NCBI RefSeq assembly: GCF_016899425.1
Contig: NZ_CP045995.1
Span: 2,790,001 to 2,854,000, forward strand
Origin: Burkholderia sp. MS389
GTDB lineage: Bacteria; Pseudomonadota; Gammaproteobacteria; Burkholderiales; Burkholderiaceae
DNA: 64,000 nucleotides
Direction of reading: 5' to 3'
The position numbers and the translations under genes are program-made. Under the pieces are notes generated by a model. It searched no databases. It had not been told where the DNA came from and worked only from the letters and a program-made list of their open reading frames with translations. Positions 1-64,000 of this stretch are shown here, piece by piece (position 1 is the first letter of the stretch; each line of letters starts with the position of its first letter).

Positions 1-788
1 TTGACGCCCGAGAACAGCATGCGGCCCTTCACGTCGTAGCGGGTGTCGTCGTCGCGCAGCACGTCGACCGGCAGGCCGTTGCGGTCCGACGCTTGCGGCT
101 GCGACGCGAGCGCGCCGCGCAGCGCTTCGAGCGACGCGGCCGGCTGGCGCACGTCCACGTACACCTGGTCGATCTGCTGGATGCGCGCCATCGGCTGGCT
201 GTCGCCGCTCGACACCAGCGCGCCTTCGGTCACGAGCGCCTGGTCGATGCGGCCGGCGATCGGCGCTTCCACGGTCGCGAACTTCAGGTCGAGCTGGCGG
301 CGCGCGAGCGTCGCGCGGGCCTGCGCGACGTCGGCCGCGGCCTGGTCGCGTTGCGATACGGCGTCGTCGTACACTTGGCGGCTGATCGCATCGGCCTCGA
401 CGAGCGGCTTGAAGCGTGCGGTCTGCACCTTCGCGCGTTCGAGCGCGGCCTGTGCCCGCTGCAGCGACGCGGCGGCGGTATCCATCTCGGCCTTGAACGG
501 CGCCGGATTGATCTGGAACAGCGGCTGGCCCACGCGCACTTCGGTGCCTTGTTCGAACAGCCTGCGCTGCACGATGCCGCTCACCTGCGGCCGGATCTCG
601 GCCACCCGCACGGCCGCGACGCGGCCCGGCAGGTCTTCGGTCACGTCGACGCGCATGGCGGTCACGGTCATGGCCGCGACCGGAGTGGCCGGTGCGGCGG
701 CCTGCTGCTCGGCCGGCCCGCAACCCACCAGCATCGCCGCCACCAGCGCGCATACGGCGCCGTGGCAGCATCGTTTCTGATTCTTCAT
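1..788 (-). CDS. RND efflux periplasmic adaptor (MexA/AcrA type), partial
   Basis: The gene runs off the left window edge, so only about 262 N-terminal residues are visible. Translation from the ATG at 788 gives a lipoprotein signal with the lipobox LVGC (Cys23). An HlyD-like biotinyl-lipoyl segment follows (VAEIRPQVSGIVQRRLF), then a coiled-coil hairpin rich in Ala, Gln and Arg, then the second lipoyl half (VEAPIAGRIDQALVTEGALV). Family knowledge: such adaptors link an inner-membrane RND pump to an outer-membrane channel for drug export. The pump gene would be expected beyond the left edge. A ribosome-binding GGAG lies just before the start. The substrate cannot be inferred. Confidence 0.9.
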   Translation of the reverse strand, partial: MKNQKRCCHGAVCALVAAMLVGCGPAEQQAAAPATPVAAMTVTAMRVDVTEDLPGRVAAVRVAEIRPQVSGIVQRRLFEQGTEVRVGQPLFQINPAPFKAEMDTAAASLQRAQAALERAKVQTARFKPLVEADAISRQVYDDAVSQRDQAAADVAQARATLARRQLDLKFATVEAPIAGRIDQALVTEGALVSSGDSQPMARIQQIDQVYVDVRQPAASLEALRGALASQPQASDRNGLPVDVLRDDDTRYDVKGRMLFSGV

Positions 789-1189
789 AGCGACTCCAGG
801 AAGCGCAGGCAGCCCACTGCCTGCTTTGACGGGGCGGAGTGTGCTTGGATTAGTTGGGGGCTTTGATGCGGAAAGATGGAGATTCGATGGAGGCGGCGAA
901 AGGCGCCGAAAGGAGGGGGAGCCGAAGCGGAACGCCCGGACGAACAGGGGGCGGCGCGGTGTTCATGCGCGCGGTGTTTCGGCTCGATGCGCGCGTCGGT
1001 TCGCGTTGGTGTTTAAAGATCGAGCCGGCAGGGCGGCCGGGCGGACTGGCCGACGAGGCGGTGCGTCTGCGCTGGCTGGCGACGACGGGACCGCAGGGCG
1101 CACACGTGCGCGACAGGGCGCGGGCATCGCGTGATGGCGACGCGGATGGAGGTCAGCGAATGCGTCGCGCCATTTGACGCGTAGTCGCG
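789..1189. other. Intergenic region upstream of the efflux adaptor gene
   Basis: About 400 bp separate the adaptor start from the end of the ankyrin gene, both on the minus strand. The only clear structure is a perfect 8-bp inverted repeat with a 4-base loop at 805-812 and 817-824, in the adaptor leader about 17-36 bases upstream of its ATG. It could be an operator or a leader hairpin. Open frames here are Arg-rich and lack coding character. No convincing terminator for the ankyrin gene was seen. Confidence 0.5.
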
Positions 1190-1801
1190 CTACTGTTTTG
1201 CGCCGGCCTTCCGCAGTGCGTCCGCGGCATACGTGTTGTCGTGCGTCAGCGCGAGCTGAAGCAGCGACTGGCCGCGCCGGTCGACATGGTTCGGATTCGC
1301 GCCATGCGCCACGAGCAGCGGAATCAGCTCGAAGCGGTTGAACAGCGTCGCGAACCCCAGCGCGGTTTCGCCGGCGCCGTTCGTCTGGTCGATCGGGCAG
1401 CGCGTGTCGATCAGGCGTCGCGCGATGTCGGGTTCGTTCTTGAACAGCGCACCCATTAGTGCGGTGTTGCCGTGACGATCGCCGGCGCACGCGTCGGCGC
1501 CGGCCGACAACAGGTAGTCGAGTGCGGCGGGCTGGCCGTCGTACGACGCGAGGATCACGGCCGTGTAGCCGTGGCTGTCGGTCGCGTCGACCGGATAGCC
1601 GGCGTCGTGCAACGCGCGCAGGATATCGACGCGGCCGACGCGCGCCGCGTCGAACCAGTCGTCGTCATAGCGGCGCAGCGCGGCAGGGTCGGCCTTGCCG
1701 TACGTCGGCCGGTCGGGCAGGTGCGCGCAGCCGGCGAGCGCGGCCAGCGCGAGCGCCGCCGCGGCCGCGCGGATCGCGTGGGGGAAGCGTTCGGATCGCA
1801 T
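1190..1801 (-). CDS. ankB: Ankyrin-repeat lipoprotein downstream of catalase (AnkB-like)
   Basis: A 203-residue protein with a lipoprotein signal peptide (LAALAGC, Cys25) followed by four to five ankyrin repeats from about residue 45 to the end. Typical repeat cores are visible (DSHGYTAVILASYDG, DRHGNTALMGALF, GAGETALGFATLF, DRRGQSLLQLAL). It lies 80 bp downstream of the catalase gene on the same strand, so co-transcription is likely. In Pseudomonas aeruginosa an ankyrin protein, AnkB, is encoded next to katB and is needed for full KatB activity. By analogy this one would act in the periplasm with the catalase. The lipid anchor is predicted; the chaperone-like role is inferred. Confidence 0.8.
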   Translation of the reverse strand: MRSERFPHAIRAAAAALALAALAGCAHLPDRPTYGKADPAALRRYDDDWFDAARVGRVDILRALHDAGYPVDATDSHGYTAVILASYDGQPAALDYLLSAGADACAGDRHGNTALMGALFKNEPDIARRLIDTRCPIDQTNGAGETALGFATLFNRFELIPLLVAHGANPNHVDRRGQSLLQLALTHDNTYAADALRKAGAKQ

Positions 1802-1880
1802 GAGAGTGTCCTGATGAAGTGGCCGGGCCGACGTGGGCGGCGCGAGCGCACACGTCGGCAGCGACCGGAGCCGCGAGGGA

Positions 1881-3416
1881 TCAGTTGTCGCTCAGCTTCG
1901 CCGCGAGCGACTGCACTTGCTGGACGTTCGCGTGAACGGCCTGCGCGAGACGCGTGCCGTAGTCGGCGTCGGCCTTGTAGAAGTACGACAGCATCGCGTA
2001 CTGGTTCTGCGCGTTCTTCACCTGGCCGAGATCGCCGGACAGCGCGGTGACGAGGTCGTCCTTGTCCTGCTGCGACAGGCTGCGGTAGTACTCGCCGGCC
2101 TGACGGAACGGCAGCTTCTTGCGGATCGCTTCCTGCTGCGTCGTGCCGCTGAGCGCCATGCGGACCGACTTGTACTGCGGATCCTGCGCGAGTTCGTTCA
2201 GCGTCGACGGTTCGTAATTGACCTCGCCCTTGCGGTCGCCGGCATTCATCTTGCCGTCCTGGTTGTTGTTGACGACCGGCACGACCGGGCGGTTGATCGG
2301 CAGATCCATGTAGTTCGCGCCGAGCCGGTACAGCTGCGTGTCGGCGTACGCGAACAGGCGATCCTGCAGCATCCGGTCTTCGGACGGTTCGATCCCCGGC
2401 ACGAGCCGCGACGGCGCGAACGCCGATTCCTCGGTCGACTGGAAGTAGTTGTCGGGCACGCGGTTGAGCGTCATCGTGCCGATCTTGCGTTCAGGTACGC
2501 CGGTCCACACCTTCGTGTCGTCGAGTGCGTCGAAGTCGAAGCGGTTCAGGTCCTTCGGCGTGAGCACCTGCACGTACAGGTCCCACTTCGGGAAATCGCC
2601 CTGTTTCAGCGCGCCGTACAGATCGTTCGTCATCAGGTTCCAGTCGCGACCGATCGATGCGGCGATTTCTTGCGGGCGCAGGCCGTGCACGCCTTGCTGG
2701 CTCTTCCAGTGGAACTTCACGTAATGCACGTCGCCTTGCGCATTGACGAACTTGAATGCATGCACCGCGAAGCCGTCCATGCGGCGATACGAATCGGGCA
2801 TGCCTTCGTCCGTGTACAGCCGCGTCAGCATGTGGGTCGCTTCGGGCGTGTGCGCGAAGAAGTCGAACGCGAGGTTCGGGTCCTGCACGCCGGTCACGGC
2901 GCTCGGTTTGTTCGCGTGCACGAAGTCGGGGAACTTGATGCCGTCGCGAATGAAGAACACCGGCCAGTTGATGCCGACCATGTCCCAGTTGCCCTGCTGC
3001 GTATAGAACTTCACCGCGAAGCCGCGCGGGTCGCGCGCCTGCTCCGGCGAGCCGCGATAGCCCATCACGGTGGAGAAGCGCACGAACACCGGCGTGCGGG
3101 TGCCCGGCGTGAAGACTTTCGCTTTCGTCAGGTCGGAAATGTCGGCGCTCGGCACGAACTCGCCGAACGCGCCGGTGCCGCGCGCATGCACGACGCGTTC
3201 CGGAATGCGTTCGCGATCGAAGCGCTGCAGTTTCTCGATCAGCGCGGAGTCCTGCAGCAGTACCGGGCCGGCCGGGCCGGCCGTTTGCGAATTCTGGTTG
3301 TCGCCGACGGGCGCGCCGGTGTCGCGCGTGAGTTCGGCGGCGTACGGAGAGGCGGAGAGTGCGACGCAGATCGCGGCGACTGCGTGCCGCAGCACGCGAT
3401 GGGAAGATGAGGACAT
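1881..3416 (-). CDS. katB: Periplasmic small-subunit catalase (KatB-type)
   Basis: A 511-residue haem catalase that breaks hydrogen peroxide into water and oxygen. It opens with a Sec-type signal peptide (about 27 residues, ending SPYAA), which indicates export. The catalytic histidine lies in ERVVHARGTGAFGEF (His77), with the conserved stretch VRFSTVMGYRGSPEQARDPRG after it. The proximal haem-ligand tyrosine is near residue 360 in RLFAYADTQLYRLG. Length fits clade-3 small-subunit catalases plus a leader. The ankyrin gene downstream supports the KatB identity. The 235-bp upstream region contains repeated TATCGAA-like words, but I could not define an OxyR site. Confidence 0.93.
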   Translation of the reverse strand: MSSSSHRVLRHAVAAICVALSASPYAAELTRDTGAPVGDNQNSQTAGPAGPVLLQDSALIEKLQRFDRERIPERVVHARGTGAFGEFVPSADISDLTKAKVFTPGTRTPVFVRFSTVMGYRGSPEQARDPRGFAVKFYTQQGNWDMVGINWPVFFIRDGIKFPDFVHANKPSAVTGVQDPNLAFDFFAHTPEATHMLTRLYTDEGMPDSYRRMDGFAVHAFKFVNAQGDVHYVKFHWKSQQGVHGLRPQEIAASIGRDWNLMTNDLYGALKQGDFPKWDLYVQVLTPKDLNRFDFDALDDTKVWTGVPERKIGTMTLNRVPDNYFQSTEESAFAPSRLVPGIEPSEDRMLQDRLFAYADTQLYRLGANYMDLPINRPVVPVVNNNQDGKMNAGDRKGEVNYEPSTLNELAQDPQYKSVRMALSGTTQQEAIRKKLPFRQAGEYYRSLSQQDKDDLVTALSGDLGQVKNAQNQYAMLSYFYKADADYGTRLAQAVHANVQQVQSLAAKLSDN

Positions 3417-3651
3417 GACGATGGAACTCCTTGAATCCGATCGGTGGTGGGGAAGCCGACTGAATTAGAAGAGATCGTCAGACGATTGGCTAATTGATAT
3501 TCGATATGTTTTCGATAGCCGTGGGGCGATGCGGTGCGAGCCTGTTTGTTGCGCAAGAAACCAAGCCGTATTGTTGCGCGCGCAATGAGTTATTGCCGGA
3601 TTGTTTCGATGAGGATGATGTATCGGCCGTGCATGATTTTCGGCCGCGCAG

Positions 3652-5139
3652 TCAACCGGCGCTTGCCTGCCATCCGAGCCCGAGGCTCTTCTGCACCGAC
3701 ACATAGTCCTTGATCAGTTCGGCCTGCCCGGCGATCACGTTCTGCTGCGCGGACAGCGCTTCGCGTTGCGTATCGAGCAGGTCGATCATCGACGCGACGC
3801 CCGCGCGATAGCGCTGGTCCATCAGCGTGCACGAATGCACGGCCGACGTCTGCACCTTCGTCAATGCGACGACGTGCTCGCGCTGATGCCCGTAACGCTG
3901 CAGTGCGGTATTGGCGTCCTGCAACGCACCGAGCACGGCCTTCTGATAATTCGCTTCCGCTTCGTCGCGCGACGCTTCGGCTGCGCGCACCGCGCCGCGC
4001 GTACGCCCGAAATCGAGAATGTTCCATTGCAGGTATGGTGCGCCCACCCAGGTGAAATTCTGCTTGCGGAACAAATGGCCGGGGTCGGTCGCGCTGAAGC
4101 CGAGATCGCCGAGCAACGTCACCTTCGGGAAATAGTCGGCGACGTGTTCGCCAATCTGCGCATTGCTCGATGCGAGCCGGCGTTCGGCCGCGCGGATGTC
4201 GGGGCGCTGTTTCAGCAGCGTGGCCGGATCGCCGATCGCGACGCTGCCGGGCAGCGTCGGCAATGCGGCGTCCAGAGTCGACAGCGCGGCGTCCAGCGCG
4301 CCCGGCGCGCGGCCCGTCAGGATCGCGAGCCGGTCGAGCGATTCGGTCACCTGGGCATCGAGCGGGATCAACGACGCGCGGGTGTTCTCGACCTGCGTGG
4401 TCAGCCGCTCGATCTCCGCATCGGCCGCGACGCCGCGCGCGCGCCGCTGCCGCGTGAGTTCGAGCATCTGCTGCTGCAATTGCGCGGTGCGCCGCGACAA
4501 CGCAAGCCGTTGCTGCTGGTCGCGCAGGTCGACGTACGCATTCGCGACTTCGGCCGCGATCGACACCTGCGTGTCGGCGAGATCGGCATCGACGGCCTCG
4601 GCTTGCGCGGACGCGGCTTCGACCGCGCGGCGCGTGCCGCCGAACAGGTCGATTTCCCACGTCGCGTCGAAGCCCGCCGAATAGAGTTGCAGCGGGCCCG
4701 CGCCGCCGAGCGACGGCGACGTGCTGCCTGGTTGTTCCGAGCCGTTCGACGGCAGCAGCGAGCCGAGCGCGCCGACGTCCGGTTCGCGCATGCGGATGGC
4801 CGCGACGGTGGCCGACGATTTCGGCATCTGCGCGGCGCGCTGTTGCGAGAGCTGCGCGCGCGCCGCGCGCAAGCGCGCTTGCGCGGCGTGCAGGTCGGGG
4901 TTGTACACGAGCGCGGCAACGATCAGCTCGTCGAGCTGGCGATCGTTCAACGCGTGCCACCACGCGCTCGGCGCGGGCGCGGCGGTGTCGACGCCGGTGG
5001 CAGGCGCACGCACGAAGGTCGGCGCATCCGGCGCGGCGGGCGCGCCGCGATAGTCGGGGCCGACCGTGCAGCCGGCGAGCAGGCACGCGGCCACGCACAG
5101 GGTGAGCACGGGGCGGCGGGGCAGGGAGAAGGATTTCAT
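3652..5139 (-). CDS. NodT-family outer-membrane efflux lipoprotein (OprM-like)
   Basis: A 495-residue TolC-like outer-membrane channel of the NodT/OprM family. The N-terminus has a lipobox (LLAGC, Cys24) followed by the family hallmark TVGPDYRGAP. Two long coiled-coil repeats follow, with the typical motifs STLDAALPTL..KQRPDIRAAERRLASSNAQIGEHVADYFPK split across the repeat junction. It is the third gene of an operon with an EmrA-like adaptor and an EmrB-like MFS pump, starting 13 bases after the pump stop codon. Together they would form a tripartite exporter spanning both membranes. The substrate is unknown; aromatic or drug-like compounds are usual for the family. Confidence 0.92.
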   Translation of the reverse strand: MKSFSLPRRPVLTLCVAACLLAGCTVGPDYRGAPAAPDAPTFVRAPATGVDTAAPAPSAWWHALNDRQLDELIVAALVYNPDLHAAQARLRAARAQLSQQRAAQMPKSSATVAAIRMREPDVGALGSLLPSNGSEQPGSTSPSLGGAGPLQLYSAGFDATWEIDLFGGTRRAVEAASAQAEAVDADLADTQVSIAAEVANAYVDLRDQQQRLALSRRTAQLQQQMLELTRQRRARGVAADAEIERLTTQVENTRASLIPLDAQVTESLDRLAILTGRAPGALDAALSTLDAALPTLPGSVAIGDPATLLKQRPDIRAAERRLASSNAQIGEHVADYFPKVTLLGDLGFSATDPGHLFRKQNFTWVGAPYLQWNILDFGRTRGAVRAAEASRDEAEANYQKAVLGALQDANTALQRYGHQREHVVALTKVQTSAVHSCTLMDQRYRAGVASMIDLLDTQREALSAQQNVIAGQAELIKDYVSVQKSLGLGWQASAG

Positions 5140-5152
5140 CGCGTATGACGGG

Positions 5153-6742
5153 TCAATGGCCGGACGACATCGGTTGCGGGCCGCGCGGCGGCGTTCTCAG
5201 CAGCAGCGCGAGCGGCACGCAGGCGAGCAGCGCGAGGCCCAGCAGATAGAAGGTTTCTGAATAGGTCATGACGACGGCCTGGATCTGGATCTGCCGCGCG
5301 AACTGGCCGAGCGCGCGCATGTTCGAATACGCGAGATCGCCGGTGTGCGCGAACCAGTTGGCCGCATAGGCCGACAGGCGATCCTGACCGATCAGCGAGT
5401 TCGCGCTCACCGATTCGCGCAGCACGGCCGTATGGAAGGTCGTGCGGCGGTCGATCACGGTGCCGATGATCGCGAGCCCGATCGAGCCGCCGAGATTGCG
5501 CGCCATGTTGTAGAGCCCGGCCGCGTCGCCCGAGTCTTCGCGCGCGACGGCCGCCATCGACGCCTGGTTGAGCGGCATCATCGCGAGCATCTGCGCGAGG
5601 CCGCGGATCAGTTGCGACCACACGAAATCGTGGCCGACGCTCTGCGCGGTCAGGCTGATGTCGAGCATGCAGCTCAGGCAGAACAGCAGCAGCCCGGTGA
5701 TCACGAGGATGCGGAAATCGACCTTGCCGAGCAGGCGCGGCAGGATCGGCATCACCAGAAAGGCCGGCAGCCCCGACAGCAGCATGATCGCACCGGCCTG
5801 TTCCGCGTTGTAGCCGGCGACGATCGCGAGGAACTGCGGTAGCAGGTAGGACACGCCGTACAGCCCGGCGCCCACCGCGGACACGATCACGATCACGCTC
5901 GCGTAACGCGGGTTGCGCATCAGCGACAGCCGCATGATCGGCCGCTTCGCGAAGCGCTGCGACAGCGCGATCAGGACCATCCCGACGAACGACACGACGC
6001 TTAGCGTGACGATCATCTGCGATTCGAACCAGCGTTCGCGCTGACCTTCCTCGAGCACGACGGTCAGCGAGCTCAGGCCGATCGCGAGGCCGAGGATGCC
6101 GAGCCAGTCCGCGTTGAAGAACGCACTCCATTGCGGGCGGTCCGACGGCAGGCCGAACACCAGCAGCGCCATCAGCAGCAGGCACACGGGCAGGTTCAGG
6201 AAGAAGCACCAGCTCCAGTTCACGTTTTCCGCGAGCCAGCCGCCGAGCACCGGACCGAACAGCGGCCCGAGCAGCACGATCAGGCCGAACAGCGTCATCC
6301 CGACCGGCAACTGCGACAGCGGCAGGCGGGTGCGGATGATCGTCTGCGCGGTCGGGATCAGCGCGCCGCCGGTGAAGCCCTGGCCGATCCGGCCGGCGAT
6401 CATCATCGGCAGCGAATGCGACCAGCCGCACATCATCGAGAACGCGATGAACAGCGCGGAGTTCGTCAGCAGGAAATTGCGCAGCCCGAACACGCGCGTG
6501 AGCCACGCGGCGAGCGGGATCATCACGATTTCCGACATCAGGTAGCCGGTCGAGATCCACGTGCCTTCGGTGCCGGTCGCGCCGATTTCGCCCTGGATCT
6601 GCGGCAGCGCGGAATTCGTGATCGAGATGTCGAGCGTCGCCATCAGCGCGCCGAGCGCGCCGGCCGCGACCGCGATCCAGTCGGTCACGCTCGCGCGGCC
6701 TTCGTGCGGCGGCATGGGTATCGTGGCGGGCGTATCAGCCAT
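5153..6742 (-). CDS. DHA2-family MFS drug transporter (EmrB-like)
   Basis: A 529-residue inner-membrane transporter of the 14-helix DHA2 family. Visible hallmarks are the helix-1 motif TLDISITNSALPQIQGEIG, ISTGYLMSEIVMIPL, and motif C-like GPLFGPVLGGWLAENVNW. The start codon overlaps the end of the EmrA-like gene by 8 bases, which indicates translational coupling. It should use the proton gradient to drive export through the adaptor and the NodT channel encoded on either side. Specificity cannot be read from sequence. Confidence 0.93.
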   Translation of the reverse strand: MADTPATIPMPPHEGRASVTDWIAVAAGALGALMATLDISITNSALPQIQGEIGATGTEGTWISTGYLMSEIVMIPLAAWLTRVFGLRNFLLTNSALFIAFSMMCGWSHSLPMMIAGRIGQGFTGGALIPTAQTIIRTRLPLSQLPVGMTLFGLIVLLGPLFGPVLGGWLAENVNWSWCFFLNLPVCLLLMALLVFGLPSDRPQWSAFFNADWLGILGLAIGLSSLTVVLEEGQRERWFESQMIVTLSVVSFVGMVLIALSQRFAKRPIMRLSLMRNPRYASVIVIVSAVGAGLYGVSYLLPQFLAIVAGYNAEQAGAIMLLSGLPAFLVMPILPRLLGKVDFRILVITGLLLFCLSCMLDISLTAQSVGHDFVWSQLIRGLAQMLAMMPLNQASMAAVAREDSGDAAGLYNMARNLGGSIGLAIIGTVIDRRTTFHTAVLRESVSANSLIGQDRLSAYAANWFAHTGDLAYSNMRALGQFARQIQIQAVVMTYSETFYLLGLALLACVPLALLLRTPPRGPQPMSSGH

Positions 6743-7853
6743 GATGCTGCTCGTCGCGCACCGAGCGCGTATCGACGTCGACCGTCACCGACAGCCCGGG
6801 CAACAGCATGCGTTGCGCGCGAGCGTTCGCGGCGAGGCGGATGCGCACCGGCACGCGCTGGACGATCTTCGTGAAGTTGCCGGTCGCGTTCTCCGGCGGC
6901 AGCAGCGCGAACTGCGCGCCGGTGCCGGGCGCGAAGCTGTCGACGACACCGGACAGCGGGCCGTCCGGCAGCGCGTCGACGTGCAGCTCGACGGGCTGGC
7001 CGATGCGCATGTTGCCGATCTGCGTTTCCTTGAAATTCGCGACGAGATAGATCGAATCGACCGGCACGACGGTCAGCAGCCGCGTGCCGGGCTGCACGTA
7101 TTGGCCGACGCGCACCGTCCGGTCGCCGACGCGGCCCGCGAGCGTGCTGCGCACGATCGTATTGTCGAGGTCGAGCTGCGCCTGCGCGGCGCTGGCCTGC
7201 GCGGCCTCGAGCTGCGCGCGCGCCTGCTGGAGTTGCGCGGTGAACGACGCGATCTGCGTGCGGGCGGCGGCGATGGACGCGTTGTTCGCGGCGAGCGTCG
7301 CCGCCGCCTGGTCGCGCGTGCTCTTCAGGTCTGCCACGCGTTCGTGCGTTTCGGCGCCGGTCGCCGCGAGCGGCGCATAGCGCGTGTATTCGTCGCTCGC
7401 ATGCTGCGCGTTGATGCGCGACACCTTCGCCTGCGCGTCGGCCTGGTCGAGATTCGCGCGCTGCTGGCTGATGTCGGCCTCGGCGCGCGCGATATCGGCG
7501 CGACGGGCGTCGACGGTCGCCTGCGCTTGCGCGAGCGCCACCTGGTACTGGCGGACATCGAGCCGCACGAGCGGATCGCCGGCCTTCACGGGCTGGTTGT
7601 CGCGCACGTAGACGTCGGTCACGTAGCCGGCGACCTTCGGTGCGGCGGTCATGCTGTCCGCCTGCAGGTACGCGTCGTTGGTGCTTTCGATGAAGCGGCC
7701 GACCGTCCACCAGCGGCCGAGCCACACCGCGCCGCCGACAGTCGCGAGCACGGCGACCGCGAGCAGGACGCGCCGCCTCGTTCCGCCGTTGCGAGGTTTT
7801 GTTCCGTTTTCCTGACGATCTGCTTTCTGTGGCGGGTCTTGTGGCGTCGACAT
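6735..7853 (-). CDS. HlyD/EmrA-family efflux adaptor
   Basis: A 372-residue membrane fusion protein with a short cytoplasmic N-terminus, one membrane helix (residues about 28-46, VLLAVAVLATVGGAVWLG), a lipoyl half (AAPKVAGYVTDVYVRDNQPV), a long Ala/Gln-rich coiled coil, and the second lipoyl half (STLAGRVGDRTVRVGQYVQPG). It is first in the operon with the EmrB-like and NodT-like genes. A strong promoter sits directly upstream. The divergent TetR gene is the likely regulator. Confidence 0.92.
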   Translation of the reverse strand: MSTPQDPPQKADRQENGTKPRNGGTRRRVLLAVAVLATVGGAVWLGRWWTVGRFIESTNDAYLQADSMTAAPKVAGYVTDVYVRDNQPVKAGDPLVRLDVRQYQVALAQAQATVDARRADIARAEADISQQRANLDQADAQAKVSRINAQHASDEYTRYAPLAATGAETHERVADLKSTRDQAAATLAANNASIAAARTQIASFTAQLQQARAQLEAAQASAAQAQLDLDNTIVRSTLAGRVGDRTVRVGQYVQPGTRLLTVVPVDSIYLVANFKETQIGNMRIGQPVELHVDALPDGPLSGVVDSFAPGTGAQFALLPPENATGNFTKIVQRVPVRIRLAANARAQRMLLPGLSVTVDVDTRSVRDEQHHG

Positions 7854-7868
7854 GCGGGATCCAATTTA

Positions 7869-7880
7869 TTCCAAGTGGAA
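7869..7880. promoter_or_regulatory. Palindromic operator candidate at the efflux operon start site
   Basis: TTCCAAGTGGAA is an inverted repeat (5-bp arms TTCCA/TGGAA around two bases). It lies where transcription of the EmrA-like gene should begin. Related half-sites (TTCCAGTTGA, TCAAGTAGAA) continue toward the divergent TetR gene. Binding by that TetR protein is inferred. Confidence 0.5.
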
Positions 7881-7882
7881 GA

Positions 7883-7910
7883 ATTATTCCAGTTGATAAA
7901 ATTGTGTCAA
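7883..7910 (-). promoter_or_regulatory. Sigma-70 promoter of the EmrA/EmrB/NodT operon
   Basis: Read on the minus strand, a consensus -35 TTGACA (7910-7905) is followed after 16 bases by AATAAT (7888-7883), a near-consensus -10. The predicted start near 7876 leaves a leader of about 23 bases to the ATG at 7853. Such a strong promoter fits a tightly repressed efflux operon. Confidence 0.65.
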
Positions 7911-7944
7911 GTAGAATGTCGATCGAGCGAATGACGAGGAAGGC

Positions 7945-8781
7945 ATGAACGAAGCGAAGAAGCTGCGCCGCACGTCGGCGGGCGGCTACGCGCGCGGCGA
8001 CGAAACGCGTCAGCGGATCATCGAGGCGGCGATCGAACTGTTCGGCGAACGCGGGTTCGCGGGCGCGTCGACGCGCGAGATCGCCGCGATGGCGGGCGTG
8101 AACGCGCCGGCGCTCCAGTACTACTTCGAGAACAAGGAAGGCGTGTACCGCGCGTGCGTCGAGACGATCGCCGAGCACGGCTGGCAGGTGTTCGCGCCGG
8201 CGGTCGGCCATGCGCGTGCGATGCTCGACGCCCACGCGAGCGTCGATGCGCTGATCGATGCGTTCATCGGGCTGCTGCGGGCGCTGTCGGACCGAATGTT
8301 CACCGCGCCGAAGACGATGAACCAGCGGATGTTCTTCGCGCGCGAGCAAGGCGGCCAGGAACCGGCGAGCGCGAGCGAAATCCTGATGAAGCGCATGCGC
8401 AAGCCGCTGAACGACGTGAGCGCGGAGCTGATCGGCCGCATCTCGGGGCGGCCGGCCGACGATGCCGTCACGCGGTTGCGCGCGCTGAGCCTGTTCGGGC
8501 AGATCACGGTGTTCCACATCGCGCAGCGTTCGGCGCTGCAGTTGCTCGAATGGGACGCGTTCGAGGGCGAACGCGCGGCGTTGGTGACCGACACGATTGC
8601 CGACCAGACGCGCGTGCTGCTCGAGCAATGGCATGCGCAGCGCGATGCGGGGGCCGCTGGTCCGGAAACCGCCGCGAAGCGCGGGCAGGGTGCCGCGGCG
8701 AAACGACGTGCGGCGAAGCCGGGGGCCGCACCGCCCGCCGCGAAAAGCACGGCGCGCGTGAAGAAGCCCGCCGCGCGTTGA
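7945..8781 (+). CDS. TetR/AcrR-family repressor with CecR-like C-terminal domain
   Basis: A 278-residue regulator. The N-terminal helix-turn-helix spans about residues 20-65 (RQRIIEAAIELFGERGFAG, then STREIAAMAGVNAPALQYYF). The ligand-binding part resembles the CecR/DUF1956 type (FFAREQ..P..A). The gene is divergent from the EmrA/EmrB/NodT operon with a 91-bp shared regulatory region, so it probably represses that operon and itself. The last 50 residues form a Lys/Ala/Arg-rich tail (AAKRRAAKPGAAPPAAKSTA) that is not part of the normal TetR fold and may be a nonspecific DNA-binding extension. Confidence 0.9.
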   Translation: MNEAKKLRRTSAGGYARGDETRQRIIEAAIELFGERGFAGASTREIAAMAGVNAPALQYYFENKEGVYRACVETIAEHGWQVFAPAVGHARAMLDAHASVDALIDAFIGLLRALSDRMFTAPKTMNQRMFFAREQGGQEPASASEILMKRMRKPLNDVSAELIGRISGRPADDAVTRLRALSLFGQITVFHIAQRSALQLLEWDAFEGERAALVTDTIADQTRVLLEQWHAQRDAGAAGPETAAKRGQGAAAKRRAAKPGAAPPAAKSTARVKKPAAR

Positions 8782-8814
8782 GCGCCGCCGGTCACCGGCC
8801 CCGGGCGATCGCGA

Positions 8815-11205
8815 TCATCCCGGCTTGCGCTCCGCTGCGTCGGGCGACGGCGGCCGGGCCGCCGGTTCGGCGGTATTCTGCGCGTCTGGGCGCGCGTCGT
8901 TGTCATCGCTGCCGACGGGTCGCGACCCGTCCGCATAGGCCACGACGCTGCGCTGCGGATTGGCGATCCGAATCCCGCGTTCGAGGAACGTCTCCGCGAT
9001 CCGCCGGTTGAATTCGCGCTGCACGCTCCAGCGCGCCGAGTCCGTGCACTGGATCTGACCGGCCAGCGCGAGCGCCGCGCCGTCGACCTGGTCGATGCCC
9101 CAGTAGCTGAAGTCCGACAGGATGCCGTCGTGGTACTTCGGATCGTCGCGCAACGCGGCGCCGATTTCCTTCAGCGTCGCGATCGCGCGCTCGACGTCCT
9201 CGCCGTACGCGATGCTGACCTTGACGGCCGCGTTGCCGAGCCCGCGATTCGTGTTGTTGACGGTCGTCACCGAGCTGAACGGAATCGTGTACAGCGACCC
9301 GTCGCCGGCGCGCAGCCGCACGGTGCGGATCGACAGGTATTCGACCGTCCCCGACACGCCGGCGAGCGTGACCCAGTCGCCGACCTGCATCGCGTTTTCC
9401 ATCAGCAGGAAGATCCCGGTGATGAAATCCTGCACGAGCTTCTGCGAGCCGAAACCGAGCGCGACGCCGAAGATGCTGGCGCCGGCCAGCAGCGGGCCGA
9501 CGTTTACGCCGAGTTCGCTGAGGCCCGTCAGCACGACGACGAGCGCGATCATCACGAACAGCAGCGAGCGCAGCATCGGCAGCAGCGTGCGCAGCCGCGC
9601 GGCGCGCACCAGGTTGCCTTCGCGCGTCCAGCGTTGCAGCCGGCGCTCGATCGCGATGTTGGCCGCTTCCCACACGACGAGCGCGACGATCGCCGCGATC
9701 GCGATCGTCACCAGCGCGGACGCGAGCCGGTGGCCGATCGTGCCCGTCTCGAATGCGCGGAAGATCGGCACGCCCCAGATCTGCAGTAGCAGCACGACGG
9801 TCACGACGCCGATCGCGCCCGACACGATCTGGCGCAGCAGCGGGTAGTAGCGGTATGCGTGCAGATGAACGAGCGTGCGATCGTCGTCGCGGCGCTGGAA
9901 CAGCCGCGCGAGCGCACCGAACACGACGATCGACACCATCCGCATCGCGATCATCACGGCGATTGACCGGCCGCCGAGCGCGATCAGTACGCGGTAGCCG
10001 TTGTGGACGTCGAGCGCCCACACGAACCACAGCGCCATCACGATGAAGACCGATACGGGCGCCCACGCGTCCGCGAGCGCGTTGCCGACGACGGTGAAGG
10101 TCGGACGATCCGCGCCGGCGGCGCGGATGCGTGCCGCGACCGGCCGGCGGCACTGCAGGATCAGCACCGAGATCATCACGTGCCCGACGAGCGCGACGGC
10201 CTTCAGCAGCGCGACATGGCCGGCTTCGGTCAGGCCGAAGTTCGCGGCGATCTCGACGGCCGCCGTGCATGCACCGACCGCGATCACGATCCGCGCGATC
10301 GAGCGTTGCGCGAACGCGGCCCATGCGTCGCTGATATGCAGCAGCCGCAACTGCCGCGCGTCGGGCTGGAAGAACAGCCGGCTGACGATCGTGACGAGCC
10401 GGCAGATCACGTAGGTGTCGATCAACGCTTCGAGCGCGGCTTCGATCGGCGTGTCGGCTTCGACGAGCAACGACATCGTCAGGCTCGCGACGCCGACGAA
10501 CACGAGCAGCGGTACCGCGCGTAGCGCGAGACTGATGAGTGCGCGCGGCATCCGGTTCAGCAGCGTGGTGTGCCGGCGGGCGTGGCCTCGGCTTTGCGAC
10601 GGCGGGGGCGCGTGGTCCTCGTCCGATGCGGCGGCATCGGGCGCCGCGCGGCGCGCGGCCACCGCGGCCAGTGCGCGTCGCAGCAGCCGCTTCGCGAGCC
10701 ATTCGACGACGAGCGCAGGCAGCAGCACCGCGAGGAGGATGCCGAGCGTGCGCGTCAGGTTCGCACGCTCGTCGGCGCGCACGAGCTTGTCGCGCCACCA
10801 GCTTCCCACCGAACCGATATCGAGCAGCGAGCGCAGCGACTCCTGCAGCGCGTTGCCGATCTGCGCGGCCCATCGCGAGCCCTGACGGACGAGCATCGAG
10901 GCGAGCCCGTTCGACGTGAGCGCGGCCGGCGCCGCGGCAGCCGATGCGCCGCTGGCTGCCGGCGCCGCGCTTGCCGGCACGGCGGGTGCGCTCAACGCGC
11001 CGACGGCCGCGATCGCGCGCAGCGTCGTTTCGACCTGCGCACGCTCGCGCGGGTTTTCGAGCACATTCAGTGCCTGCCGCGCCTCTTGCGGCGTCAGTGC
11101 GGGCGCGGCGCCGGAGGCGGCCGACGCGGCGGCCGGTGCGGGAGCGGCCGCGTGAGCGGCCGAGACGACGGCGGCGAGCAGCCAGCCGAGGAGGATATGT
11201 CGCAT
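8815..11205 (-). CDS. Large MscS-family mechanosensitive channel (796 aa)
   Basis: The N-terminus has a signal peptide (cleavage around AHAA-AP), then an Ala/Pro-rich periplasmic segment, then several membrane helices from about residue 170. The MscS core is at about residues 550-760, with the pore-lining helix (GASIFGVALGFGSQKLVQDF) and the beta domain (MQVGDWVTLAGVSGTVEYLS). This is the architecture of the larger MscM-type channels that open under hypo-osmotic stress. The gene stands alone, convergent with the TetR gene, which ends 33 bp away. A Pro/Asp/Ala-rich cytoplasmic tail ends the protein. Confidence 0.9.
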   Translation of the reverse strand: MRHILLGWLLAAVVSAAHAAAPAPAAASAASGAAPALTPQEARQALNVLENPRERAQVETTLRAIAAVGALSAPAVPASAAPAASGASAAAAPAALTSNGLASMLVRQGSRWAAQIGNALQESLRSLLDIGSVGSWWRDKLVRADERANLTRTLGILLAVLLPALVVEWLAKRLLRRALAAVAARRAAPDAAASDEDHAPPPSQSRGHARRHTTLLNRMPRALISLALRAVPLLVFVGVASLTMSLLVEADTPIEAALEALIDTYVICRLVTIVSRLFFQPDARQLRLLHISDAWAAFAQRSIARIVIAVGACTAAVEIAANFGLTEAGHVALLKAVALVGHVMISVLILQCRRPVAARIRAAGADRPTFTVVGNALADAWAPVSVFIVMALWFVWALDVHNGYRVLIALGGRSIAVMIAMRMVSIVVFGALARLFQRRDDDRTLVHLHAYRYYPLLRQIVSGAIGVVTVVLLLQIWGVPIFRAFETGTIGHRLASALVTIAIAAIVALVVWEAANIAIERRLQRWTREGNLVRAARLRTLLPMLRSLLFVMIALVVVLTGLSELGVNVGPLLAGASIFGVALGFGSQKLVQDFITGIFLLMENAMQVGDWVTLAGVSGTVEYLSIRTVRLRAGDGSLYTIPFSSVTTVNNTNRGLGNAAVKVSIAYGEDVERAIATLKEIGAALRDDPKYHDGILSDFSYWGIDQVDGAALALAGQIQCTDSARWSVQREFNRRIAETFLERGIRIANPQRSVVAYADGSRPVGSDDNDARPDAQNTAEPAARPPSPDAAERKPG

Positions 11206-11544
11206 GGAATGGGCATGCGGGTGCGTCTCGTCACGCGGCCCGCCAGGCTGAACGATGGACGGAAGTTAACATGATCGCGATCGAAACCGAATAGTTCCGT
11301 CGTCGACGAGTTGAATCGGGCATGAAGGCGCCGGCACGGGCGTCGGCGGCACATGCCGGCAAGCCGTGTGCCGGATACGGACGGTCGACCGTCCGATATC
11401 GACAGGAACGTCATGTTGGCCCGGTCGTAAGGCGTCTGTAACGCGCCGTTGCCGATTCCTGTCAGCGATGCGCCGTTGCGGGAGCATTCGCCCGGCCACG
11501 ATCAGCGCTCGCGTCGCATCATGTGAATTTGGATTCCTGATGAA
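11206..11544. other. Intergenic region upstream of the mechanosensitive channel gene
   Basis: The region lies between the channel start (11205) and the end of the oxidoreductase gene (11545), both on the minus strand. Its one clear feature is an 18-bp perfect palindrome at 11378-11395, listed separately. No open frame with coding character was found. Confidence 0.5.
11378..11395. promoter_or_regulatory. 18-bp perfect palindrome, TetR-like operator candidate
   Basis: CGGACGGTCGACCGTCCG reads the same on both strands. Its CGGNCG-like symmetry resembles operators of TetR-family repressors. No TetR gene is adjacent. The site lies about 170 bp upstream of the mechanosensitive channel start, so that gene is the nearest potential target. 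The assignment is by pattern only. Confidence 0.4.
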
Positions 11545-12504
11545 TCACGCTTGTTCGTCGTGAAAGACCGGCAACACATGCTCGGCGATTTCCTCGACGA
11601 CGTCGCGCACCGGCCGGTCCGATCCCGGATTCAGCGTGACATGGTGCGTCCCGGCCGCGCGCATGTCCCGCAGGATATCGACCAACGCGCGGCGCCCGGT
11701 CGCATAACCGAGCGGCAGCGCGGTGGCGGGCGTATCCGGATGCGCGGCGAGATCGAGCCGCATCGATACGCCGAACGCGCGAAATTGCGGCGACGCGAGC
11801 CGCTCGACCGCCGCGCGCCACATCGAATAGCGGGAGCGCTGCGTATCCGGATCGCGGTGATACGTCATCCAGCCGATCGAATGCCGTGCGATCCAGTCGA
11901 CGCTCTGTCCGCCCGAGCCGACCGCCAGCATCGGCACCGCATCGCCGTCGCGCGGCAGCAGCGTGAAGGCGGGCGCATCGGGTGGCGTCTGGTCGGGCAG
12001 CACGCGCGACGGCATGCCGAGCGCGGCCGCGACGACGTCCCAGTGCGCGCGATAGCGGTCGCGCCGGGTTTCCGCGTCGACGCCGAACGCCGCATATTCG
12101 GGTGGCCGGTCGCCGGAGCCGAGCCCGAGGATGAAGCGCCCGCCCGACAGCGTCGCGACCGACAGCGCGCCTTTCGCGATATGCAGCGGATGACGCAGCG
12201 GCAGCACGATCGCGCCGCTGGCGAGCGCGATCCGGCGGGTGCGCGACGCCAGTGCGCCGAGCAGTACCCACGGGTCGAGGTGGCCGACCGGGTCCGGATA
12301 GTCGGCGCTGTTCAGCGGCACGTCGCGAATCCACAGCGCGCGAAAGCCGAGCGAATCGGCCAGCGCGGCGAGTTCGAGTTGCTCGTTGAAGTCCGCGACG
12401 ATGTGGCCGCCGCGAAGCAGCGGAAGCGTGAGGCCGATCGACAGCCGCCCGGACGAGAACACGCGATGCGCGACGTCGGGAGGGGCGGAAGCGGGTGGGG
12501 TCAT
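11545..12504 (-). CDS. LLM-class flavin-dependent oxidoreductase
   Basis: A 319-residue luciferase-like monooxygenase of the flavin-dependent (FMN or F420 fold) superfamily. It starts at the ATG at 12504 (MTPPASAPP). Visible family features are LELAALADSLGFRALWIRDV early, GAIVLPLRHPLHIAKGALSV in the middle, and a GLGSGDRPPEYAAFGVD segment. The sequence most resembles the BA3436-type subgroup (TIGR03571) whose substrate is not established. Open frame continues upstream of this start but is Arg-rich and non-coding in character. The gene appears monocistronic. Confidence 0.85.
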   Translation of the reverse strand: MTPPASAPPDVAHRVFSSGRLSIGLTLPLLRGGHIVADFNEQLELAALADSLGFRALWIRDVPLNSADYPDPVGHLDPWVLLGALASRTRRIALASGAIVLPLRHPLHIAKGALSVATLSGGRFILGLGSGDRPPEYAAFGVDAETRRDRYRAHWDVVAAALGMPSRVLPDQTPPDAPAFTLLPRDGDAVPMLAVGSGGQSVDWIARHSIGWMTYHRDPDTQRSRYSMWRAAVERLASPQFRAFGVSMRLDLAAHPDTPATALPLGYATGRRALVDILRDMRAAGTHHVTLNPGSDRPVRDVVEEIAEHVLPVFHDEQA

Positions 12505-13464
12505 GTCGGGTCCTTGGCGGCGAGGCAGCGGAAGCATGCGGGCGCTCCGTGTCCGAATGCTAGCGTGTTTGCGCGATGCACGAGCGGGACGGCGCAAACC
12601 CCGCGCTATCCGCTTCGCAACGCGAGACCCGGGCGGAACGCCGCGCATTGCGACGCGCGGTTGTCGCGATCGGTGCCGTAGAACAGCATGCGGTAGTCGA
12701 TATCCGGCCCGTGCTTCGTGTCGGACAGGCAGCGAGTTCGGGTTCCGGTCGGGCGGTGGTGCGCCGCGGGAAAGGGCAAGTCCGGGCGCACGCGCGCCGC
12801 CGATCGTGGGGCGATTGTAAGGCGACTGGCCGCCCTGCAACGCGCCAACCCGACGATACCGACGCCACCGCCGGTGCGTTTCAGTTTCGAAACATTCGCG
12901 CTTTCTGACGGGGCACGATGCCTGCCCGCGGCCCCTGATGTGCCCGCGCGGCCTTGCGGCATGAAGCATGGTGCGCTCCTTGCATGGTTGTATGCGCCGT
13001 GAGCGCGATTGCAGGTGCAGTTGGCCCGGCAATCGCTTCAGTGGGTCGGATGTATCGAAGACGGGGACAAGAGAATGAAAAAAGACCGAAACGCAACATG
13101 CCGTGTTGCAAACATGAATCGCCGACCTGCCAGGGTATTCGCTTCGCCGCTGATCGCGGCGACGTGAGCGAGCGGCTTTCCGTTCCATCCGAACGATCGG
13201 GTTCGTTCTGAACGACGGCGTGCATGGGTGACGCGCGCGTCCGACCAATGTCGGTCGGCCGTCCAGGATGAACCGCGAACGCTGGCGGATGGCCGCGGCC
13301 CGGATCCCGAATCGTCATTCCATGGCGCAACGCACCCCGTCGCGCGGCGAATGCGTTTGCACGCCGCGCATGACATCGGCGTGACGAGCGCGACGAACGG
13401 GATCGGGTCGGGAAAGCCGATGACGCGCCGATGGGCGCGGCAGTGCGGAACACGTGAAGTCCGG

Positions 13465-13584
13465 GGGAGCGTCCGTCGATCGCGGTATGACGGACGTCGC
13501 AACATTGTGCTGTCAGTTGATCCACTACCCCGATGGATCAATTGTTTGAAGCGCCCGTCGCCGAGCGGCGATGGGCGTCTTTTT
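13465..13584 (+). ncRNA. Candidate small RNA: three hairpins ending in a terminator
   Basis: Three successive stem-loops lie in a gene-free region: GTCCGTC/GACGGAC (13471-13477 with 13489-13495), TTGATCCA/TGGATCAA around a C-rich loop (13517-13524 with 13534-13541), and a GC-rich stem followed by a run of five T (13552-13584). No upstream protein gene on this strand needs the terminator, so an independent transcript is plausible. The C-rich exposed loop CTACCCCGA is typical of base-pairing RNAs that target Shine-Dalgarno sequences. I see no clear promoter, and the 5' end is a guess. Confidence 0.35.
13552..13584 (+). terminator. Rho-independent terminator in a gene-free region
   Basis: Stem 13552-13562 pairs with 13567-13577 (11 bp, one G-T pair) around the loop GAGC, followed by TCTTTTT. 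No annotated gene ends just upstream on this strand. That is the main argument for a small RNA here. Confidence 0.7.
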
Positions 13585-13717
13585 GCGTGCTGTTGCGTGC
13601 CGCGGCTAGCCGCGGCGGCAGCCCGCCCGATCGCACGGCGTTCTGTATCATGTGCTGGCGCGCGTGGCCGCCCGTGCGGGCGCACGACCTGCCCGCGCGA
13701 CCGATCACGTTGCCAAC

Positions 13718-14626
13718 ATGAACGACACAGCCTTGCCCGACTCCTCCATCGCCGACGTCGATCCGGCCGCGCTCGATGCGCTGCACGCGTTCGTCGAGCG
13801 TCATCCGCGCCTGCTCGTACTGACCGGCGCGGGCATCAGCACCGATTCCGGCATTCCCGGCTACCGCGACCGCAACGGCCAATGGATGCGCTCGCCGCCG
13901 ATCCAGCTCCAGGAATTCCTCGGCTCCGATGCCGCGCGGCGCCGCTACTGGGCGCGCAGCATGATCGGCTGGCCCGTGGTCGGCCGCGCGCGGCCGAACG
14001 GGTCCCATGTCGCGCTGGCGCGGCTCGGCGGCGCGGGCCGGATCGAGCGTCTCGTCACGCAGAACGTCGACGGCCTGCATCAGCGCGCGGGCAGCGACGA
14101 CGTGATCGAGCTGCATGGCGGCATCAACGGCGTGACCTGCCTCGACTGCAGCGCGCATCATGCGCGGGCGACGATCCAGACCGTGCTCGAAGCCGACAAT
14201 CCCGAGCTGCTGGGCGCGCAGGCCGAGCCGGCCGCGGACGGCGACGCGCATCTCGAATGGGCCGCGCTCGATACGTTCCGCATCCCGGCGTGCCCCGCGT
14301 GCGGCGGCCTGCTGAAGCCGGCGGTGGTGTTCTTCGGCGAGAACGTGCCGCGCGAGCGCGTGGCGCTGGCGTCGCAGGCGCTCGACGCAGCCGACGCGCT
14401 GCTCGTCGTCGGCTCGTCGCTGATGGTGTATTCCGGCTACCGGTTCTGCGTGTGGGCGCAGGCGCAGCACAAGCCGGTTGCCGCACTCAATCTCGGCCAT
14501 ACGCGCGCCGACCCGATGCTGACGCTGAAGGTCGAGGCGCGCTGCGCACCCGCGCTCGACGCACTGGTGACGCGGCTGGGGCTCGGGCGCAACAGCAACA
14601 GCGACACTGCGGAGCGTGCATCGTGA
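13718..14626 (+). CDS. Sir2-family NAD-dependent deacylase (sirtuin)
   Basis: A 302-residue sirtuin starting at the ATG at 13718. The NAD-binding motif [18 protein letters not shown] is near residue 37, TQNVDGLHQ near 112, and the catalytic histidine in ELHGG near 131. Four zinc cysteines are in CLDC and CPAC (about residues 142-195), and the late [12 protein letters not shown] completes the fold. Sirtuins remove acetyl or acyl groups from lysines with consumption of NAD. Its stop overlaps the GTG start of the next gene (GTGA), so the two are likely translationally coupled. Confidence 0.93.
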
Positions 14627-15264
14627 CCGGCGCCGCTTCTTCTCACGATCCGTCCGCGCGGCTGTCGGCGCCGGCGGCCGAACGCAATCGCGGGCCGATC
14701 CTCGACGTGCTCCGCCGCGTGCTGCCGGCGACCGGCAGCGTGCTCGAAATCGCGAGCGGCACCGGGCAGCACGTCGTTCACTTCGCGCAGGCGTTGCCGG
14801 GCCTGCACTGGCAGCCGAGTGATCCCGACGCGCACGCGCGGCGTTCGATCGCCGCGTGGGTCGCGCATGCGGGCCTCGCGAACGTCGCCGGGCCGCTGGC
14901 GTTCGACGTGCGCGACACGCCGTGGCCGGTCGCGGCGCTCGACGCGATCGTCTGCATCAACATGATCCACATCTCGCCGTGGGCCTGTACGGAAGCGCTG
15001 TTCGCGGGCGCGTCGCGCGTGCTGCGGCCGGGCGGCGTGCTGTTCCTGTACGGCCCGTACCGTCGCGAAGGCCGCCATACGGCGGCGTCGAACGAGGCCT
15101 TCGACCGGCAGTTGCGCAGCCGCGACCCGTCGTGGGGCGTGCGCGATCTCGAGACCGTCGTCGCACTCGGGCTCGATCGCGGGCTCGACTGCATCGAGGT
15201 CGTCGAGATGCCGGCGAACAACCTGAGCGTCGCATTCCGGCGCCTGCCGCACGCGGAGCAATGA
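14623..15264 (+). CDS. DUF938 SAM-dependent methyltransferase-like protein
   Basis: A 213-residue protein starting at the GTG at 14623 inside the sirtuin stop. A class I methyltransferase SAM motif is visible (VLEIASGTGQHVVHFAQALP), followed by the acidic loop QPSDPD and the DUF938-type INMIHISPWACTEALF and VLFLYGPYRREG. The function and substrate are not known. The overlap with the sirtuin gene implies co-expression. Confidence 0.85.
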   Translation: MTGAASSHDPSARLSAPAAERNRGPILDVLRRVLPATGSVLEIASGTGQHVVHFAQALPGLHWQPSDPDAHARRSIAAWVAHAGLANVAGPLAFDVRDTPWPVAALDAIVCINMIHISPWACTEALFAGASRVLRPGGVLFLYGPYRREGRHTAASNEAFDRQLRSRDPSWGVRDLETVVALGLDRGLDCIEVVEMPANNLSVAFRRLPHAEQ

Positions 15265-15361
15265 CACGCAAGCGGGCAGCGCCGCCGGGTTTCCACTATC
15301 CTTTCGCCTGTGCGCGCGGCCCGGCTCGGGTCGCGCCCCGTTTTTTCCGGAGAATTGACTA

Positions 15362-16774
15362 ATGGGCAAACAAGCAATCGGTGTGATCGGGCTCGCGGTG
15401 ATGGGCCGCAATCTCGCACTCAATATCGAGAGCCGCGGTTACGCGGTGTCGGTGTTCAACCGCAGTCGCGAGAAAACCGACGAACTGATCGCCGAATTCC
15501 CCGGCCGCAATCTGGTGCCGACCTATACGCTCGAGGAATTCGTCGCGTCGCTCGAAACGCCGCGCCGGATCCTGATGATGGTGAAGGCCGGGGAAGCCAC
15601 CGATGCGACGATCGCATCGCTGAAGCCGCTGCTCGAGAAGGGCGACGTGCTGATCGACGGCGGCAATACGCATTTCACCGACACGATCCGCCGCAACCAG
15701 GAACTCGCGCAATCGGGGCTGCATTTCATCGGCACCGGCGTGTCGGGCGGCGAAGAGGGCGCGCTGCGCGGCCCGTCGATCATGCCGGGCGGCCAGCGCG
15801 ACGCGTACGATCTCGTCGAGCCGATCCTCAAGCAGATCGCCGCGAAGGCGCCGTCGGACGGCGAGCCGTGCGTCGCGTACATGGGTCCGGACGGGGCGGG
15901 CCACTACGTGAAGATGGTCCACAACGGCATCGAATACGGCGACATGCAGCTGATCGCCGAAAGCTACTCGGTGCTGAAGGACGTCGCGGGCCTGACCAAC
16001 GACGAACTCGGCGCGGTGTACACCGAATGGAACCAGGGCGAGCTCGACAGCTACCTGATCGAGATCACGTCGAAGATCTTCGGCAAGAAGGACGAAGAGA
16101 CCGGCAAGCACCTCGTCGACGTGATCCTCGATCGCGCCGCGCAGAAGGGCACCGGCAAGTGGACGAGCCAGAACGCGCTGGATCTCGGCGTGCCGCTGCC
16201 GCTCATCACCGAATCGGTGTTCGCGCGCGTGCTGTCGTCGCTGAAGACGGAGCGCGTCGCCGCCAGCAAGATCCTGTCGGGCCCGGCGGCCGCGCCGTTC
16301 GACGGCGATCGCGCCGCGTTCGTCGAAGCAGTGCGCCGCGCGCTGTACCTGAGCAAGGTGATCTCGTACGCACAGGGCTTCGCGCAACTGCGCACGGCGT
16401 CGGAAGAATACGGCTGGACCCTCGATCTCGGAACGATCGCGAAGATCTTCCGCGCGGGCTGCATCATCCGCGCGCGCTTCCTGCAGAAGATCACCGACGC
16501 CTACGCGAAGGATCCGGCGCTCGCGAACCTGCTGCTCGATCCGTACTTCAAGGACATCGCCGCGAACTATCAGACCGCGCTGCGCGACGTCGTGGTGGCC
16601 GCGGTGAAGGCCGGCGTGCCGGTCCCGGCGTTCGCGTCGGCGGTCGCGTACTTCGACAGCTATCGTTCCGAGCGGCTGCCGGCGAACCTTGTGCAGGCGC
16701 AGCGCGACTTCTTCGGCGCGCACACGTTCGAGCGCACCGACAAGCCGGGCAGCTTCCACGCGAACTGGGCCTGA
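15362..16774 (+). CDS. gnd: 6-phosphogluconate dehydrogenase, decarboxylating
   Basis: A full-length 470-residue enzyme of the oxidative pentose phosphate pathway. It converts 6-phosphogluconate to ribulose 5-phosphate with release of CO2 and reduction of NADP. The N-terminal nucleotide-binding site is [20 protein letters not shown], with Asn-Arg-Ser (NRSREKT) in the NADP-specific position. The signature region is [20 protein letters not shown], with the catalytic Lys and His. The C-terminus has the FHANW tail. A GGAG ribosome site lies about 7 bases upstream of the ATG. It stands alone, about 100 bp after the methyltransferase gene. Confidence 0.97.
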
Positions 16775-16974
16775 CCGGCGAGCGGGAGCAGCATTGTTGC
16801 GAAAATCTATGCTCTGAATAGGGTTTTTCCATCCCGGATGCCAGCATTGTTGGCTCCGGGGAAACAGTGTTTTCGTTCTTTCATGGTTTTCCCTAGGTGC
16901 TGCCGGGACTAAACTCTGTTCCATCGCTGCAGACATGGTGTGTGCGGCGGAGCAAAAAAATCCCGGAGGTAATC

Positions 16975-17319
16975 ATGAAATCGCTGATCGCAACGTTCGC
17001 TGCTGCTGCCGTCCTCGCTGTCCCCGCCGTCTCGTTCGCTCAACAGAACGCGCCCGTCACCCGTGCCCAGGTGAAGGCCGAACTGGTTCAACTGCAACAG
17101 GCCGGCTACAAGCTGGGCAGCGACCGTACGAACTACCCGGAAGGCATCCAGGCCGCTGAAGCGCGTGTGAACCCGCAACAGAACGTCGCCGCCGCCGATA
17201 CGACCGGCTACGGCGCACAACCGGCCGCCGGCCAGGAATCGGGCGTACCGGCTGCTGCCAAAACCGGCTGGCAAGTCAAGCGCATCGCTGACGGCGCACC
17301 GGTCTACAAGGGTCGTTAA
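16975..17319 (+). CDS. DUF4148 exported small protein
   Basis: A 114-residue exported protein with a clear signal peptide (LAVPAVSFA-QQ) and the DUF4148 core TRAQVKAELVQLQQAGYK, which is abundant in Burkholderia. A strong GGAGG site sits before the ATG. The second half is Ala/Gly/Gln-rich and probably disordered. Function is unknown; it is presumed periplasmic. Its codon choice is visibly that of a highly expressed gene (fewer rare codons than its neighbours). A strong terminator follows. Confidence 0.88.
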   Translation: MKSLIATFAAAAVLAVPAVSFAQQNAPVTRAQVKAELVQLQQAGYKLGSDRTNYPEGIQAAEARVNPQQNVAAADTTGYGAQPAAGQESGVPAAAKTGWQVKRIADGAPVYKGR

Positions 17320-17363
17320 TGGTACGGCCGCGCTGGCGACCGCATCCGACCCCCTGTCGTACG

Positions 17364-17402
17364 AAAGCCCGTCGTTCCGCATAGCGGAACGACGGGCTTT
17401 TT
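17364..17402. terminator. Bidirectional terminator between convergent genes
   Basis: A perfect 17-bp stem (17364-17380 with 17384-17400) with a 3-base loop is flanked by AAA and TTTTT. It can end transcription of the DUF4148 gene on the plus strand and of the small gene at 17430-17750 on the minus strand. Confidence 0.9.
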
Positions 17403-17429
17403 CATTGGCGGCGCGCAATGCGCCGTCGT

Positions 17430-17750
17430 TCAGTGCAGCGGGCGTCTGCCGCGCCCGATATCGCGGAACAGCGCTTCCGCCGGTTCCAGCACCTGCAGCC
17501 ACGTTTCGTCGTAACCGCTCAGCGTGTCGAGCGCGTCGCGCAGCCGTTCGATCGCGAGGACCGGCAGCTCGACGCTGTGACGCGTGGCGCCGGTCAGGTG
17601 CGTGACGCTCGCCAGCTGGACGAGCGCATCGGCCGCTTCGGCGACGTCGGTCGCGAACAGCAGGTGCCGGTTGAGCAATTCGACCAGACCGCTGGAACCG
17701 GCGAAATCGTCGGCGTCGAGCTGCACGGAGAGAAACGTCGCGTTATTCAT
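17430..17750 (-). CDS. Hypothetical protein, about 106 aa
   Basis: Not recognised. The sequence from MNNATFLSVQLDADDFAGSS to the end has balanced composition and strong GC3. It is predicted mostly helical and soluble (LVELLNRHLLFATDVAEAAD). The start at 17750 has GAGG about 9 bases upstream; an in-frame ATG at 17756 is an alternative but lies too close to that site. The upstream open extension is Arg-rich and not coding-like. It is convergent with the DUF4148 gene across a shared terminator. Confidence 0.65.
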   Translation of the reverse strand: MNNATFLSVQLDADDFAGSSGLVELLNRHLLFATDVAEAADALVQLASVTHLTGATRHSVELPVLAIERLRDALDTLSGYDETWLQVLEPAEALFRDIGRGRRPLH

Positions 17751-18166
17751 TGTCATGGTCCTCGTTGTCGTTGGATCGCGCTGCGCATCACCGAGTATAG
17801 GCGGCGATCGAAGCGGACAATATGACGCCGCCGATACGGCAGGCGGCGGTGCGCCTCCGCGACAAACCGCGAGCAGCCACTGGGCGGCCCGCCCGGCCCG
17901 GCCAGCAGGCCGCCGGCGCCCGTGCGACGCCGCAAGATTGTTTCCGGATCGGGCAACTGTCGGAGCCTTGACCGCGACAAATGGTATCTTTGCCGATCGG
18001 GACGACGCGAAAAAGGGCCGATGAGCGCTTCGCACCACGTTCCGCTGTGGAAACTGACGGCCGCGAAAGCGGTCGGATACTGATTGATCCGGCCGTTCGG
18101 CCGGACATCGTGCGTCGCGCGCCGGGGGGCGGTGGGCGGCGCAACGACGCAAATCCGGGAGGACCC

Positions 18167-18901
18167 TTGAGAGAAACTATTCCCATCCACGGCGCGCTCA
18201 CGCGCTGGCTGCCGCAGGCGGCGCTCGTCGCCGCGGCCATCGCGCTGACGGGCTGCACGATGACGCCGTGGACCGACAGCTGGCAGCCCACGCGCCAGCC
18301 GGCGTCCACGTCGGCGGCGACGCCGGGCGTGATTGCCGGTTATTACCGCGTGAACCCCGGCGATACGCTGGCGGGCATCGCGAACGCTTACGGGCAACGC
18401 GTGCAGGACGTCGCCAACTGGAACCGCATGGCGCCCACGGACGCCGTGTCGCCGGGCCAGGTATTGCGGGTCGCGCCGCCGCAGGCCGCGACTTCGTACG
18501 GGCAGCCGCCCGCGGCGGCCGCCCAGCCGGGCTCGCTCGCATGGCCGGCCACGGGCGTCGTCGCGACACCGTTCTCGGCCGGCAAGACGCGCGGCGTCGT
18601 GATCGCCGCATCCGGGCCCGACCATTCGGTGCGGGCCGCGGCAAACGGGCGCGTCGTGTACGCCGGCACCGGCGTCAAGGCATACGGTCCGCTCGTGATC
18701 CTGAAGCACGACAACGGGCTCATCACGGCCTACGGGCACAACGGCAAGCTGCTCGTCAACGAAGGCGACGCGGTGCGTCAGGGCCAGCCGGTCGCCGAAA
18801 TGGGCGCCGACGCGAGCGGTCGTTCGACGTTCGAATTCGAAGTCCGCCAGAACGGCAAGGTCGTCGATCCGATGAACTTCCTGCCGCGCAACGGCGGCTG
18901 A
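18167..18901 (+). CDS. NlpD-like lipoprotein: LysM plus degenerate LytM domain
   Basis: A 244-residue lipoprotein beginning at a TTG (18167) with GGGAGGA 5 bases upstream. The lipobox is ALTGC. A LysM domain spans about residues 55-100 (YYRVNPGDTLAGIANAYGQ), and a LytM/M23 domain ends the protein (AAANGRVVYAGTGVKAYGPL, AYGHNGKLL). In active M23 peptidases the first metal-binding His and Asp precede the conserved IA; here they read RGVVIAA, and the final HFE motif reads FEFE. The domain therefore looks catalytically dead, as in NlpD and EnvC. The likely role is to activate a cell-wall amidase during division. Confidence 0.85.
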   Translation: MRETIPIHGALTRWLPQAALVAAAIALTGCTMTPWTDSWQPTRQPASTSAATPGVIAGYYRVNPGDTLAGIANAYGQRVQDVANWNRMAPTDAVSPGQVLRVAPPQAATSYGQPPAAAAQPGSLAWPATGVVATPFSAGKTRGVVIAASGPDHSVRAAANGRVVYAGTGVKAYGPLVILKHDNGLITAYGHNGKLLVNEGDAVRQGQPVAEMGADASGRSTFEFEVRQNGKVVDPMNFLPRNGG

Positions 18902-18979
18902 TCGTCGGCATCGCCACGTGTGCGCCGGGCGGCGCACACGTTCCCACCTTTCTCCCCCGCCTCTTTCACCTTTCCGCCT

Positions 18980-19618
18980 TCATCCTTCCTTAAGCGTCGC
19001 GCTGCCAGACTGTCTCGCATGATTACCGAGCCAGCAAATGCACAACGCGAGCGCCACCGCGCCCAGCGCGATCAGCGAACACTGGATCGCGACGGGCAGG
19101 TAGCCGTGCGGCCGCGGATCGACGAACGGGTAGGGGTACCAGTTCTCCGCCGCGCCGCGCACGAGCGTATAGCCGAGATAGACGACCGGAAAGCCGAGCC
19201 ACGCGAACGCACTGCGGCGCGGAATCGGCGAGCGCGGTTCGACATACAGCCAGTCGCACAGCATCACGAGCGGTACGATCCGGTGCAATACCCAGTTGTT
19301 GAACGCCGGCGTGACGTGGAGCAGCGCATCGAGCCGCGCAAGCAGCAGCTCGTAGACGATCGCGGTGATCAGCACGTACAGCACGGCCGCGCCGCGCATC
19401 GATTCGTAGCGGGCCGAGCCGGGGCGCGCGATGCGCCACAGCCCCGCGGCCAGTATCGCGGCCGCGTAGAGGCTGCTCAGTTGCGTGAAGTAGCTGAGGT
19501 AGTTGCCGAGATGGAAGCTTGGCAGGCGCCAGTAGTCGGCGACGCTGTGCAGCGTGGTGGACACCGCGAGCAATGCGGCGATCAGCCGGTAGGCCGCAAC
19601 GAAGAACGCTTTGCTCAT
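18980..19618 (-). CDS. Pr6Pr-family membrane protein
   Basis: A 212-residue membrane protein with about six hydrophobic helices, starting at the ATG at 19618 (MSKAFFVAAYRLIAAL). Motifs match the Pr6Pr family: NYLSYFTQLSSLYAA, HRIVPLVMLCDWLYVEP and YPYPFVDPRPHGY. The family is widespread and has no established biochemical role. It is divergent from the cytochrome b561 gene with about 230 bp between them. The in-frame extension upstream of this Met is not supported by a ribosome site. Confidence 0.85.
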   Translation of the reverse strand: MSKAFFVAAYRLIAALLAVSTTLHSVADYWRLPSFHLGNYLSYFTQLSSLYAAAILAAGLWRIARPGSARYESMRGAAVLYVLITAIVYELLLARLDALLHVTPAFNNWVLHRIVPLVMLCDWLYVEPRSPIPRRSAFAWLGFPVVYLGYTLVRGAAENWYPYPFVDPRPHGYLPVAIQCSLIALGAVALALCICWLGNHARQSGSATLKEG

Positions 19619-19846
19619 GATGCCCGCGCGCCGTCGCACCAAAGCTTCATCGTGCCACAGCCGCCCGCCCGCGCGATGCGGATTTTCCATAGGGCAAGCC
19701 GTCACGCGGCGCGCGCCGACGATTCATCGGTTATTTGACCGCGCCGTGCAAAACTGGACGCCCGTGCGGCTACAATCGCCACAGCTTTGCCGGGCGCAGG
19801 CCGTTTGCAATGGGCGCCCCTCCCCGAATACGACACGAGACGAAGC

Positions 19847-20383
19847 ATGAAAAACATCCTCGCGAAACAGACGCGCTACAGCTCGCCCGCGATCTTCTTC
19901 CACTGGGCCATCTTCCTGCTGGTTGCGCTGGCCTACCTGGCCATCGAGATCCGCGGACCGAAGGGCAGCGACAGCCGGGCGTTCTGGATGAGCGTGCACC
20001 TGACGGCCGGTACGTTCGTCCTCGTGCTGTCGGTGCTGCGCGTGCTGTGGCGCGTCGTCAGCCGCGTGCCGGAACCGATTCCGCAGACGACGCTGCTGCG
20101 CTGGCTGTCGAAGCTCGCACATTTTGCGCTTTACGCGTTCGTCATCGCGCAGCCGCTGCTCGGCATCATGACGATCAACATGGGCGGCAAGCCGGTGTCG
20201 CTCGACTGGCTCGGCGTGTCGTTCACGCTGTTCGGCCCCGACAAGGCGCTGCGGCCGACGATCAAGGAGGTGCACGAGCTGATCGGCAATGCGTTCTACT
20301 TCGTGATCGGCCTGCATGCGCTGGCCGCGCTCTACCATCATTTCATCCGGCGCGACGACGTGCTGCGCCGCATGATGCCCTGA
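19847..20383 (+). CDS. Cytochrome b561
   Basis: A 178-residue four-helix di-haem b membrane protein. The first helix carries the haem-ligand context SSPAIFFHWAIFLLVALAYL, with further histidines in HLTAGTFVLVLSVLRVLWR, KLAHFALYAFVIAQPLLG and VIGLHALAALYHHFIRRDD. Family knowledge: these proteins move electrons from ubiquinol to periplasmic acceptors. No partner gene such as a YceI-type lipocalin is adjacent. A large stem-loop follows the stop. Confidence 0.92.
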   Translation: MKNILAKQTRYSSPAIFFHWAIFLLVALAYLAIEIRGPKGSDSRAFWMSVHLTAGTFVLVLSVLRVLWRVVSRVPEPIPQTTLLRWLSKLAHFALYAFVIAQPLLGIMTINMGGKPVSLDWLGVSFTLFGPDKALRPTIKEVHELIGNAFYFVIGLHALAALYHHFIRRDDVLRRMMP

Positions 20384-20412
20384 TCGTCCGGCTGCCGGCA
20401 CGCGCAGCACGC

Positions 20413-20448
20413 GGGGGCGCATGGTTGTGTTGACAACCATGCGCCCCC
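20413..20448. terminator. Large stem-loop after cytochrome b561
   Basis: A perfect 16-bp stem (20413-20428 with 20433-20448) encloses a 4-base loop, 30 bases after the cytochrome b561 stop. There is no clean T run (GGTTCGTTT follows), so it may be a weak terminator or an mRNA-stabilising structure. Confidence 0.6.
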
Positions 20449-20540
20449 GGTTCGTTTACCGTGCGCCCGCACTGGTCATCACGTTGAACATTCTGTAACA
20501 TCGCGGCTGTTTTTTACATTCCGCTGACTCGTTGCCGTAC

Positions 20541-20909
20541 ATGCTGCACCGACATCGTCACCTGACTGCCTGGCTTGGCCTGCTCGCGATCTGGATCGCG
20601 ATCGCGGCGCCGCTGGTGTCGCAGTGGCGTATCGCCCATGCGGCCACGCCCGAGGCGATCGTCTGCAGTACCGAGCATGGCGCGCATCGTCCGTCCGATG
20701 CGCGCGGCATGCACGATCATGCGCTGCATCTCGACGCGTGCGGCTACTGCGGTTTCTTCGCGCATAGCCCGGCCATCGGCGCGCCTGCCGCCGTGTCGGT
20801 CGACTCCCTTCCCGTCGTTTCCGTTTCCGCCGCCGCGTCGCCTGCCGTCGCGGCGCGCGGCGACCGTTATCCGCGCGCCTATCCGCGCGCACCGCCCGAG
20901 CGCGCCTGA
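20541..20909 (+). CDS. DUF2946 small exported protein
   Basis: A 122-residue protein with an N-terminal membrane or signal segment (LTAWLGLLAIWIAIAAPLVSQW) and the DUF2946 signature C-x-H-x(n)-H-x(3)-C-G-Y-C (ICSTEHG without the exact spacing, then DHALHLDACGYCGFFAH). Cys and His richness suggests metal binding. DUF2946 genes commonly neighbour copper-related TonB receptors, as here: the OprC-like gene starts about 80 bp downstream. The role is inferred from context. The Ala/Arg-rich tail is poorly conserved in such proteins. Confidence 0.75.
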   Translation: MLHRHRHLTAWLGLLAIWIAIAAPLVSQWRIAHAATPEAIVCSTEHGAHRPSDARGMHDHALHLDACGYCGFFAHSPAIGAPAAVSVDSLPVVSVSAAASPAVAARGDRYPRAYPRAPPERA

Positions 20910-20990
20910 CGCGTTTCTTCCGTTCTTATCACCGCCGATATCCGTGCGACCGTCGAGGCCGCGTGGAGGGCGTCACTCGGGCTTTCGATC

Positions 20991-24439
<3,449 letters not shown>

Positions 24440-24442
24440 TCG

Positions 24443-25477
24443 ATGGCGGCACGTGAAGGGCGCGCGCCGCTGGCGCGGCGCGCGGCGATCTATGGTGTCG
24501 TGGGGCTGGCGGCGATTGCCGGCGTCGCGATGTGGAGCGCGGCGGGATCGCATCGCGGCACGGGCGCCGCGGGTGACGTGCCGGATGCACCCGCGACGAG
24601 CCGCGTGACGGCCGCCGCGCCGCAGCCGGCCGTACCGGCGAGTACAGACCTGCCGACGTCGCTCGCCGGTTCCAGCGCGCCGCGCCTGCCGCTCGATGCA
24701 GGCGGCCATCTTGCGAAGTCGCGCGCGGTGCGCGATTTCTTCGACTATTGCCTGACCGCGCAGAGCGACCTGAGCGCGGTGGCGCTCGATGCGTTCGTCG
24801 TGCGCGAGATCGCCGCGCAGCTCGACGGCACGGTCGCGCAGGCCGAGGCGCTCGACGTGTGGCACCGGTATCGCGCGTATCTCGATGCGCTCGCCAAATT
24901 GAGCGATGCCGGCGCGGTCGACAAGTCCGACCTGGGCGCGTTGCAGCTCGCGCTCGACCAGCGCGCGTCGATCGCCTATCGCACGCTCGGCGACTGGAGC
25001 CAGCCGTTCTTCGGCGCGGAGCAGTGGCGGCAGCGCTACGACCTCGCACGATTGAAGATCACTCAGGATCGCTCATTGACCGATGCGCAGAAGGCCGAGC
25101 GGCTCGCGGCGCTCGAGCAGCAGATGCCGGCCGACGAACGCGCGGCGCAGCAGCGGGTGGACCAACAACGCGCCGCGATCGACCGGATCGCGCAATTGCA
25201 GAAGCGCGGCGCGACGCCTGACGCGATGCGCGCGCAACTGACGCAGACGCTCGGCCCCGAGGCCGCCGCGCGCGTTGCGCAGATGCAGCAGGACGACGCG
25301 TCGTGGCAGGGCCGTTACGCGGACTATGCGGCGCAGCGTGCGCAGATCGAATCGGCCGGCCTGTCGCCGCAGGATCGCGACGCACAGATTGCCGCGTTGC
25401 GGCAGCGTGTGTTCACGAAGCCCGGCGAAGCCGTGCGCGCGGCGTCGCTCGATCGCGGCGCGGGCAGCGCGCATTGA
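24443..25477 (+). CDS. lipB: Lipase-specific foldase (LipB/LimA)
   Basis: A 344-residue steric chaperone for LipA. An N-terminal membrane anchor (AAIYGVVGLAAIAGVAMW) is followed by an Ala/Pro/Thr-rich linker and then the helical wrap. The Lif signature lies at about residues 85-100: RDFFDYCLTA, matching the conserved RxxFDY(F/C)LSA. It starts 3 bases after the lipA stop, so the genes form a coupled operon. The foldase works in the periplasm, anchored in the inner membrane. Confidence 0.96.
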   Translation: MAAREGRAPLARRAAIYGVVGLAAIAGVAMWSAAGSHRGTGAAGDVPDAPATSRVTAAAPQPAVPASTDLPTSLAGSSAPRLPLDAGGHLAKSRAVRDFFDYCLTAQSDLSAVALDAFVVREIAAQLDGTVAQAEALDVWHRYRAYLDALAKLSDAGAVDKSDLGALQLALDQRASIAYRTLGDWSQPFFGAEQWRQRYDLARLKITQDRSLTDAQKAERLAALEQQMPADERAAQQRVDQQRAAIDRIAQLQKRGATPDAMRAQLTQTLGPEAAARVAQMQQDDASWQGRYADYAAQRAQIESAGLSPQDRDAQIAALRQRVFTKPGEAVRAASLDRGAGSAH

Positions 25478-25507
25478 CGAACCGCGCGCCGCCGTGTGCG
25501 GCAGGCT

Positions 25508-27031
25508 TCACGCGGCGCGCGTGATGTGCCGCGGCAGATGTTGCTCGATGGTATCGGCGAGCGTGTCGAACGCGGGGCGAATGCCTTCGTGCGCGACGCA
25601 TGCATAGCCGAGCAGCAAACCCTGCCGCGCGGTGTCGAGGCTGCTGTAGTAGCTGGTGAGCGGGCGCACGATCACGCCCGCGTCGAATGCGCTCTGCGTG
25701 ACCGCGCGATCGTCGCACGCGTCGGGCAGGCCGAGCACCAGATGCAGGCCGGCCTCGTCGCCCATCACCGGCAGCGCGTCGCCGAAGCGCGCGCGGATCG
25801 CGTCGATCATCAGTTGCCGGCGCTCGCCGTACAGCGTGCGCATTCGTCTGACGTGCGAAGTGAGGTGGCCGTCCATGATGAATTCGGCGAGCACGGCCTG
25901 CTGCATCAGCTGGCCTTCCCGATACAGCTCCGACAGCCCGGTGCGGAAGGTGTCGACCAGATGCTCGGGCACGACCATGTAGCCCATCCGCAACCCCGGG
26001 AACAGCATCTTGCCGAGACTGCCGACGTAGATCACGCGGCCCCCCTCGTCGAGTCCCTGCAGCGACGCGAGCGGGCGGCTGCCGTAACGGAATTCGCTGT
26101 CGTAATCGTCCTCGATGATCCAGCAGCGGTGCTGGCGCGCATATTCGAGCAGCATGCGGCGCCGCGCGAGGCTCATCACCATCCCGAGCGGGTACTGGTG
26201 CGACGGCGTGACGAGCACGAGCCGCGGCGGATGCTGCATGTCGCTCGCGCGCGGGTCGAGCCCTTCCTGGTCGACCGGCACCGGCGCGAGCGTGAGGCCG
26301 GCCGCCTGCAGCACGCTGCGCACGCCCCAGTAGCACGGTTCCTCGACCCACGCGCGATCGCCGATGTCGGACAGCAGCCGCACCGCGAGATCGATCGACT
26401 GATGAATACCGGTCGTGATGATCACCTGGTCCGGCGAGCATTTGACCGAGCGTGCGACGCGCAGGTAGTCGGCGAGCGCGCGCCGCAGCGGCCGGTAGCC
26501 GCCGCCCGGCGCATAGGTCAGCAGCTCCGGATTGGCTTCCTTCCACAGTCGCGCCTGCAGCCGGCTCCACGTGCGGCTCGGGAATTCCGACACGTCCGGC
26601 ACGCCCGGCATGAACGCCCCCCACTGGCGCCGCGACACGCCCGCATGCTCGACCAGTTGCCGCCCGCGCATCGACAGGCTGCGCTGCGCGTCGGGCGGCG
26701 GCGGTTCGCCAGTGGCCGACGCCGGCGGCGCGGCGCCCGGCACGCGGATCGCGGCGGCGTCCGGCCGCGTGTCGGCCACGTAGGTGCCGCTGCCGGTCGT
26801 CGTCAGCACGTAGCCTTCGGCCGTCAGCTGGTCGTATACGTGCAGCACCGTATTGCGCGCGATCGACAGGTCGCCCGCGAGCGTGCGCGAACTCGGCAGC
26901 TTTGTGCCGGGCCCCAATTCGCCGGTCAGGATGGCCTGCTGCATCAGTTGCAGCAGTTGCCGGTACATCGGTTCGGGCGAACTGCGGTCCAGACGGGCGG
27001 ACAGCCAGTCGGCGAGGATCACGGTATCCAA
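25508..27031 (-). CDS. MocR-type regulator (GntR DNA-binding plus aminotransferase domain)
   Basis: A regulator of about 507 residues. The N-terminal winged helix (PMYRQLLQLMQQAILTGELG, KLPSSRTLAGDLSIARNTV) is fused to a class-I aminotransferase fold that binds PLP. The PLP lysine is in YVGSLGKMLFPG. I chose the TTG at 27031 because AGGA lies 5 bases upstream; the in-frame ATG at 27100 would add 23 residues that overlap the promoter. It is divergent from a polyamine-type ABC transporter. The layout matches E. coli ydcR/ydcSTUV, so it probably controls that operon. Confidence 0.88.
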   Translation of the reverse strand: MDTVILADWLSARLDRSSPEPMYRQLLQLMQQAILTGELGPGTKLPSSRTLAGDLSIARNTVLHVYDQLTAEGYVLTTTGSGTYVADTRPDAAAIRVPGAAPPASATGEPPPPDAQRSLSMRGRQLVEHAGVSRRQWGAFMPGVPDVSEFPSRTWSRLQARLWKEANPELLTYAPGGGYRPLRRALADYLRVARSVKCSPDQVIITTGIHQSIDLAVRLLSDIGDRAWVEEPCYWGVRSVLQAAGLTLAPVPVDQEGLDPRASDMQHPPRLVLVTPSHQYPLGMVMSLARRRMLLEYARQHRCWIIEDDYDSEFRYGSRPLASLQGLDEGGRVIYVGSLGKMLFPGLRMGYMVVPEHLVDTFRTGLSELYREGQLMQQAVLAEFIMDGHLTSHVRRMRTLYGERRQLMIDAIRARFGDALPVMGDEAGLHLVLGLPDACDDRAVTQSAFDAGVIVRPLTSYYSSLDTARQGLLLGYACVAHEGIRPAFDTLADTIEQHLPRHITRAA

Positions 27032-27057
27032 AGTGGTCCTACTAGGAATATTGAAAT

Positions 27058-27076
27058 GGTTCCCTAGTATAGAACC
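27058..27076. promoter_or_regulatory. Inverted repeat in the MocR/ABC divergent region
   Basis: GGTTC and GAACC (27058-27062 and 27072-27076) flank the CTAGTATA core. A related CCTACTAGGA palindrome lies about 20 bases to the left, next to the MocR start. Paired or tandem sites are usual for MocR regulators. Binding is inferred. Confidence 0.4.
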
Positions 27077-27139
27077 GTGCGGGCCGTATAGTGGGTCCAT
27101 CTCAAAAACGTTTTGTTGCGCAGCAAGGGGACAGCCACG

Positions 27140-28252
27140 ATGAAGTCCGATGATGTGATCGTCAGCTTTCGCGGCGTGCGGAAGACCTACGACGGCGAGA
27201 CGCTGGTCGTCAAATCGCTCGACCTCGACATCCACCGGGGGGAATTCCTGACGCTGCTCGGGCCGTCCGGCTCGGGCAAGACGACCTGCCTGATGATGCT
27301 GGCCGGCTTCGAATTCCCGACCGGCGGCGAGATCCGCCTCGACGGCGAGCTGCTGAACAGCGTGCCGCCGCACAAGCGCAACATCGGCATGGTGTTCCAG
27401 AACTACGCGCTGTTTCCGCATCTGACGGTCGAGCAGAACGTCGCGTATCCGCTGACGGTGCGCAAGCTGCCGGTCGGCGAGCGCGCGGAGCGCGTCGCGC
27501 ATGCGCTGAAGATGGTGCAGATGGAACGCTTCGCGAAACGCTATCCGGCGCAACTGTCGGGCGGCCAGCAGCAGCGCATCGCGCTGGCCCGCGCGCTCGT
27601 GTTCGAGCCGAAGCTGGTGCTGATGGACGAGCCGCTCGGCGCGCTCGACAAGCAGCTGCGCGAACACATGCAGTACGAACTGAAGGCGCTGCATGAAAAG
27701 CTCGGCGTGACCTTCGTGTACGTGACGCACGACCAGGGCGAGGCGCTGACGATGTCCGATCGCGTCGCCGTGTTCGACAAGGGCATCGTGCAGCAGCTCG
27801 ACACCGTCGACCGCCTGTACGAATCGCCGTGCAACGAATTCGTCGCGAACTTCATCGGCGACAGCAACCGGCTGCGCGGCACCATCGCGCGCGTCGACGG
27901 CGAATTCTGCGAATTCCGGCTCGACGACGGCACGAAGCTCGTCGGCCGCCATATCGGCGAAGCCGCCGAGGGCGCGCCGGCCGTCGCGTGCATCCGCCCC
28001 GAGCGCATGAGCCTCGCCGCACATGGCTCGAACGGCGCAAACGGCGCGAATGGCGCCGCCGCCAATTGCGTGAGCGGCGAGGCGCGCAGCCTCATCTATT
28101 TCGGCGATCACGTGCGCATGCGCTGCGCACTGCCCGGCCAGGACGAATGTTTCGTGAAGGTGCCGCTCGGCACCGGCGCGCTCGACGCGTTCTCGCCCGG
28201 CGCACCGGTCTCGCTTGCATTCTCGCCCGAACACCTGCGCGTGTTCGCGTGA
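27140..28252 (+). CDS. ABC transporter ATP-binding protein, PotA-like
   Basis: A 370-residue ATPase of the spermidine/putrescine (PotA) class. It has Walker A GPSGSGKTT, signature LSGGQQQR, Walker B LVLMDEP and the H-loop VTHDQ. A TOBE domain covers residues 285-370. The TOBE region contains a short repeated linker NGANGANGA, probably a slippage-generated expansion. It is the first gene of the operon with the substrate-binding protein and two permeases. Confidence 0.92.
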   Translation: MKSDDVIVSFRGVRKTYDGETLVVKSLDLDIHRGEFLTLLGPSGSGKTTCLMMLAGFEFPTGGEIRLDGELLNSVPPHKRNIGMVFQNYALFPHLTVEQNVAYPLTVRKLPVGERAERVAHALKMVQMERFAKRYPAQLSGGQQQRIALARALVFEPKLVLMDEPLGALDKQLREHMQYELKALHEKLGVTFVYVTHDQGEALTMSDRVAVFDKGIVQQLDTVDRLYESPCNEFVANFIGDSNRLRGTIARVDGEFCEFRLDDGTKLVGRHIGEAAEGAPAVACIRPERMSLAAHGSNGANGANGAAANCVSGEARSLIYFGDHVRMRCALPGQDECFVKVPLGTGALDAFSPGAPVSLAFSPEHLRVFA

Positions 28253-28328
28253 GCATGGTTTACCCGGTTTTCCGCAGCACGTCGTCAACAACAATGCCCA
28301 CTTCCACCACGAGAGGAGAGGAACCATC

Positions 28329-29375
28329 ATGAAACGAGCAAGCTTTACCGCGCGCCGTACGGCGCTCGCGCTGGCACTGGTCGCGTTTGGCGCATCGGCC
28401 AGCGCTGCCGAACTCACGGTCGTCAACTTCGGCGGCGCGAACGGCGACGCGCAGAAGGCCGCGTTCAACCAGCCGTTCGAGAAGGCGACCGGTAACAAGG
28501 TCACGGCCGTCGAGTACAACGGCGAGCAGGCGAAGGTGAAGGCGATGGTCGAGGCGAAGCACGTCAACTGGGACGTGGTCGAAGTCGAATCGGGCGACCT
28601 GAACCGCGGCTGCGACGAAGGGCTGTACGAGAAGCTCGACTGGTCGAAGATCGCGAAGAAATCCGACCTGATTCCGGAAGCGCCGCAGGTATGCGGCGTC
28701 GGGTTCTTCGTGTGGTCGACCGCGCTGTCGTACAACGCGGACAAGCTGAAGTCTGCGCCGACCGGCTGGGCCGATTTCTGGAACGTGAAGAAATTCCCCG
28801 GCAAGCGCGGGATGCGCAAGGGCGCGCGGTACAACCTCGAATTCGCGCTGATGGCCGACGGCGTCGCGACGAAGGACGTCTACAAGGTGCTCGGCACGAA
28901 GGCCGGCCAGGATCGCGCGTTCAAGAAGCTCGACGAGCTGAAGCCGTACATCCAGTGGTGGGAAGCGGGCGCGCAGCCGCCGCAGTTCCTCGTCGCCGGC
29001 GACGTCGTGATGTCGACCGCGTACAACGGCCGCATCGACGCCGCGCAGAAGGAAGGCAAGAACCTGAAGGTCGTGTGGAACGGCAGCATCTACGACCTCG
29101 ACTACTGGGCGATTCCGAAGGGCTCGCCGAACAAGGCGCTGGCCGAGCAGTACATCGCGTATTCGCTGACGCCGAAGCCGCAGCAGGCGTATGCGCAGCA
29201 CATCGCGTACGGCCCGACGAACGTCGCCGCGATCAAGGCGCTCGATGCGAAGACGCTCGCGAACCTGCCGAACTCGCCGGCCAACGGCAAGAATGCGGTA
29301 CTGGAGGACATCGGCTTCTGGACCGACCACAGCGACGAGCTCGAACAGCGCTTCGCCGCGTGGGCAACGAAGTAA
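28329..29375 (+). CDS. ABC transporter substrate-binding protein, PotD-like
   Basis: A 348-residue periplasmic binding protein with a signal peptide (FGASASA-AEL). It starts at the ATG at 28329 with GAGAGGA upstream. The fold matches the polyamine/opine class (PF13416): LTVVNFGGANGDAQKAAFNQ at the start, and WDVVEVESGDLNRGCDEGLYEKLDW. Such proteins bind putrescine, spermidine, GABA or opines; the exact ligand cannot be assigned. It lies 76 bases after the ATPase gene and upstream of the permeases. Confidence 0.92.
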   Translation: MKRASFTARRTALALALVAFGASASAAELTVVNFGGANGDAQKAAFNQPFEKATGNKVTAVEYNGEQAKVKAMVEAKHVNWDVVEVESGDLNRGCDEGLYEKLDWSKIAKKSDLIPEAPQVCGVGFFVWSTALSYNADKLKSAPTGWADFWNVKKFPGKRGMRKGARYNLEFALMADGVATKDVYKVLGTKAGQDRAFKKLDELKPYIQWWEAGAQPPQFLVAGDVVMSTAYNGRIDAAQKEGKNLKVVWNGSIYDLDYWAIPKGSPNKALAEQYIAYSLTPKPQQAYAQHIAYGPTNVAAIKALDAKTLANLPNSPANGKNAVLEDIGFWTDHSDELEQRFAAWATK

Positions 29376-29477
29376 GCGATCAGGCGTCCTCACGGGTGTC
29401 GTGATGCAACCGGCCGCGCGACGCGTCGATCGCGTCGCGCGGCATTCCGCCGGAACGTGCCCGGCCGGAGAGAACTC

Positions 29478-30743
29478 TTGAATACGATGACGATCGCGCC
29501 TTCCTCGCCGTCGACCGCCGCGCTCAAGCGCGAGCTGAAGGCCGCCGAGTCCCGCAAGCGCACGATGGCGCTGCTGCTGATCGCGCCGCTCGCGATTTTC
29601 CTGCTGCTGATTTTCGTCGTGCCGATCGGCACGCTGCTCACGCGCGCGGTGCAGAACCCGGAGATCGCGACCGCGTTGCCGAACACGGTCGCCGCGCTGT
29701 CGGGCTGGGATCGCAAGACGCCGCCGGCGGATGCGGCCTATGTCGCGCTCGCGGCCGACATGACGAAGGTGGCCGACAGCGAAGCGATGGGTGCGCTCGC
29801 ACGGCGCCTGAACACCGAGATTCCCGGCTATCGCTCGCTCGTCGCGAAGACGGCGCGCGCGATGCCGCTGAAGGGCGACAATGACGCGGCGCTGACGCCC
29901 GCGCAGACGCGCGCGAAATTCATCGATCTCGATGCGCGCTGGGGCGACGTCGCGTACTGGCAGTCGATTGCGAAGAACGGCAGCCAGGTGTCGCCGTTCT
30001 ATCTGCTCGCCGCGCTCGACCACAAGCAGGACGGCTTCGGCCACATCGTGCAGGCCGACCCCGACCAGTCGATCTACGTCGCGATCTTCGGCCGCACGTT
30101 CGTGATCGGCGTGGCCGTCACGGTGTTCGCGCTGCTGCTCGGCTATCCGCTCGCGTACTGGATCTCGACGCTGTCGGAACGGCGCGCGAACCTCGTGATG
30201 ATCCTCGTGCTGATTCCGTTCTGGACGTCGGTACTCGTGCGCGTCGCCGCATGGATCGTGCTGCTGCAGAGCGAAGGGCTGATCAACACGGCGCTGCTCG
30301 GCAGCGGGCTGATCTCGCATCCGCTGACGCTGCTGTTCAATCGCGTCGGCGTGTATATCTCGATGACGCACATCCTGCTGCCGTTCATGATCCTGCCGCT
30401 CTACAGCGTGATGAAGTCGATTCCGCCGACCTACCAGCGCGCGGCCGTGTCGCTCGGCAGCCATCCGTTCGCCGCGTTCTGGCGCGTGTACGTGCCGCAG
30501 ACCTATCCGGGCGTCGGCGCGGGCGCGCTGCTCGTGTTCATCCTCGCGATCGGCTACTACATCACGCCCGCGCTGCTCGGCGGGCCGAACGACCAGATGG
30601 TCAGCTACTACGTCGCGTACTTCACGAACGTGACGATCAACTGGGGCATGGCGTGTGCGCTCGGCGGGCTGCTGCTCGCGGCGACGCTCGTGCTGTATGC
30701 GGTGTACGGGCGCTTCACGCGCACCAACGTGAGCCTCGGCTGA
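29478..30743 (+). CDS. ABC transporter permease, PotB-like with large insertion
   Basis: A 421-residue inner-membrane permease. I chose the TTG at 29478 (GGAGAG 6-7 bases upstream) over the ATG at 29487. The first helix is at residues 30-52 (MALLLIAPLAIFLLLIFVVP). About 150 mostly soluble residues follow before the second helix (TFVIGVAVTVFALLLGYPLA). The usual five-helix permease core then carries the ATPase-contact EAA-like loop (AAVSLGSHPFAAFWRVYVPQ). Classical PotB is about 285 residues, so the periplasmic insertion is the size difference. Confidence 0.9.
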   Translation: MNTMTIAPSSPSTAALKRELKAAESRKRTMALLLIAPLAIFLLLIFVVPIGTLLTRAVQNPEIATALPNTVAALSGWDRKTPPADAAYVALAADMTKVADSEAMGALARRLNTEIPGYRSLVAKTARAMPLKGDNDAALTPAQTRAKFIDLDARWGDVAYWQSIAKNGSQVSPFYLLAALDHKQDGFGHIVQADPDQSIYVAIFGRTFVIGVAVTVFALLLGYPLAYWISTLSERRANLVMILVLIPFWTSVLVRVAAWIVLLQSEGLINTALLGSGLISHPLTLLFNRVGVYISMTHILLPFMILPLYSVMKSIPPTYQRAAVSLGSHPFAAFWRVYVPQTYPGVGAGALLVFILAIGYYITPALLGGPNDQMVSYYVAYFTNVTINWGMACALGGLLLAATLVLYAVYGRFTRTNVSLG

Positions 30744-30771
30744 GCGCCGGGCACAGGGAAACGGGAAGGGG

Positions 30772-31617
30772 ATGCCGACCATGAAACTCGCCAGGCCGCT
30801 GTTCGCGCCGCACATGTCGTTCGTCGAGCGCGCGTGGTACGTCGCGCTGCGCGTGCTCGTCGTGCTGACGCTGCTGTACCTGATCCTGCCGGTGCTCGCG
30901 ATCGTGCCGCTGTCGTTCTCGTCGAGCACGTTCCTCGTCTATCCGATCCCGGGTTTCTCGACGCGCTGGTACGAGAACCTGCTCGCATCGGACGAATGGC
31001 GGATGGCCGCGAAAAACAGCTTCATCGTCGCGCCGTCGGCGACCGTCGTCGCGACGGTGCTCGGCACGCTCGCGGCCATCGGCCTGACGAAAGCCGACTT
31101 CCGCGGCAAGGGGCTGCTGATGGCCGTGCTGCTGTCGCCGATGATCGTGCCGGTCGTCGTGGTCGGCGTCGGCATGTACCTGTTCTTCGCGCCGCTCGGG
31201 CTCGCGAATACCTACACGGGGCTGATCGCCGCGCATGCGGCGCTCGGCGTGCCGTTCGTCGTGACGACGGTGGCCGCGACGCTGCAGGGCTTCAACCATA
31301 ACCTCGTGCGCGCGAGCCTGTCGCTCGGCGCGAACCCGGTTACGACGTTCTTCCGCGTGACGCTGCCGGTGATCGCGCCGGGCGTGATGTCGGGCGCACT
31401 GTTCGCGTTCGCGACGTCGTTCGACGAAGTGGTCGTCACGCTGTTTCTCGCGGGCGCCGACCAGACGACGCTGCCGCGCCAGATGTTCACGGGCATCCGC
31501 GAGAACATCAGTCCGACGATCGCTGCGCTCGCCACGATCCTGATCATCTTCTCGACGAGCCTGCTGCTCGCGCTTGAATGGCTGCGCGGCCGCAATGCGC
31601 GGCGTGCGGTGTCGTGA
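30772..31617 (+). CDS. ABC transporter permease, PotC-like
   Basis: A 281-residue second permease. It has six hydrophobic helices and the EAA-type loop RASLSLGANPVTTFFRVTLP, which docks on the ATPase. The motif SFSSSTFLVYPIPGFSTRWY after helix 1 is typical of PotC-like proteins. An alternative ATG at 30781 is equally possible because the purine-rich GGGAAGGGG lies immediately before 30772. It is the last gene of the transporter operon. Confidence 0.92.
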   Translation: MPTMKLARPLFAPHMSFVERAWYVALRVLVVLTLLYLILPVLAIVPLSFSSSTFLVYPIPGFSTRWYENLLASDEWRMAAKNSFIVAPSATVVATVLGTLAAIGLTKADFRGKGLLMAVLLSPMIVPVVVVGVGMYLFFAPLGLANTYTGLIAAHAALGVPFVVTTVAATLQGFNHNLVRASLSLGANPVTTFFRVTLPVIAPGVMSGALFAFATSFDEVVVTLFLAGADQTTLPRQMFTGIRENISPTIAALATILIIFSTSLLLALEWLRGRNARRAVS

Positions 31618-31951
31618 CCTGGTCGACCTGACGTGATGGCGCGACGGCGTCGCCGGCAGCCGCGGCCGGGCCGGCCCCCGGCGCCGCACGACGACGCTGC
31701 GCGCGAGCCCGACGGGCCGCCCGGCAGCCGCCGGATCGTCGATCGTTGTGCACTCAACGATGCCGCGCGCCAGGCACGGCATCCCGCAAGCTTTCGTTTC
31801 GCTGACTGACGAAGCGGTCGCCTGCACGTTCGATGCGGCTCTGCAACAATACGGATCGCGGCAACGCGCGCGCCGGTCTTGCCGTCCGGTACGCCCGCCG
31901 CCGCGCCGCTCAATCCGCGACGCCGTGCGTCGCTCGTCAGCCGAGCCCATC

Positions 31952-33370
31952 TTGTCCGAAATCGCTTCCCCCACCGGCGCGCACGAGCCGGCCGTCAACT
32001 GGCGTGCGATGTCCGCCGTGCTGCTGGCCGTCGCGCTCGCGACGCTCGACACCGCGATCGCGAACACCGCGCTGCCCGCCATCGCGACCGACCTGCATGC
32101 GTCGCCGGCCGCGTCCGTGTGGATCATCAACGCGTACCAGCTCGCGATGGTCGCGACGCTGCTGCCGTTCGCGTCGCTCGGCGACATCGTCGGCCACAAG
32201 CGCGTGTATGTCGCCGGGCTGGCGGTGTTCACGCTGGCGTCGCTCGGCTGTTCGCTCGCGTCGACACTGCCGATGCTGACGGCCGCGCGCATCGTGCAGG
32301 GCTTTGGCGCGAGCGCGATCATGAGCGTCAACGTCGCGCTGATCCGCGGTCTGTTTCCCGCACACCGGCTCGGGCGCGGCGTCGGCTTCAACGCGCTCGT
32401 CGTCGGCGTGTCGTTCGCGGTGGGGCCGACGATCGCGTCGCTGATCCTGTCGGTGGCCGCGTGGCCGTGGCTGTTCGCGGTGAACGTGCCGCTCGGCGCG
32501 TTCGCGCTCGCGGTGGCGATTCCGTCGCTGCCGCAGACGGCGCGCGGCAAGCATGTATTCGATCCGGTAGCCGCGCTGTTCAACGTGATCACGTTCGCGT
32601 CGCTGATTTTCGCGCTCGGCGAATTCGCGCAGCGCGGGCCGCTCTCCGTCGTGTTCGCCGCGGCCGCGGTGGCATTCGCATTCGGCTGGCTGCTGATCCG
32701 CCGCCAGGCCGGGCATCCGGCGCCGATGCTGCCGGTCGACCTGTTCCGCCGGCCCGTGTTCACGCTGTCCGCGCTGACCGCCGTCTGCGCGTTCGCCGCG
32801 CAGGGGCTCGCGTTCGTGTCGCTGCCGTTCTATTTCGAAACCGTCCTGCATCGCAGTGCGGTCGAGACGGGATTCCTGATGACGCCGTGGTCGGCGATCG
32901 TCGCGCTCGCCGCGCCGATCGCGGGGCGGCTGTCGGACCGTTATCCGCCCGGGCTGCTCGGCGCGATCGGCCTCGCGTTGCTGAGTGCGGGGATGGTGTC
33001 GCTTGCCGCGCTGCCGGTGTCGCCGGGCGTCGTCGACATCGGCTGGAGAATGATGCTGTGCGGAGCGGGCTTCGGCTTCTTCCAGTCGCCGAACCTGAAA
33101 GCGCTGATGTCGAGCGCGCCGCCCGAGCGCAGCGGCGGCGCGAGCGGGATCATCGCGACCGCGCGGCTGATCGGGCAGGCGACGGGTGCGGCGCTGGTTG
33201 CGCTGTCGTTCGGGATCGCGGGCCGCCACGGGCCGACGCTTGCGTTGATGCTCGGTGCGGGTTTCGCGGGTGCGGCGAGCGTCGCGAGCGGGCTGCGGCT
33301 GTTCGCGCCGTCGCATCGGGCCGGCGCGCCGGTCGTGTCGGAACGCGTGGAGGAGCCGGCGACGGAGTAG
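31952..33370 (+). CDS. DHA2-type MFS transporter
   Basis: A membrane transporter of about 472 residues with 14 predicted helices: TLDTAIANTALPAIATDLHA in helix 1 (the DHA2 signature), SVWIINAYQLAMVATLLPFA, and GVSFAVGPTIASLIL. It most resembles drug or small-molecule exporters. The start is uncertain: the TTG at 31952 gives a normal-length N-terminus but has no strong ribosome site, and the open frame extends about 200 bases further upstream with non-coding character. The gene is not part of the polyamine transporter unit; about 330 bases separate them. Confidence 0.85.
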   Translation: MSEIASPTGAHEPAVNWRAMSAVLLAVALATLDTAIANTALPAIATDLHASPAASVWIINAYQLAMVATLLPFASLGDIVGHKRVYVAGLAVFTLASLGCSLASTLPMLTAARIVQGFGASAIMSVNVALIRGLFPAHRLGRGVGFNALVVGVSFAVGPTIASLILSVAAWPWLFAVNVPLGAFALAVAIPSLPQTARGKHVFDPVAALFNVITFASLIFALGEFAQRGPLSVVFAAAAVAFAFGWLLIRRQAGHPAPMLPVDLFRRPVFTLSALTAVCAFAAQGLAFVSLPFYFETVLHRSAVETGFLMTPWSAIVALAAPIAGRLSDRYPPGLLGAIGLALLSAGMVSLAALPVSPGVVDIGWRMMLCGAGFGFFQSPNLKALMSSAPPERSGGASGIIATARLIGQATGAALVALSFGIAGRHGPTLALMLGAGFAGAASVASGLRLFAPSHRAGAPVVSERVEEPATE

Positions 33371-33385
33371 CGCGGGGCAGTTACA

Positions 33386-33419
33386 ACCGGCGCGCGGCAA
33401 GCCATCGCCGCGCGCCGGT
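33386..33419. terminator. Stem-loop between convergent MFS and peptidase genes
   Basis: A 13-bp GC-only-type stem (33386-33398 with 33407-33419) has an 8-base loop and only a short pyrimidine run after it. Its position between two convergent stops suggests a shared terminator. Confidence 0.65.
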
Positions 33420-33432
33420 CTTCATGCATCGC

Positions 33433-35166
33433 TCAGAACCCGCCCGACTTGATCAACTGGTTGAGGTTCGCGATGTTCAGGCTGCCGAAGCCGGTCGTCA
33501 GATCCCAGCCGGTGGCCGCCGTATAGCCATACCCCTGATAGCCGTTGTTGCCCGACACGACGTCATAGCGCACGAGCGACGGATGCGACGGAATGTCCGC
33601 ATAGAAGTTGCCGGCCGGGAAGCCGAGGCCCGTGCCGTTCGCCGCGAGCAGACGCGCCCAGAAGCCCGTGAAAATCGGCGCGGCGAGGCTCGTGCCGCCG
33701 ATCTGCTGCAACTGGCCGTAGTTGTAGATGTACGCGCCCGTGCTTTGCGCGGCGTCGAACGCGACGTCCGGCAACCGACGATTGCTGCCCGACTGCCACG
33801 ACGGCGCGGGCAGAATCGTGCTGACGCCGCCGCCCGTCGCCCACAGCTTGCCGTTCGAATCGAGCCCTTCGTTCCACACCGTCTCGTTCGAGAACGCACC
33901 CGCCGACGTCGTGTAGAGCGTCGTGCCGCCGATCGCGAGCACGTGCGGCGACGAAGCTGGCCACGACACCGTGTAGTTCGAGCCGTCCGGATAGCCGCGG
34001 TTGTTGCACTCGTACACGCCTTCGTCGCCCGACGATACCGAGAACGTCTGGCCCTGCGCGGCGGCCGTCGTGAAGATCTGCTCCTCGGCGTCGAGCGTGC
34101 CGTCCGCGTCCGCATCGGTTTCGCACCAGCCGAGCGACACGTTGATCACCTTCGCGGTGTTGTCCGACACCGCGCGGTTGAACGCCTGCGTGAGGCCCGT
34201 GTTGCCGGCGGCGTTCAGGTCCGCCATGTAGAACACCAGCTTGCCGACCTGGCCGCCGGCCGAGCCGACGATCGACTGGCTGTCGAGATCCCATTCGCCC
34301 TGGCCGTCCTGGTCGTCGGAGTAGCTGCCGCCCGTGCCATTGGTCTTGACGGTCTGCGTGGAGACCGTGCCGTAGCCATTGCTCGACGTGAACTGCTTCA
34401 GGTCCTGCAGCGTCTGCGACACGCCGCCGATCGTGACGATGCCGACGGTCACGCCGGCCGCGGTCGGCACGCCGGTCGCGTTGTAGAGGCCCGGGAATTC
34501 CTTCGGATAGTGGCCCGTCGCCGTGCCGGCCGCGAGCGCCTGCGGCTTCGCCACGTTGCCGATGCGCAGCATCGGCCGTGCACGCGCGACACTTTGCAGC
34601 CCGAGCACCGAGCCGACCACGTCGCCGAGCGCGCGCGGCACTTGCGCGGTCGACGTGTTGGCGAACCCCGAGCGGCCCGCGTACTCGAAGTGCACGAGCG
34701 ACGTGTTGAACGCGGCCTTCACCGTGCCGGCCGTGCCGCTGGCGGAGATCAGCAGCCGGTTCGGCGCGACCTCGACATTCGTGAAGCCGCTCTTGTGCAG
34801 ATAGTCGACGACCGACTTCACCTGCGCATCGGTCGGCGCGTAGTTCGCGAGGAACTGCTCGTGCGTCAGGTACTGGCGGTAATGCGCGCTGCCGGGCCGG
34901 TTCACGTCGCGCGCCAGTTGCTTGAGCTGAGCGGCGTTGCGCAGCTTCAGGCTGACGACGACGTTGGTCGTTTCACCGGCCGCCAGTTCGAGCGACGGCG
35001 CCGCACTGCGCGCCATCAACTGCGGGCCGGTCAGAAAGGCCTTCGTATGGGTATCGACCCAATCCGTCGCTGCGTGCGCCGCGGCGGCGGCAAACACGAG
35101 CGGTGCCACGCACGCCAGGCGGCGGGGCGACGGAAGGGGAAGGGCAAACCAGGCGTTCCTTTTCAT
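33433..35166 (-). CDS. Secreted S53 (sedolisin/kumamolisin-type) serine-carboxyl peptidase
   Basis: A 577-residue preproenzyme starting at the ATG at 35166. It has a signal peptide (PLVFAAAAAHA) and then a pro-kumamolisin activation domain to about residue 190 (SLKLRNAAQLKQLARDVNRP, HYRQYLTHEQFLANYAPTD). The catalytic domain carries the Glu/Asp pair in GEWDLDSQ and the serine in GGTSLAAPIFTGF, which replaces the usual SGTS. An acidic DADADGTLDAEEQ loop resembles a calcium site. These enzymes are acid-active proteases exported from the cell. The gene is monocistronic. Confidence 0.93.
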   Translation of the reverse strand: MKRNAWFALPLPSPRRLACVAPLVFAAAAAHAATDWVDTHTKAFLTGPQLMARSAAPSLELAAGETTNVVVSLKLRNAAQLKQLARDVNRPGSAHYRQYLTHEQFLANYAPTDAQVKSVVDYLHKSGFTNVEVAPNRLLISASGTAGTVKAAFNTSLVHFEYAGRSGFANTSTAQVPRALGDVVGSVLGLQSVARARPMLRIGNVAKPQALAAGTATGHYPKEFPGLYNATGVPTAAGVTVGIVTIGGVSQTLQDLKQFTSSNGYGTVSTQTVKTNGTGGSYSDDQDGQGEWDLDSQSIVGSAGGQVGKLVFYMADLNAAGNTGLTQAFNRAVSDNTAKVINVSLGWCETDADADGTLDAEEQIFTTAAAQGQTFSVSSGDEGVYECNNRGYPDGSNYTVSWPASSPHVLAIGGTTLYTTSAGAFSNETVWNEGLDSNGKLWATGGGVSTILPAPSWQSGSNRRLPDVAFDAAQSTGAYIYNYGQLQQIGGTSLAAPIFTGFWARLLAANGTGLGFPAGNFYADIPSHPSLVRYDVVSGNNGYQGYGYTAATGWDLTTGFGSLNIANLNQLIKSGGF

Positions 35167-35282
35167 CGGGAGTCCTTTTTTAGGAGAGGCGACGTTACTG
35201 GAACCCCCGGCCCTTGTGGGGCCGCGAGCGGTGACGAGCGTAGGGCGTCGATGCCGTTCGGGTAGCTGCCATTTTCCATAGC

Positions 35283-35296
35283 TGTCAGTTCTGACA
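35283..35296. promoter_or_regulatory. Inverted repeat upstream of the sedolisin gene
   Basis: TGTCAG and CTGACA flank two bases, about 120 bp upstream of the peptidase ATG. It could bind a regulator of the protease. No candidate regulator gene is identifiable beyond the nearby ArsR gene, whose own site looks different. Confidence 0.35.
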
Positions 35297-35783
35297 ACGG
35301 GGGGCATCACTGCACGCGTGGCGTCGTGCGCGACGGTAATGGCGGAGCCGGTGAGCGGAACCGGTTCGCGGCACGGCGGCGCGACAATGCGCGTCGCTCG
35401 CACGCACGAGTCGTTCGTTGCAGCATCGGAATGTGAGCGGGCGTGGAAGGAAGCGCCGCGTGGATGCACGGCGTTTGCGTGTCAATGGCGGCGCGCCGTA
35501 TCGCACTATGTGGTCATTGGAAGCGACTCGTCAGGAACCGCTTCGCGCGGGCACAACAACGGGGCAGGCGGACCCCGAACGTTTCCCGAACTGTGGAACA
35601 GCGCATCGGCCAGTCTTGCAGGCCGCTTTCGGATCGCGCGTCGCCATCGTGGATTAGAGGAAATGCTCGAATCGGGCGTGGACGAGAGCCGGTGTGACGA
35701 ACCCGCCGGTCGCGCGGGATCGAGCCATGTCATTCATGAAATCCCGCCTTGACGCGCGCCGATCAGCGGATATCCTTCAATAC

Positions 35784-35799
35784 ATAACCCGTTGGTTAT
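35784..35799. promoter_or_regulatory. ArsR-type operator
   Basis: ATAACC and GGTTAT flank the spacer CGTT, ending 14 bases before the ArsR start codon. A/T-rich dyads of this kind are typical of ArsR-family operators. Autoregulation of the three-gene operon is likely. Confidence 0.6.
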
Positions 35800-35813
35800 G
35801 GATTTTGGACGAC

Positions 35814-36137
35814 ATGCAAAAAGCTCAGGACACGCTTTTCAGGACACTCGCCGATCCCACGCGCCGCGCGCTTTTCGAGCGGCTCTGCGCGGAGGGCGAG
35901 CTGACGGTTGCCGCGCTGACCGCCCATGCGGGCGTGTCGCAGCCGGCCGTGTCGAAGCATCTCGGCGTACTGAAGCAGGCCGGGCTCGTGAACGACCGTC
36001 ACGAAGGCCGGCAGACGCATTACAGCGCGCAGCCGCAAGCGCTGGCCCCGTTGATCGACTGGACGAGCCAGATGGCAGGCTTCTGGCAGCGCCGGTTCGA
36101 TGCCCTCGAAGATCTGCTCAAAAGGATGGATCAGTAA
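35814..36137 (+). CDS. ArsR-family transcriptional regulator
   Basis: A 107-residue winged-helix repressor: TLFRTLADPTRRALFERLC, then the recognition helix GVSQPAVSKHLGVLKQAGLV and the wing DRHEGRQTHYSAQ. No metal-binding CxC or Cys pair is present, so it belongs to the non-metal SdpR-like group usually linked with SRPBCC genes. Its TAA stop overlaps the ATG of the next gene by one base (TAATG). Confidence 0.92.
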   Translation: MQKAQDTLFRTLADPTRRALFERLCAEGELTVAALTAHAGVSQPAVSKHLGVLKQAGLVNDRHEGRQTHYSAQPQALAPLIDWTSQMAGFWQRRFDALEDLLKRMDQ

Positions 36138-36568
36138 TGAACCAAGCCACTACCGAAACGCGCTCCGTCGTCGTTGACCGGGAACTGCCCCATTCGCCGG
36201 AGAAGATCTGGCGCGCGCTCACGCAACCGCACCTGATCGAGGCGTGGCTGATGAAGAGCGACTTCGAGCCCGTCGCGGGCCGTGCGTTCAGTTTCCGGGC
36301 GGACTGGGGCTCGGTCGACTGCACGGTCCTCGCGATCGAGCCGCACCGTACGCTGTCCTATACGTGGGCGGCGCACGGCCTCGAAAGCGTCGTCACGTGG
36401 ACGCTCACGCCGACGCCGGCCGGCACGCACCTGCGTATGGAACAGGTCGGCTTCCGCCCCGACCAGGAGCAGGCGTACCGCGGCGCGCAGTATGGTTGGG
36501 TACGGTTCTTCGAATCGCTCGAACAGGTGTTGTCGCGTCCTGACACGCAAACGGAGGCCCGCGCATGA
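36137..36568 (+). CDS. SRPBCC/AHSA1-domain protein
   Basis: A 143-residue START-like (SRPBCC) protein with the AHSA1/CalC pattern: DRELPHSPEKIWRALTQPHL, DFEPVAGRAFSFRADWG, LSYTWAAHGLESVVTWTL, and RMEQVGF. The fold forms a hydrophobic cavity for small ligands, but the ligand is not known. It is second in an ArsR-SRPBCC-DUF1801 operon, with one-base and four-base overlaps on either side. This association of ArsR regulators with AHSA1 genes is common. Confidence 0.9.
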   Translation: MNQATTETRSVVVDRELPHSPEKIWRALTQPHLIEAWLMKSDFEPVAGRAFSFRADWGSVDCTVLAIEPHRTLSYTWAAHGLESVVTWTLTPTPAGTHLRMEQVGFRPDQEQAYRGAQYGWVRFFESLEQVLSRPDTQTEARA

Positions 36569-37005
36569 GTGCAACGGAGCTGCAACCGTCCGAGCGCATC
36601 GACGCACTGATCGCCGGCATCACCGACTGGCGCGGCAAGACGTTCGCCGAGCTTCGCCAGACGATCCTCGCGACGGACGAAGGCATCGTCGAGGAATGGA
36701 AGTGGATGGGCAGCCCCGTGTGGTCGTGCGACGGGATGATCGCGGTCGCGAACGCGCACAAGGGCAAGGTGAAGCTCACGTTCATGCACGGGGCGAAACT
36801 GTCCGATCCCGACCAGCTGTTCAACGACGGTCTCGAAGGCAATGCGCGGCGCGCGATCGATTTCTTCGAAGGCGACAAGATCGACAAGCGGGCGTTGAAG
36901 CACCTCGTGCGCGCGGCGATCGAATACAACCGCACGCATCTGAAGAAGAACGCGCGATCTGGTTCTTCCGCAGGCGCGAAGGCACGAAGTAGCAAGGCGG
37001 CGTGA
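36565..37005 (+). CDS. DUF1801-domain protein
   Basis: A 146-residue protein starting inside the SRPBCC stop (ATGA overlap). It has the DUF1801 (YdhG-like) features EEWKWMGSPVWSCDGMIAVA and KVKLTFMHGAKLSDPDQLF. A Lys/Ser/Ala-rich basic tail ends the protein. The family has no settled biochemical function. Co-translation with the ArsR and SRPBCC genes suggests one regulated unit. Confidence 0.88.
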   Translation: MSATELQPSERIDALIAGITDWRGKTFAELRQTILATDEGIVEEWKWMGSPVWSCDGMIAVANAHKGKVKLTFMHGAKLSDPDQLFNDGLEGNARRAIDFFEGDKIDKRALKHLVRAAIEYNRTHLKKNARSGSSAGAKARSSKAA

Positions 37006-37094
37006 CGCGCGAGCCGCATACCGGCGGGTGACGTTCGGCGAAAGCGGGGCGCCGCCGTGCGATCGTCGCTACGACGCCCGCCGGCGCACAGGCG

Positions 37095-37120
37095 AAAAAA
37101 AGCCCGACACGAAGTCGGGC
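37095..37120 (-). terminator. Terminator downstream of acnA
   Basis: On the minus strand a 7-bp stem (37120-37114 with 37108-37102) and a 5-base loop are followed by seven T residues. It ends the acnA transcript. Confidence 0.88.
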
Positions 37121-37178
37121 ATCCAAATCGGCCGCAACCGCCCGCGAGGCGGCTGCGGCACCTGCAACGGCCGCGCGC

Positions 37179-39896
37179 TTACGCTGCGAGCAGCGAGCGC
37201 AGCACGAACGGCAGGATCCCGCCGTGCTTGTAGTAATCGACTTCGATCGGCGTATCGATGCGCAGCAGCACCGGCACACGCTGCGTTTCGCCGTTCTTGC
37301 GGTGAATCACGAGCGTGACGTCCTGCTGCGGCTTGAAGTCGTCGCCGAGGCCTTCGATGTCGTACGTCTCTTCGCCGGTGATGCCGAGCGACTGCACGCT
37401 GTCCGCGCCCTTGAACTGCAGCGGCAGCACGCCCATGCCGACCAGGTTCGAGCGGTGGATCCGCTCGAAGCTGCGTGCGATCACGGCCTTCACGCCGAGC
37501 AGTTGCGTGCCCTTCGCGGCCCAGTCGCGCGACGAGCCCGTGCCGTACTCTTCGCCCGCGAACACGACGGTCGGCGTGCCGGCGGCGACGTACTGCATCG
37601 CCGCATCGTAGATCGACTGCTGTTCGCCGCTCGGCTGGTGGATCGTCAGGCCGCCTTCGACGCGCGTGCCGTCCGCCTTCGCCGGGATCATCAGGTTCTT
37701 GATCCGGACGTTCGCGAACGTGCCGCGCATCATCACGTCGTGGTTGCCGCGGCGCGAGCCGTAGCTGTTGAAGTCGGCCTTCTGCACGCCGTTTTCCTTC
37801 AGCCACTTGCCTGCCGGCGAGTCTTCCTTGATCGAGCCTGCCGGGCTGATGTGGTCGGTCGTGACCGAATCGCCGAAGATGCCCAGCGCGCGCGCGCCCT
37901 TGACGGTCGGGATCGACGCAGCCGGCTCCATCGAGAAGTCGTTGCCGAAGAACGGCGGCTCGGCGATGTAGGTCGACTTCGGCCAGTCGTAGACCTCGCC
38001 CGTCTCACCCTCGATCTTGCTCCAGAGGTCGCCCTTCTTGGTCAGCTTCGAGTAGTTGTCCTCGAACTTCTTCGGATCGAGCGCGAACTTGAGCAGCGCG
38101 TGGATTTCATCGCTCGTCGGCCAGATGTCGCCGAGGTAGATGTCGCGGCCGCCCTTGCCCTTGCCGACCGGCTCGGTCATCAGGTCGCGCGTGATGTTGC
38201 CGGCGATCGCGTACGCGACGACGAGCGGCGGCGACGCGAGGAAGTTCGCGCGGATGTTCGGGTGGATACGCGCTTCGAAGTTACGGTTGCCCGACAGCAC
38301 GGCCGCCGCGACGATGTCGTTCTTCGTGATCGCTTCGTTCAGTTCCGGCGTCAGGTCGCCCGCGTTGCCGATACAGGTCGTGCAGCCGTACGCCGCGACT
38401 TCGAAGCCGAGCTTCGACAGGTAGGGCAGCAGGCCCGTCTTCGTCAGGTACTCGGTGACGATGCGCGATCCCGGCGCGAGCGAGGTCTTGATCTTCGGGT
38501 CGACCGTGAGGCCGGCCTCGACCGCCTTCTTCGCGAGCAGGCCGGCGGCCAGCAGCACGCTCGGGTTCGACGTGTTCGTGCACGACGTGATCGCGGCGAT
38601 CAGGATGTCGCCGTTCTTCACGTCGACGCCGTTGCTCGTCGTGTACTGCGTGCCCAGGTCGTCCGCCTTCTTCGCGAAACCGTTTTCCGCGACCGGCTTC
38701 GAGAACAGGTCGGTGAACGTCGACTTGACGTGGCCGATCTCGATGCGGTCCTGCGGGCGCTTCGGGCCGGCCAGCGACGGCGCGACCGTCGTCAGATCCA
38801 GCGTCACGACCTTCGTGTAGTCGATGTCGCCGGCGTTCGGGATGCCGAACAGGTTCTGCGCCTTGAAGTAGTTTTCGAACGCGGCGATTTCGGCCTTCGT
38901 GCGGCCCGTGCCTTCGAAGTAGTCGATCGTCTTTTCGTCGACCGGGAAGAAGCCCATCGTCGCGCCGTATTCCGGCGCCATGTTGCCGATCGTCGCGCGG
39001 TCCGGCAGCGACAGCGAGCGCGTGCCTTCGCCGAAGAACTCGACGAACTTGCCGACGACCTTCTCCTTGCGCAGCATTTCGGTGATCGTCAGCACCAGGT
39101 CGGTGGCCGTCACGCCCTCGCGCAGCTTGCCCTTCAGCTCGACGCCGACGACGTCCGGCGTCAGGAAGTACACCGGCTGGCCGAGCATGCCGGCTTCCGC
39201 CTCGATGCCGCCCACGCCCCAGCCGACCACGCCGATGCCGTTGATCATCGTCGTGTGGCTGTCCGTGCCGACGAGGGTGTCCGGATAGTACACGGTGTCG
39301 GCGCCGTCGGACTTCTTGTGGACGCCGCGCGCCAGATACTCGAGGTTCACCTGGTGGACGATGCCCACGCCCGGCGGCACGACCTTGAACGTGTCGAACG
39401 CCTGCATGCCCCACTTCATGAACTGGTAGCGCTCGTTGTTGCGCTGGAATTCCAGCTTCATGTTCAGGTCGAGCGCGTCCTTCTGGCGGAAGTAGTCGAT
39501 CTGGACCGAGTGGTCGACGACGAGATCGACCGGGACCAGCGGTTCGATCTTCTTCGGGTTCTTGCCCGTGCGCTCGGCGACGCCGCGCATGGCCGCGATG
39601 TCGGCGAGCAGCGGCACGCCCGTGAAATCCTGCAGCACGACGCGCGACACGACGAACGGAATCTCGTCGACGCGCTTCGCGGTCGGCTTCCAGTTCGCGA
39701 GCTGCTCGATGTGCTCTTCGGTGATTTTCTTGCCGTCGTAGTTGCGCAGCACGGACTCGAGCACGATGCGGATCGACACCGGCAGGCGTTCGATCTTCGT
39801 CTTCAGTTCCTTGCCGAGCTGCGGCAGCGAGTAGAACTTGCCTTTGCCGGAACCGCTGTCGAATTCCTTGAGGGTCTTGTGGAGATTGTGGGCCAT
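37179..39896 (-). CDS. acnA: Aconitate hydratase A
   Basis: A 905-residue [4Fe-4S] aconitase that interconverts citrate and isocitrate. It starts at the ATG at 39896 ([20 protein letters not shown]). Cluster cysteines lie in [16 protein letters not shown] and [13 protein letters not shown]. The substrate-binding region [17 protein letters not shown] and the C-terminal swivel domain ([16 protein letters not shown]) are intact. The length is typical of AcnA/IRP1-type enzymes. An unusual 251-bp palindromic element begins 51 bp upstream of its start. It is followed by a terminator. Confidence 0.97.
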
Positions 39897-39947
39897 GGTG
39901 ATTTTCCTGGGTTTAAGGCTAGGAAACAAAGAGTCCTGTAGATGACC

Positions 39948-40198
39948 AGGGGGCTGTTTGCGGATGAAACGGACATGCGTTGCCCCGAGAAAGGCCGCTC
40001 GCAAGGAGCGTGACGCAGCGAGCGGCCTTTCTCGGGGCAACCCCAAATTTAAAATTTATTCCACGGGAATGCCCCAAATCGGCCGCATGACGGCGTCGTT
40101 CGTCGCTTGTTTGGCACGGCCAAACGGCGCTCCTCACTTCTTGTCCTGCGACCGATTTGGGGCATTCGCATGTCCGTTTCATCCGCAAACAGCCCCCT
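39948..40198. repeat. 251-bp element with 32-bp terminal inverted repeats and nested hairpins
   Basis: The ends are perfect 32-bp inverted repeats (39948-39979 and 40167-40198, starting AGGGGGCTGTTTGCGGATGA). Inside are two further hairpins. One is a perfect 23-bp stem at 39980-40002 and 40018-40040 with a 15-base loop. The other has 16-bp arms at 40067-40082 and 40152-40167, with a smaller 7-bp hairpin at 40109-40115 and 40119-40125 in its loop. The two internal hairpins are linked by an A/T-rich stretch (AAATTTAAAATTT). The whole can fold as a three-way junction in DNA or RNA. It lies between prpD and acnA; its right end supplies the first two bases of the prpD stop codon on the plus strand. 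No transposase gene and no obvious target duplication were seen. A MITE, a regulatory leader or an invertible segment are possible. Confidence 0.85.
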
Positions 40199-41648
40199 AT
40201 ATCACATACAAGTCGACGTACTCATCGACCGGCATCGCTTCGAGCTTTGCCTGGTCCAGCGACACGTCGAGAATCGCTTGTTGCTGCTTGGCCGGGAAAC
40301 GGCGGGCAAGGTTGGTCCGGAACTTCTCGACCAGGAGCGGGACGCCTTCGGCACGGCGCCGCCGATGGCCGAGCGGATACTCGACCGCCACTTCGGCAAG
40401 CTTCGATCCGTCCGTGAACTCGACCGTCAGCGCATTCGCGATCGATCGCTTGTCCGGATCGTGGTAATCCTGCGTGAACTGCGGATCCTCGACGCACACG
40501 GTTTTCGCGCGCAGCGCGTCGATGCGCGGGTCCGCCGCGGCCGCGTCTTCGTAGTCGGCCGCGGTCAGCCGGCCGAACAGCAGCGGCACGGCGACCATGT
40601 ACTGGATGCAGTGGTCGCGGTCGGCCGGATTGGCGAGCGGGCCCTGCTTGTCGATGATGCGGAGCGCGGCCGCGTGCGTGCGGATCGTGATCCGGCCGAT
40701 GTCGTCGGCCGTGCGGCCCGCCGCGGCGAGCTGCGCATGCAGCTGCAGCGCGGCCTCGGCGGCCGTCTGCGCATGGAATTCGGCGGGGAACGCGATCTTG
40801 AACAGCACGTTTTCCATCACGTACGTGCCGTACGGGCGCTGGAAGCGGAACGGCTTGCCGTCGAACAGCACGTCGTAGAAGCCCCACGTCCTGGCGGTGA
40901 GCGCCGACGGATAGCCCATTTCACCCGTTTTCGCGATCAGCGCGAGGCGCACCGCGCGGGACGTCGCGTCGCCGGCCGCCCAGGATTTGCGCGAACCGGT
41001 GTTCGGCGCATGGCGGTAGGTCCGCAGCGCGTGGCCGTCAATGAATGCGTTGGACACCGCGTTGATCAGCTCGTCGCGCGTGAGCCCGAGCAGGCGCCCG
41101 ACGACGGCCGTCGACGCGACCTTCACGAGCAGCACATGGTCGAGCCCGACCGCGTTGAATGAATTCTCGAGGGCGAGGCAGCCCTGGATCTCGTGGGCCT
41201 GGATCATCGCGACCAGCACGTCGCGCATCGCGAGCGGCTGGCGGCCGGCCGCGCGGGCCGTGCGGGAGAGCCAGTCGGCCGTCGCCAGGATCCCGCCGAG
41301 GTTGTCGGACGGATGACCCCATTCGGCGGCGAGCCAGGTGTCGTTGAAGTCCAGCCAGCGGATCATCGCGCCGATGCCGAACGCGGCCTGGACGGGATCG
41401 AGCTGGAAGGACGTGCCGGGCACCTTCGCGCCGTTCGGCACGATCGTGCCGGGCACGACGGGGCCGAGCAGCTTGGTGCAGGCAGGGTAGGACAGCGCCT
41501 CGAGTCCGCATCCGAGCGTGTCGATCAGGCAATGACGCGCCGTCTCCAGCGCGAGCGCGCTGTCGAGGCCGGTGTTCAGCACGTAGTCGACGATGTCGAC
41601 GAGTACCGAATCCGGCGCGGGGCGGACGTTGGAGACCGGGGCGGACAT
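40197..41648 (-). CDS. prpD: 2-methylcitrate dehydratase (PrpD, MmgE/PrpD family)
   Basis: A 483-residue enzyme of propionate breakdown (methylcitrate cycle) that dehydrates 2-methylcitrate. PrpD motifs are visible: [40 protein letters not shown] and [20 protein letters not shown]. The length equals that of typical PrpD. No prpB or prpC gene is nearby; here the gene sits with acnA, mdh and other TCA genes. Its TAG stop overlaps the end of the 251-bp palindromic element, so the last residues (YVI) border that element. Confidence 0.93.
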
Positions 41649-41670
41649 CGAGGGGCCGGAGGGAACGCGC

Positions 41671-42186
41671 TTAGTTCGTTGCCGGCTTCAGCTCGTTCGA
41701 CTGCGTCGGTGCTGCCGTGCCTTGCGCCATTTCCGGCGTCACGCATTCGTCCGCGAGGCGCTCGCCGCCGTTGGCGTCGGAGAACAGCATCGCCTTGGTC
41801 GGGATCACGACCAGCTTGAAGCCTGCGGCCGGATCGTAGAACGTGTCGGCGCCCGTCGTCGTGGCTTGACGCGGCAGCTTGTAGTTCTTCTTCGCCCAGT
41901 GAACCGTGACGACCTGGTCGCGCTTCATGTCGCCGGCGAGGTCGAACGACAGACCTTCCTTACAGGACCACTTGACCGCGCCGTCCGGTACCGGATCGAC
42001 CTTGGCGGCCGCGCGTGCCTGCGCCTTCTTGCTGCGCGGGATGATGCGCTTGGCCGGCGCCGGGCGCTTGGCCGTGGCCTTCTTCGCGGTCGTGGTGGCC
42101 GTACCCTGGGCAAACGCGCTCGGAGCCGACACCAGCATCGTGGCGGACAAGGCGCCGATGGCGGTAGCGATCAGGAGTTTCTTCAT
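41671..42186 (-). CDS. Exported protein with MliC-like C-terminal region
   Basis: A 171-residue protein with a signal peptide (SAPSAFA-QG), a Lys/Ala/Pro/Arg-rich linker to about residue 65, and a globular part. The globular part begins [20 protein letters not shown] and has a second Cys near the end (LADECVTPE). The pattern of a Cys pair with beta-rich spacing resembles MliC-type lysozyme inhibitors, but similarity is weak and the assignment is tentative. It lies 22 bases upstream of prpD on the same strand, so transcripts may join. Possible location: periplasm. Confidence 0.6.
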
Positions 42187-42416
42187 GGAGTCAGAACCTT
42201 TCGATAATCAGTTGACAAGGGCCGGCAATCGAAACTGCCGGCCGGTTTGAAACTGCACGCGCCCCGAAAGCGCGCAGCGGCCGCTATTTTCACCTATTTG
42301 GCCGCGCGTATATCAGGTTTTCGGGCTCCGTTACGTTTTTTGTCGTTTCGCAAACGTCTGTCCGGTTGGCGAAACGTCGAATGCATGAAACGCGTGTATC
42401 GACGGGCGGCGCGCGC

Positions 42417-43424
42417 TCACGGCGCGACGCCCGCGGCGGCCGGGCCGAACAGCGGCGCAGCCTCGTCCGGTACGGGCTGGCCGGTGGCCCGCGCACGGCG
42501 CAGCACCGACCAGTAATACCGATAACTCGCGCGATCGTGCAGCGTATCGCCGTGGCGCGTCGGGCCCCAGTCGGCGGCCTGCGCGGCCAGCAGGATCTCG
42601 GCGGCCAGCGTGACTTCGTCGGCGCGCGGCGCGAACGCGTCGACGATCGGGCGGATCTGCGCCGGGTGGATGCTCCACATTCGCGTGAACGCGAATTCGT
42701 CGCGCGCGCGGCGGGCGTCGCCGGCGACGACGCTCATGTCGCGCACTTCTGTGGTCACGTTGTGCGACGGCGTCTTGCCGTGCGCGTGACAGGCGGCGGC
42801 GATTTCCAGCTTCGCGCGGCGCACGAGCGGGTGATCGAACTGGCCGGGCGAGCGCATCGCGGAATCGGGAATCGCGCCGTGGTGCGCGGAGACGAAATCC
42901 ATCAGCCCGAAGCTCAGCGTGCCGACCGTCGGCAGCGCGGCGAGGGCGGCCGCCTGCGCGAGCGCGCCGTGCGTCTCGATCAGCACGTCGGCCGGGATCG
43001 GCTGCGCGATGCCGAACTCGCGGCGCGTGCCTTCGATGAACGCGGTCATTTCGGCCGCGTCGGCGGCGCTCGCGATCTTCGGCAGCGTGATGTAGGCGGG
43101 TGCGCGCGACGCACGCAGCACGATGCGCACGTCGTCGCGCCAGTGCGGGTGGGAAAAGTCGTGGATGCGGACGCCGACGCGGCCGAAGCGGTTCTCGGCG
43201 CTGCCGAGCAAGTCGGCGACGAGCGCCGCGTGCGCGGCTTCCTGGCCGACGGCCGCGCCGTCCTCGCAGTCGAGCGTGAGGTCGAACACGGGACCCAGCT
43301 CGGCCTGCAGCGCGAGCGACTTGCGCATCAGCTTCTCGCTGCCCGCGTAGTGATCGCAGCAGGGCAGGATCGCGGGCGGGGACGCCCCGTCGTACAGCAC
43401 TTGTGCAGGAGTGAGCGCGGCCAT
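42417..43424 (-). CDS. CitE-like CoA-ester lyase (HpcH/HpaI aldolase family)
   Basis: A protein of about 335 residues from the ATG at 43424 (MAALTPAQVLYDG). A TTG at 43451 would extend it by nine residues; neither has a strong ribosome site. Family features are DLTLDCEDGAAVGQE (acidic metal-binding residues), YITLPKIASAADAAEM, DVLIETHGALAQAAALAALP and RMWSIHPAQIRPIVDAF. Such enzymes cleave citryl-CoA, malyl-CoA or related thioesters; the precise substrate is not determined. It lies about 190 bp after mdh on the same strand and could form a distal part of its transcript. Confidence 0.85.
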   Translation of the reverse strand: MAALTPAQVLYDGASPPAILPCCDHYAGSEKLMRKSLALQAELGPVFDLTLDCEDGAAVGQEAAHAALVADLLGSAENRFGRVGVRIHDFSHPHWRDDVRIVLRASRAPAYITLPKIASAADAAEMTAFIEGTRREFGIAQPIPADVLIETHGALAQAAALAALPTVGTLSFGLMDFVSAHHGAIPDSAMRSPGQFDHPLVRRAKLEIAAACHAHGKTPSHNVTTEVRDMSVVAGDARRARDEFAFTRMWSIHPAQIRPIVDAFAPRADEVTLAAEILLAAQAADWGPTRHGDTLHDRASYRYYWSVLRRARATGQPVPDEAAPLFGPAAAGVAP

Positions 43425-43608
43425 GTCTTCTACGTGAGGGAAGCGGGTCAACGTGGCGGAAATCGGATTCGGGCAGGCTCTGGGCCGGTGCGCGGCGCGG
43501 CGCGGGCGGCAAAACGTGCGCGAATCGGATCGGCGGGCCGGGCCGGCGGCGTGCCGGCCCGTGCCGAAGCCGGGCGCCGCGAAGGCTGCCCGGCACGATG
43601 CGTGATGC

Positions 43609-44595
43609 TTAGTTCTTCAGCAGGTGGGCGACGCCATCGCGCTCTTCGAGCAGCTCGGCCAGCGTGCCGTCCATCTTCTCGCGCGAGAACGCGTCGATTT
43701 CCAGGCCTTCGACGCGCTTGTATTCGCCGTTTTCGCAGGTGACCGGCACGCCGTAGATGATGTCTTCGGGGATGCCGTACGAGCCGTCCGACGGGATGCC
43801 CATCGTGACCCACTTGCCGTTCGTGCCGAGCACCCAGTCACGCACGTGGTCGATCGCCGCGTTGGCTGCCGACGCCGCCGACGACAGGCCGCGCGCTTCG
43901 ATGATCGCCGCGCCGCGCTTGCCGACGGTCGGGATGAACGTGTCGCGGTTCCACACGTCGTCGTTGATCAGCTTCAGCAGCGATTCGCCTTCGGCGGTCG
44001 CGAAGCGGAAGTCCGGGTACATCGTCGGCGAGTGGTTGCCCCACACGGCGAGCTTCTCGATCGACGCGACCGGCTTGCCCGACTTGGCGGCGAGCTGCGA
44101 CAGCGCGCGGTTGTGGTCGAGGCGCAGCATGGCCGTGAAGTTCTTCTTCGGCAGATCCGGCGCCGACTTCATCGCGATGTACGCGTTCGTGTTCGCCGGG
44201 TTGCCGACGACCAGCACCTTCACGTCGCGGCTCGCGACTTCGTTCAGCGCGGCGCCCTGAACCGTGAAGATTTCGGCGTTCGCCGACAGCAGGTCCTTGC
44301 GCTCCATGCCCTTCGAGCGCGGACGCGCACCGACCAGCAGCGCGACGTCTGCATCCTTGAATGCGACCTTCGGATCGTCGGTGATCACGACGCCTGCGAG
44401 CAGCGGGAACGCGCAATCGTCGAGTTCCATCACGACGCCCTTGACGGCGCCTTGGGCTTGCGGGAGGTCGAGCAGTTGCAGGATGACCGGCTGGTCCTTG
44501 CCGAGCAGGTCGCCGTTCGCGATGCGGAACAGCAGGGAGTAAGCGATTTGACCTGCGGCGCCGGTGACGGCAACGCGCTTTGCGGGCTTAGCCAT
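43609..44595 (-). CDS. mdh: Malate dehydrogenase
   Basis: A 328-residue NAD-dependent enzyme oxidising malate to oxaloacetate. The NAD-binding start is [20 protein letters not shown]. Active-site motifs are [32 protein letters not shown] and [15 protein letters not shown] (catalytic His). The AKPAKR start at 44595 gives the usual length. It belongs to the 'type 2' (cytosolic-like) MDH typical of Burkholderia. A good promoter lies upstream, next to the GntR-gene palindrome. Confidence 0.97.
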
Positions 44596-44779
44596 TGAAA
44601 ATCTCCAGGACGGGTGAAGCGTTGGACGCGAGCGAAAACGCCATTCTATGCGCGTTGTGCGTAGCGTTGCATTGAAGCAGGGCGGAGGACTCGCGATGGC
44701 AGACGCAGTGAACCTGGAGACGGCCGTGGCACGTAGCCGGGGACGCGCTGTTGCACCCGCGAACCCTTGCTCGACCGGG

Positions 44780-44808
44780 AGTGTAGGAGCCGTCACGCGC
44801 AAAGTCAA
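44780..44808 (-). promoter_or_regulatory. mdh promoter
   Basis: On the minus strand a -35 TTGACT (44808-44803) is followed by 17 bases and a -10 TACACT (44785-44780). The implied start near 44773 leaves a leader of about 178 bases before the mdh ATG. Confidence 0.55.
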
Positions 44809-44819
44809 ACGGTATCATA

Positions 44820-44835
44820 TGTCTTATATAAGACA
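44820..44835. promoter_or_regulatory. 16-bp perfect palindrome between mdh and the GntR gene
   Basis: TGTCTTATATAAGACA is fully symmetric, with TCTTATATAAGA typical of GntR (FadR/HutC-group) operators. It lies upstream of the mdh -35 box and in the leader of the divergent GntR gene. Control of both genes is likely but inferred. Confidence 0.7.
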
Positions 44836-44892
44836 GATGTTTTGCGGAAATTGAGTGGACGAAAAAGTGCGGTTTGTGATGAAATGCGCGCC

Positions 44893-45708
44893 ATGACATC
44901 GAACCAGGCGAACACCGCGAATCAAACCGGCGCAGGCGGCCCAGGGCAGCCGGGCGCGGGCGATCCCGCAGCCTCGCCCGCGGCGTCCGCGTCGCCGACG
45001 TTCAGCCCGTTATACCAGCAGATCAAGTCATTGATCACGCAAAGTCTCGAATCCGGCGAATGGAAGCCGGGCGAGATCATTCCCAGCGAAGTGGAGCTCG
45101 CGGCCCGCTACAAGGTCAGCCAGGGCACCGTGCGCAAGGCGATCGACGAGCTGGCCGCCGAAAACCTCGTGGTCCGGCGGCAGGGCAAGGGCACTTTTGT
45201 TGCAACGCACAACGAAGATCGCGCGCAATTCCGCTTTCTGCGTCTGCTGGCCGACGACGGCGCCGAGCACCCGCACGTGAGCCGCCTGCTCGAATGCCGG
45301 CGCCTGCGCGCGCCGGCCGAGATCGCGCGGCAGCTCGACCTGAAGCCCGCCGATCCGGTCGTGCAGGTGCGCCGCCTGCTGGAATTCGACAGCGAAGTGA
45401 CGGTGCTCGACGAGATCTGGCTGCCGGGCGCGATGTTCCGCGGGCTGACGTTCGAGCGGCTGAGCGAGTACAAGGGGCCGCTCTACGCGATGTTCGAGAC
45501 GGAGTTCGGGACGCGGATGATCCGCGCGACGGAGAAGATCCGTGCGGTCGCGGCGGATCCGGCGGTGGCCGACCTGCTGCACGTGCCGGCGGGCTTCCCG
45601 CTGCTGTCGGTCGAGCGCGTGTCCTATACGTATGGGGACCGGCCGGTGGAAGTGCGTCGCGGCTGGTATGTCACAACCGGGTACTACTATCAGAATGACT
45701 TGAGCTGA
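44893..45708 (+). CDS. GntR-family (HutC-type) transcriptional regulator
   Basis: A 271-residue regulator. A disordered N-terminus rich in Gly/Ala/Pro/Gln is followed by a GntR winged helix at about residues 45-110 (PLYQQIKSLITQSLESGEWK, SEVELAARYKVSQGTVRKAI). A UTRA effector-binding domain follows (VQVRRLLEFDSEVTVLDEIW, LLSVERVSYTYGDRPVEVRR). The ATG at 44884 is an alternative start three codons upstream. A GntR-type palindrome lies 58 bases upstream. It is divergent from mdh and directly upstream of sdhCDAB-gltA, so regulation of central metabolism is likely. The effector is unknown. Confidence 0.85.
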   Translation: MTSNQANTANQTGAGGPGQPGAGDPAASPAASASPTFSPLYQQIKSLITQSLESGEWKPGEIIPSEVELAARYKVSQGTVRKAIDELAAENLVVRRQGKGTFVATHNEDRAQFRFLRLLADDGAEHPHVSRLLECRRLRAPAEIARQLDLKPADPVVQVRRLLEFDSEVTVLDEIWLPGAMFRGLTFERLSEYKGPLYAMFETEFGTRMIRATEKIRAVAADPAVADLLHVPAGFPLLSVERVSYTYGDRPVEVRRGWYVTTGYYYQNDLS

Positions 45709-45876
45709 CGACGTTCGGTTCAGCCGCGTGCATTCGCGTTTCCCACGCTCGCGAAGCACGTTTCGGGCCGCCTTTGTTCGTGTTCGCGCAATGATCCAGA
45801 GCAGACTTTCGCTGCAGCGCGATATAAAAAGGCGCTAAAATCGCGGATTAGTGTGACAACATAGTAGGGGTCTAGC

Positions 45877-46293
45877 ATGACTGACGCAGTAAGAAAGCCG
45901 AGGCCGGAATACCGGAACATCGGAATCGGCGACATCACGTTGAAATATCGCATGCCCCTGGCGGCGATATTGTCGATTCTCCATCGTATCAGCGGCGCGC
46001 TGCTGTTCCTGTTCCTGCCGTTCCTGCTGTTCCTCTTCGACCAGAGCCTCACGTCCGAGCTCAGCTTCGAAGTCTTCAAGGCTTTCCTCTCCAACATCGT
46101 CGTCAAGCTGATCGTCCTCGCGTTGTCGTGGGCCTTCTTCCACCATTTCTGCGCCGGCATTCGCCACCTGCTGATGGACGTCAACCACGACGCCGTCACG
46201 AAGGAAGGCGGCAAGCGGACGGCCGTCGTCGTCTTTGTCGTCTCGATCGCGCTGACGATCGCCATGGCACTCAAACTGTTCGGAGCATTCTAA
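45877..46293 (+). CDS. sdhC: Succinate dehydrogenase cytochrome b556 subunit
   Basis: A 138-residue membrane anchor of complex II with three helices. The haem-b and quinone signature is ILSILHRISGALLFLF (His near residue 45) and FFHHFCAGIRHLLMD. It is the first gene of the sdhCDAB-sdhE-gltA cluster and precedes sdhD by 4 bases. The leader contains an A/T-rich stretch (GATATAAAAAGG), but I did not settle on a promoter. Confidence 0.95.
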   Translation: MTDAVRKPRPEYRNIGIGDITLKYRMPLAAILSILHRISGALLFLFLPFLLFLFDQSLTSELSFEVFKAFLSNIVVKLIVLALSWAFFHHFCAGIRHLLMDVNHDAVTKEGGKRTAVVVFVVSIALTIAMALKLFGAF

Positions 46294-46297
46294 GAAA

Positions 46298-46666
46298 ATG
46301 GCAGCCAACAACCGAATCGGCTCGAAGCGCCTCGTCGTCGGCGCTCACTACGGCCTGCGCGACTGGCTCGCGCAGCGCGTCACCGCCACGATCATGGCGG
46401 TCTACACGGTCATTCTGCTCGTCCTGTTCTTCGGCGCGCACGATTTTTCGTACGAAGGCTGGGCATCGATCTTCGCCGCGCAATGGATGAAGCTCGCGAC
46501 CTTCGTGATGCTGCTTTCCCTCTTCTACCACGCATGGGTCGGCGTGCGCGACATCTGGATGGACTACGTGAAGCCCGTCGGTGTGCGCCTGCTGCTGCAA
46601 TCGCTGACCATCGTCTGGCTGCTCGCATGTGCGGGCTACGCCGCGCAGATTCTCTGGAGAGTGTAA
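46298..46666 (+). CDS. sdhD: Succinate dehydrogenase hydrophobic membrane anchor
   Basis: A 122-residue three-helix anchor subunit. It shows RLVVGAHYGLRDWLAQRVTA at the start and SLFYHAWVGVRDIWMDYVKP, with the haem-ligand histidine. Its stop is 3 bases before the sdhA start. It binds ubiquinone together with SdhC and SdhB. Confidence 0.95.
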   Translation: MAANNRIGSKRLVVGAHYGLRDWLAQRVTATIMAVYTVILLVLFFGAHDFSYEGWASIFAAQWMKLATFVMLLSLFYHAWVGVRDIWMDYVKPVGVRLLLQSLTIVWLLACAGYAAQILWRV

Positions 46667-46669
46667 AGA

Positions 46670-48445
46670 ATGGCTGCAATCAAAACTTCCCTCCCGCGCC
46701 GCAAGTTCGACGTCGTGATCGTCGGCGCAGGCGGCTCCGGCTTGCGCGCAGCGCTGCAACTGTCGCGCGCGGGCCTGTCGGTCGGCGTGCTGTCGAAGGT
46801 GTTCCCGACGCGTTCGCACACGGTGGCCGCGCAAGGCGGTATCGGCGCGTCGCTCGGCAACATGAGCGAAGACAACTGGCACTTCCACTTCTACGACACG
46901 ATCAAGGGCTCCGACTGGCTCGGCGACCAGGACGCGATCGAGTTCATGTGCCGTGAAGCGCCGAACGTCGTGTACGAACTCGAACACTTCGGCATGCCGT
47001 TCGACCGCAACGCGGACGGCACGATCTACCAGCGCCCGTTCGGCGGCCACACCGCGAACTACGGCGAGAAGCCGGTCCAGCGCGCTTGCGCGGCCGCCGA
47101 CCGTACCGGTCACGCGCTGCTGCACACGCTGTACCAGCAGAACGTCGAGGCGAAGACGCAGTTCTTCGTCGAATGGATGGCGCTCGACCTGATCCGCGAC
47201 GCGGACGGCGACGTGCTCGGCGTGACGGCCCTCGAGATGGAGACGGGCGACGTCTACATCATGGAAGGCAAGACGACGCTGTTCGCGACGGGCGGCGCAG
47301 GCCGGATCTTCGCGGCGTCGACGAACGCGTTCATCAACACCGGCGACGGCCTCGGCATGGCGGCCCGCTCGGGCGTCGCGCTGCAGGACATGGAGTTCTG
47401 GCAGTTCCACCCGACCGGCGTGGCCGGCGCGGGCGTGCTGATCACCGAAGGCGTGCGCGGCGAAGGCGGTATCCTGCGCAACGCGAACGGCGAGCGCTTC
47501 ATGGAGCGCTACGCGCCGACGCTGAAGGATCTGGCGCCGCGCGATTTCGTGTCGCGTTCGATGGACCAGGAAATCAAGGAAGGTCGCGGCGTCGGTCCGA
47601 ACAAGGATCACGTGCTGCTCGACCTGTCGCACATCGGCGCCGAGACGATCATGAAGCGTCTGCCGTCGATCCGCGAAATCGCGCTGAAGTTCGCGAACGT
47701 CGACGCGATCAAGGAACCGATCCCGGTCGTCCCGACGATCCACTACCAGATGGGCGGTATCCCGACCAACATCCACGGTCAGGTCGTCGGCACGTCGCGC
47801 GATCACAAGGAACCGATTAACGGCTTCTACGCAGTGGGCGAATGCTCATGCGTGTCGGTGCACGGTGCGAACCGTCTCGGCACGAACTCGCTGCTGGACC
47901 TCGTGGTGTTCGGCCGTGCGGCCGGCAACCACATCGTTCAGCACGTGAAGAACCAGAAGGAACACAAGCCGCTGCCGGCCGATGCGGGCGAGTTCTCGCT
48001 GGCGCGCCTGAACAAGCTCGACACGTCGAGCTCGGGCGAGTACACGCAGGACGTTGCGAACGACATCCGCGCAACGATGCAGAAGCACGCAGGCGTGTTC
48101 CGCACGTCGGCGCTGCTGAAGGAAGGCGTCGACCAGATGGCCGGCCTGAAGGCGCGCGTGGAAAACATCCACCTGAAGGACAAGTCGAAGGTGTTCAACA
48201 CCGCGCGCGTCGAAGCGCTCGAGCTGGAGAACCTGATCGAAGTGGCCCGCGCGACGATGGTGTCGGCGGAAGCGCGCAAGGAAAGCCGCGGCGCACACGC
48301 GCACAGCGACTACGAACACCGCGACGACGACAACTGGCTGCGTCACACGCTGTGGTACAGCGAAGGCGATCGCCTCGACTACAAGCCGGTTCAAATGAAG
48401 CCGCTGACGGTCGAATCCGTGCCGCCGAAGCCGCGCACGTTCTAA
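46670..48445 (+). CDS. sdhA: Succinate dehydrogenase flavoprotein subunit
   Basis: A 591-residue FAD-carrying catalytic subunit. The dinucleotide site is [20 protein letters not shown], and the covalent FAD-histidine is in [19 protein letters not shown]. Active-site residues lie in [11 protein letters not shown] and the C-terminal [19 protein letters not shown]. It oxidises succinate to fumarate. It lies between sdhD and sdhB with a tight 3-base and 21-base spacing. Confidence 0.98.
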
Positions 48446-48466
48446 GCCGAGTCAAAGGAATCCGAA

Positions 48467-49168
48467 ATGGCAAAACGCATTTTTGAAGTCTACCGCTACG
48501 ATCCGGACAAGGACGCAGCGCCGCGCATGCAGACGTACGAGCTCGATATCCAGCATGAGCGCATGCTGCTCGACGCGCTGGTCAAGCTGAAGGCCCTGGA
48601 CGAGACGCTGTCGTTCCGCCGTTCGTGCCGCGAAGGCGTGTGCGGTTCGGACGCGATGAACATCAACGGCAAGAACGGTCTCGCGTGCCTGACGAACCTG
48701 AACGACCTGCCGCAGAAGGTCGTGCTGCGTCCGCTGCCGGGCCTGCCCGTCGTGCGCGACCTGATCGTCGACATGACGCACTTCTTCAACCAGTACCACT
48801 CGATCAAGCCGTACCTGATCAACGACGCGCCGCCGCCGGAGAAGGAACGCCTCCAGTCGCCGGAAGAGCGCGACGAGCTCGACGGCGTGTACGAGTGCAT
48901 TCTGTGCGCGAGCTGCTCGACGTCGTGCCCGAGCTTCTGGTGGAACCCGGACAAGTTCGTCGGCCCGGCCGGCCTGCTGCAGGCTTACCGCTTCATCGCG
49001 GACAGCCGCGACACCGCCACCGGCGAGCGCCTCGACAATCTGGAAGACCCGTACCGTCTGTTCCGTTGCCACACGATCATGAACTGCGTCGACGTTTGCC
49101 CGAAGGGCCTGAACCCGACGAAGGCGATCGGCAAGATCAAGGAACTGATGGTTCGCCGCGCGGTATAA
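48467..49168 (+). CDS. sdhB: Succinate dehydrogenase iron-sulfur subunit
   Basis: A 233-residue subunit carrying three Fe-S clusters: [2Fe-2S] cysteines in [19 protein letters not shown], [4Fe-4S] in [16 protein letters not shown], and [3Fe-4S] in [17 protein letters not shown]. It passes electrons from FAD to ubiquinone. It ends 6 bases before sdhE. Confidence 0.98.
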
Positions 49169-49174
49169 ATTTTA

Positions 49175-49447
49175 ATGAGCGACGATTCGCATCAATCCGA
49201 CCCGCACCGCCGCGCGCGCCTGCGCTGGCGCGCGCGGCGGGGTCTGCTGGAGAACGACATCGTATTCGAGCGTTTCTTCAGCCGATACGAGCATGACCTC
49301 ACCGATGCAGACGTAGGCGCGTTGTCGCGCCTGCTCGATCTGAGCGACAACGACCTGATGGACTTGCTCCTCGCGCGCAAGGAACCAGAGGGCGACCTAG
49401 ACAGCCCGGAGATTCACCGGCTGTTGGAGATGCTGCGCAACGTGTAA
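49175..49447 (+). CDS. sdhE: SdhE flavinylation factor (DUF339/YgfY family)
   Basis: A 90-residue helical protein with the SdhE hallmark RRGLLENDIVFERFF (the RGxxE motif) after an Arg-rich N-terminus, and LDLSDNDLMDLLLARKEPEG. Family knowledge: SdhE helps insert FAD covalently into SdhA. Its position directly after sdhB supports this. Confidence 0.92.
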   Translation: MSDDSHQSDPHRRARLRWRARRGLLENDIVFERFFSRYEHDLTDADVGALSRLLDLSDNDLMDLLLARKEPEGDLDSPEIHRLLEMLRNV

Positions 49448-49513
49448 CGCCAACATGTAACACGCTGTGCCCGTTATCGAATCCCGTTTCTTTATTTCGA
49501 TTGAGGATGTGCC

Positions 49514-50815
49514 ATGACTCCGTCTGATGTTAAAGCCACGCTATCGTTCAGCGACAACTCGCCGAGCGTCGAAATGCCGATCTACAAGGGCACGATGGGC
49601 CCGGACGTAATCGACATCCGCAAGCTGTACGGCCAGACCGGCAAGTTCACGTACGACCCGGGCTTCATGTCGACGGCAGCTTGTAATTCGGCGATCACGT
49701 ACATCGACGGCGACAAGGGCGAGCTGCTGTACCGCGGTTACCCGATCGACAACCTCGCGCAAAACGCCGACTTCCTCGAAAGCTGCTACCTGCTGCTGAA
49801 GGGCGAACTGCCGAACGCGGCGCAGAAGAAGGAGTTCGTCGACACCGTCACCAAGCATACGATGGTGCACGAGCAGATGCACTTCTTCTTCCGCGGCTTC
49901 CGTCGCGACGCGCACCCGATGGCGGTGCTGGTCGCGGCCGTCGGCGCGCTGTCGGCGTTCTATCACGACTCGCTCGACATCAACGACCCGCGTCACCGCG
50001 AAGTGTCGGCGATCCGCATGATCGCGAAGCTGCCGACGCTCGTCGCGATGGCGTACAAGTTCAGCATCGGTCAGCCGTTCGTCTATCCGAAGAACGAACT
50101 GTCGTACAGCGCGAACTTCATGCACATGATGTTCTCGAACCCGTGCGAAGAGTACAAGGTCAACGACGTGCTGGTCCGCGCACTCGACCGCATCCTGATC
50201 CTGCACGCCGATCACGAGCAGAACGCATCGACGTCGACGGTTCGCCTGGCCGGCTCGTCGGGCGCGAACCCGTTCGCGTGTATCGCGGCCGGTATCGCGT
50301 GTCTGTGGGGCCCGGCGCACGGTGGTGCGAACGAAGCCGCGCTGAACATGCTCGAGCAGATCGGTTCGCCGGACAACATCCCCGAATTCATCAAGCAGGT
50401 GAAGGACAAGAATTCGGGCGTGAAGCTGATGGGCTTCGGTCACCGCGTGTACAAGAACTACGACCCGCGCGCGAAGCTGATGCGCGAAACCTGCTACGAA
50501 GTGCTGAACGAACTGGGCCTGCACGACGACCCGCTGTTCAAGCTCGCGATGCAGCTCGAGAAGATCGCGCTGGAAGACGAATACTTCGTGTCGCGCAAGC
50601 TGTACCCGAACGTCGACTTCTACTCGGGTATCGTTCAGCGCGCGCTGGGCATCCCGACGTCGATGTTCACGTGTATCTTCGCGATGGCACGTACGGTCGG
50701 CTGGATCGCACAGTGGAACGAAATGATTGCCGATCCGGAACAGAAGATCGGCCGTCCGCGTCAGCTGTTCATCGGCGACACGCCGCGCGAAGCGAAGCCG
50801 CTCAACGCACGTTAA
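49514..50815 (+). CDS. gltA: Citrate synthase
   Basis: A 433-residue type II (hexameric) citrate synthase condensing oxaloacetate and acetyl-CoA. Active-site segments are [54 protein letters not shown] and [15 protein letters not shown]. It follows sdhE by 66 bases and has its own GAGGAT ribosome site. A terminator lies downstream. Confidence 0.97.
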
Positions 50816-50873
50816 ACCGTGCGCGGCGCGAACGGTCGTCAGGCCGCTCGCGTCCGGCAATCGCAACGCCACG

Positions 50874-50906
50874 ACACCCCGGTGGGTCATCCCGCCGGGG
50901 TGTTTT
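50874..50906 (+). terminator. gltA terminator
   Basis: A 9-bp stem (50874-50882 with 50895-50903) with a 12-base loop is followed by TTTTC, 58 bases after the gltA stop. Confidence 0.85.
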
Positions 50907-51013
50907 CATTTGTGCGGCCGACGCTGGCGCGAGGTAAGCGCTCGATGCACACCGTCCGTTCATGAGCGTGCGGCACGGGCAATCTGATTCCCATCAGATG
51001 TGCAATGGGATTG

Positions 51014-51050
51014 ATATCCTCCGCTGCCTTCGGGCAGGGAGGACGTCAAG
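51014..51050 (+). mobile_element. Hairpin resembling an IS200/IS605-type right end (remnant)
   Basis: TCCTCC-G-CTGCC, a TTCG loop, then GGCAGGGAGGA (51017-51043) and GACGTCAAGG form a hairpin with a bulged G. The shape and the trailing GAGGACGTCAAG strongly recall the conserved right ends of IS200/IS605-family elements (also the TnpB guide-RNA scaffold). No tnpA or tnpB frame is present next to it. It marks the left edge of a low-G+C stretch. This is recognition by memory of the family pattern, not by search. Confidence 0.4.
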
Positions 51051-51099
51051 GTCATGCTTTACGCTCCCAACGTTCGTTGCCGATCGGCTAAAGGCGTTC

Positions 51100-52092
51100 T
51101 TACCATTCGCGCCGAATGCCGGTCTTTACGATGTGTGCGTCATAGTCGTCCTCGGAACTGAGCTGGGCTCTAAGGGCATTGTAATAGTCAGGAGCTTGAA
51201 CACCATGGACCTGATGCTGGTTACCATTTGACGCCTGATAATATGGGTTCATTCCGGGCTGATCCGGCACGACGACGGCCCGCGGATATACCGGCTGACG
51301 CGCGGCTAATTCCCGATCAACTTGGCGAGCGGTGTGCGCATGCGATTGCGGGACGTAAACGCCACGAAACTCTGACGGCGGAATACTGTGACGGGTATCT
51401 TCGTACGGGGAGGCATAGGCCGCTGGGGCACTGGCGTGCGCTGTCACCATAAAAGTACTCTGCATCCGATGGTAGGCCTGCGATTGCCCGTGCGGCGACA
51501 AACTTGTTGTTCGTTGATCCGTCGCCATCATCTCGAGAATCTGCTCAGGCTTCATACCGTACTCCATCGCTGCCTCAAACTCTTTACGTTGTTCGGGACT
51601 CAACGAGCGAAGCACCTCTTCCGTTGATGGCGCGTGTGTTTCAGTATGCAGCGGGCCGTATCCATGGCGTTCGAGCGCGACGGACAGCGCCCCATGCGCA
51701 GAGTTTTCCACTGCCATGCGCGCGGAGCGCGCCCTCTGTTGAGGATCCGGGCTACCGTGTATCCGGGTAACATCGATATCGCTCCGCGCCACTTGACCGT
51801 CGTGTGATTGATTAAATGCAATGTGCTGATCTCGCATCTGGTCTTGAGAAAGGATACCGTGTCGCCTTACGCTGCTATAGGGGCCAGCAAACGCGGGATC
51901 AGTCGTCGTTGGCGCAGAAGATGGACGCCCATTGAATGCCGGAGGCATCCCATGGATAGGCGGCTGCGTGTGAGAGGCGGGCCCAGTCCGCGACCCTGCC
52001 CCCGAGCCGGGCGCTGGGTAAGGTTCATGAAAATCAGTCGTGTAAGCGTTATTGCCATTCGTAACTCGAGGAAAGCTGTTGCCGCCCGTCAT
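51100..52092 (-). CDS. Unrecognised 330-aa Pro/Ser/His/Gln-rich protein in a low-G+C islet
   Basis: Not recognised. The start is the ATG at 52092 with GGAGAA about 9 bases upstream. The sequence is mostly disordered and rich in Pro, Ser, His, Gln and Tyr. A short helical patch is STEEVLRSLSPEQRKEFEAA followed by MEYGMKPEQILEMMA. It has no signal peptide, membrane segment or cysteine-rich domain. Its G+C (about half by eye) and codon use are clearly below the two-thirds of neighbouring genes, which suggests recent transfer. A disordered, tyrosine-containing protein could be a secreted effector, but no evidence supports that beyond composition. Confidence 0.7.
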   Translation of the reverse strand: MTGGNSFPRVTNGNNAYTTDFHEPYPAPGSGAGSRTGPASHTQPPIHGMPPAFNGRPSSAPTTTDPAFAGPYSSVRRHGILSQDQMRDQHIAFNQSHDGQVARSDIDVTRIHGSPDPQQRARSARMAVENSAHGALSVALERHGYGPLHTETHAPSTEEVLRSLSPEQRKEFEAAMEYGMKPEQILEMMATDQRTTSLSPHGQSQAYHRMQSTFMVTAHASAPAAYASPYEDTRHSIPPSEFRGVYVPQSHAHTARQVDRELAARQPVYPRAVVVPDQPGMNPYYQASNGNQHQVHGVQAPDYYNALRAQLSSEDDYDAHIVKTGIRREW

Positions 52093-52417
52093 GTCGGTTT
52101 CTTCTCCGGTTAACACAAGGTGTAGTGCCGATATTAATGATGTACGCCGACCCGGAAGCCTCACTCATGCGCAGTAAAAGCATGAAACGCGAACCGGAGA
52201 ACGCTTCAATCCGGAAGCGGCAATTGACCGGGAGGAGTGCAACTAAAGATTGCACCTGTGAAGGCATTCTTCCGCATGCGCGACGAGCTCGGCCGGCGCG
52301 AGCAGAACCTCTGGCAGCAGATGCGGGCGCTGATCGCGCGCGAAGTCGAATCGAAGGTGCGGGCGTCATTGGGCTCGCACTCGTCGGGATCGACGCCGTT
52401 CAGGCGTGCGGTGCCGA
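52093..52417. other. Right flank of the low-G+C islet
   Basis: This 325-bp stretch holds the upstream region of the unrecognised gene. Composition returns to high G+C near 52,260, which marks the islet boundary. No tRNA, repeat or attachment-like sequence was found. It ends at the stop of the AraC-type gene. Confidence 0.45.
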
Positions 52418-53383
52418 TCAGGCGATACGCGATCCGGCGCGGCGCTCCAGCGACGGCGGCCGTGTGTCGAGCGCTGGCGCATCGTCGTCGGGCGCGTGGC
52501 CGTGCTGCTTGAAGAACTGCCGGTACGCGCCGGGCGTCATGCCGTGCGCAGCGAGGAACTGGCGGTTGAAGTTCGCGGCATTCGCAATGCCGCAGCGCGC
52601 GGCGACCGTCGCGATCGGCCAGTCGGTGCCGGCGAGATGGCGGCACGCGTGCGCGAGCCGCAGCCGTTGCACGTAGCGGCCGACGCTTTCGCCGATATGA
52701 CGCGCGAACAGCCGCTGCAGCGTGCGTTCGGACAGGTGCGCGACGGCCGCGAGCGCGTCGATGCGCAGCGGTTCGTGGAACTGCCGGTCGATCGCGTCGA
52801 GTACGCGATCGAGGCGTTCGGCGCCGGATGCGGTGGAGTCGACCGAGGACGTGGCTGCGTCGGAGCGATCGTAGGCCTGCGAGGTGGCGAGCGGTTCGCC
52901 GCCGGCTTCCGCGAGATCGGCAAGCGTATCGAGCGTGGCCGCGAGCCGCACGCGCGGCGACGGATCGAGCAACCGCGGCAGCCGCGCGCGCATCGCGCGG
53001 GCCGTCTCCACGTCGAAGCGCAGGCCCGGCGCCGCGCGCCGCAGCAGCGAGCGCAGCGGCGCGTATTCGGGGCAGCAGTCGGCCAGCCGCCGTACCCAGT
53101 CTCCGTCGAACCAGACGACGAGCGCGACCTCGGGCGCGCCGCGATCGATGCGCGCGTTCGACGACCACGTATGCGGCAGGTTCGGCGGCACGAGCACGAG
53201 ATCGTCATCCGCGTAGCGTGCGACGTGATCGCCGATGAAGCGCTGGCCGCGGCTGTTGAGCGTCAGCGTCAGTTCGTACTCGGGATGGCGATGCCACTCG
53301 AACGGAATGCGCGCGAGCTGACGGTGATACACGCGGATCGAACAGCCGGACGCGAACGTCACATGCTCGTATTGCGGTTTCAT
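52418..53383 (-). CDS. AraC-family transcriptional regulator (cupin sensor)
   Basis: A 321-residue regulator starting at the ATG at 53383 with GGAGG upstream. The N-terminal cupin part has IPFEWHRHPEYELTLTLNSR and DDDLVLVPPNLPHTWSS. The C-terminal double helix-turn-helix has LSERTLQRLFARHIGESVGR and VAARCGIANAANFNRQFLAA. The ligand is unknown. It is divergent from the VOC gene with 71 bp between starts, so it likely controls the VOC gene and perhaps DUF1479. Confidence 0.92.
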   Translation of the reverse strand: MKPQYEHVTFASGCSIRVYHRQLARIPFEWHRHPEYELTLTLNSRGQRFIGDHVARYADDDLVLVPPNLPHTWSSNARIDRGAPEVALVVWFDGDWVRRLADCCPEYAPLRSLLRRAAPGLRFDVETARAMRARLPRLLDPSPRVRLAATLDTLADLAEAGGEPLATSQAYDRSDAATSSVDSTASGAERLDRVLDAIDRQFHEPLRIDALAAVAHLSERTLQRLFARHIGESVGRYVQRLRLAHACRHLAGTDWPIATVAARCGIANAANFNRQFLAAHGMTPGAYRQFFKQHGHAPDDDAPALDTRPPSLERRAGSRIA

Positions 53384-53454
53384 CGCGGCCTCCGGTAGGG
53401 GCGGGCAGCGCGCCGTGGCATGATCGTGAGCGATCTTCACGACGGAGCGATGCC

Positions 53455-53844
53455 ATGTTTTCACATGTTTGCGTGGGCGTCGGCGATACGGCGCGCGCCT
53501 ACGATTTCTACGCGCCGCTGTTCGCCGAACTCGGGTTGCGCGTCAAATTCCACGAACCGGACGGCTGGTCGGGCTGGATGCCGGCCGACGCCGACCGGCC
53601 GCTGTTCTTCTTCGGCAAGCCGCTCGACGGACGCGCGCCTGAACCGGGGAACGGCCACACGATCGCGTTCGATGCGCCGACCCGCGATCACGTCGATCGC
53701 TGCCATGCGCTCGCGCTTCAGCACGGCGGCGCCTGCGAAGGGCCGCCGGGCCTCCGACCGCACTATCACCGCGACTACTACGGCGCGTATTTCCGGGACC
53801 CGGACGGCAACAAGCTGTGCGTGGTCTGCCATCGTCCCGAGTAA
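53455..53844 (+). CDS. VOC-family (glyoxalase-fold) protein
   Basis: A 129-residue vicinal-oxygen-chelate protein: HVCVGVGDTARAYDFYAPLF at the start and DYYGAYFRDPDGNKLCVVCH at the end, with metal-binding His and Glu/Asp positions partly conserved. The family includes dioxygenases and lyases; a specific reaction cannot be assigned. It is divergent from the AraC gene. Confidence 0.88.
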   Translation: MFSHVCVGVGDTARAYDFYAPLFAELGLRVKFHEPDGWSGWMPADADRPLFFFGKPLDGRAPEPGNGHTIAFDAPTRDHVDRCHALALQHGGACEGPPGLRPHYHRDYYGAYFRDPDGNKLCVVCHRPE

Positions 53845-53862
53845 CGCGCGGTTGTCAGGATT

Positions 53863-53891
53863 GTATCGATTATTGGCTGGATAGTATCGAT
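53863..53891. promoter_or_regulatory. Tandem GTATCGAT sites upstream of the DUF1479 gene
   Basis: GTATCGAT occurs at 53863-53870 and again at 53884-53891, exactly 21 bases apart, which is two helical turns. AraC-family activators bind such in-phase direct repeats. They lie 65-93 bases before the DUF1479 ATG. Confidence 0.45.
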
Positions 53892-53955
53892 GATGACCGT
53901 GCGGCGGCCGTACGCTGAGTGCTCATCAAAACGCGATTCAGCGAGGAGACAAGCG

Positions 53956-55206
53956 ATGCACCTGACGATTGACGATCTGCCGGCCGCGATCCGCACGGCG
54001 AAACGGGCGCTACGCGCCGACTTGCCCGGCTACGCGGCCACGTTCCGCGAAGTGGAGGGCGACATCGCGCGGCAGGTCGACGCGATCCGCCGCGCGCACG
54101 CGCATGGCGATGACGTGATTCCGGTCGTGCCGTTCGCGGATGTCGCGAGCGGGACCGTCGATCCGCTCGCGATTGCCGCGATCCGCACGCACGGCGCGGT
54201 CGTGATCCGCGGCGTGTTGGATGCGCAGCAGGCACGCGACTGGAACGACGAGATCGGCGCGTATCTGGATGCGAACCGTTTCACCGAGCGGCTGCATGCG
54301 CGCGCGGAAGACCGCTATTTCGGCAACCTCGCGTCGGGCAAGCCGCAGATCTACGGCGTCTACTGGTCGAAGCCGCAGGTGGCCGCGCGCCAGTCGCCGG
54401 CGCTCACGCAGGCGCGGGTGTTCCTGAACCGTCTGTGGCGGCATGCGGACGGTACGCGCACGCATTTCGATTCCGACCAGGTGCCCGCCTATGCGGACCG
54501 GATTCGTCGCCGGCCGCCCGGGTCGACGTCGCTCGGGCTGTCGCCGCACGTCGACGGCGGCTCCGTCGAGCGCTGGCTCGGCGCGAATTTCCGCCAGGTC
54601 TATCGCCACGTGCTGGCCGGCCGCTGGCGCGATTACGATCCGTTCGATGCGGCGTTCCGCCCCGACGTCGAGGAGATTCCGTCGCCGGCCGTGTGTTCGA
54701 TGTTCCGCACGTTCCAGGGCTGGACCGCGCTGACGCCGCAGGGGCCCGGCGACGGCACGCTGCAGCTGATCCCGGTCGCGAACGCGATGGCCTATGTCGT
54801 GCTGCGCGCGCTGCAGGACGACGTCGCCGACGACGACCTGTGCGGCGCGCGTCCCGGCCGCGCGCTGTCGATCCGCCCCGAATGGCACGCGCTGCTGCTC
54901 GACGCACTGGTGCCGATCCCGCACATGGAACCGGGCGACGCGGTGTTCTGGCACGGCGACGTCGTGCATGCGGTCGAGGACGCGCATCGCGGCAGCGGCG
55001 ACAGCAACGTGATGTACATCGCGGCCGCGCCCGGCTGCGCGAAGAACGATGCATACCTGCAGCGGCAGCGGCTCGCGTTCCTGCGTGGCGACAGCCCGCC
55101 CGATTTCCCGGCCGACCATTTCGAGGCCGATTTCGATGGCCGTGCGGGGGAGGGCGATCTCACGGCGCTCGGCCGTGCGCAGATGGGATTCGAGCCCGGC
55201 GCGTAA
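53956..55206 (+). CDS. DUF1479 (YbiU-like) oxygenase-fold protein
   Basis: A 416-residue protein starting at the ATG at 53956 with GAGGAG upstream. It matches DUF1479/YbiU. The jelly-roll HxD iron-site pair is visible as GLSPHVDGGSVERW with a distal His in AVFWHGDVVHAVEDA, and an Arg in MYIAAAPGCAKNDAYLQRQR. This suggests an Fe(II)/2-oxoglutarate-dependent dioxygenase, but no substrate is known. It is encoded next to the AraC regulator and VOC gene and may share their control. Confidence 0.88.
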   Translation: MHLTIDDLPAAIRTAKRALRADLPGYAATFREVEGDIARQVDAIRRAHAHGDDVIPVVPFADVASGTVDPLAIAAIRTHGAVVIRGVLDAQQARDWNDEIGAYLDANRFTERLHARAEDRYFGNLASGKPQIYGVYWSKPQVAARQSPALTQARVFLNRLWRHADGTRTHFDSDQVPAYADRIRRRPPGSTSLGLSPHVDGGSVERWLGANFRQVYRHVLAGRWRDYDPFDAAFRPDVEEIPSPAVCSMFRTFQGWTALTPQGPGDGTLQLIPVANAMAYVVLRALQDDVADDDLCGARPGRALSIRPEWHALLLDALVPIPHMEPGDAVFWHGDVVHAVEDAHRGSGDSNVMYIAAAPGCAKNDAYLQRQRLAFLRGDSPPDFPADHFEADFDGRAGEGDLTALGRAQMGFEPGA

Positions 55207-55279
55207 CGCGCGGGCGGCGGGCGAAACGGCCATTCGCGAGACGGCGGGCGGCCCGTCTGCCGAATCCGCTGCGTGGTGC

Positions 55280-55333
55280 GCGCAATTCGACGCAATCGGC
55301 TGTCGGTGGCGCCGAAATCGACGCGAATTGCGC
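55280..55333. promoter_or_regulatory. Interrupted inverted repeat upstream of ddaH
   Basis: GCGCAATTCG (55280-55289) and CGAATTGCGC (55324-55333) are perfect complements 34 bases apart, with A/T-rich flanks typical of Lrp/AsnC sites. The Lrp-type gene is in the same operon, so autoregulation is possible. It lies about 80-135 bases upstream of ddaH. Confidence 0.45.
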
Positions 55334-55415
55334 AAATTGGCTTCCGATAATGGTCCGGACACAACGCTGCCGGCCCGTGCACCGCACGGAGGCGGCGCAG
55401 ATCATGGAGGAGTCG

Positions 55416-56174
55416 ATGCAATTCACGCAAGCGATCGTTCGCCGTCCCGCGCCGTCTTGCGGCGCGGGCCTGACCACCGCCGAACTCGGCGCACCCGATT
55501 ACGACAAGACGCTCACGCAGTTCCATGCATACTGCGACGCGCTGCGCATGCTCGGCGTCGAACTGACCGAATTGCCGCCGCTCGATGCGTTTCCCGATTC
55601 GCATTTCGTCGAGGACGTCGCGGTCGTCACGCCGGAATTCGCGGTGATCACGCGCCCCGGCGCGCTCGCGCGGCGCGGCGAGACCGCGCACATCGAAGCG
55701 GCGCTGCGCGTGCATCGCGAACTGCTGCCGATGCAGCAGGGCCGCCTCGACGGCGGCGACGTGATGCTGGTCGGCAAGCGCTTCTTCATCGGCCTGACGA
55801 GCCGCACCGACGCGCAAGGCATCGCCGCGTTCGAGTCGCTGGTGTCGCGCCATGGCTATTCGGTCGTCGCGGTGCCGGTCGGCGCCGGCCTGCACCTGAA
55901 ATCGGTCGTCAACGCGCTCGGCGACGACACGCTGCTCGTGACCGACGCGCTGGCCGCGCATCCGGCGTTCGCCGACTATCGCCGGATCGCGATCCCGGCC
56001 GCCGACGAATACGCGGGCAACACGCTGCGCGTGAACGGCACGCTGATCACGCCGGCCGGCTATCCGCGCGTGCATGACGCGATCGCGCCGCTCGGCATGC
56101 CGCTGCACGTGATCGACACGAGCGAGTTCCGCAAGATGGACGGCGGCCTGACCTGCCTGTCGCTGCGGTTCTAG
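55416..56174 (+). CDS. ddaH: Dimethylarginine dimethylaminohydrolase-like amidinotransferase
   Basis: A 252-residue DDAH-family enzyme starting at the ATG at 55416 with GGAGG 7 bases upstream. The catalytic triad is visible as Cys247 in GGLTCLSLRF, His160 in GAGLHLKSVVN, and an acidic residue in RLDGGDVM. It would hydrolyse dimethylarginine to citrulline and dimethylamine. It precedes an Lrp-type regulator and an amino-acid permease, which suggests a role in arginine-derivative catabolism. Confidence 0.88.
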   Translation: MQFTQAIVRRPAPSCGAGLTTAELGAPDYDKTLTQFHAYCDALRMLGVELTELPPLDAFPDSHFVEDVAVVTPEFAVITRPGALARRGETAHIEAALRVHRELLPMQQGRLDGGDVMLVGKRFFIGLTSRTDAQGIAAFESLVSRHGYSVVAVPVGAGLHLKSVVNALGDDTLLVTDALAAHPAFADYRRIAIPAADEYAGNTLRVNGTLITPAGYPRVHDAIAPLGMPLHVIDTSEFRKMDGGLTCLSLRF

Positions 56175-56285
56175 CCGATTGGCGCGCGGCGGCTTCGGCC
56201 GGATAATGTGGCCCCGCGCGGAATGGCAGACGTTCCGCGCATGAGCCACGAGCCACGAGCCACGACCCGACCGGAGCGAACGCGG

Positions 56286-56750
56286 ATGACCGACAAGAAG
56301 ATGCAGCTCGACAAGATCGATCTCCGGATCCTCGACATCCTGCGTACCGACGGACGGATTTCCTACCGGAAGCTGTCGGAGCTCGTGAATCTCACGCCGC
56401 GGCCGTGCCAGGCGCGCGTGGAGCGGCTCGAGGCGCTCGGCGTGATCGAAGGGTACCGCGCGGTGATCAAGGCGCCGCGCGCGACCAAGCCGATCGTCGT
56501 GATCGCGCAGATCGTGCTGGCCGACCACGGGCGTTCGCAAGCGCCGTTCGAAGAGGAAATGCGCGCGAATCCGGCCGTGCTCGATTGCTGGCTGGTGAGC
56601 GGCACGTTCGATTTTCTCGTGCGGCTCGCGTGCGAGGACCTCGACGAGTACCGGCGGATCGCGAACGCGTGGCTGGAAAGCCCGCGGTTCCGGATCGAGA
56701 AGATCGTGACGACGGCCGAACTGCAGTCGATCAAGCGCAGCGTCGCATGA
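56286..56750 (+). CDS. Lrp/AsnC-family transcriptional regulator
   Basis: A 154-residue regulator. The helix-turn-helix region is DLRILDILRTDGRISYRKLS with LVNLTPRPCQARVERLEALG. The RAM (amino-acid sensing) domain is VLDCWLVSGTFDFLVRLACE. It starts 111 bases after ddaH. Control of the flanking ddaH and permease genes in response to an amino acid is likely. Confidence 0.92.
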   Translation: MTDKKMQLDKIDLRILDILRTDGRISYRKLSELVNLTPRPCQARVERLEALGVIEGYRAVIKAPRATKPIVVIAQIVLADHGRSQAPFEEEMRANPAVLDCWLVSGTFDFLVRLACEDLDEYRRIANAWLESPRFRIEKIVTTAELQSIKRSVA

Positions 56751-56852
56751 TGCGACCGGCCCGGCAGGGCCGGTTTGGATGCGAATGACCGGGTCAATCG
56801 ATTTGCATTCCGAATCGAATCGGCTGGCCGGCTCACAATCAGGGGGAACACC

Positions 56853-58445
56853 ATGGATGCCATGCAAGCGGCGACGGACACGGCCGCACCGTCCGGGACG
56901 GCGCTGAAGCGCCGTCTGCAGGGCCGCCACGTCGCGATGATCGCGATCGGCGGGTCGATCGGCACGGGGCTGTTCGTCGCGTCGGGCGCGTCGGTCGCGC
57001 AGGCGGGGCCGGGCGGGGCGATCGCCGCGTATATCGCGATCGGGATCATGGTCTACTTCGTCGTGACCGGGCTCGGCGAGATGGCCGCGCTGATGCCGGT
57101 ATCGGGCTCGTTCGCGATCTACGGCGAGAAGTACGTCGACGAAGGCTTCGGCGTCGCGCTCGGCTGGACCTACTGGTACAGCTGGGCGGTGACGATCGCG
57201 ATCGAGCTGGTCGCCGCGCAGATTGTGATGCGCTACTGGTTTCCGTCGGTGCCGGGCGTGTGGTGGGGCGCGGGCTTCCTCGTGCTGATCTTCCTGCTCA
57301 ATACGCTGTCGGTGCGCGGCTTCGGCGAATCGGAATACTGGTTCTCGCTGATCAAGGTCGTCACCGTGATCGCGTTCATCGCGGCCGGGCTGCTGATCGC
57401 GGCCGGCGTGCTGGGCGGCGGGCATACCGGCAGCGGGCATACCGGCGGCGGGCATACCGGCGGCGGGCATACCGGCACCGGGCATCCGGTCGGCTGGCGC
57501 AACTTCACGACCGGCGACGCGCCGTTCGTCGGCGGCGTGCACGCGATGATGAGCGTCGCGCTGATCGCGGGCTTCTCGTTTCTCGGCACCGAGCTGGTCG
57601 GCATCACGGCCGGCGAATCGGAGAACCCGCGCAAGACGATCCCGCGCGCGGTGAAGCAGATCTTCTGGCGGATCATGCTGTTCTACGTGCTCGCGATCTT
57701 CGTGATCGGCCTGCTCGTGCCGTACACCGATCCGAACCTGCTGAAGAGCGACGTGACCGACATCGGCGTGAGCCCGTTCACGCTCGTGTTCAGCCACGCG
57801 GGATTCCCGCTCGCGGCCGGCGCGATGAATCTCGTGATCCTGACGGCCGTGCTGTCGGCCGGCAATTCCGGCACCTACGCGGCGACGCGGATGCTGTACA
57901 ACCTCGCATCGGAAGGGCGCGCGCCGGCCGTGTTCGCGACGCTGTCGCCGGGCGGCGTGCCGCGCAACGCGCTGTACGCGACGATGGCCGTCGGCGGGCT
58001 GTGTTTCCTCACGTCGTTGACCAACAACCAGCGCATCTATCTGTGGCTGCTGAATACGGTCGGCATCACCGGCTTCATCGCGTGGCTCGGCATCGCGGTC
58101 TGCCATTACCGGTTCCGCAGGGGATTCCTGAAGCAGGGTTATCGACTCGATCAACTGCCGTATCGCGCGAAATGGTTTCCGTTCGGGCCGGTGTTCGCGG
58201 TCGCGGTCTGCATCGTGATTTCGCTCGGGCAGGATTACCAGGCGTTTTTCGCGGCGCGCATCGACTGGATGGAAGTGTTGTCGATCTATGTATGGATTCC
58301 GCTGTTCGTCGCGATCTGGTGGGCGTATCGCCGCGCGCGCAAGAGCCGGCTCGTGCGCTACGAGGAGATGGACATCGGGCCGTGGCTCACGCGCTCGGTG
58401 GAAGCCGTCGACGCGGCCGCCGCGCAGCACGGGCAGCCGCGCTGA
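56853..58445 (+). CDS. Amino-acid permease (APC family) with His-rich repeat loop
   Basis: A 530-residue, 12-helix amino-acid transporter with the signatures HVAMIAIGGSIGTGLFVASG and SFLGTELVGITAGESENPRK (GABA/AnsP-type permeases). Between helices 5 and 6, about residues 188-213 hold tandem GGGHT-like units (GSGHT, GGGHT, GGGHT, GTGHP), encoded by a 15-bp repeat. The repeat adds length to an extramembrane loop and supplies His residues. The permease starts 103 bases after the Lrp-type gene. The substrate cannot be decided; arginine derivatives are possible given the neighbours. Confidence 0.9.
   Translation: MDAMQAATDTAAPSGTALKRRLQGRHVAMIAIGGSIGTGLFVASGASVAQAGPGGAIAAYIAIGIMVYFVVTGLGEMAALMPVSGSFAIYGEKYVDEGFGVALGWTYWYSWAVTIAIELVAAQIVMRYWFPSVPGVWWGAGFLVLIFLLNTLSVRGFGESEYWFSLIKVVTVIAFIAAGLLIAAGVLGGGHTGSGHTGGGHTGGGHTGTGHPVGWRNFTTGDAPFVGGVHAMMSVALIAGFSFLGTELVGITAGESENPRKTIPRAVKQIFWRIMLFYVLAIFVIGLLVPYTDPNLLKSDVTDIGVSPFTLVFSHAGFPLAAGAMNLVILTAVLSAGNSGTYAATRMLYNLASEGRAPAVFATLSPGGVPRNALYATMAVGGLCFLTSLTNNQRIYLWLLNTVGITGFIAWLGIAVCHYRFRRGFLKQGYRLDQLPYRAKWFPFGPVFAVAVCIVISLGQDYQAFFAARIDWMEVLSIYVWIPLFVAIWWAYRRARKSRLVRYEEMDIGPWLTRSVEAVDAAAAQHGQPR
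57414..57489 (+). repeat. 15-bp in-frame tandem repeat (VNTR candidate) in the permease gene
   Basis: About five copies of GGCGGGCATACCGGC-like units follow one another with small changes, giving Gly-Gly-Gly-His-Thr repeats. The unit length is a multiple of three, so copy-number change would not shift the frame. Confidence 0.85.
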
Positions 58446-58497
58446 TCCTGCGTGAAATTCGCCCGTGCGCGCACGTTCCGCGGTACGTGCCGGGCCG

Positions 58498-59223
58498 TTA
58501 CTTGTCCAGCTCCGGATAGTGCCGGAAGATCCCCATGTCGTTGAACGGGATGCGGCGTTCCGACTCGAGGTAGCGCGCGACGGGCGGATGCCGCGCGACG
58601 CGATCGTGCAGCGCGACGAGCGTCGCGACCTTGCGCTCCGCGCGCTTCATCGCTTTCGGGAACGCATAGCGCAGGCCCTCGATCAACTGGAACATCGTCA
58701 GGTCCGCGTAACTGAGCGCGCTGCCCGCGATATAGCCGCGCTTGTGCGGGTTCTGTTCGAGCACGCGATCGAAGTAGCCGAGGAATTTCGGCAGCCGGTT
58801 CTCGAGGAAATCGGCCGCGCGCTCGGCCGCTTCCGCTTGCTGGTCCTCGTAGTACAGGCCGCTGCCGATCGGATGGTGCGTGTCGTGGATCTCGGTGATG
58901 AAATCGGCGGCGGTCAGCTGGATCTGATGGACCCACAGCCGGCCGGCTTCGTCGTCGGGCGCGAGCCCGAGCCGCGCGCCGAGAAACAGCAGGATGTTCG
59001 CGGTCTGCCCGACGACCACGTCGCCCGCCTTCAGGAACGGCGGCGCGAACGGCACGCATTCGGCCTTCGCGCTGTCCATCATGCGCATCATGGCCGACAC
59101 GCCCATCCCGCGCCCCGATTCGCGCGCGACGTCGACGTAATCGGCTTCGGCCGCTTCGAGCGCGAGCCGCACATATTCGCCGCGGCCCTGGATTTCAGGC
59201 CAGTAATAGAGTTCGTACCGCAT
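58498..59223 (-). CDS. Glutathione S-transferase family protein
   Basis: A 241-residue protein starting at the ATG at 59223 (MRYELYYWPEIQGRGEYVRL). It has the N-terminal thioredoxin-like fold and C-terminal helical domain (LSYADLTMFQLIEGLRYAFP). GSTs attach glutathione to electrophiles or act as peroxidases; the substrate is unknown. It is convergent with the permease gene and stands alone. Confidence 0.88.
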   Translation of the reverse strand: MRYELYYWPEIQGRGEYVRLALEAAEADYVDVARESGRGMGVSAMMRMMDSAKAECVPFAPPFLKAGDVVVGQTANILLFLGARLGLAPDDEAGRLWVHQIQLTAADFITEIHDTHHPIGSGLYYEDQQAEAAERAADFLENRLPKFLGYFDRVLEQNPHKRGYIAGSALSYADLTMFQLIEGLRYAFPKAMKRAERKVATLVALHDRVARHPPVARYLESERRIPFNDMGIFRHYPELDK

Positions 59224-59362
59224 GCAAGGCTCCTGTCCGGTCGATGCGCCGGGACGCACGCATCGCGATGGCGGGGAGGGCAGCCGCGCGCCGCCCGTTG
59301 CGAATAGACAGTCTATGAGATCGAGTGCGAAATGCCAGTGACGCCTGTACGGTTCGCATGGC

Positions 59363-59391
59363 TTGATTTGGAAATGATCATTTCCTATAAT
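59363..59391 (+). promoter_or_regulatory. tetR promoter, apparently leaderless
   Basis: A -35 TTGATT (59363-59368) is followed by a 17-base spacer and a perfect -10 TATAAT (59386-59391). The ATG at 59397 begins 5 bases after the -10 box, where transcription should start. The mRNA would therefore have no leader and no ribosome-binding site. Confidence 0.7.
59370..59385. promoter_or_regulatory. 16-bp palindromic TetR operator in the spacer
   Basis: GGAAATGATCATTTCC is perfectly symmetric and fills the spacer between the -35 and -10 boxes, so a bound repressor would block RNA polymerase. A related sequence occurs before the downstream hydrolase gene. Confidence 0.75.
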
Positions 59392-59396
59392 GGCGC

Positions 59397-60002
59397 ATGG
59401 CTAGGAAAATTGCAGCGAACGTGGGCAGGCCGCGAGAATTCGATATGGATGAAGCGCTGGACGGCTTCATCCGCGTCTTTCGCGAGCGTGGCTATCACGC
59501 GACTTCTATCGGCGATCTGTCCCGGGCGACGGGGCTCACCGCAGGCAGTCTTTACAAAGCCTTTGCCGACAAGAACGCCATCTTCGTTGCCGCGTTGAAC
59601 CGGTACATCGATCGGCGCGTCAGCGAGCTCAACATGATCCTTGCCGATGAAGAAAACGGACGGGACAAGGTGCGAGCGCTCCTGCGCTTTTACGCGGACG
59701 TCTCGCATGGAGACGAGGGTCGAAAGGGCTGTCTGGTCGTCGGCGGCGCCATGGTTCTGAGTGCGTTGGATAGCGAGATCGCCGGCATCGTCCACAGATC
59801 GATGCAGAGGATCGAGCGTCTCCTTCGCGATTTGATCAAGCAGGGGCAGGCCGATGGATCCGTCGATGCCGCGCTGAACGCGCAAGCCACGTCGAGCTGT
59901 CTGTTTGCCATGGTGCAGGGGCTTCGAGTGGTGGGGAAGCTCGGCCAGAGCCGGAGCGACATGTCGATGCTGGTTGACGAGGCAATGCGGCTGCTCGACT
60001 AA
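59397..60002 (+). CDS. TetR-family transcriptional regulator
   Basis: A 201-residue repressor. The HTH region is GYHATSIGDLSRATGLTAGS followed by LYKAFADKNAIFVAAL. The ligand-binding part resembles the TetR_C_16-like group (GRKGCLVVGGAMVLSALDSE). Its promoter holds a perfect operator, so autorepression is likely. The downstream hydrolase is the likely co-regulated target. This gene and the hydrolase have somewhat lower G+C than their surroundings. Confidence 0.9.
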   Translation: MARKIAANVGRPREFDMDEALDGFIRVFRERGYHATSIGDLSRATGLTAGSLYKAFADKNAIFVAALNRYIDRRVSELNMILADEENGRDKVRALLRFYADVSHGDEGRKGCLVVGGAMVLSALDSEIAGIVHRSMQRIERLLRDLIKQGQADGSVDAALNAQATSSCLFAMVQGLRVVGKLGQSRSDMSMLVDEAMRLLD

Positions 60003-60085
60003 GGTTTGTGCGTCACCCGACAGGCGACGCGATGTGAAGCAACACGCGAAACCGCGCATGCGCGTGATTCGGTTTCGCCGAATTA

Positions 60086-60101
60086 GGAAACAAATATTTC
60101 C
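60086..60101. promoter_or_regulatory. Second TetR-type operator before the hydrolase gene
   Basis: GGAAACAAATATTTCC has the same length and half-sites (GGAAA...TTTCC) as the operator in the tetR promoter. It lies 70-85 bases before the hydrolase ATG. Confidence 0.6.
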
Positions 60102-60170
60102 GAACGGAAGTGCTCCCGCTGCTCGGGGGCCATCATCCAGCGCAGTCGATTCTGTGGAGAGGACGAACTT

Positions 60171-61100
60171 ATGTACCAGCATCAATCCACCGCGGATGCT
60201 TCGCATCTCGAGGCCGCGCCCTATTTTCGGGAAGACCCGCGGCTCAGCGGCTTTCGTCATCGGTTCGATACGGTAGACGGGGTGCGCCTTCATTTCGTCG
60301 AAGGAGGCCGCGCCGACGGCGAGACCATCGTCCTGCTCGCCGGCTTTCCGGAAAGCTGGTACGCGTGGCGGAGAGTCATGCCGCTTCTCGCGGACGAATT
60401 CAGGATCGTGGCGCCGGATCTTCCCGGACAAGGCGATTCGGACCGTCCACTCGTCGGTTACGACACGCAGACCGTCGCGGCAACGCTTGCGCGCCTGCTG
60501 GAGCAGCAAAAGATCGCGCGCTTTTACCTGGCCGCTCACGACGTCGGCGCGTGGGTCGCCTATCCGTTTGCCGCGATGTATCCCGATGCGGTGAAGCGAT
60601 TGGCGTTGCTCGACGCGGGGATACCCGGCATCACGCTGCCCGCCGTACTGCCGATCGAGCCCGGCAACGCATGGCGCACGTGGCACTTCGCGTTTCATAC
60701 CGTCGCCGACCTGCCGGAGACGTTGATTGCCGGCAAGGAGCGCGAGTATCTCGATTGGTTCTTGCGTCGCAAGGCGGCCAATCCCGAGTCGTTCTCCGAC
60801 GCGGATGTCGACGAGTATCTCCGGGTGTTCACCCGGGACGGCGGGTTGCGAGCGGGGCTGGCCTTCTACCGGGCCGTGTCGGCGTCGTCGGCTCAGAACC
60901 GCACGCTGCAGGCGCTGGGGAAGCTGAAGATGCCCGTGCTCGCTGTCAGTGCGGATCAGGGGTCCATACCCGACATGGCGGGGCCGCTCGGACACGTGGC
61001 GGAAGATGTGACGGCCGCGACGATCGCGCATAGCGGGCATTTCATTCCCGAGGAACAACCGCAGGCGCTGGCGCGCGAGCTGCGCAATTTCTTCCGGTAG
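60171..61100 (+). CDS. Alpha/beta hydrolase (epoxide hydrolase/dehalogenase-like)
   Basis: A 309-residue hydrolase. The oxyanion region is LLAGFPESWYAWRRVMPLLA; the nucleophile is an Asp (Asp124) in AAHDVGAWVA, as in epoxide hydrolases and haloacid dehalogenases; and the catalytic His is in AHSGHFIPEEQP. The substrate is unknown. It is probably controlled by the adjacent TetR regulator, whose operator motif recurs upstream. Confidence 0.88.
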   Translation: MYQHQSTADASHLEAAPYFREDPRLSGFRHRFDTVDGVRLHFVEGGRADGETIVLLAGFPESWYAWRRVMPLLADEFRIVAPDLPGQGDSDRPLVGYDTQTVAATLARLLEQQKIARFYLAAHDVGAWVAYPFAAMYPDAVKRLALLDAGIPGITLPAVLPIEPGNAWRTWHFAFHTVADLPETLIAGKEREYLDWFLRRKAANPESFSDADVDEYLRVFTRDGGLRAGLAFYRAVSASSAQNRTLQALGKLKMPVLAVSADQGSIPDMAGPLGHVAEDVTAATIAHSGHFIPEEQPQALARELRNFFR

Positions 61101-61276
61101 CACGCCGCCGCAAGCAGCCGCGCTTGCCGGGTAATGCTTATCCGGGTATCGCGTGTACCACCCAACTCACTGTTTTTATTCACTTTTTTCGTTATCGTGG
61201 TACTCCATGGGCCGATTTTGCGTGGCATAATCGACCGCATCCGCAAGGCTTGTAGTCACAACGACCCCGCATACCC

Positions 61277-62686
61277 ATGGCACAGACTCTCTACGACAAA
61301 CTGTGGAACACCCACGTGGTCCACACCGAGGAAGACGGCACGACCCTGCTCTACATCGACCGTCAGCTGCTGCATGAAGTCACGAGCCCGCAAGCGTTCG
61401 AAGGGCTGAAGATCGCGCAGCGTCCGGTGTGGCGCATCAGCGCGAACCTGGCCGTGTCGGACCACAACGTGCCGACGACGGACCGCAGCCACGGCATCGC
61501 CGATCCCGTCTCGAAGCTGCAGGTCGACACGCTCGACGCGAACTGCGACGCGTTCGGCATCACGCAGTTCAAGATGAACGACGTGCGCCAGGGCATCGTC
61601 CACATCATCGGGCCGGAGCAGGGCGCGACGCTGCCGGGCATGACGATCGTGTGCGGCGATTCGCATACGTCGACGCACGGCGCGTTCGGCGCGCTCGCGC
61701 ACGGCATCGGCACGTCGGAAGTCGAGCACGTGCTCGCGACGCAGACGCTGCTGCAGAAGAAGAGCAAGAACATGCTCGTGAAGGTCGAGGGCGCGCTGCC
61801 GCGCGGCTGTACCGCGAAGGACATCGTGCTCGCGATCATCGGCAAGATCGGCACCGCGGGCGGCACGGGCTACGCGATCGAATTCGGCGGCTCGACCATT
61901 CGCGCGCTGACGATGGAAGGCCGCATGACCGTGTGCAACATGGCGATCGAGGCCGGCGCGCGCGCAGGCATGGTCGCGGTGGACGACACGACGATCGAAT
62001 ACCTGAAGGGCCGCCCGTTCGTGCCGACCGGCGCGGAATGGGATCAGGCGGTCGAGTACTGGCGCCAGTTCAAGTCGGACGACGGCGCGCAATTCGACCG
62101 CGTGGTCGAGCTGAATGCCGCCGACATCGTTCCGCAGGTCACGTGGGGCACGTCGCCGGAAATGGTCACGTCGATCGACGGTCGCGTGCCCGATCCCGAG
62201 CGCGAGAAGGATCCGGTCAAGCGCGACGCGATGGAGCGCGCGCTGGCGTACATGGCGCTCGAGCCGAACACGCCGATCGAATCGATCAAGGTCGACAAGA
62301 TCTTCATCGGCTCGTGCACGAACGCGCGCATCGAGGACATCCGCGCGGCCGCGTACGTCGTGAAGAAGCTGAACCGCCGCGTCGCGTCGAACGTGCGGCT
62401 CGCGATGGTCGTGCCGGGCTCGGGCCTCGTGAAGGCGCAGGCCGAGCGCGAAGGGCTCGACAAGGTGTTCACCGATGCGGGCTTCGAATGGCGCGAGCCG
62501 GGCTGCTCGATGTGCCTCGCGATGAACGCCGACCGGCTCGAGCCGGGCGAGCGCTGCGCGTCGACGTCGAACCGCAACTTCGAAGGGCGGCAGGGCGCGG
62601 GCGGTCGCACGCACCTCGTGAGCCCCGCGATGGCGGCGGCCGCGGCGATCGAAGGTCACTTCGTCGACATTCGCCAGCTGGGGTAA
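61277..62686 (+). CDS. leuC: 3-isopropylmalate dehydratase large subunit
   Basis: A 469-residue [4Fe-4S] subunit of isopropylmalate isomerase in leucine biosynthesis. Cluster cysteines lie in [13 protein letters not shown] and [11 protein letters not shown]. The substrate loop [20 protein letters not shown] reads here as [20 protein letters not shown]. It begins the leuC-entericidin-leuD-leuB series. Confidence 0.97.
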
Positions 62687-62689
62687 CAC

Positions 62690-62836
62690 GTGACGGCATC
62701 GAAGGTCATCGCGCGGCTGGTTGCCGCGCTGGCGCTGGCCGGGTTGGGCTTCGGCCTGGCCGGCTGCAATACCGTCCGAGGCTTCGGGGAAGACGTCAAC
62801 GCCGCCGGCAGCGCGCTCAAGCGCGCCGCGGAGTGA
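62690..62836 (+). CDS. Entericidin-like small lipoprotein
   Basis: A 48-residue protein starting at the GTG at 62690, 3 bases after the leuC stop. It has a signal and lipobox (GFGLAGC, Cys26) and the entericidin A/B tail NTVRGFGEDVNAAGSALKRA. Entericidins are tiny membrane lipoproteins linked to stress or programmed lysis. Here one sits inside the leucine operon between leuC and leuD. Confidence 0.85.
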   Translation: MTASKVIARLVAALALAGLGFGLAGCNTVRGFGEDVNAAGSALKRAAE

Positions 62837-62904
62837 CGTTTCCCGCCGAGAATTTGTCGATGTGCGCCGGCTGACTGCCGGCCCTTCAACCGGATAGACG
62901 GATC

Positions 62905-63555
62905 ATGGAAAAATTCACTGTACATACCGGCGTCGTGGCGCCGCTCGATCGCGAGAACGTCGACACCGACGCGATCATCCCGAAGCAGTTCCTGAAGTCG
63001 ATCAAGCGCACGGGCTTCGGTCCGAACGCGTTCGACGAGTGGCGTTACCTCGATCACGGCGAGCCGGGCCAGGACAACTCGAAGCGTCCGCTGAACCCGG
63101 ACTTCGTGCTGAACCAGCCGCGCTACCAGGGCGCGTCGGTGCTGCTCGCCCGCAAGAACTTCGGCTGCGGCAGCTCGCGCGAGCACGCGCCGTGGGCGCT
63201 GCAGCAGTACGGCTTCCGCGCGATCATCGCGCCGAGCTTCGCGGACATCTTCTTCAACAACTGCTACAAGAACGGTCTGCTGCCGATCGTGCTGACCGAG
63301 CAGCAGGTCGATCACCTGTTCAACGAGACGGCCGCGTTCAACGGCTTTCAACTGACGATCGATCTCGACGCGCAGGTCGTGCGCGCGGGCGACGGCCGCG
63401 AGTATCCGTTCGAGATCGCCGCGTTCCGCAAGTACTGCCTGCTGAACGGTTTCGACGACATCGGCCTCACGCTGCGCCACGCGGACAAGATCCGCCAGTT
63501 CGAGGCAGAGCGGCTCGTGAAGCAGCCTTGGCTCAACACCAAGCTGGTCCGCTGA
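62905..63555 (+). CDS. leuD: 3-isopropylmalate dehydratase small subunit
   Basis: A 216-residue small subunit with [20 protein letters not shown] at the start, [16 protein letters not shown] as the family motif, and the swivel-domain fold. It forms the isomerase with LeuC. Confidence 0.97.
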
Positions 63556-63634
63556 CATCGCGTTCGAGGCGGGCGCGCTTTGCGCGCGCTCGCCGGCCTG
63601 CCTCCATCACACTCTACCCAGTCAGGAATTTCGC

Positions 63635-64000
63635 ATGAAGATTGCAGTGCTGCCCGGCGACGGCATCGGTCCGGAAATCGTCAATGAAGCGGTGAAGGTG
63701 CTGAACGCACTCGACGAGAAGTTCGAACTCGAACAGGCGCCGGTCGGCGGCGCGGGCTACGAGGCGAGCGGCCATCCGCTGCCCGACGCGACGCTGGCGC
63801 TCGCGAAGCAGGCCGACGCGATCCTGTTCGGCGCGGTCGGCGACTGGAAGTACGACTCGCTGGAACGCGCGCTGCGCCCCGAGCAGGCGATCCTCGGGCT
63901 GCGCAAGCACCTCGAGCTGTTCGCGAACTTCCGCCCGGCGATCTGCTATCCGCAGCTCGTCGATGCATCGCCGTTGAAGCCGGAACTCGTCGCGGGCCTC
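63635..64000 (+). CDS. leuB: 3-isopropylmalate dehydrogenase, partial (3' end outside the window)
   Basis: The first 122 residues are visible: [20 protein letters not shown], then [15 protein letters not shown] and [20 protein letters not shown]. This is the N-terminus of LeuB, which oxidises and decarboxylates 3-isopropylmalate using NAD. An AGGA ribosome site lies 8 bases upstream of the ATG. Confidence 0.96.

Follow-up and report, generated by a model that had tools for sequence, protein, structure and literature searches.

A MITE-like nested palindromic repeat of Burkholderia found beside acnA, with arms probably kept complementary largely at the DNA level

A nested palindrome between acnA and an MmgE/PrpD-family gene

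In the window (the whole 64,000-bp stretch of DNA that was analysed), a nested palindrome of 251 bp (39948-40198) lies beside acnA, placed between the stop codon of an MmgE/PrpD-family gene and the acnA start, with both genes on the minus strand. The genes and the parts of the element are as follows:

37179..39896, minus strand: acnA, aconitase (Pfam Aconitase and Aconitase_C), with its ATG at 39896-39894, 51 bp from the element
39947..39948, plus strand: junction bases, where CA replaces the GGC of the empty site
39948..39979, plus strand: left outer (terminal) arm, of the family form GGG(T/G/C)CTGTT...GCG, its exact end ambiguous by 1-3 bases
39979..40041, plus strand: hairpin B, 24 perfect pairs (39979-40002 with 40018-40041)
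40042..40066, plus strand: AT-rich linker between hairpins B and A, the part that varies most across the family (mean column entropy 0.93 bits)
40067..40167, plus strand: hairpin A, with a 16-bp stem (40067-40082 with 40152-40167)
40083..40151, plus strand: loop of hairpin A (mean column entropy 0.28 bits), with an inner stem (40109-40115 with 40119-40125)
40167..40198, plus strand: right outer (terminal) arm, perfectly complementary to the left arm
40197..41648, minus strand: MmgE/PrpD-family gene, whose TAG stop (40197-40199) is overlapped by the last two bases of the right outer arm

The outer arms are perfect 32-bp inverted repeats, as a preliminary description of this DNA had proposed, and the second hairpin was likewise recovered with the 16-bp arms it had been given, its stem sitting inside a 30-bp, 87% complementary pair (40062-40091/40143-40172). 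The first hairpin has the perfect stem that was described, but with 24 pairs rather than the 23 bp assigned to 39980-40040, and although it does adjoin the left outer arm, the two are not simply flush, since base 39979 is common to both. Folding of 39938-40208 gave -178.7 kcal/mol; 200 dinucleotide shuffles averaged -92.1 (sd 5.4), and none was as low (z = -16). The nested anatomy is genuine and lies well outside what chance would produce. Several mechanically called open reading frames cross the element, but nothing indicates that any of them is a gene, which agrees with the earlier statement that no protein gene explains it. The element is short and lacks a transposase gene, and the family's size (177-336 bp in the copies read) is too small for one.

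The loop of hairpin B is about 36 bases longer in the majority of other full copies and there holds an extra small hairpin (GAATAC..GTATTC), which was probably deleted between short repeats in the window copy. Mean column entropy is as low in the right arm of hairpin B as in the loop of hairpin A, and reaches 0.61-0.68 bits in the outer and A stems. Because the loop of hairpin A is so well conserved in comparison with the linker, there is a hint that it might be a bound or recognised sequence. By eye, the loops of hairpins B and A (e.g., 40003-40017 and 40126-40151) share GCAAGGAG-like motifs or their complement, from which it is plausible, by eye only, that the two halves are repeats of one unit.

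A query with the acnA start against 61 genomes yielded 30 loci that could be read, to which a B. stagnalis record was added. Because 27 of these 31 MmgE/PrpD-acnA junctions lack the element, mostly with about 52 bp between the two genes, its presence in the other four (the element's own genome, G036, G015 and B. stagnalis) represents an insertion into a previously short gap. Since the top matches to the element outside its own genome are the acnA-junction copies of G036 and G015 (384 and 356 bits), ranking above the best copy at another locus (in G028; 330 bits, 89% identity), and since the B. stagnalis copy at the same junction is 93% identical to that of the window, the resemblance points, short of proof, to a single old insertion that was later lost or exchanged in some lineages. 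An empty site reads GAC-GGC-TATATC and the window copy GAC-CA-GGGGG...CCCCC-TATATC; more generally, empty GACGGCTATATC matches occupied GAC-NN-GGGGG...CCCCC-TATATC, the left junction bases varying among carriers (CA, AA or CT), and a clean duplication is absent. Just upstream of acnA (39938-39946, and in the orthologues L038-L068), GTAGATGAC alternates with GTATCTGAC between genomes, a difference that amounts to the exact inversion of four bases (AGAT/ATCT) and occurs in occupied and empty sites alike.

The preliminary description had also raised the possibility of an invertible segment. Opposite interior orientations within the same flanks do occur between strains at two sites (L090/L151 versus L216, and L140 versus L196), neither of them at acnA, and either an old inversion or an independent insertion at one site could have produced them; on an evolutionary timescale, slow inversion or re-insertion is possible. 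A switch controlling acnA, however, is extremely improbable: the element is missing from most acnA loci read, the five acnA-junction rows (four distinct copies) share a single orientation, and a flip would change little because the outer arms are symmetric. The 25 same-site groups assembled below are single-orientation by construction, as only same-orientation flanks were joined.

A dispersed family with a preference for TA targets

The genome search that had been proposed for dispersed copies with variable flanks found them, in a gathered set of 126 rows at 86 distinct loci, at least 12 of the rows being the same copy present in two collections. The element's own genome (7.75 Mb, three contigs) contains 31 HSPs to it, and end patterns reveal further ends. 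Matches were obtained in 34 of the 61 genomes searched (own included), comprising 33 of the 37 within its genus and one marginal match (E 0.008) outside. A plasmid collection, chromids included, holds eight matching records from Burkholderia, Paraburkholderia and Caballeronia, and a 32-base end query against plasmids recovered six records with 16 places. With one genome per species for 84,980 species, a 28-base pattern from the conserved loop matched 94 stretches, and the 80 of these that were listed all belong to Burkholderia, Paraburkholderia or Trinickia.

The family ends in GGGTCTGTTTAC and GGGCCTGTTCACGC, and comprises two subfamilies told apart by their ends (GGGTCTGTTTACATATGGAACG... 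and GGGCCTGTTCACGCTAATAACGGG...). Shortened copies of 177-194 bp have lost one hairpin. Ends were detected at 53 of 61 loci in a first set (eight dropped) and at 77 of 80 in a later one (three dropped), and the terminal arms match at 28-30 of 30 bases in 75 of 77 copies. Copies lie upstream or downstream of genes or between divergent or convergent ones, some of them just upstream of genes, in a survey whose gene picking skipped reading frames that run through the element.

The sequence TA flanks both ends at 49 of the 86 distinct loci (scored as the two bases on either side of GGG...CCC), with TA making up 1.5% of flank dinucleotides. The target TA is often part of a CTAG or TTAA, and some targets fall at a stop codon. 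There is, then, a preference for a TA target. When 12 copies from the element's own genome were used as queries, 20 empty loci were fetched for eight of them, and for the other four (L002, L004, L008 and L075) none was among the matches listed. Two of the eight copies (L005 and L076) show the clean gain of a 2-bp TA upon insertion; L074 was inserted without duplication, the flanks of L003, L007 and L073 are altered or ambiguous relative to the empty loci, and L006, L072 and one of the two empty loci for L076 are not cleanly readable, with L111 unaligned at the junction. The two flanks are complementary more often than expected at positions 1-3 (84, 67 and 53 of 86 loci) but not at position 4 (22 of 86 versus 23.7 expected), where a CTAG-like target ends; the preference for palindromic targets explains part of this. 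Dispersed copies, variable flanks, empty sites and the TA target all uphold the MITE-like mobile element that had been suggested.

Neither a survey of IS630-type transposases nor searches with end patterns turned up a transposase carrying the family's ends, and for this reason we call the element MITE-like rather than a proven MITE. In a classical MITE, the repeat would have arisen by deletion from one particular element of the IS630 or IS5 type, amplified from few master copies, and its arms would match only through youth. The TA target with its CTAG preference, the terminal inverted repeats, the two subfamilies with distinct arms and one stem mismatch common to 18 loci are all in accord with such an origin. 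However, IS630-type transposases (PF13358) occur in 10 of 41 genomes of the genus (17 matches) and are absent from the element's own genome. Ends of subfamily 1 lie near just one of the 17, and there they belong to a whole copy of the repeat adjoining an IS630 with other ends. End patterns without the known interior matched in 9 of 398 genomes of the family, giving only shortened copies, L131 (described below) and chance matches, and in the 61 genomes no long pair was among the matches listed, which were mostly ordinary copies, with one mismatch allowed. Youth would, moreover, leave unexplained the compensated changes seen at the same site in different species (see below), and we regard this origin as unlikely. 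In the one adjoining case (G019 contig C9, ~171564-172700; L116/L025), the IS630-family element has the ends GTGTTCCGTCCCAGAAATAA and abuts the repeat directly; because it sits at the copy's own CTAG, the two use the same kind of target.

Paired changes in the arms

Among 120 of the 126 rows (those of at least 240 bp), 4663 of 4748 stem entries are Watson-Crick (98.2%), with each combination of locus, column and pair type counted once and the B stem of subfamily-2 rows (39 of the 120) left out. The remaining entries are G.T (45, of which 18 fall in one column), A.C (18) and others (22), such that G.T exceeds A.C by 45 to 18 with the 18-locus column, and by 27 to 18 (p = 0.23) once it is set aside. 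We also aligned 23 copies, hand-picked from 45 of full length after removal of duplicate loci (L083, L085, L086 and L091), in which 98.7% of cells in 79 pairs are able to pair: 27 of these pairs are changed on both sides, 42 are invariant and 10 depart only by unpaired cells, whereas standard changes on one side are limited to eight cells in two pairs. None of 500 shuffles, which keep the relatedness of the copies, attained any of five pairing measures (the structure being drawn from the same sequences), and sliding the partners by 1-3 columns lowered pairing to 28-43%.

Copies that share a site across strains or species allow changes to be followed at a single locus. We initially formed 25 such groups, which gave 34 types of single mismatch and 1647 invariant pairs, with 0.27 doubles expected; six contained one copy in two collections, and removing these together with misaligned subfamily-2 B-stem columns left 19 groups, each with at least two distinct copies. 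Across their 1196 pairs there are 20 compensated doubles, 32 singles and 1144 invariant pairs, as against 0.36 doubles expected if the two sides changed independently. Twelve of the doubles are transversions and eight are transitions, a transversion share close to the one for unpaired regions (80 of 184, counted in the 25 groups). Some copies have uncorrected single changes (L005/L028 and L023/L069), and the mismatches among the singles are of 33 types (17 G.T, 8 A.C and 8 other). Beyond the element itself, among the three flanking positions per side, three pairs changed jointly (TA/TA to CA/TG in L203 versus L027, TA/TA to GA/TC in L177 versus L084, and A/T to G/C in L087 versus L089) and 12 changed singly. 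In several groups the stems have changed less than the unpaired parts at the same locus; between L010 and L068, for example, there is one difference among the 69 stem pairs for which both rows have letters, compared with 18 among 111 unpaired bases.

These patterns bear upon whether the element is a structured RNA (a leader, a 3' end stabiliser or an sRNA) whose stems would be kept by selection on the transcript. The very stable fold, the strong covariation in the stems, the conserved loop of hairpin A and the lesser change of stems than of unpaired parts in several same-locus groups are as such an RNA would have them, as are the predominance of G.T among same-site mismatches, which the RNA model also leads one to expect, and the coincidence of one end of the copy with the stop codon of a picked reading frame in 10 of 49 copies (seven distinct loci). 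However, only four of the 31 acnA loci read carry the element, copies occur in contexts of every kind, and the whole window contains no Rfam match at gathering score (four weak sub-threshold matches, best E 0.29). The acnA intergenic stretch has no promoter-like site and a single, weak terminator-like one. G-U pairs are few overall, and the asymmetry between G.T and A.C is not significant without the one shared column. Changes of a stem by way of G-U would give transitions, but most of the same-site doubles are transversions, for which G-U is no intermediate. An RNA of this kind thus seems quite unlikely. As for the leader for acnA put forward in the preliminary description, it is not supported, given the empty junctions, the Rfam result and the lack of a clear excess of G.U over A.C; the compensatory stem changes anticipated alongside it were found, but not the confinement of the copy to the region upstream of acnA.

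Upkeep of the palindrome and its relation to known repeats

We consider the element to be, most likely, a non-autonomous, protein-free, mobile palindromic (MITE-like) repeat of Burkholderia and its relatives, whose arms are kept complementary largely at the DNA level. A transposase acting in trans would move it by its terminal arms, and its arms would then be kept complementary after insertion, again largely at the DNA level: during replication, a strand would fold back onto the opposite arm and copy it (quasipalindrome template switching), so that a change arising in one arm would be lost again or else passed on to its partner, the copying sometimes reaching the palindromic target bases. Such switching would let stems drift between copies while staying nearly perfectly paired within each, and judging from the comparisons above, the co-evolution of the arms appears to fit arm-to-arm copying better than an RNA under selection. 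Any effect on acnA would be a by-product of the element.

Some of the evidence runs counter to arm correction, in that singles outnumber doubles both in the stems (32 versus 20) and in the flanks (12 versus 3 joint). The lower rate of change in stems than in unpaired parts is predicted by selection and not by neutral correction alone, and part of the matching of the arms may accordingly be due to purifying selection or to recombination among copies. Another copy, by recombining with the resident one or inserting anew, could be the source of some of the doubles.

Template switching has been proposed as a source of compensated changes in RNA stems, and its action at quasipalindromes is described as well studied in microbes (Monttinen and Loytynoja, 2022; PMC8794818, in the sections available). 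The hairpin maintenance set out in those sections resembles ours in that one arm is copied and changes are compensated, but it concerns RNA genes, whereas we propose it for a dispersed intergenic DNA element and, at times, for the bases of its target site. Compensated base changes are usually taken as proof of a functional RNA; in this family much of the compensated change looks like a by-product of replication, which calls for caution before such repeats are declared RNAs. With more than 80 loci, same-site comparisons across species and built-in controls (the target bases in the flanks, transversions, and G.T versus A.C), the family could make the upkeep of long perfect palindromes in bacterial genomes directly testable.

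Integron attC sites are recognised as folded DNA, with shape rather than stem sequence being inherited. By analogy, the folded three-way junction might itself be the unit that is recognised, through the loop of hairpin A, and copied, each cycle rewriting one arm so that shape and not stem sequence is passed on. We view this idea as speculative and very doubtful; if true, it would bring attC-like inheritance of shape to a mobile repeat that stands alone.

Bacterial MITEs with TA ends include Correia/NEMIS, RUP and ERIC/RU-1, and the accessible portion of PMC2229807 presents these, like our element, as short, non-coding and dispersed, with terminal inverted repeats. Unlike them, the element described here is longer, forms a nested three-way palindrome with two inner hairpins, is not AT-rich overall, has arms that co-vary within a copy, and yielded no partner transposase in the IS630-type and end-pattern searches. 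The Yersinia repeat YPAL/RU-2, as covered in the same portion of that source, is similarly palindromic, not AT-rich and intergenic, with empty and filled sites, but it lacks TA ends, contains inverted repeats in its interior and comes with duplications of 3-26 bp. The REP, BIME and REPIN elements of RAYT transposases are also dispersed extragenic palindromes; REPs, however, measure 20-40 bp and are tagged GTAG or CGTC (PMC3733652, in the text available), and we rejected this identity given the size of our copies and, by eye, the lack of a recurring GTAG or CGTC tag at the ends of those listed. No description of the palindromic family was found in the open-licence literature, which is weak evidence, with ISfinder and most subscription journals outside that scope. 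Burkholderia is unmentioned in the accessible parts of PMC2229807, PMC10969869 and PMC1590033, which deal with bacterial repeats and stem-loops, and no such repeat surfaced under the terms searched in the accessible parts of PMC4603805, on transcription starts of B. cenocepacia. With this family, an intensively studied genus gains a mobile repeat that seems to have gone unannotated.

Several unusual copies were noted along the way. At 11975-12028 of contig C11 in G007, L131 is a solo outer palindrome from which both inner hairpins are gone. Among viral contigs, two of 35-36 kb (L233 and L234) carry the conserved loop pattern, and two stretches match an 18-base end. Six copies (L004, L005, L034, L035, L196 and L216) have a palindromic insert of ~27 bases (GTCCCC...GGGGAC) near the foot of hairpin A, and this insert occurs in copies of both subfamilies.
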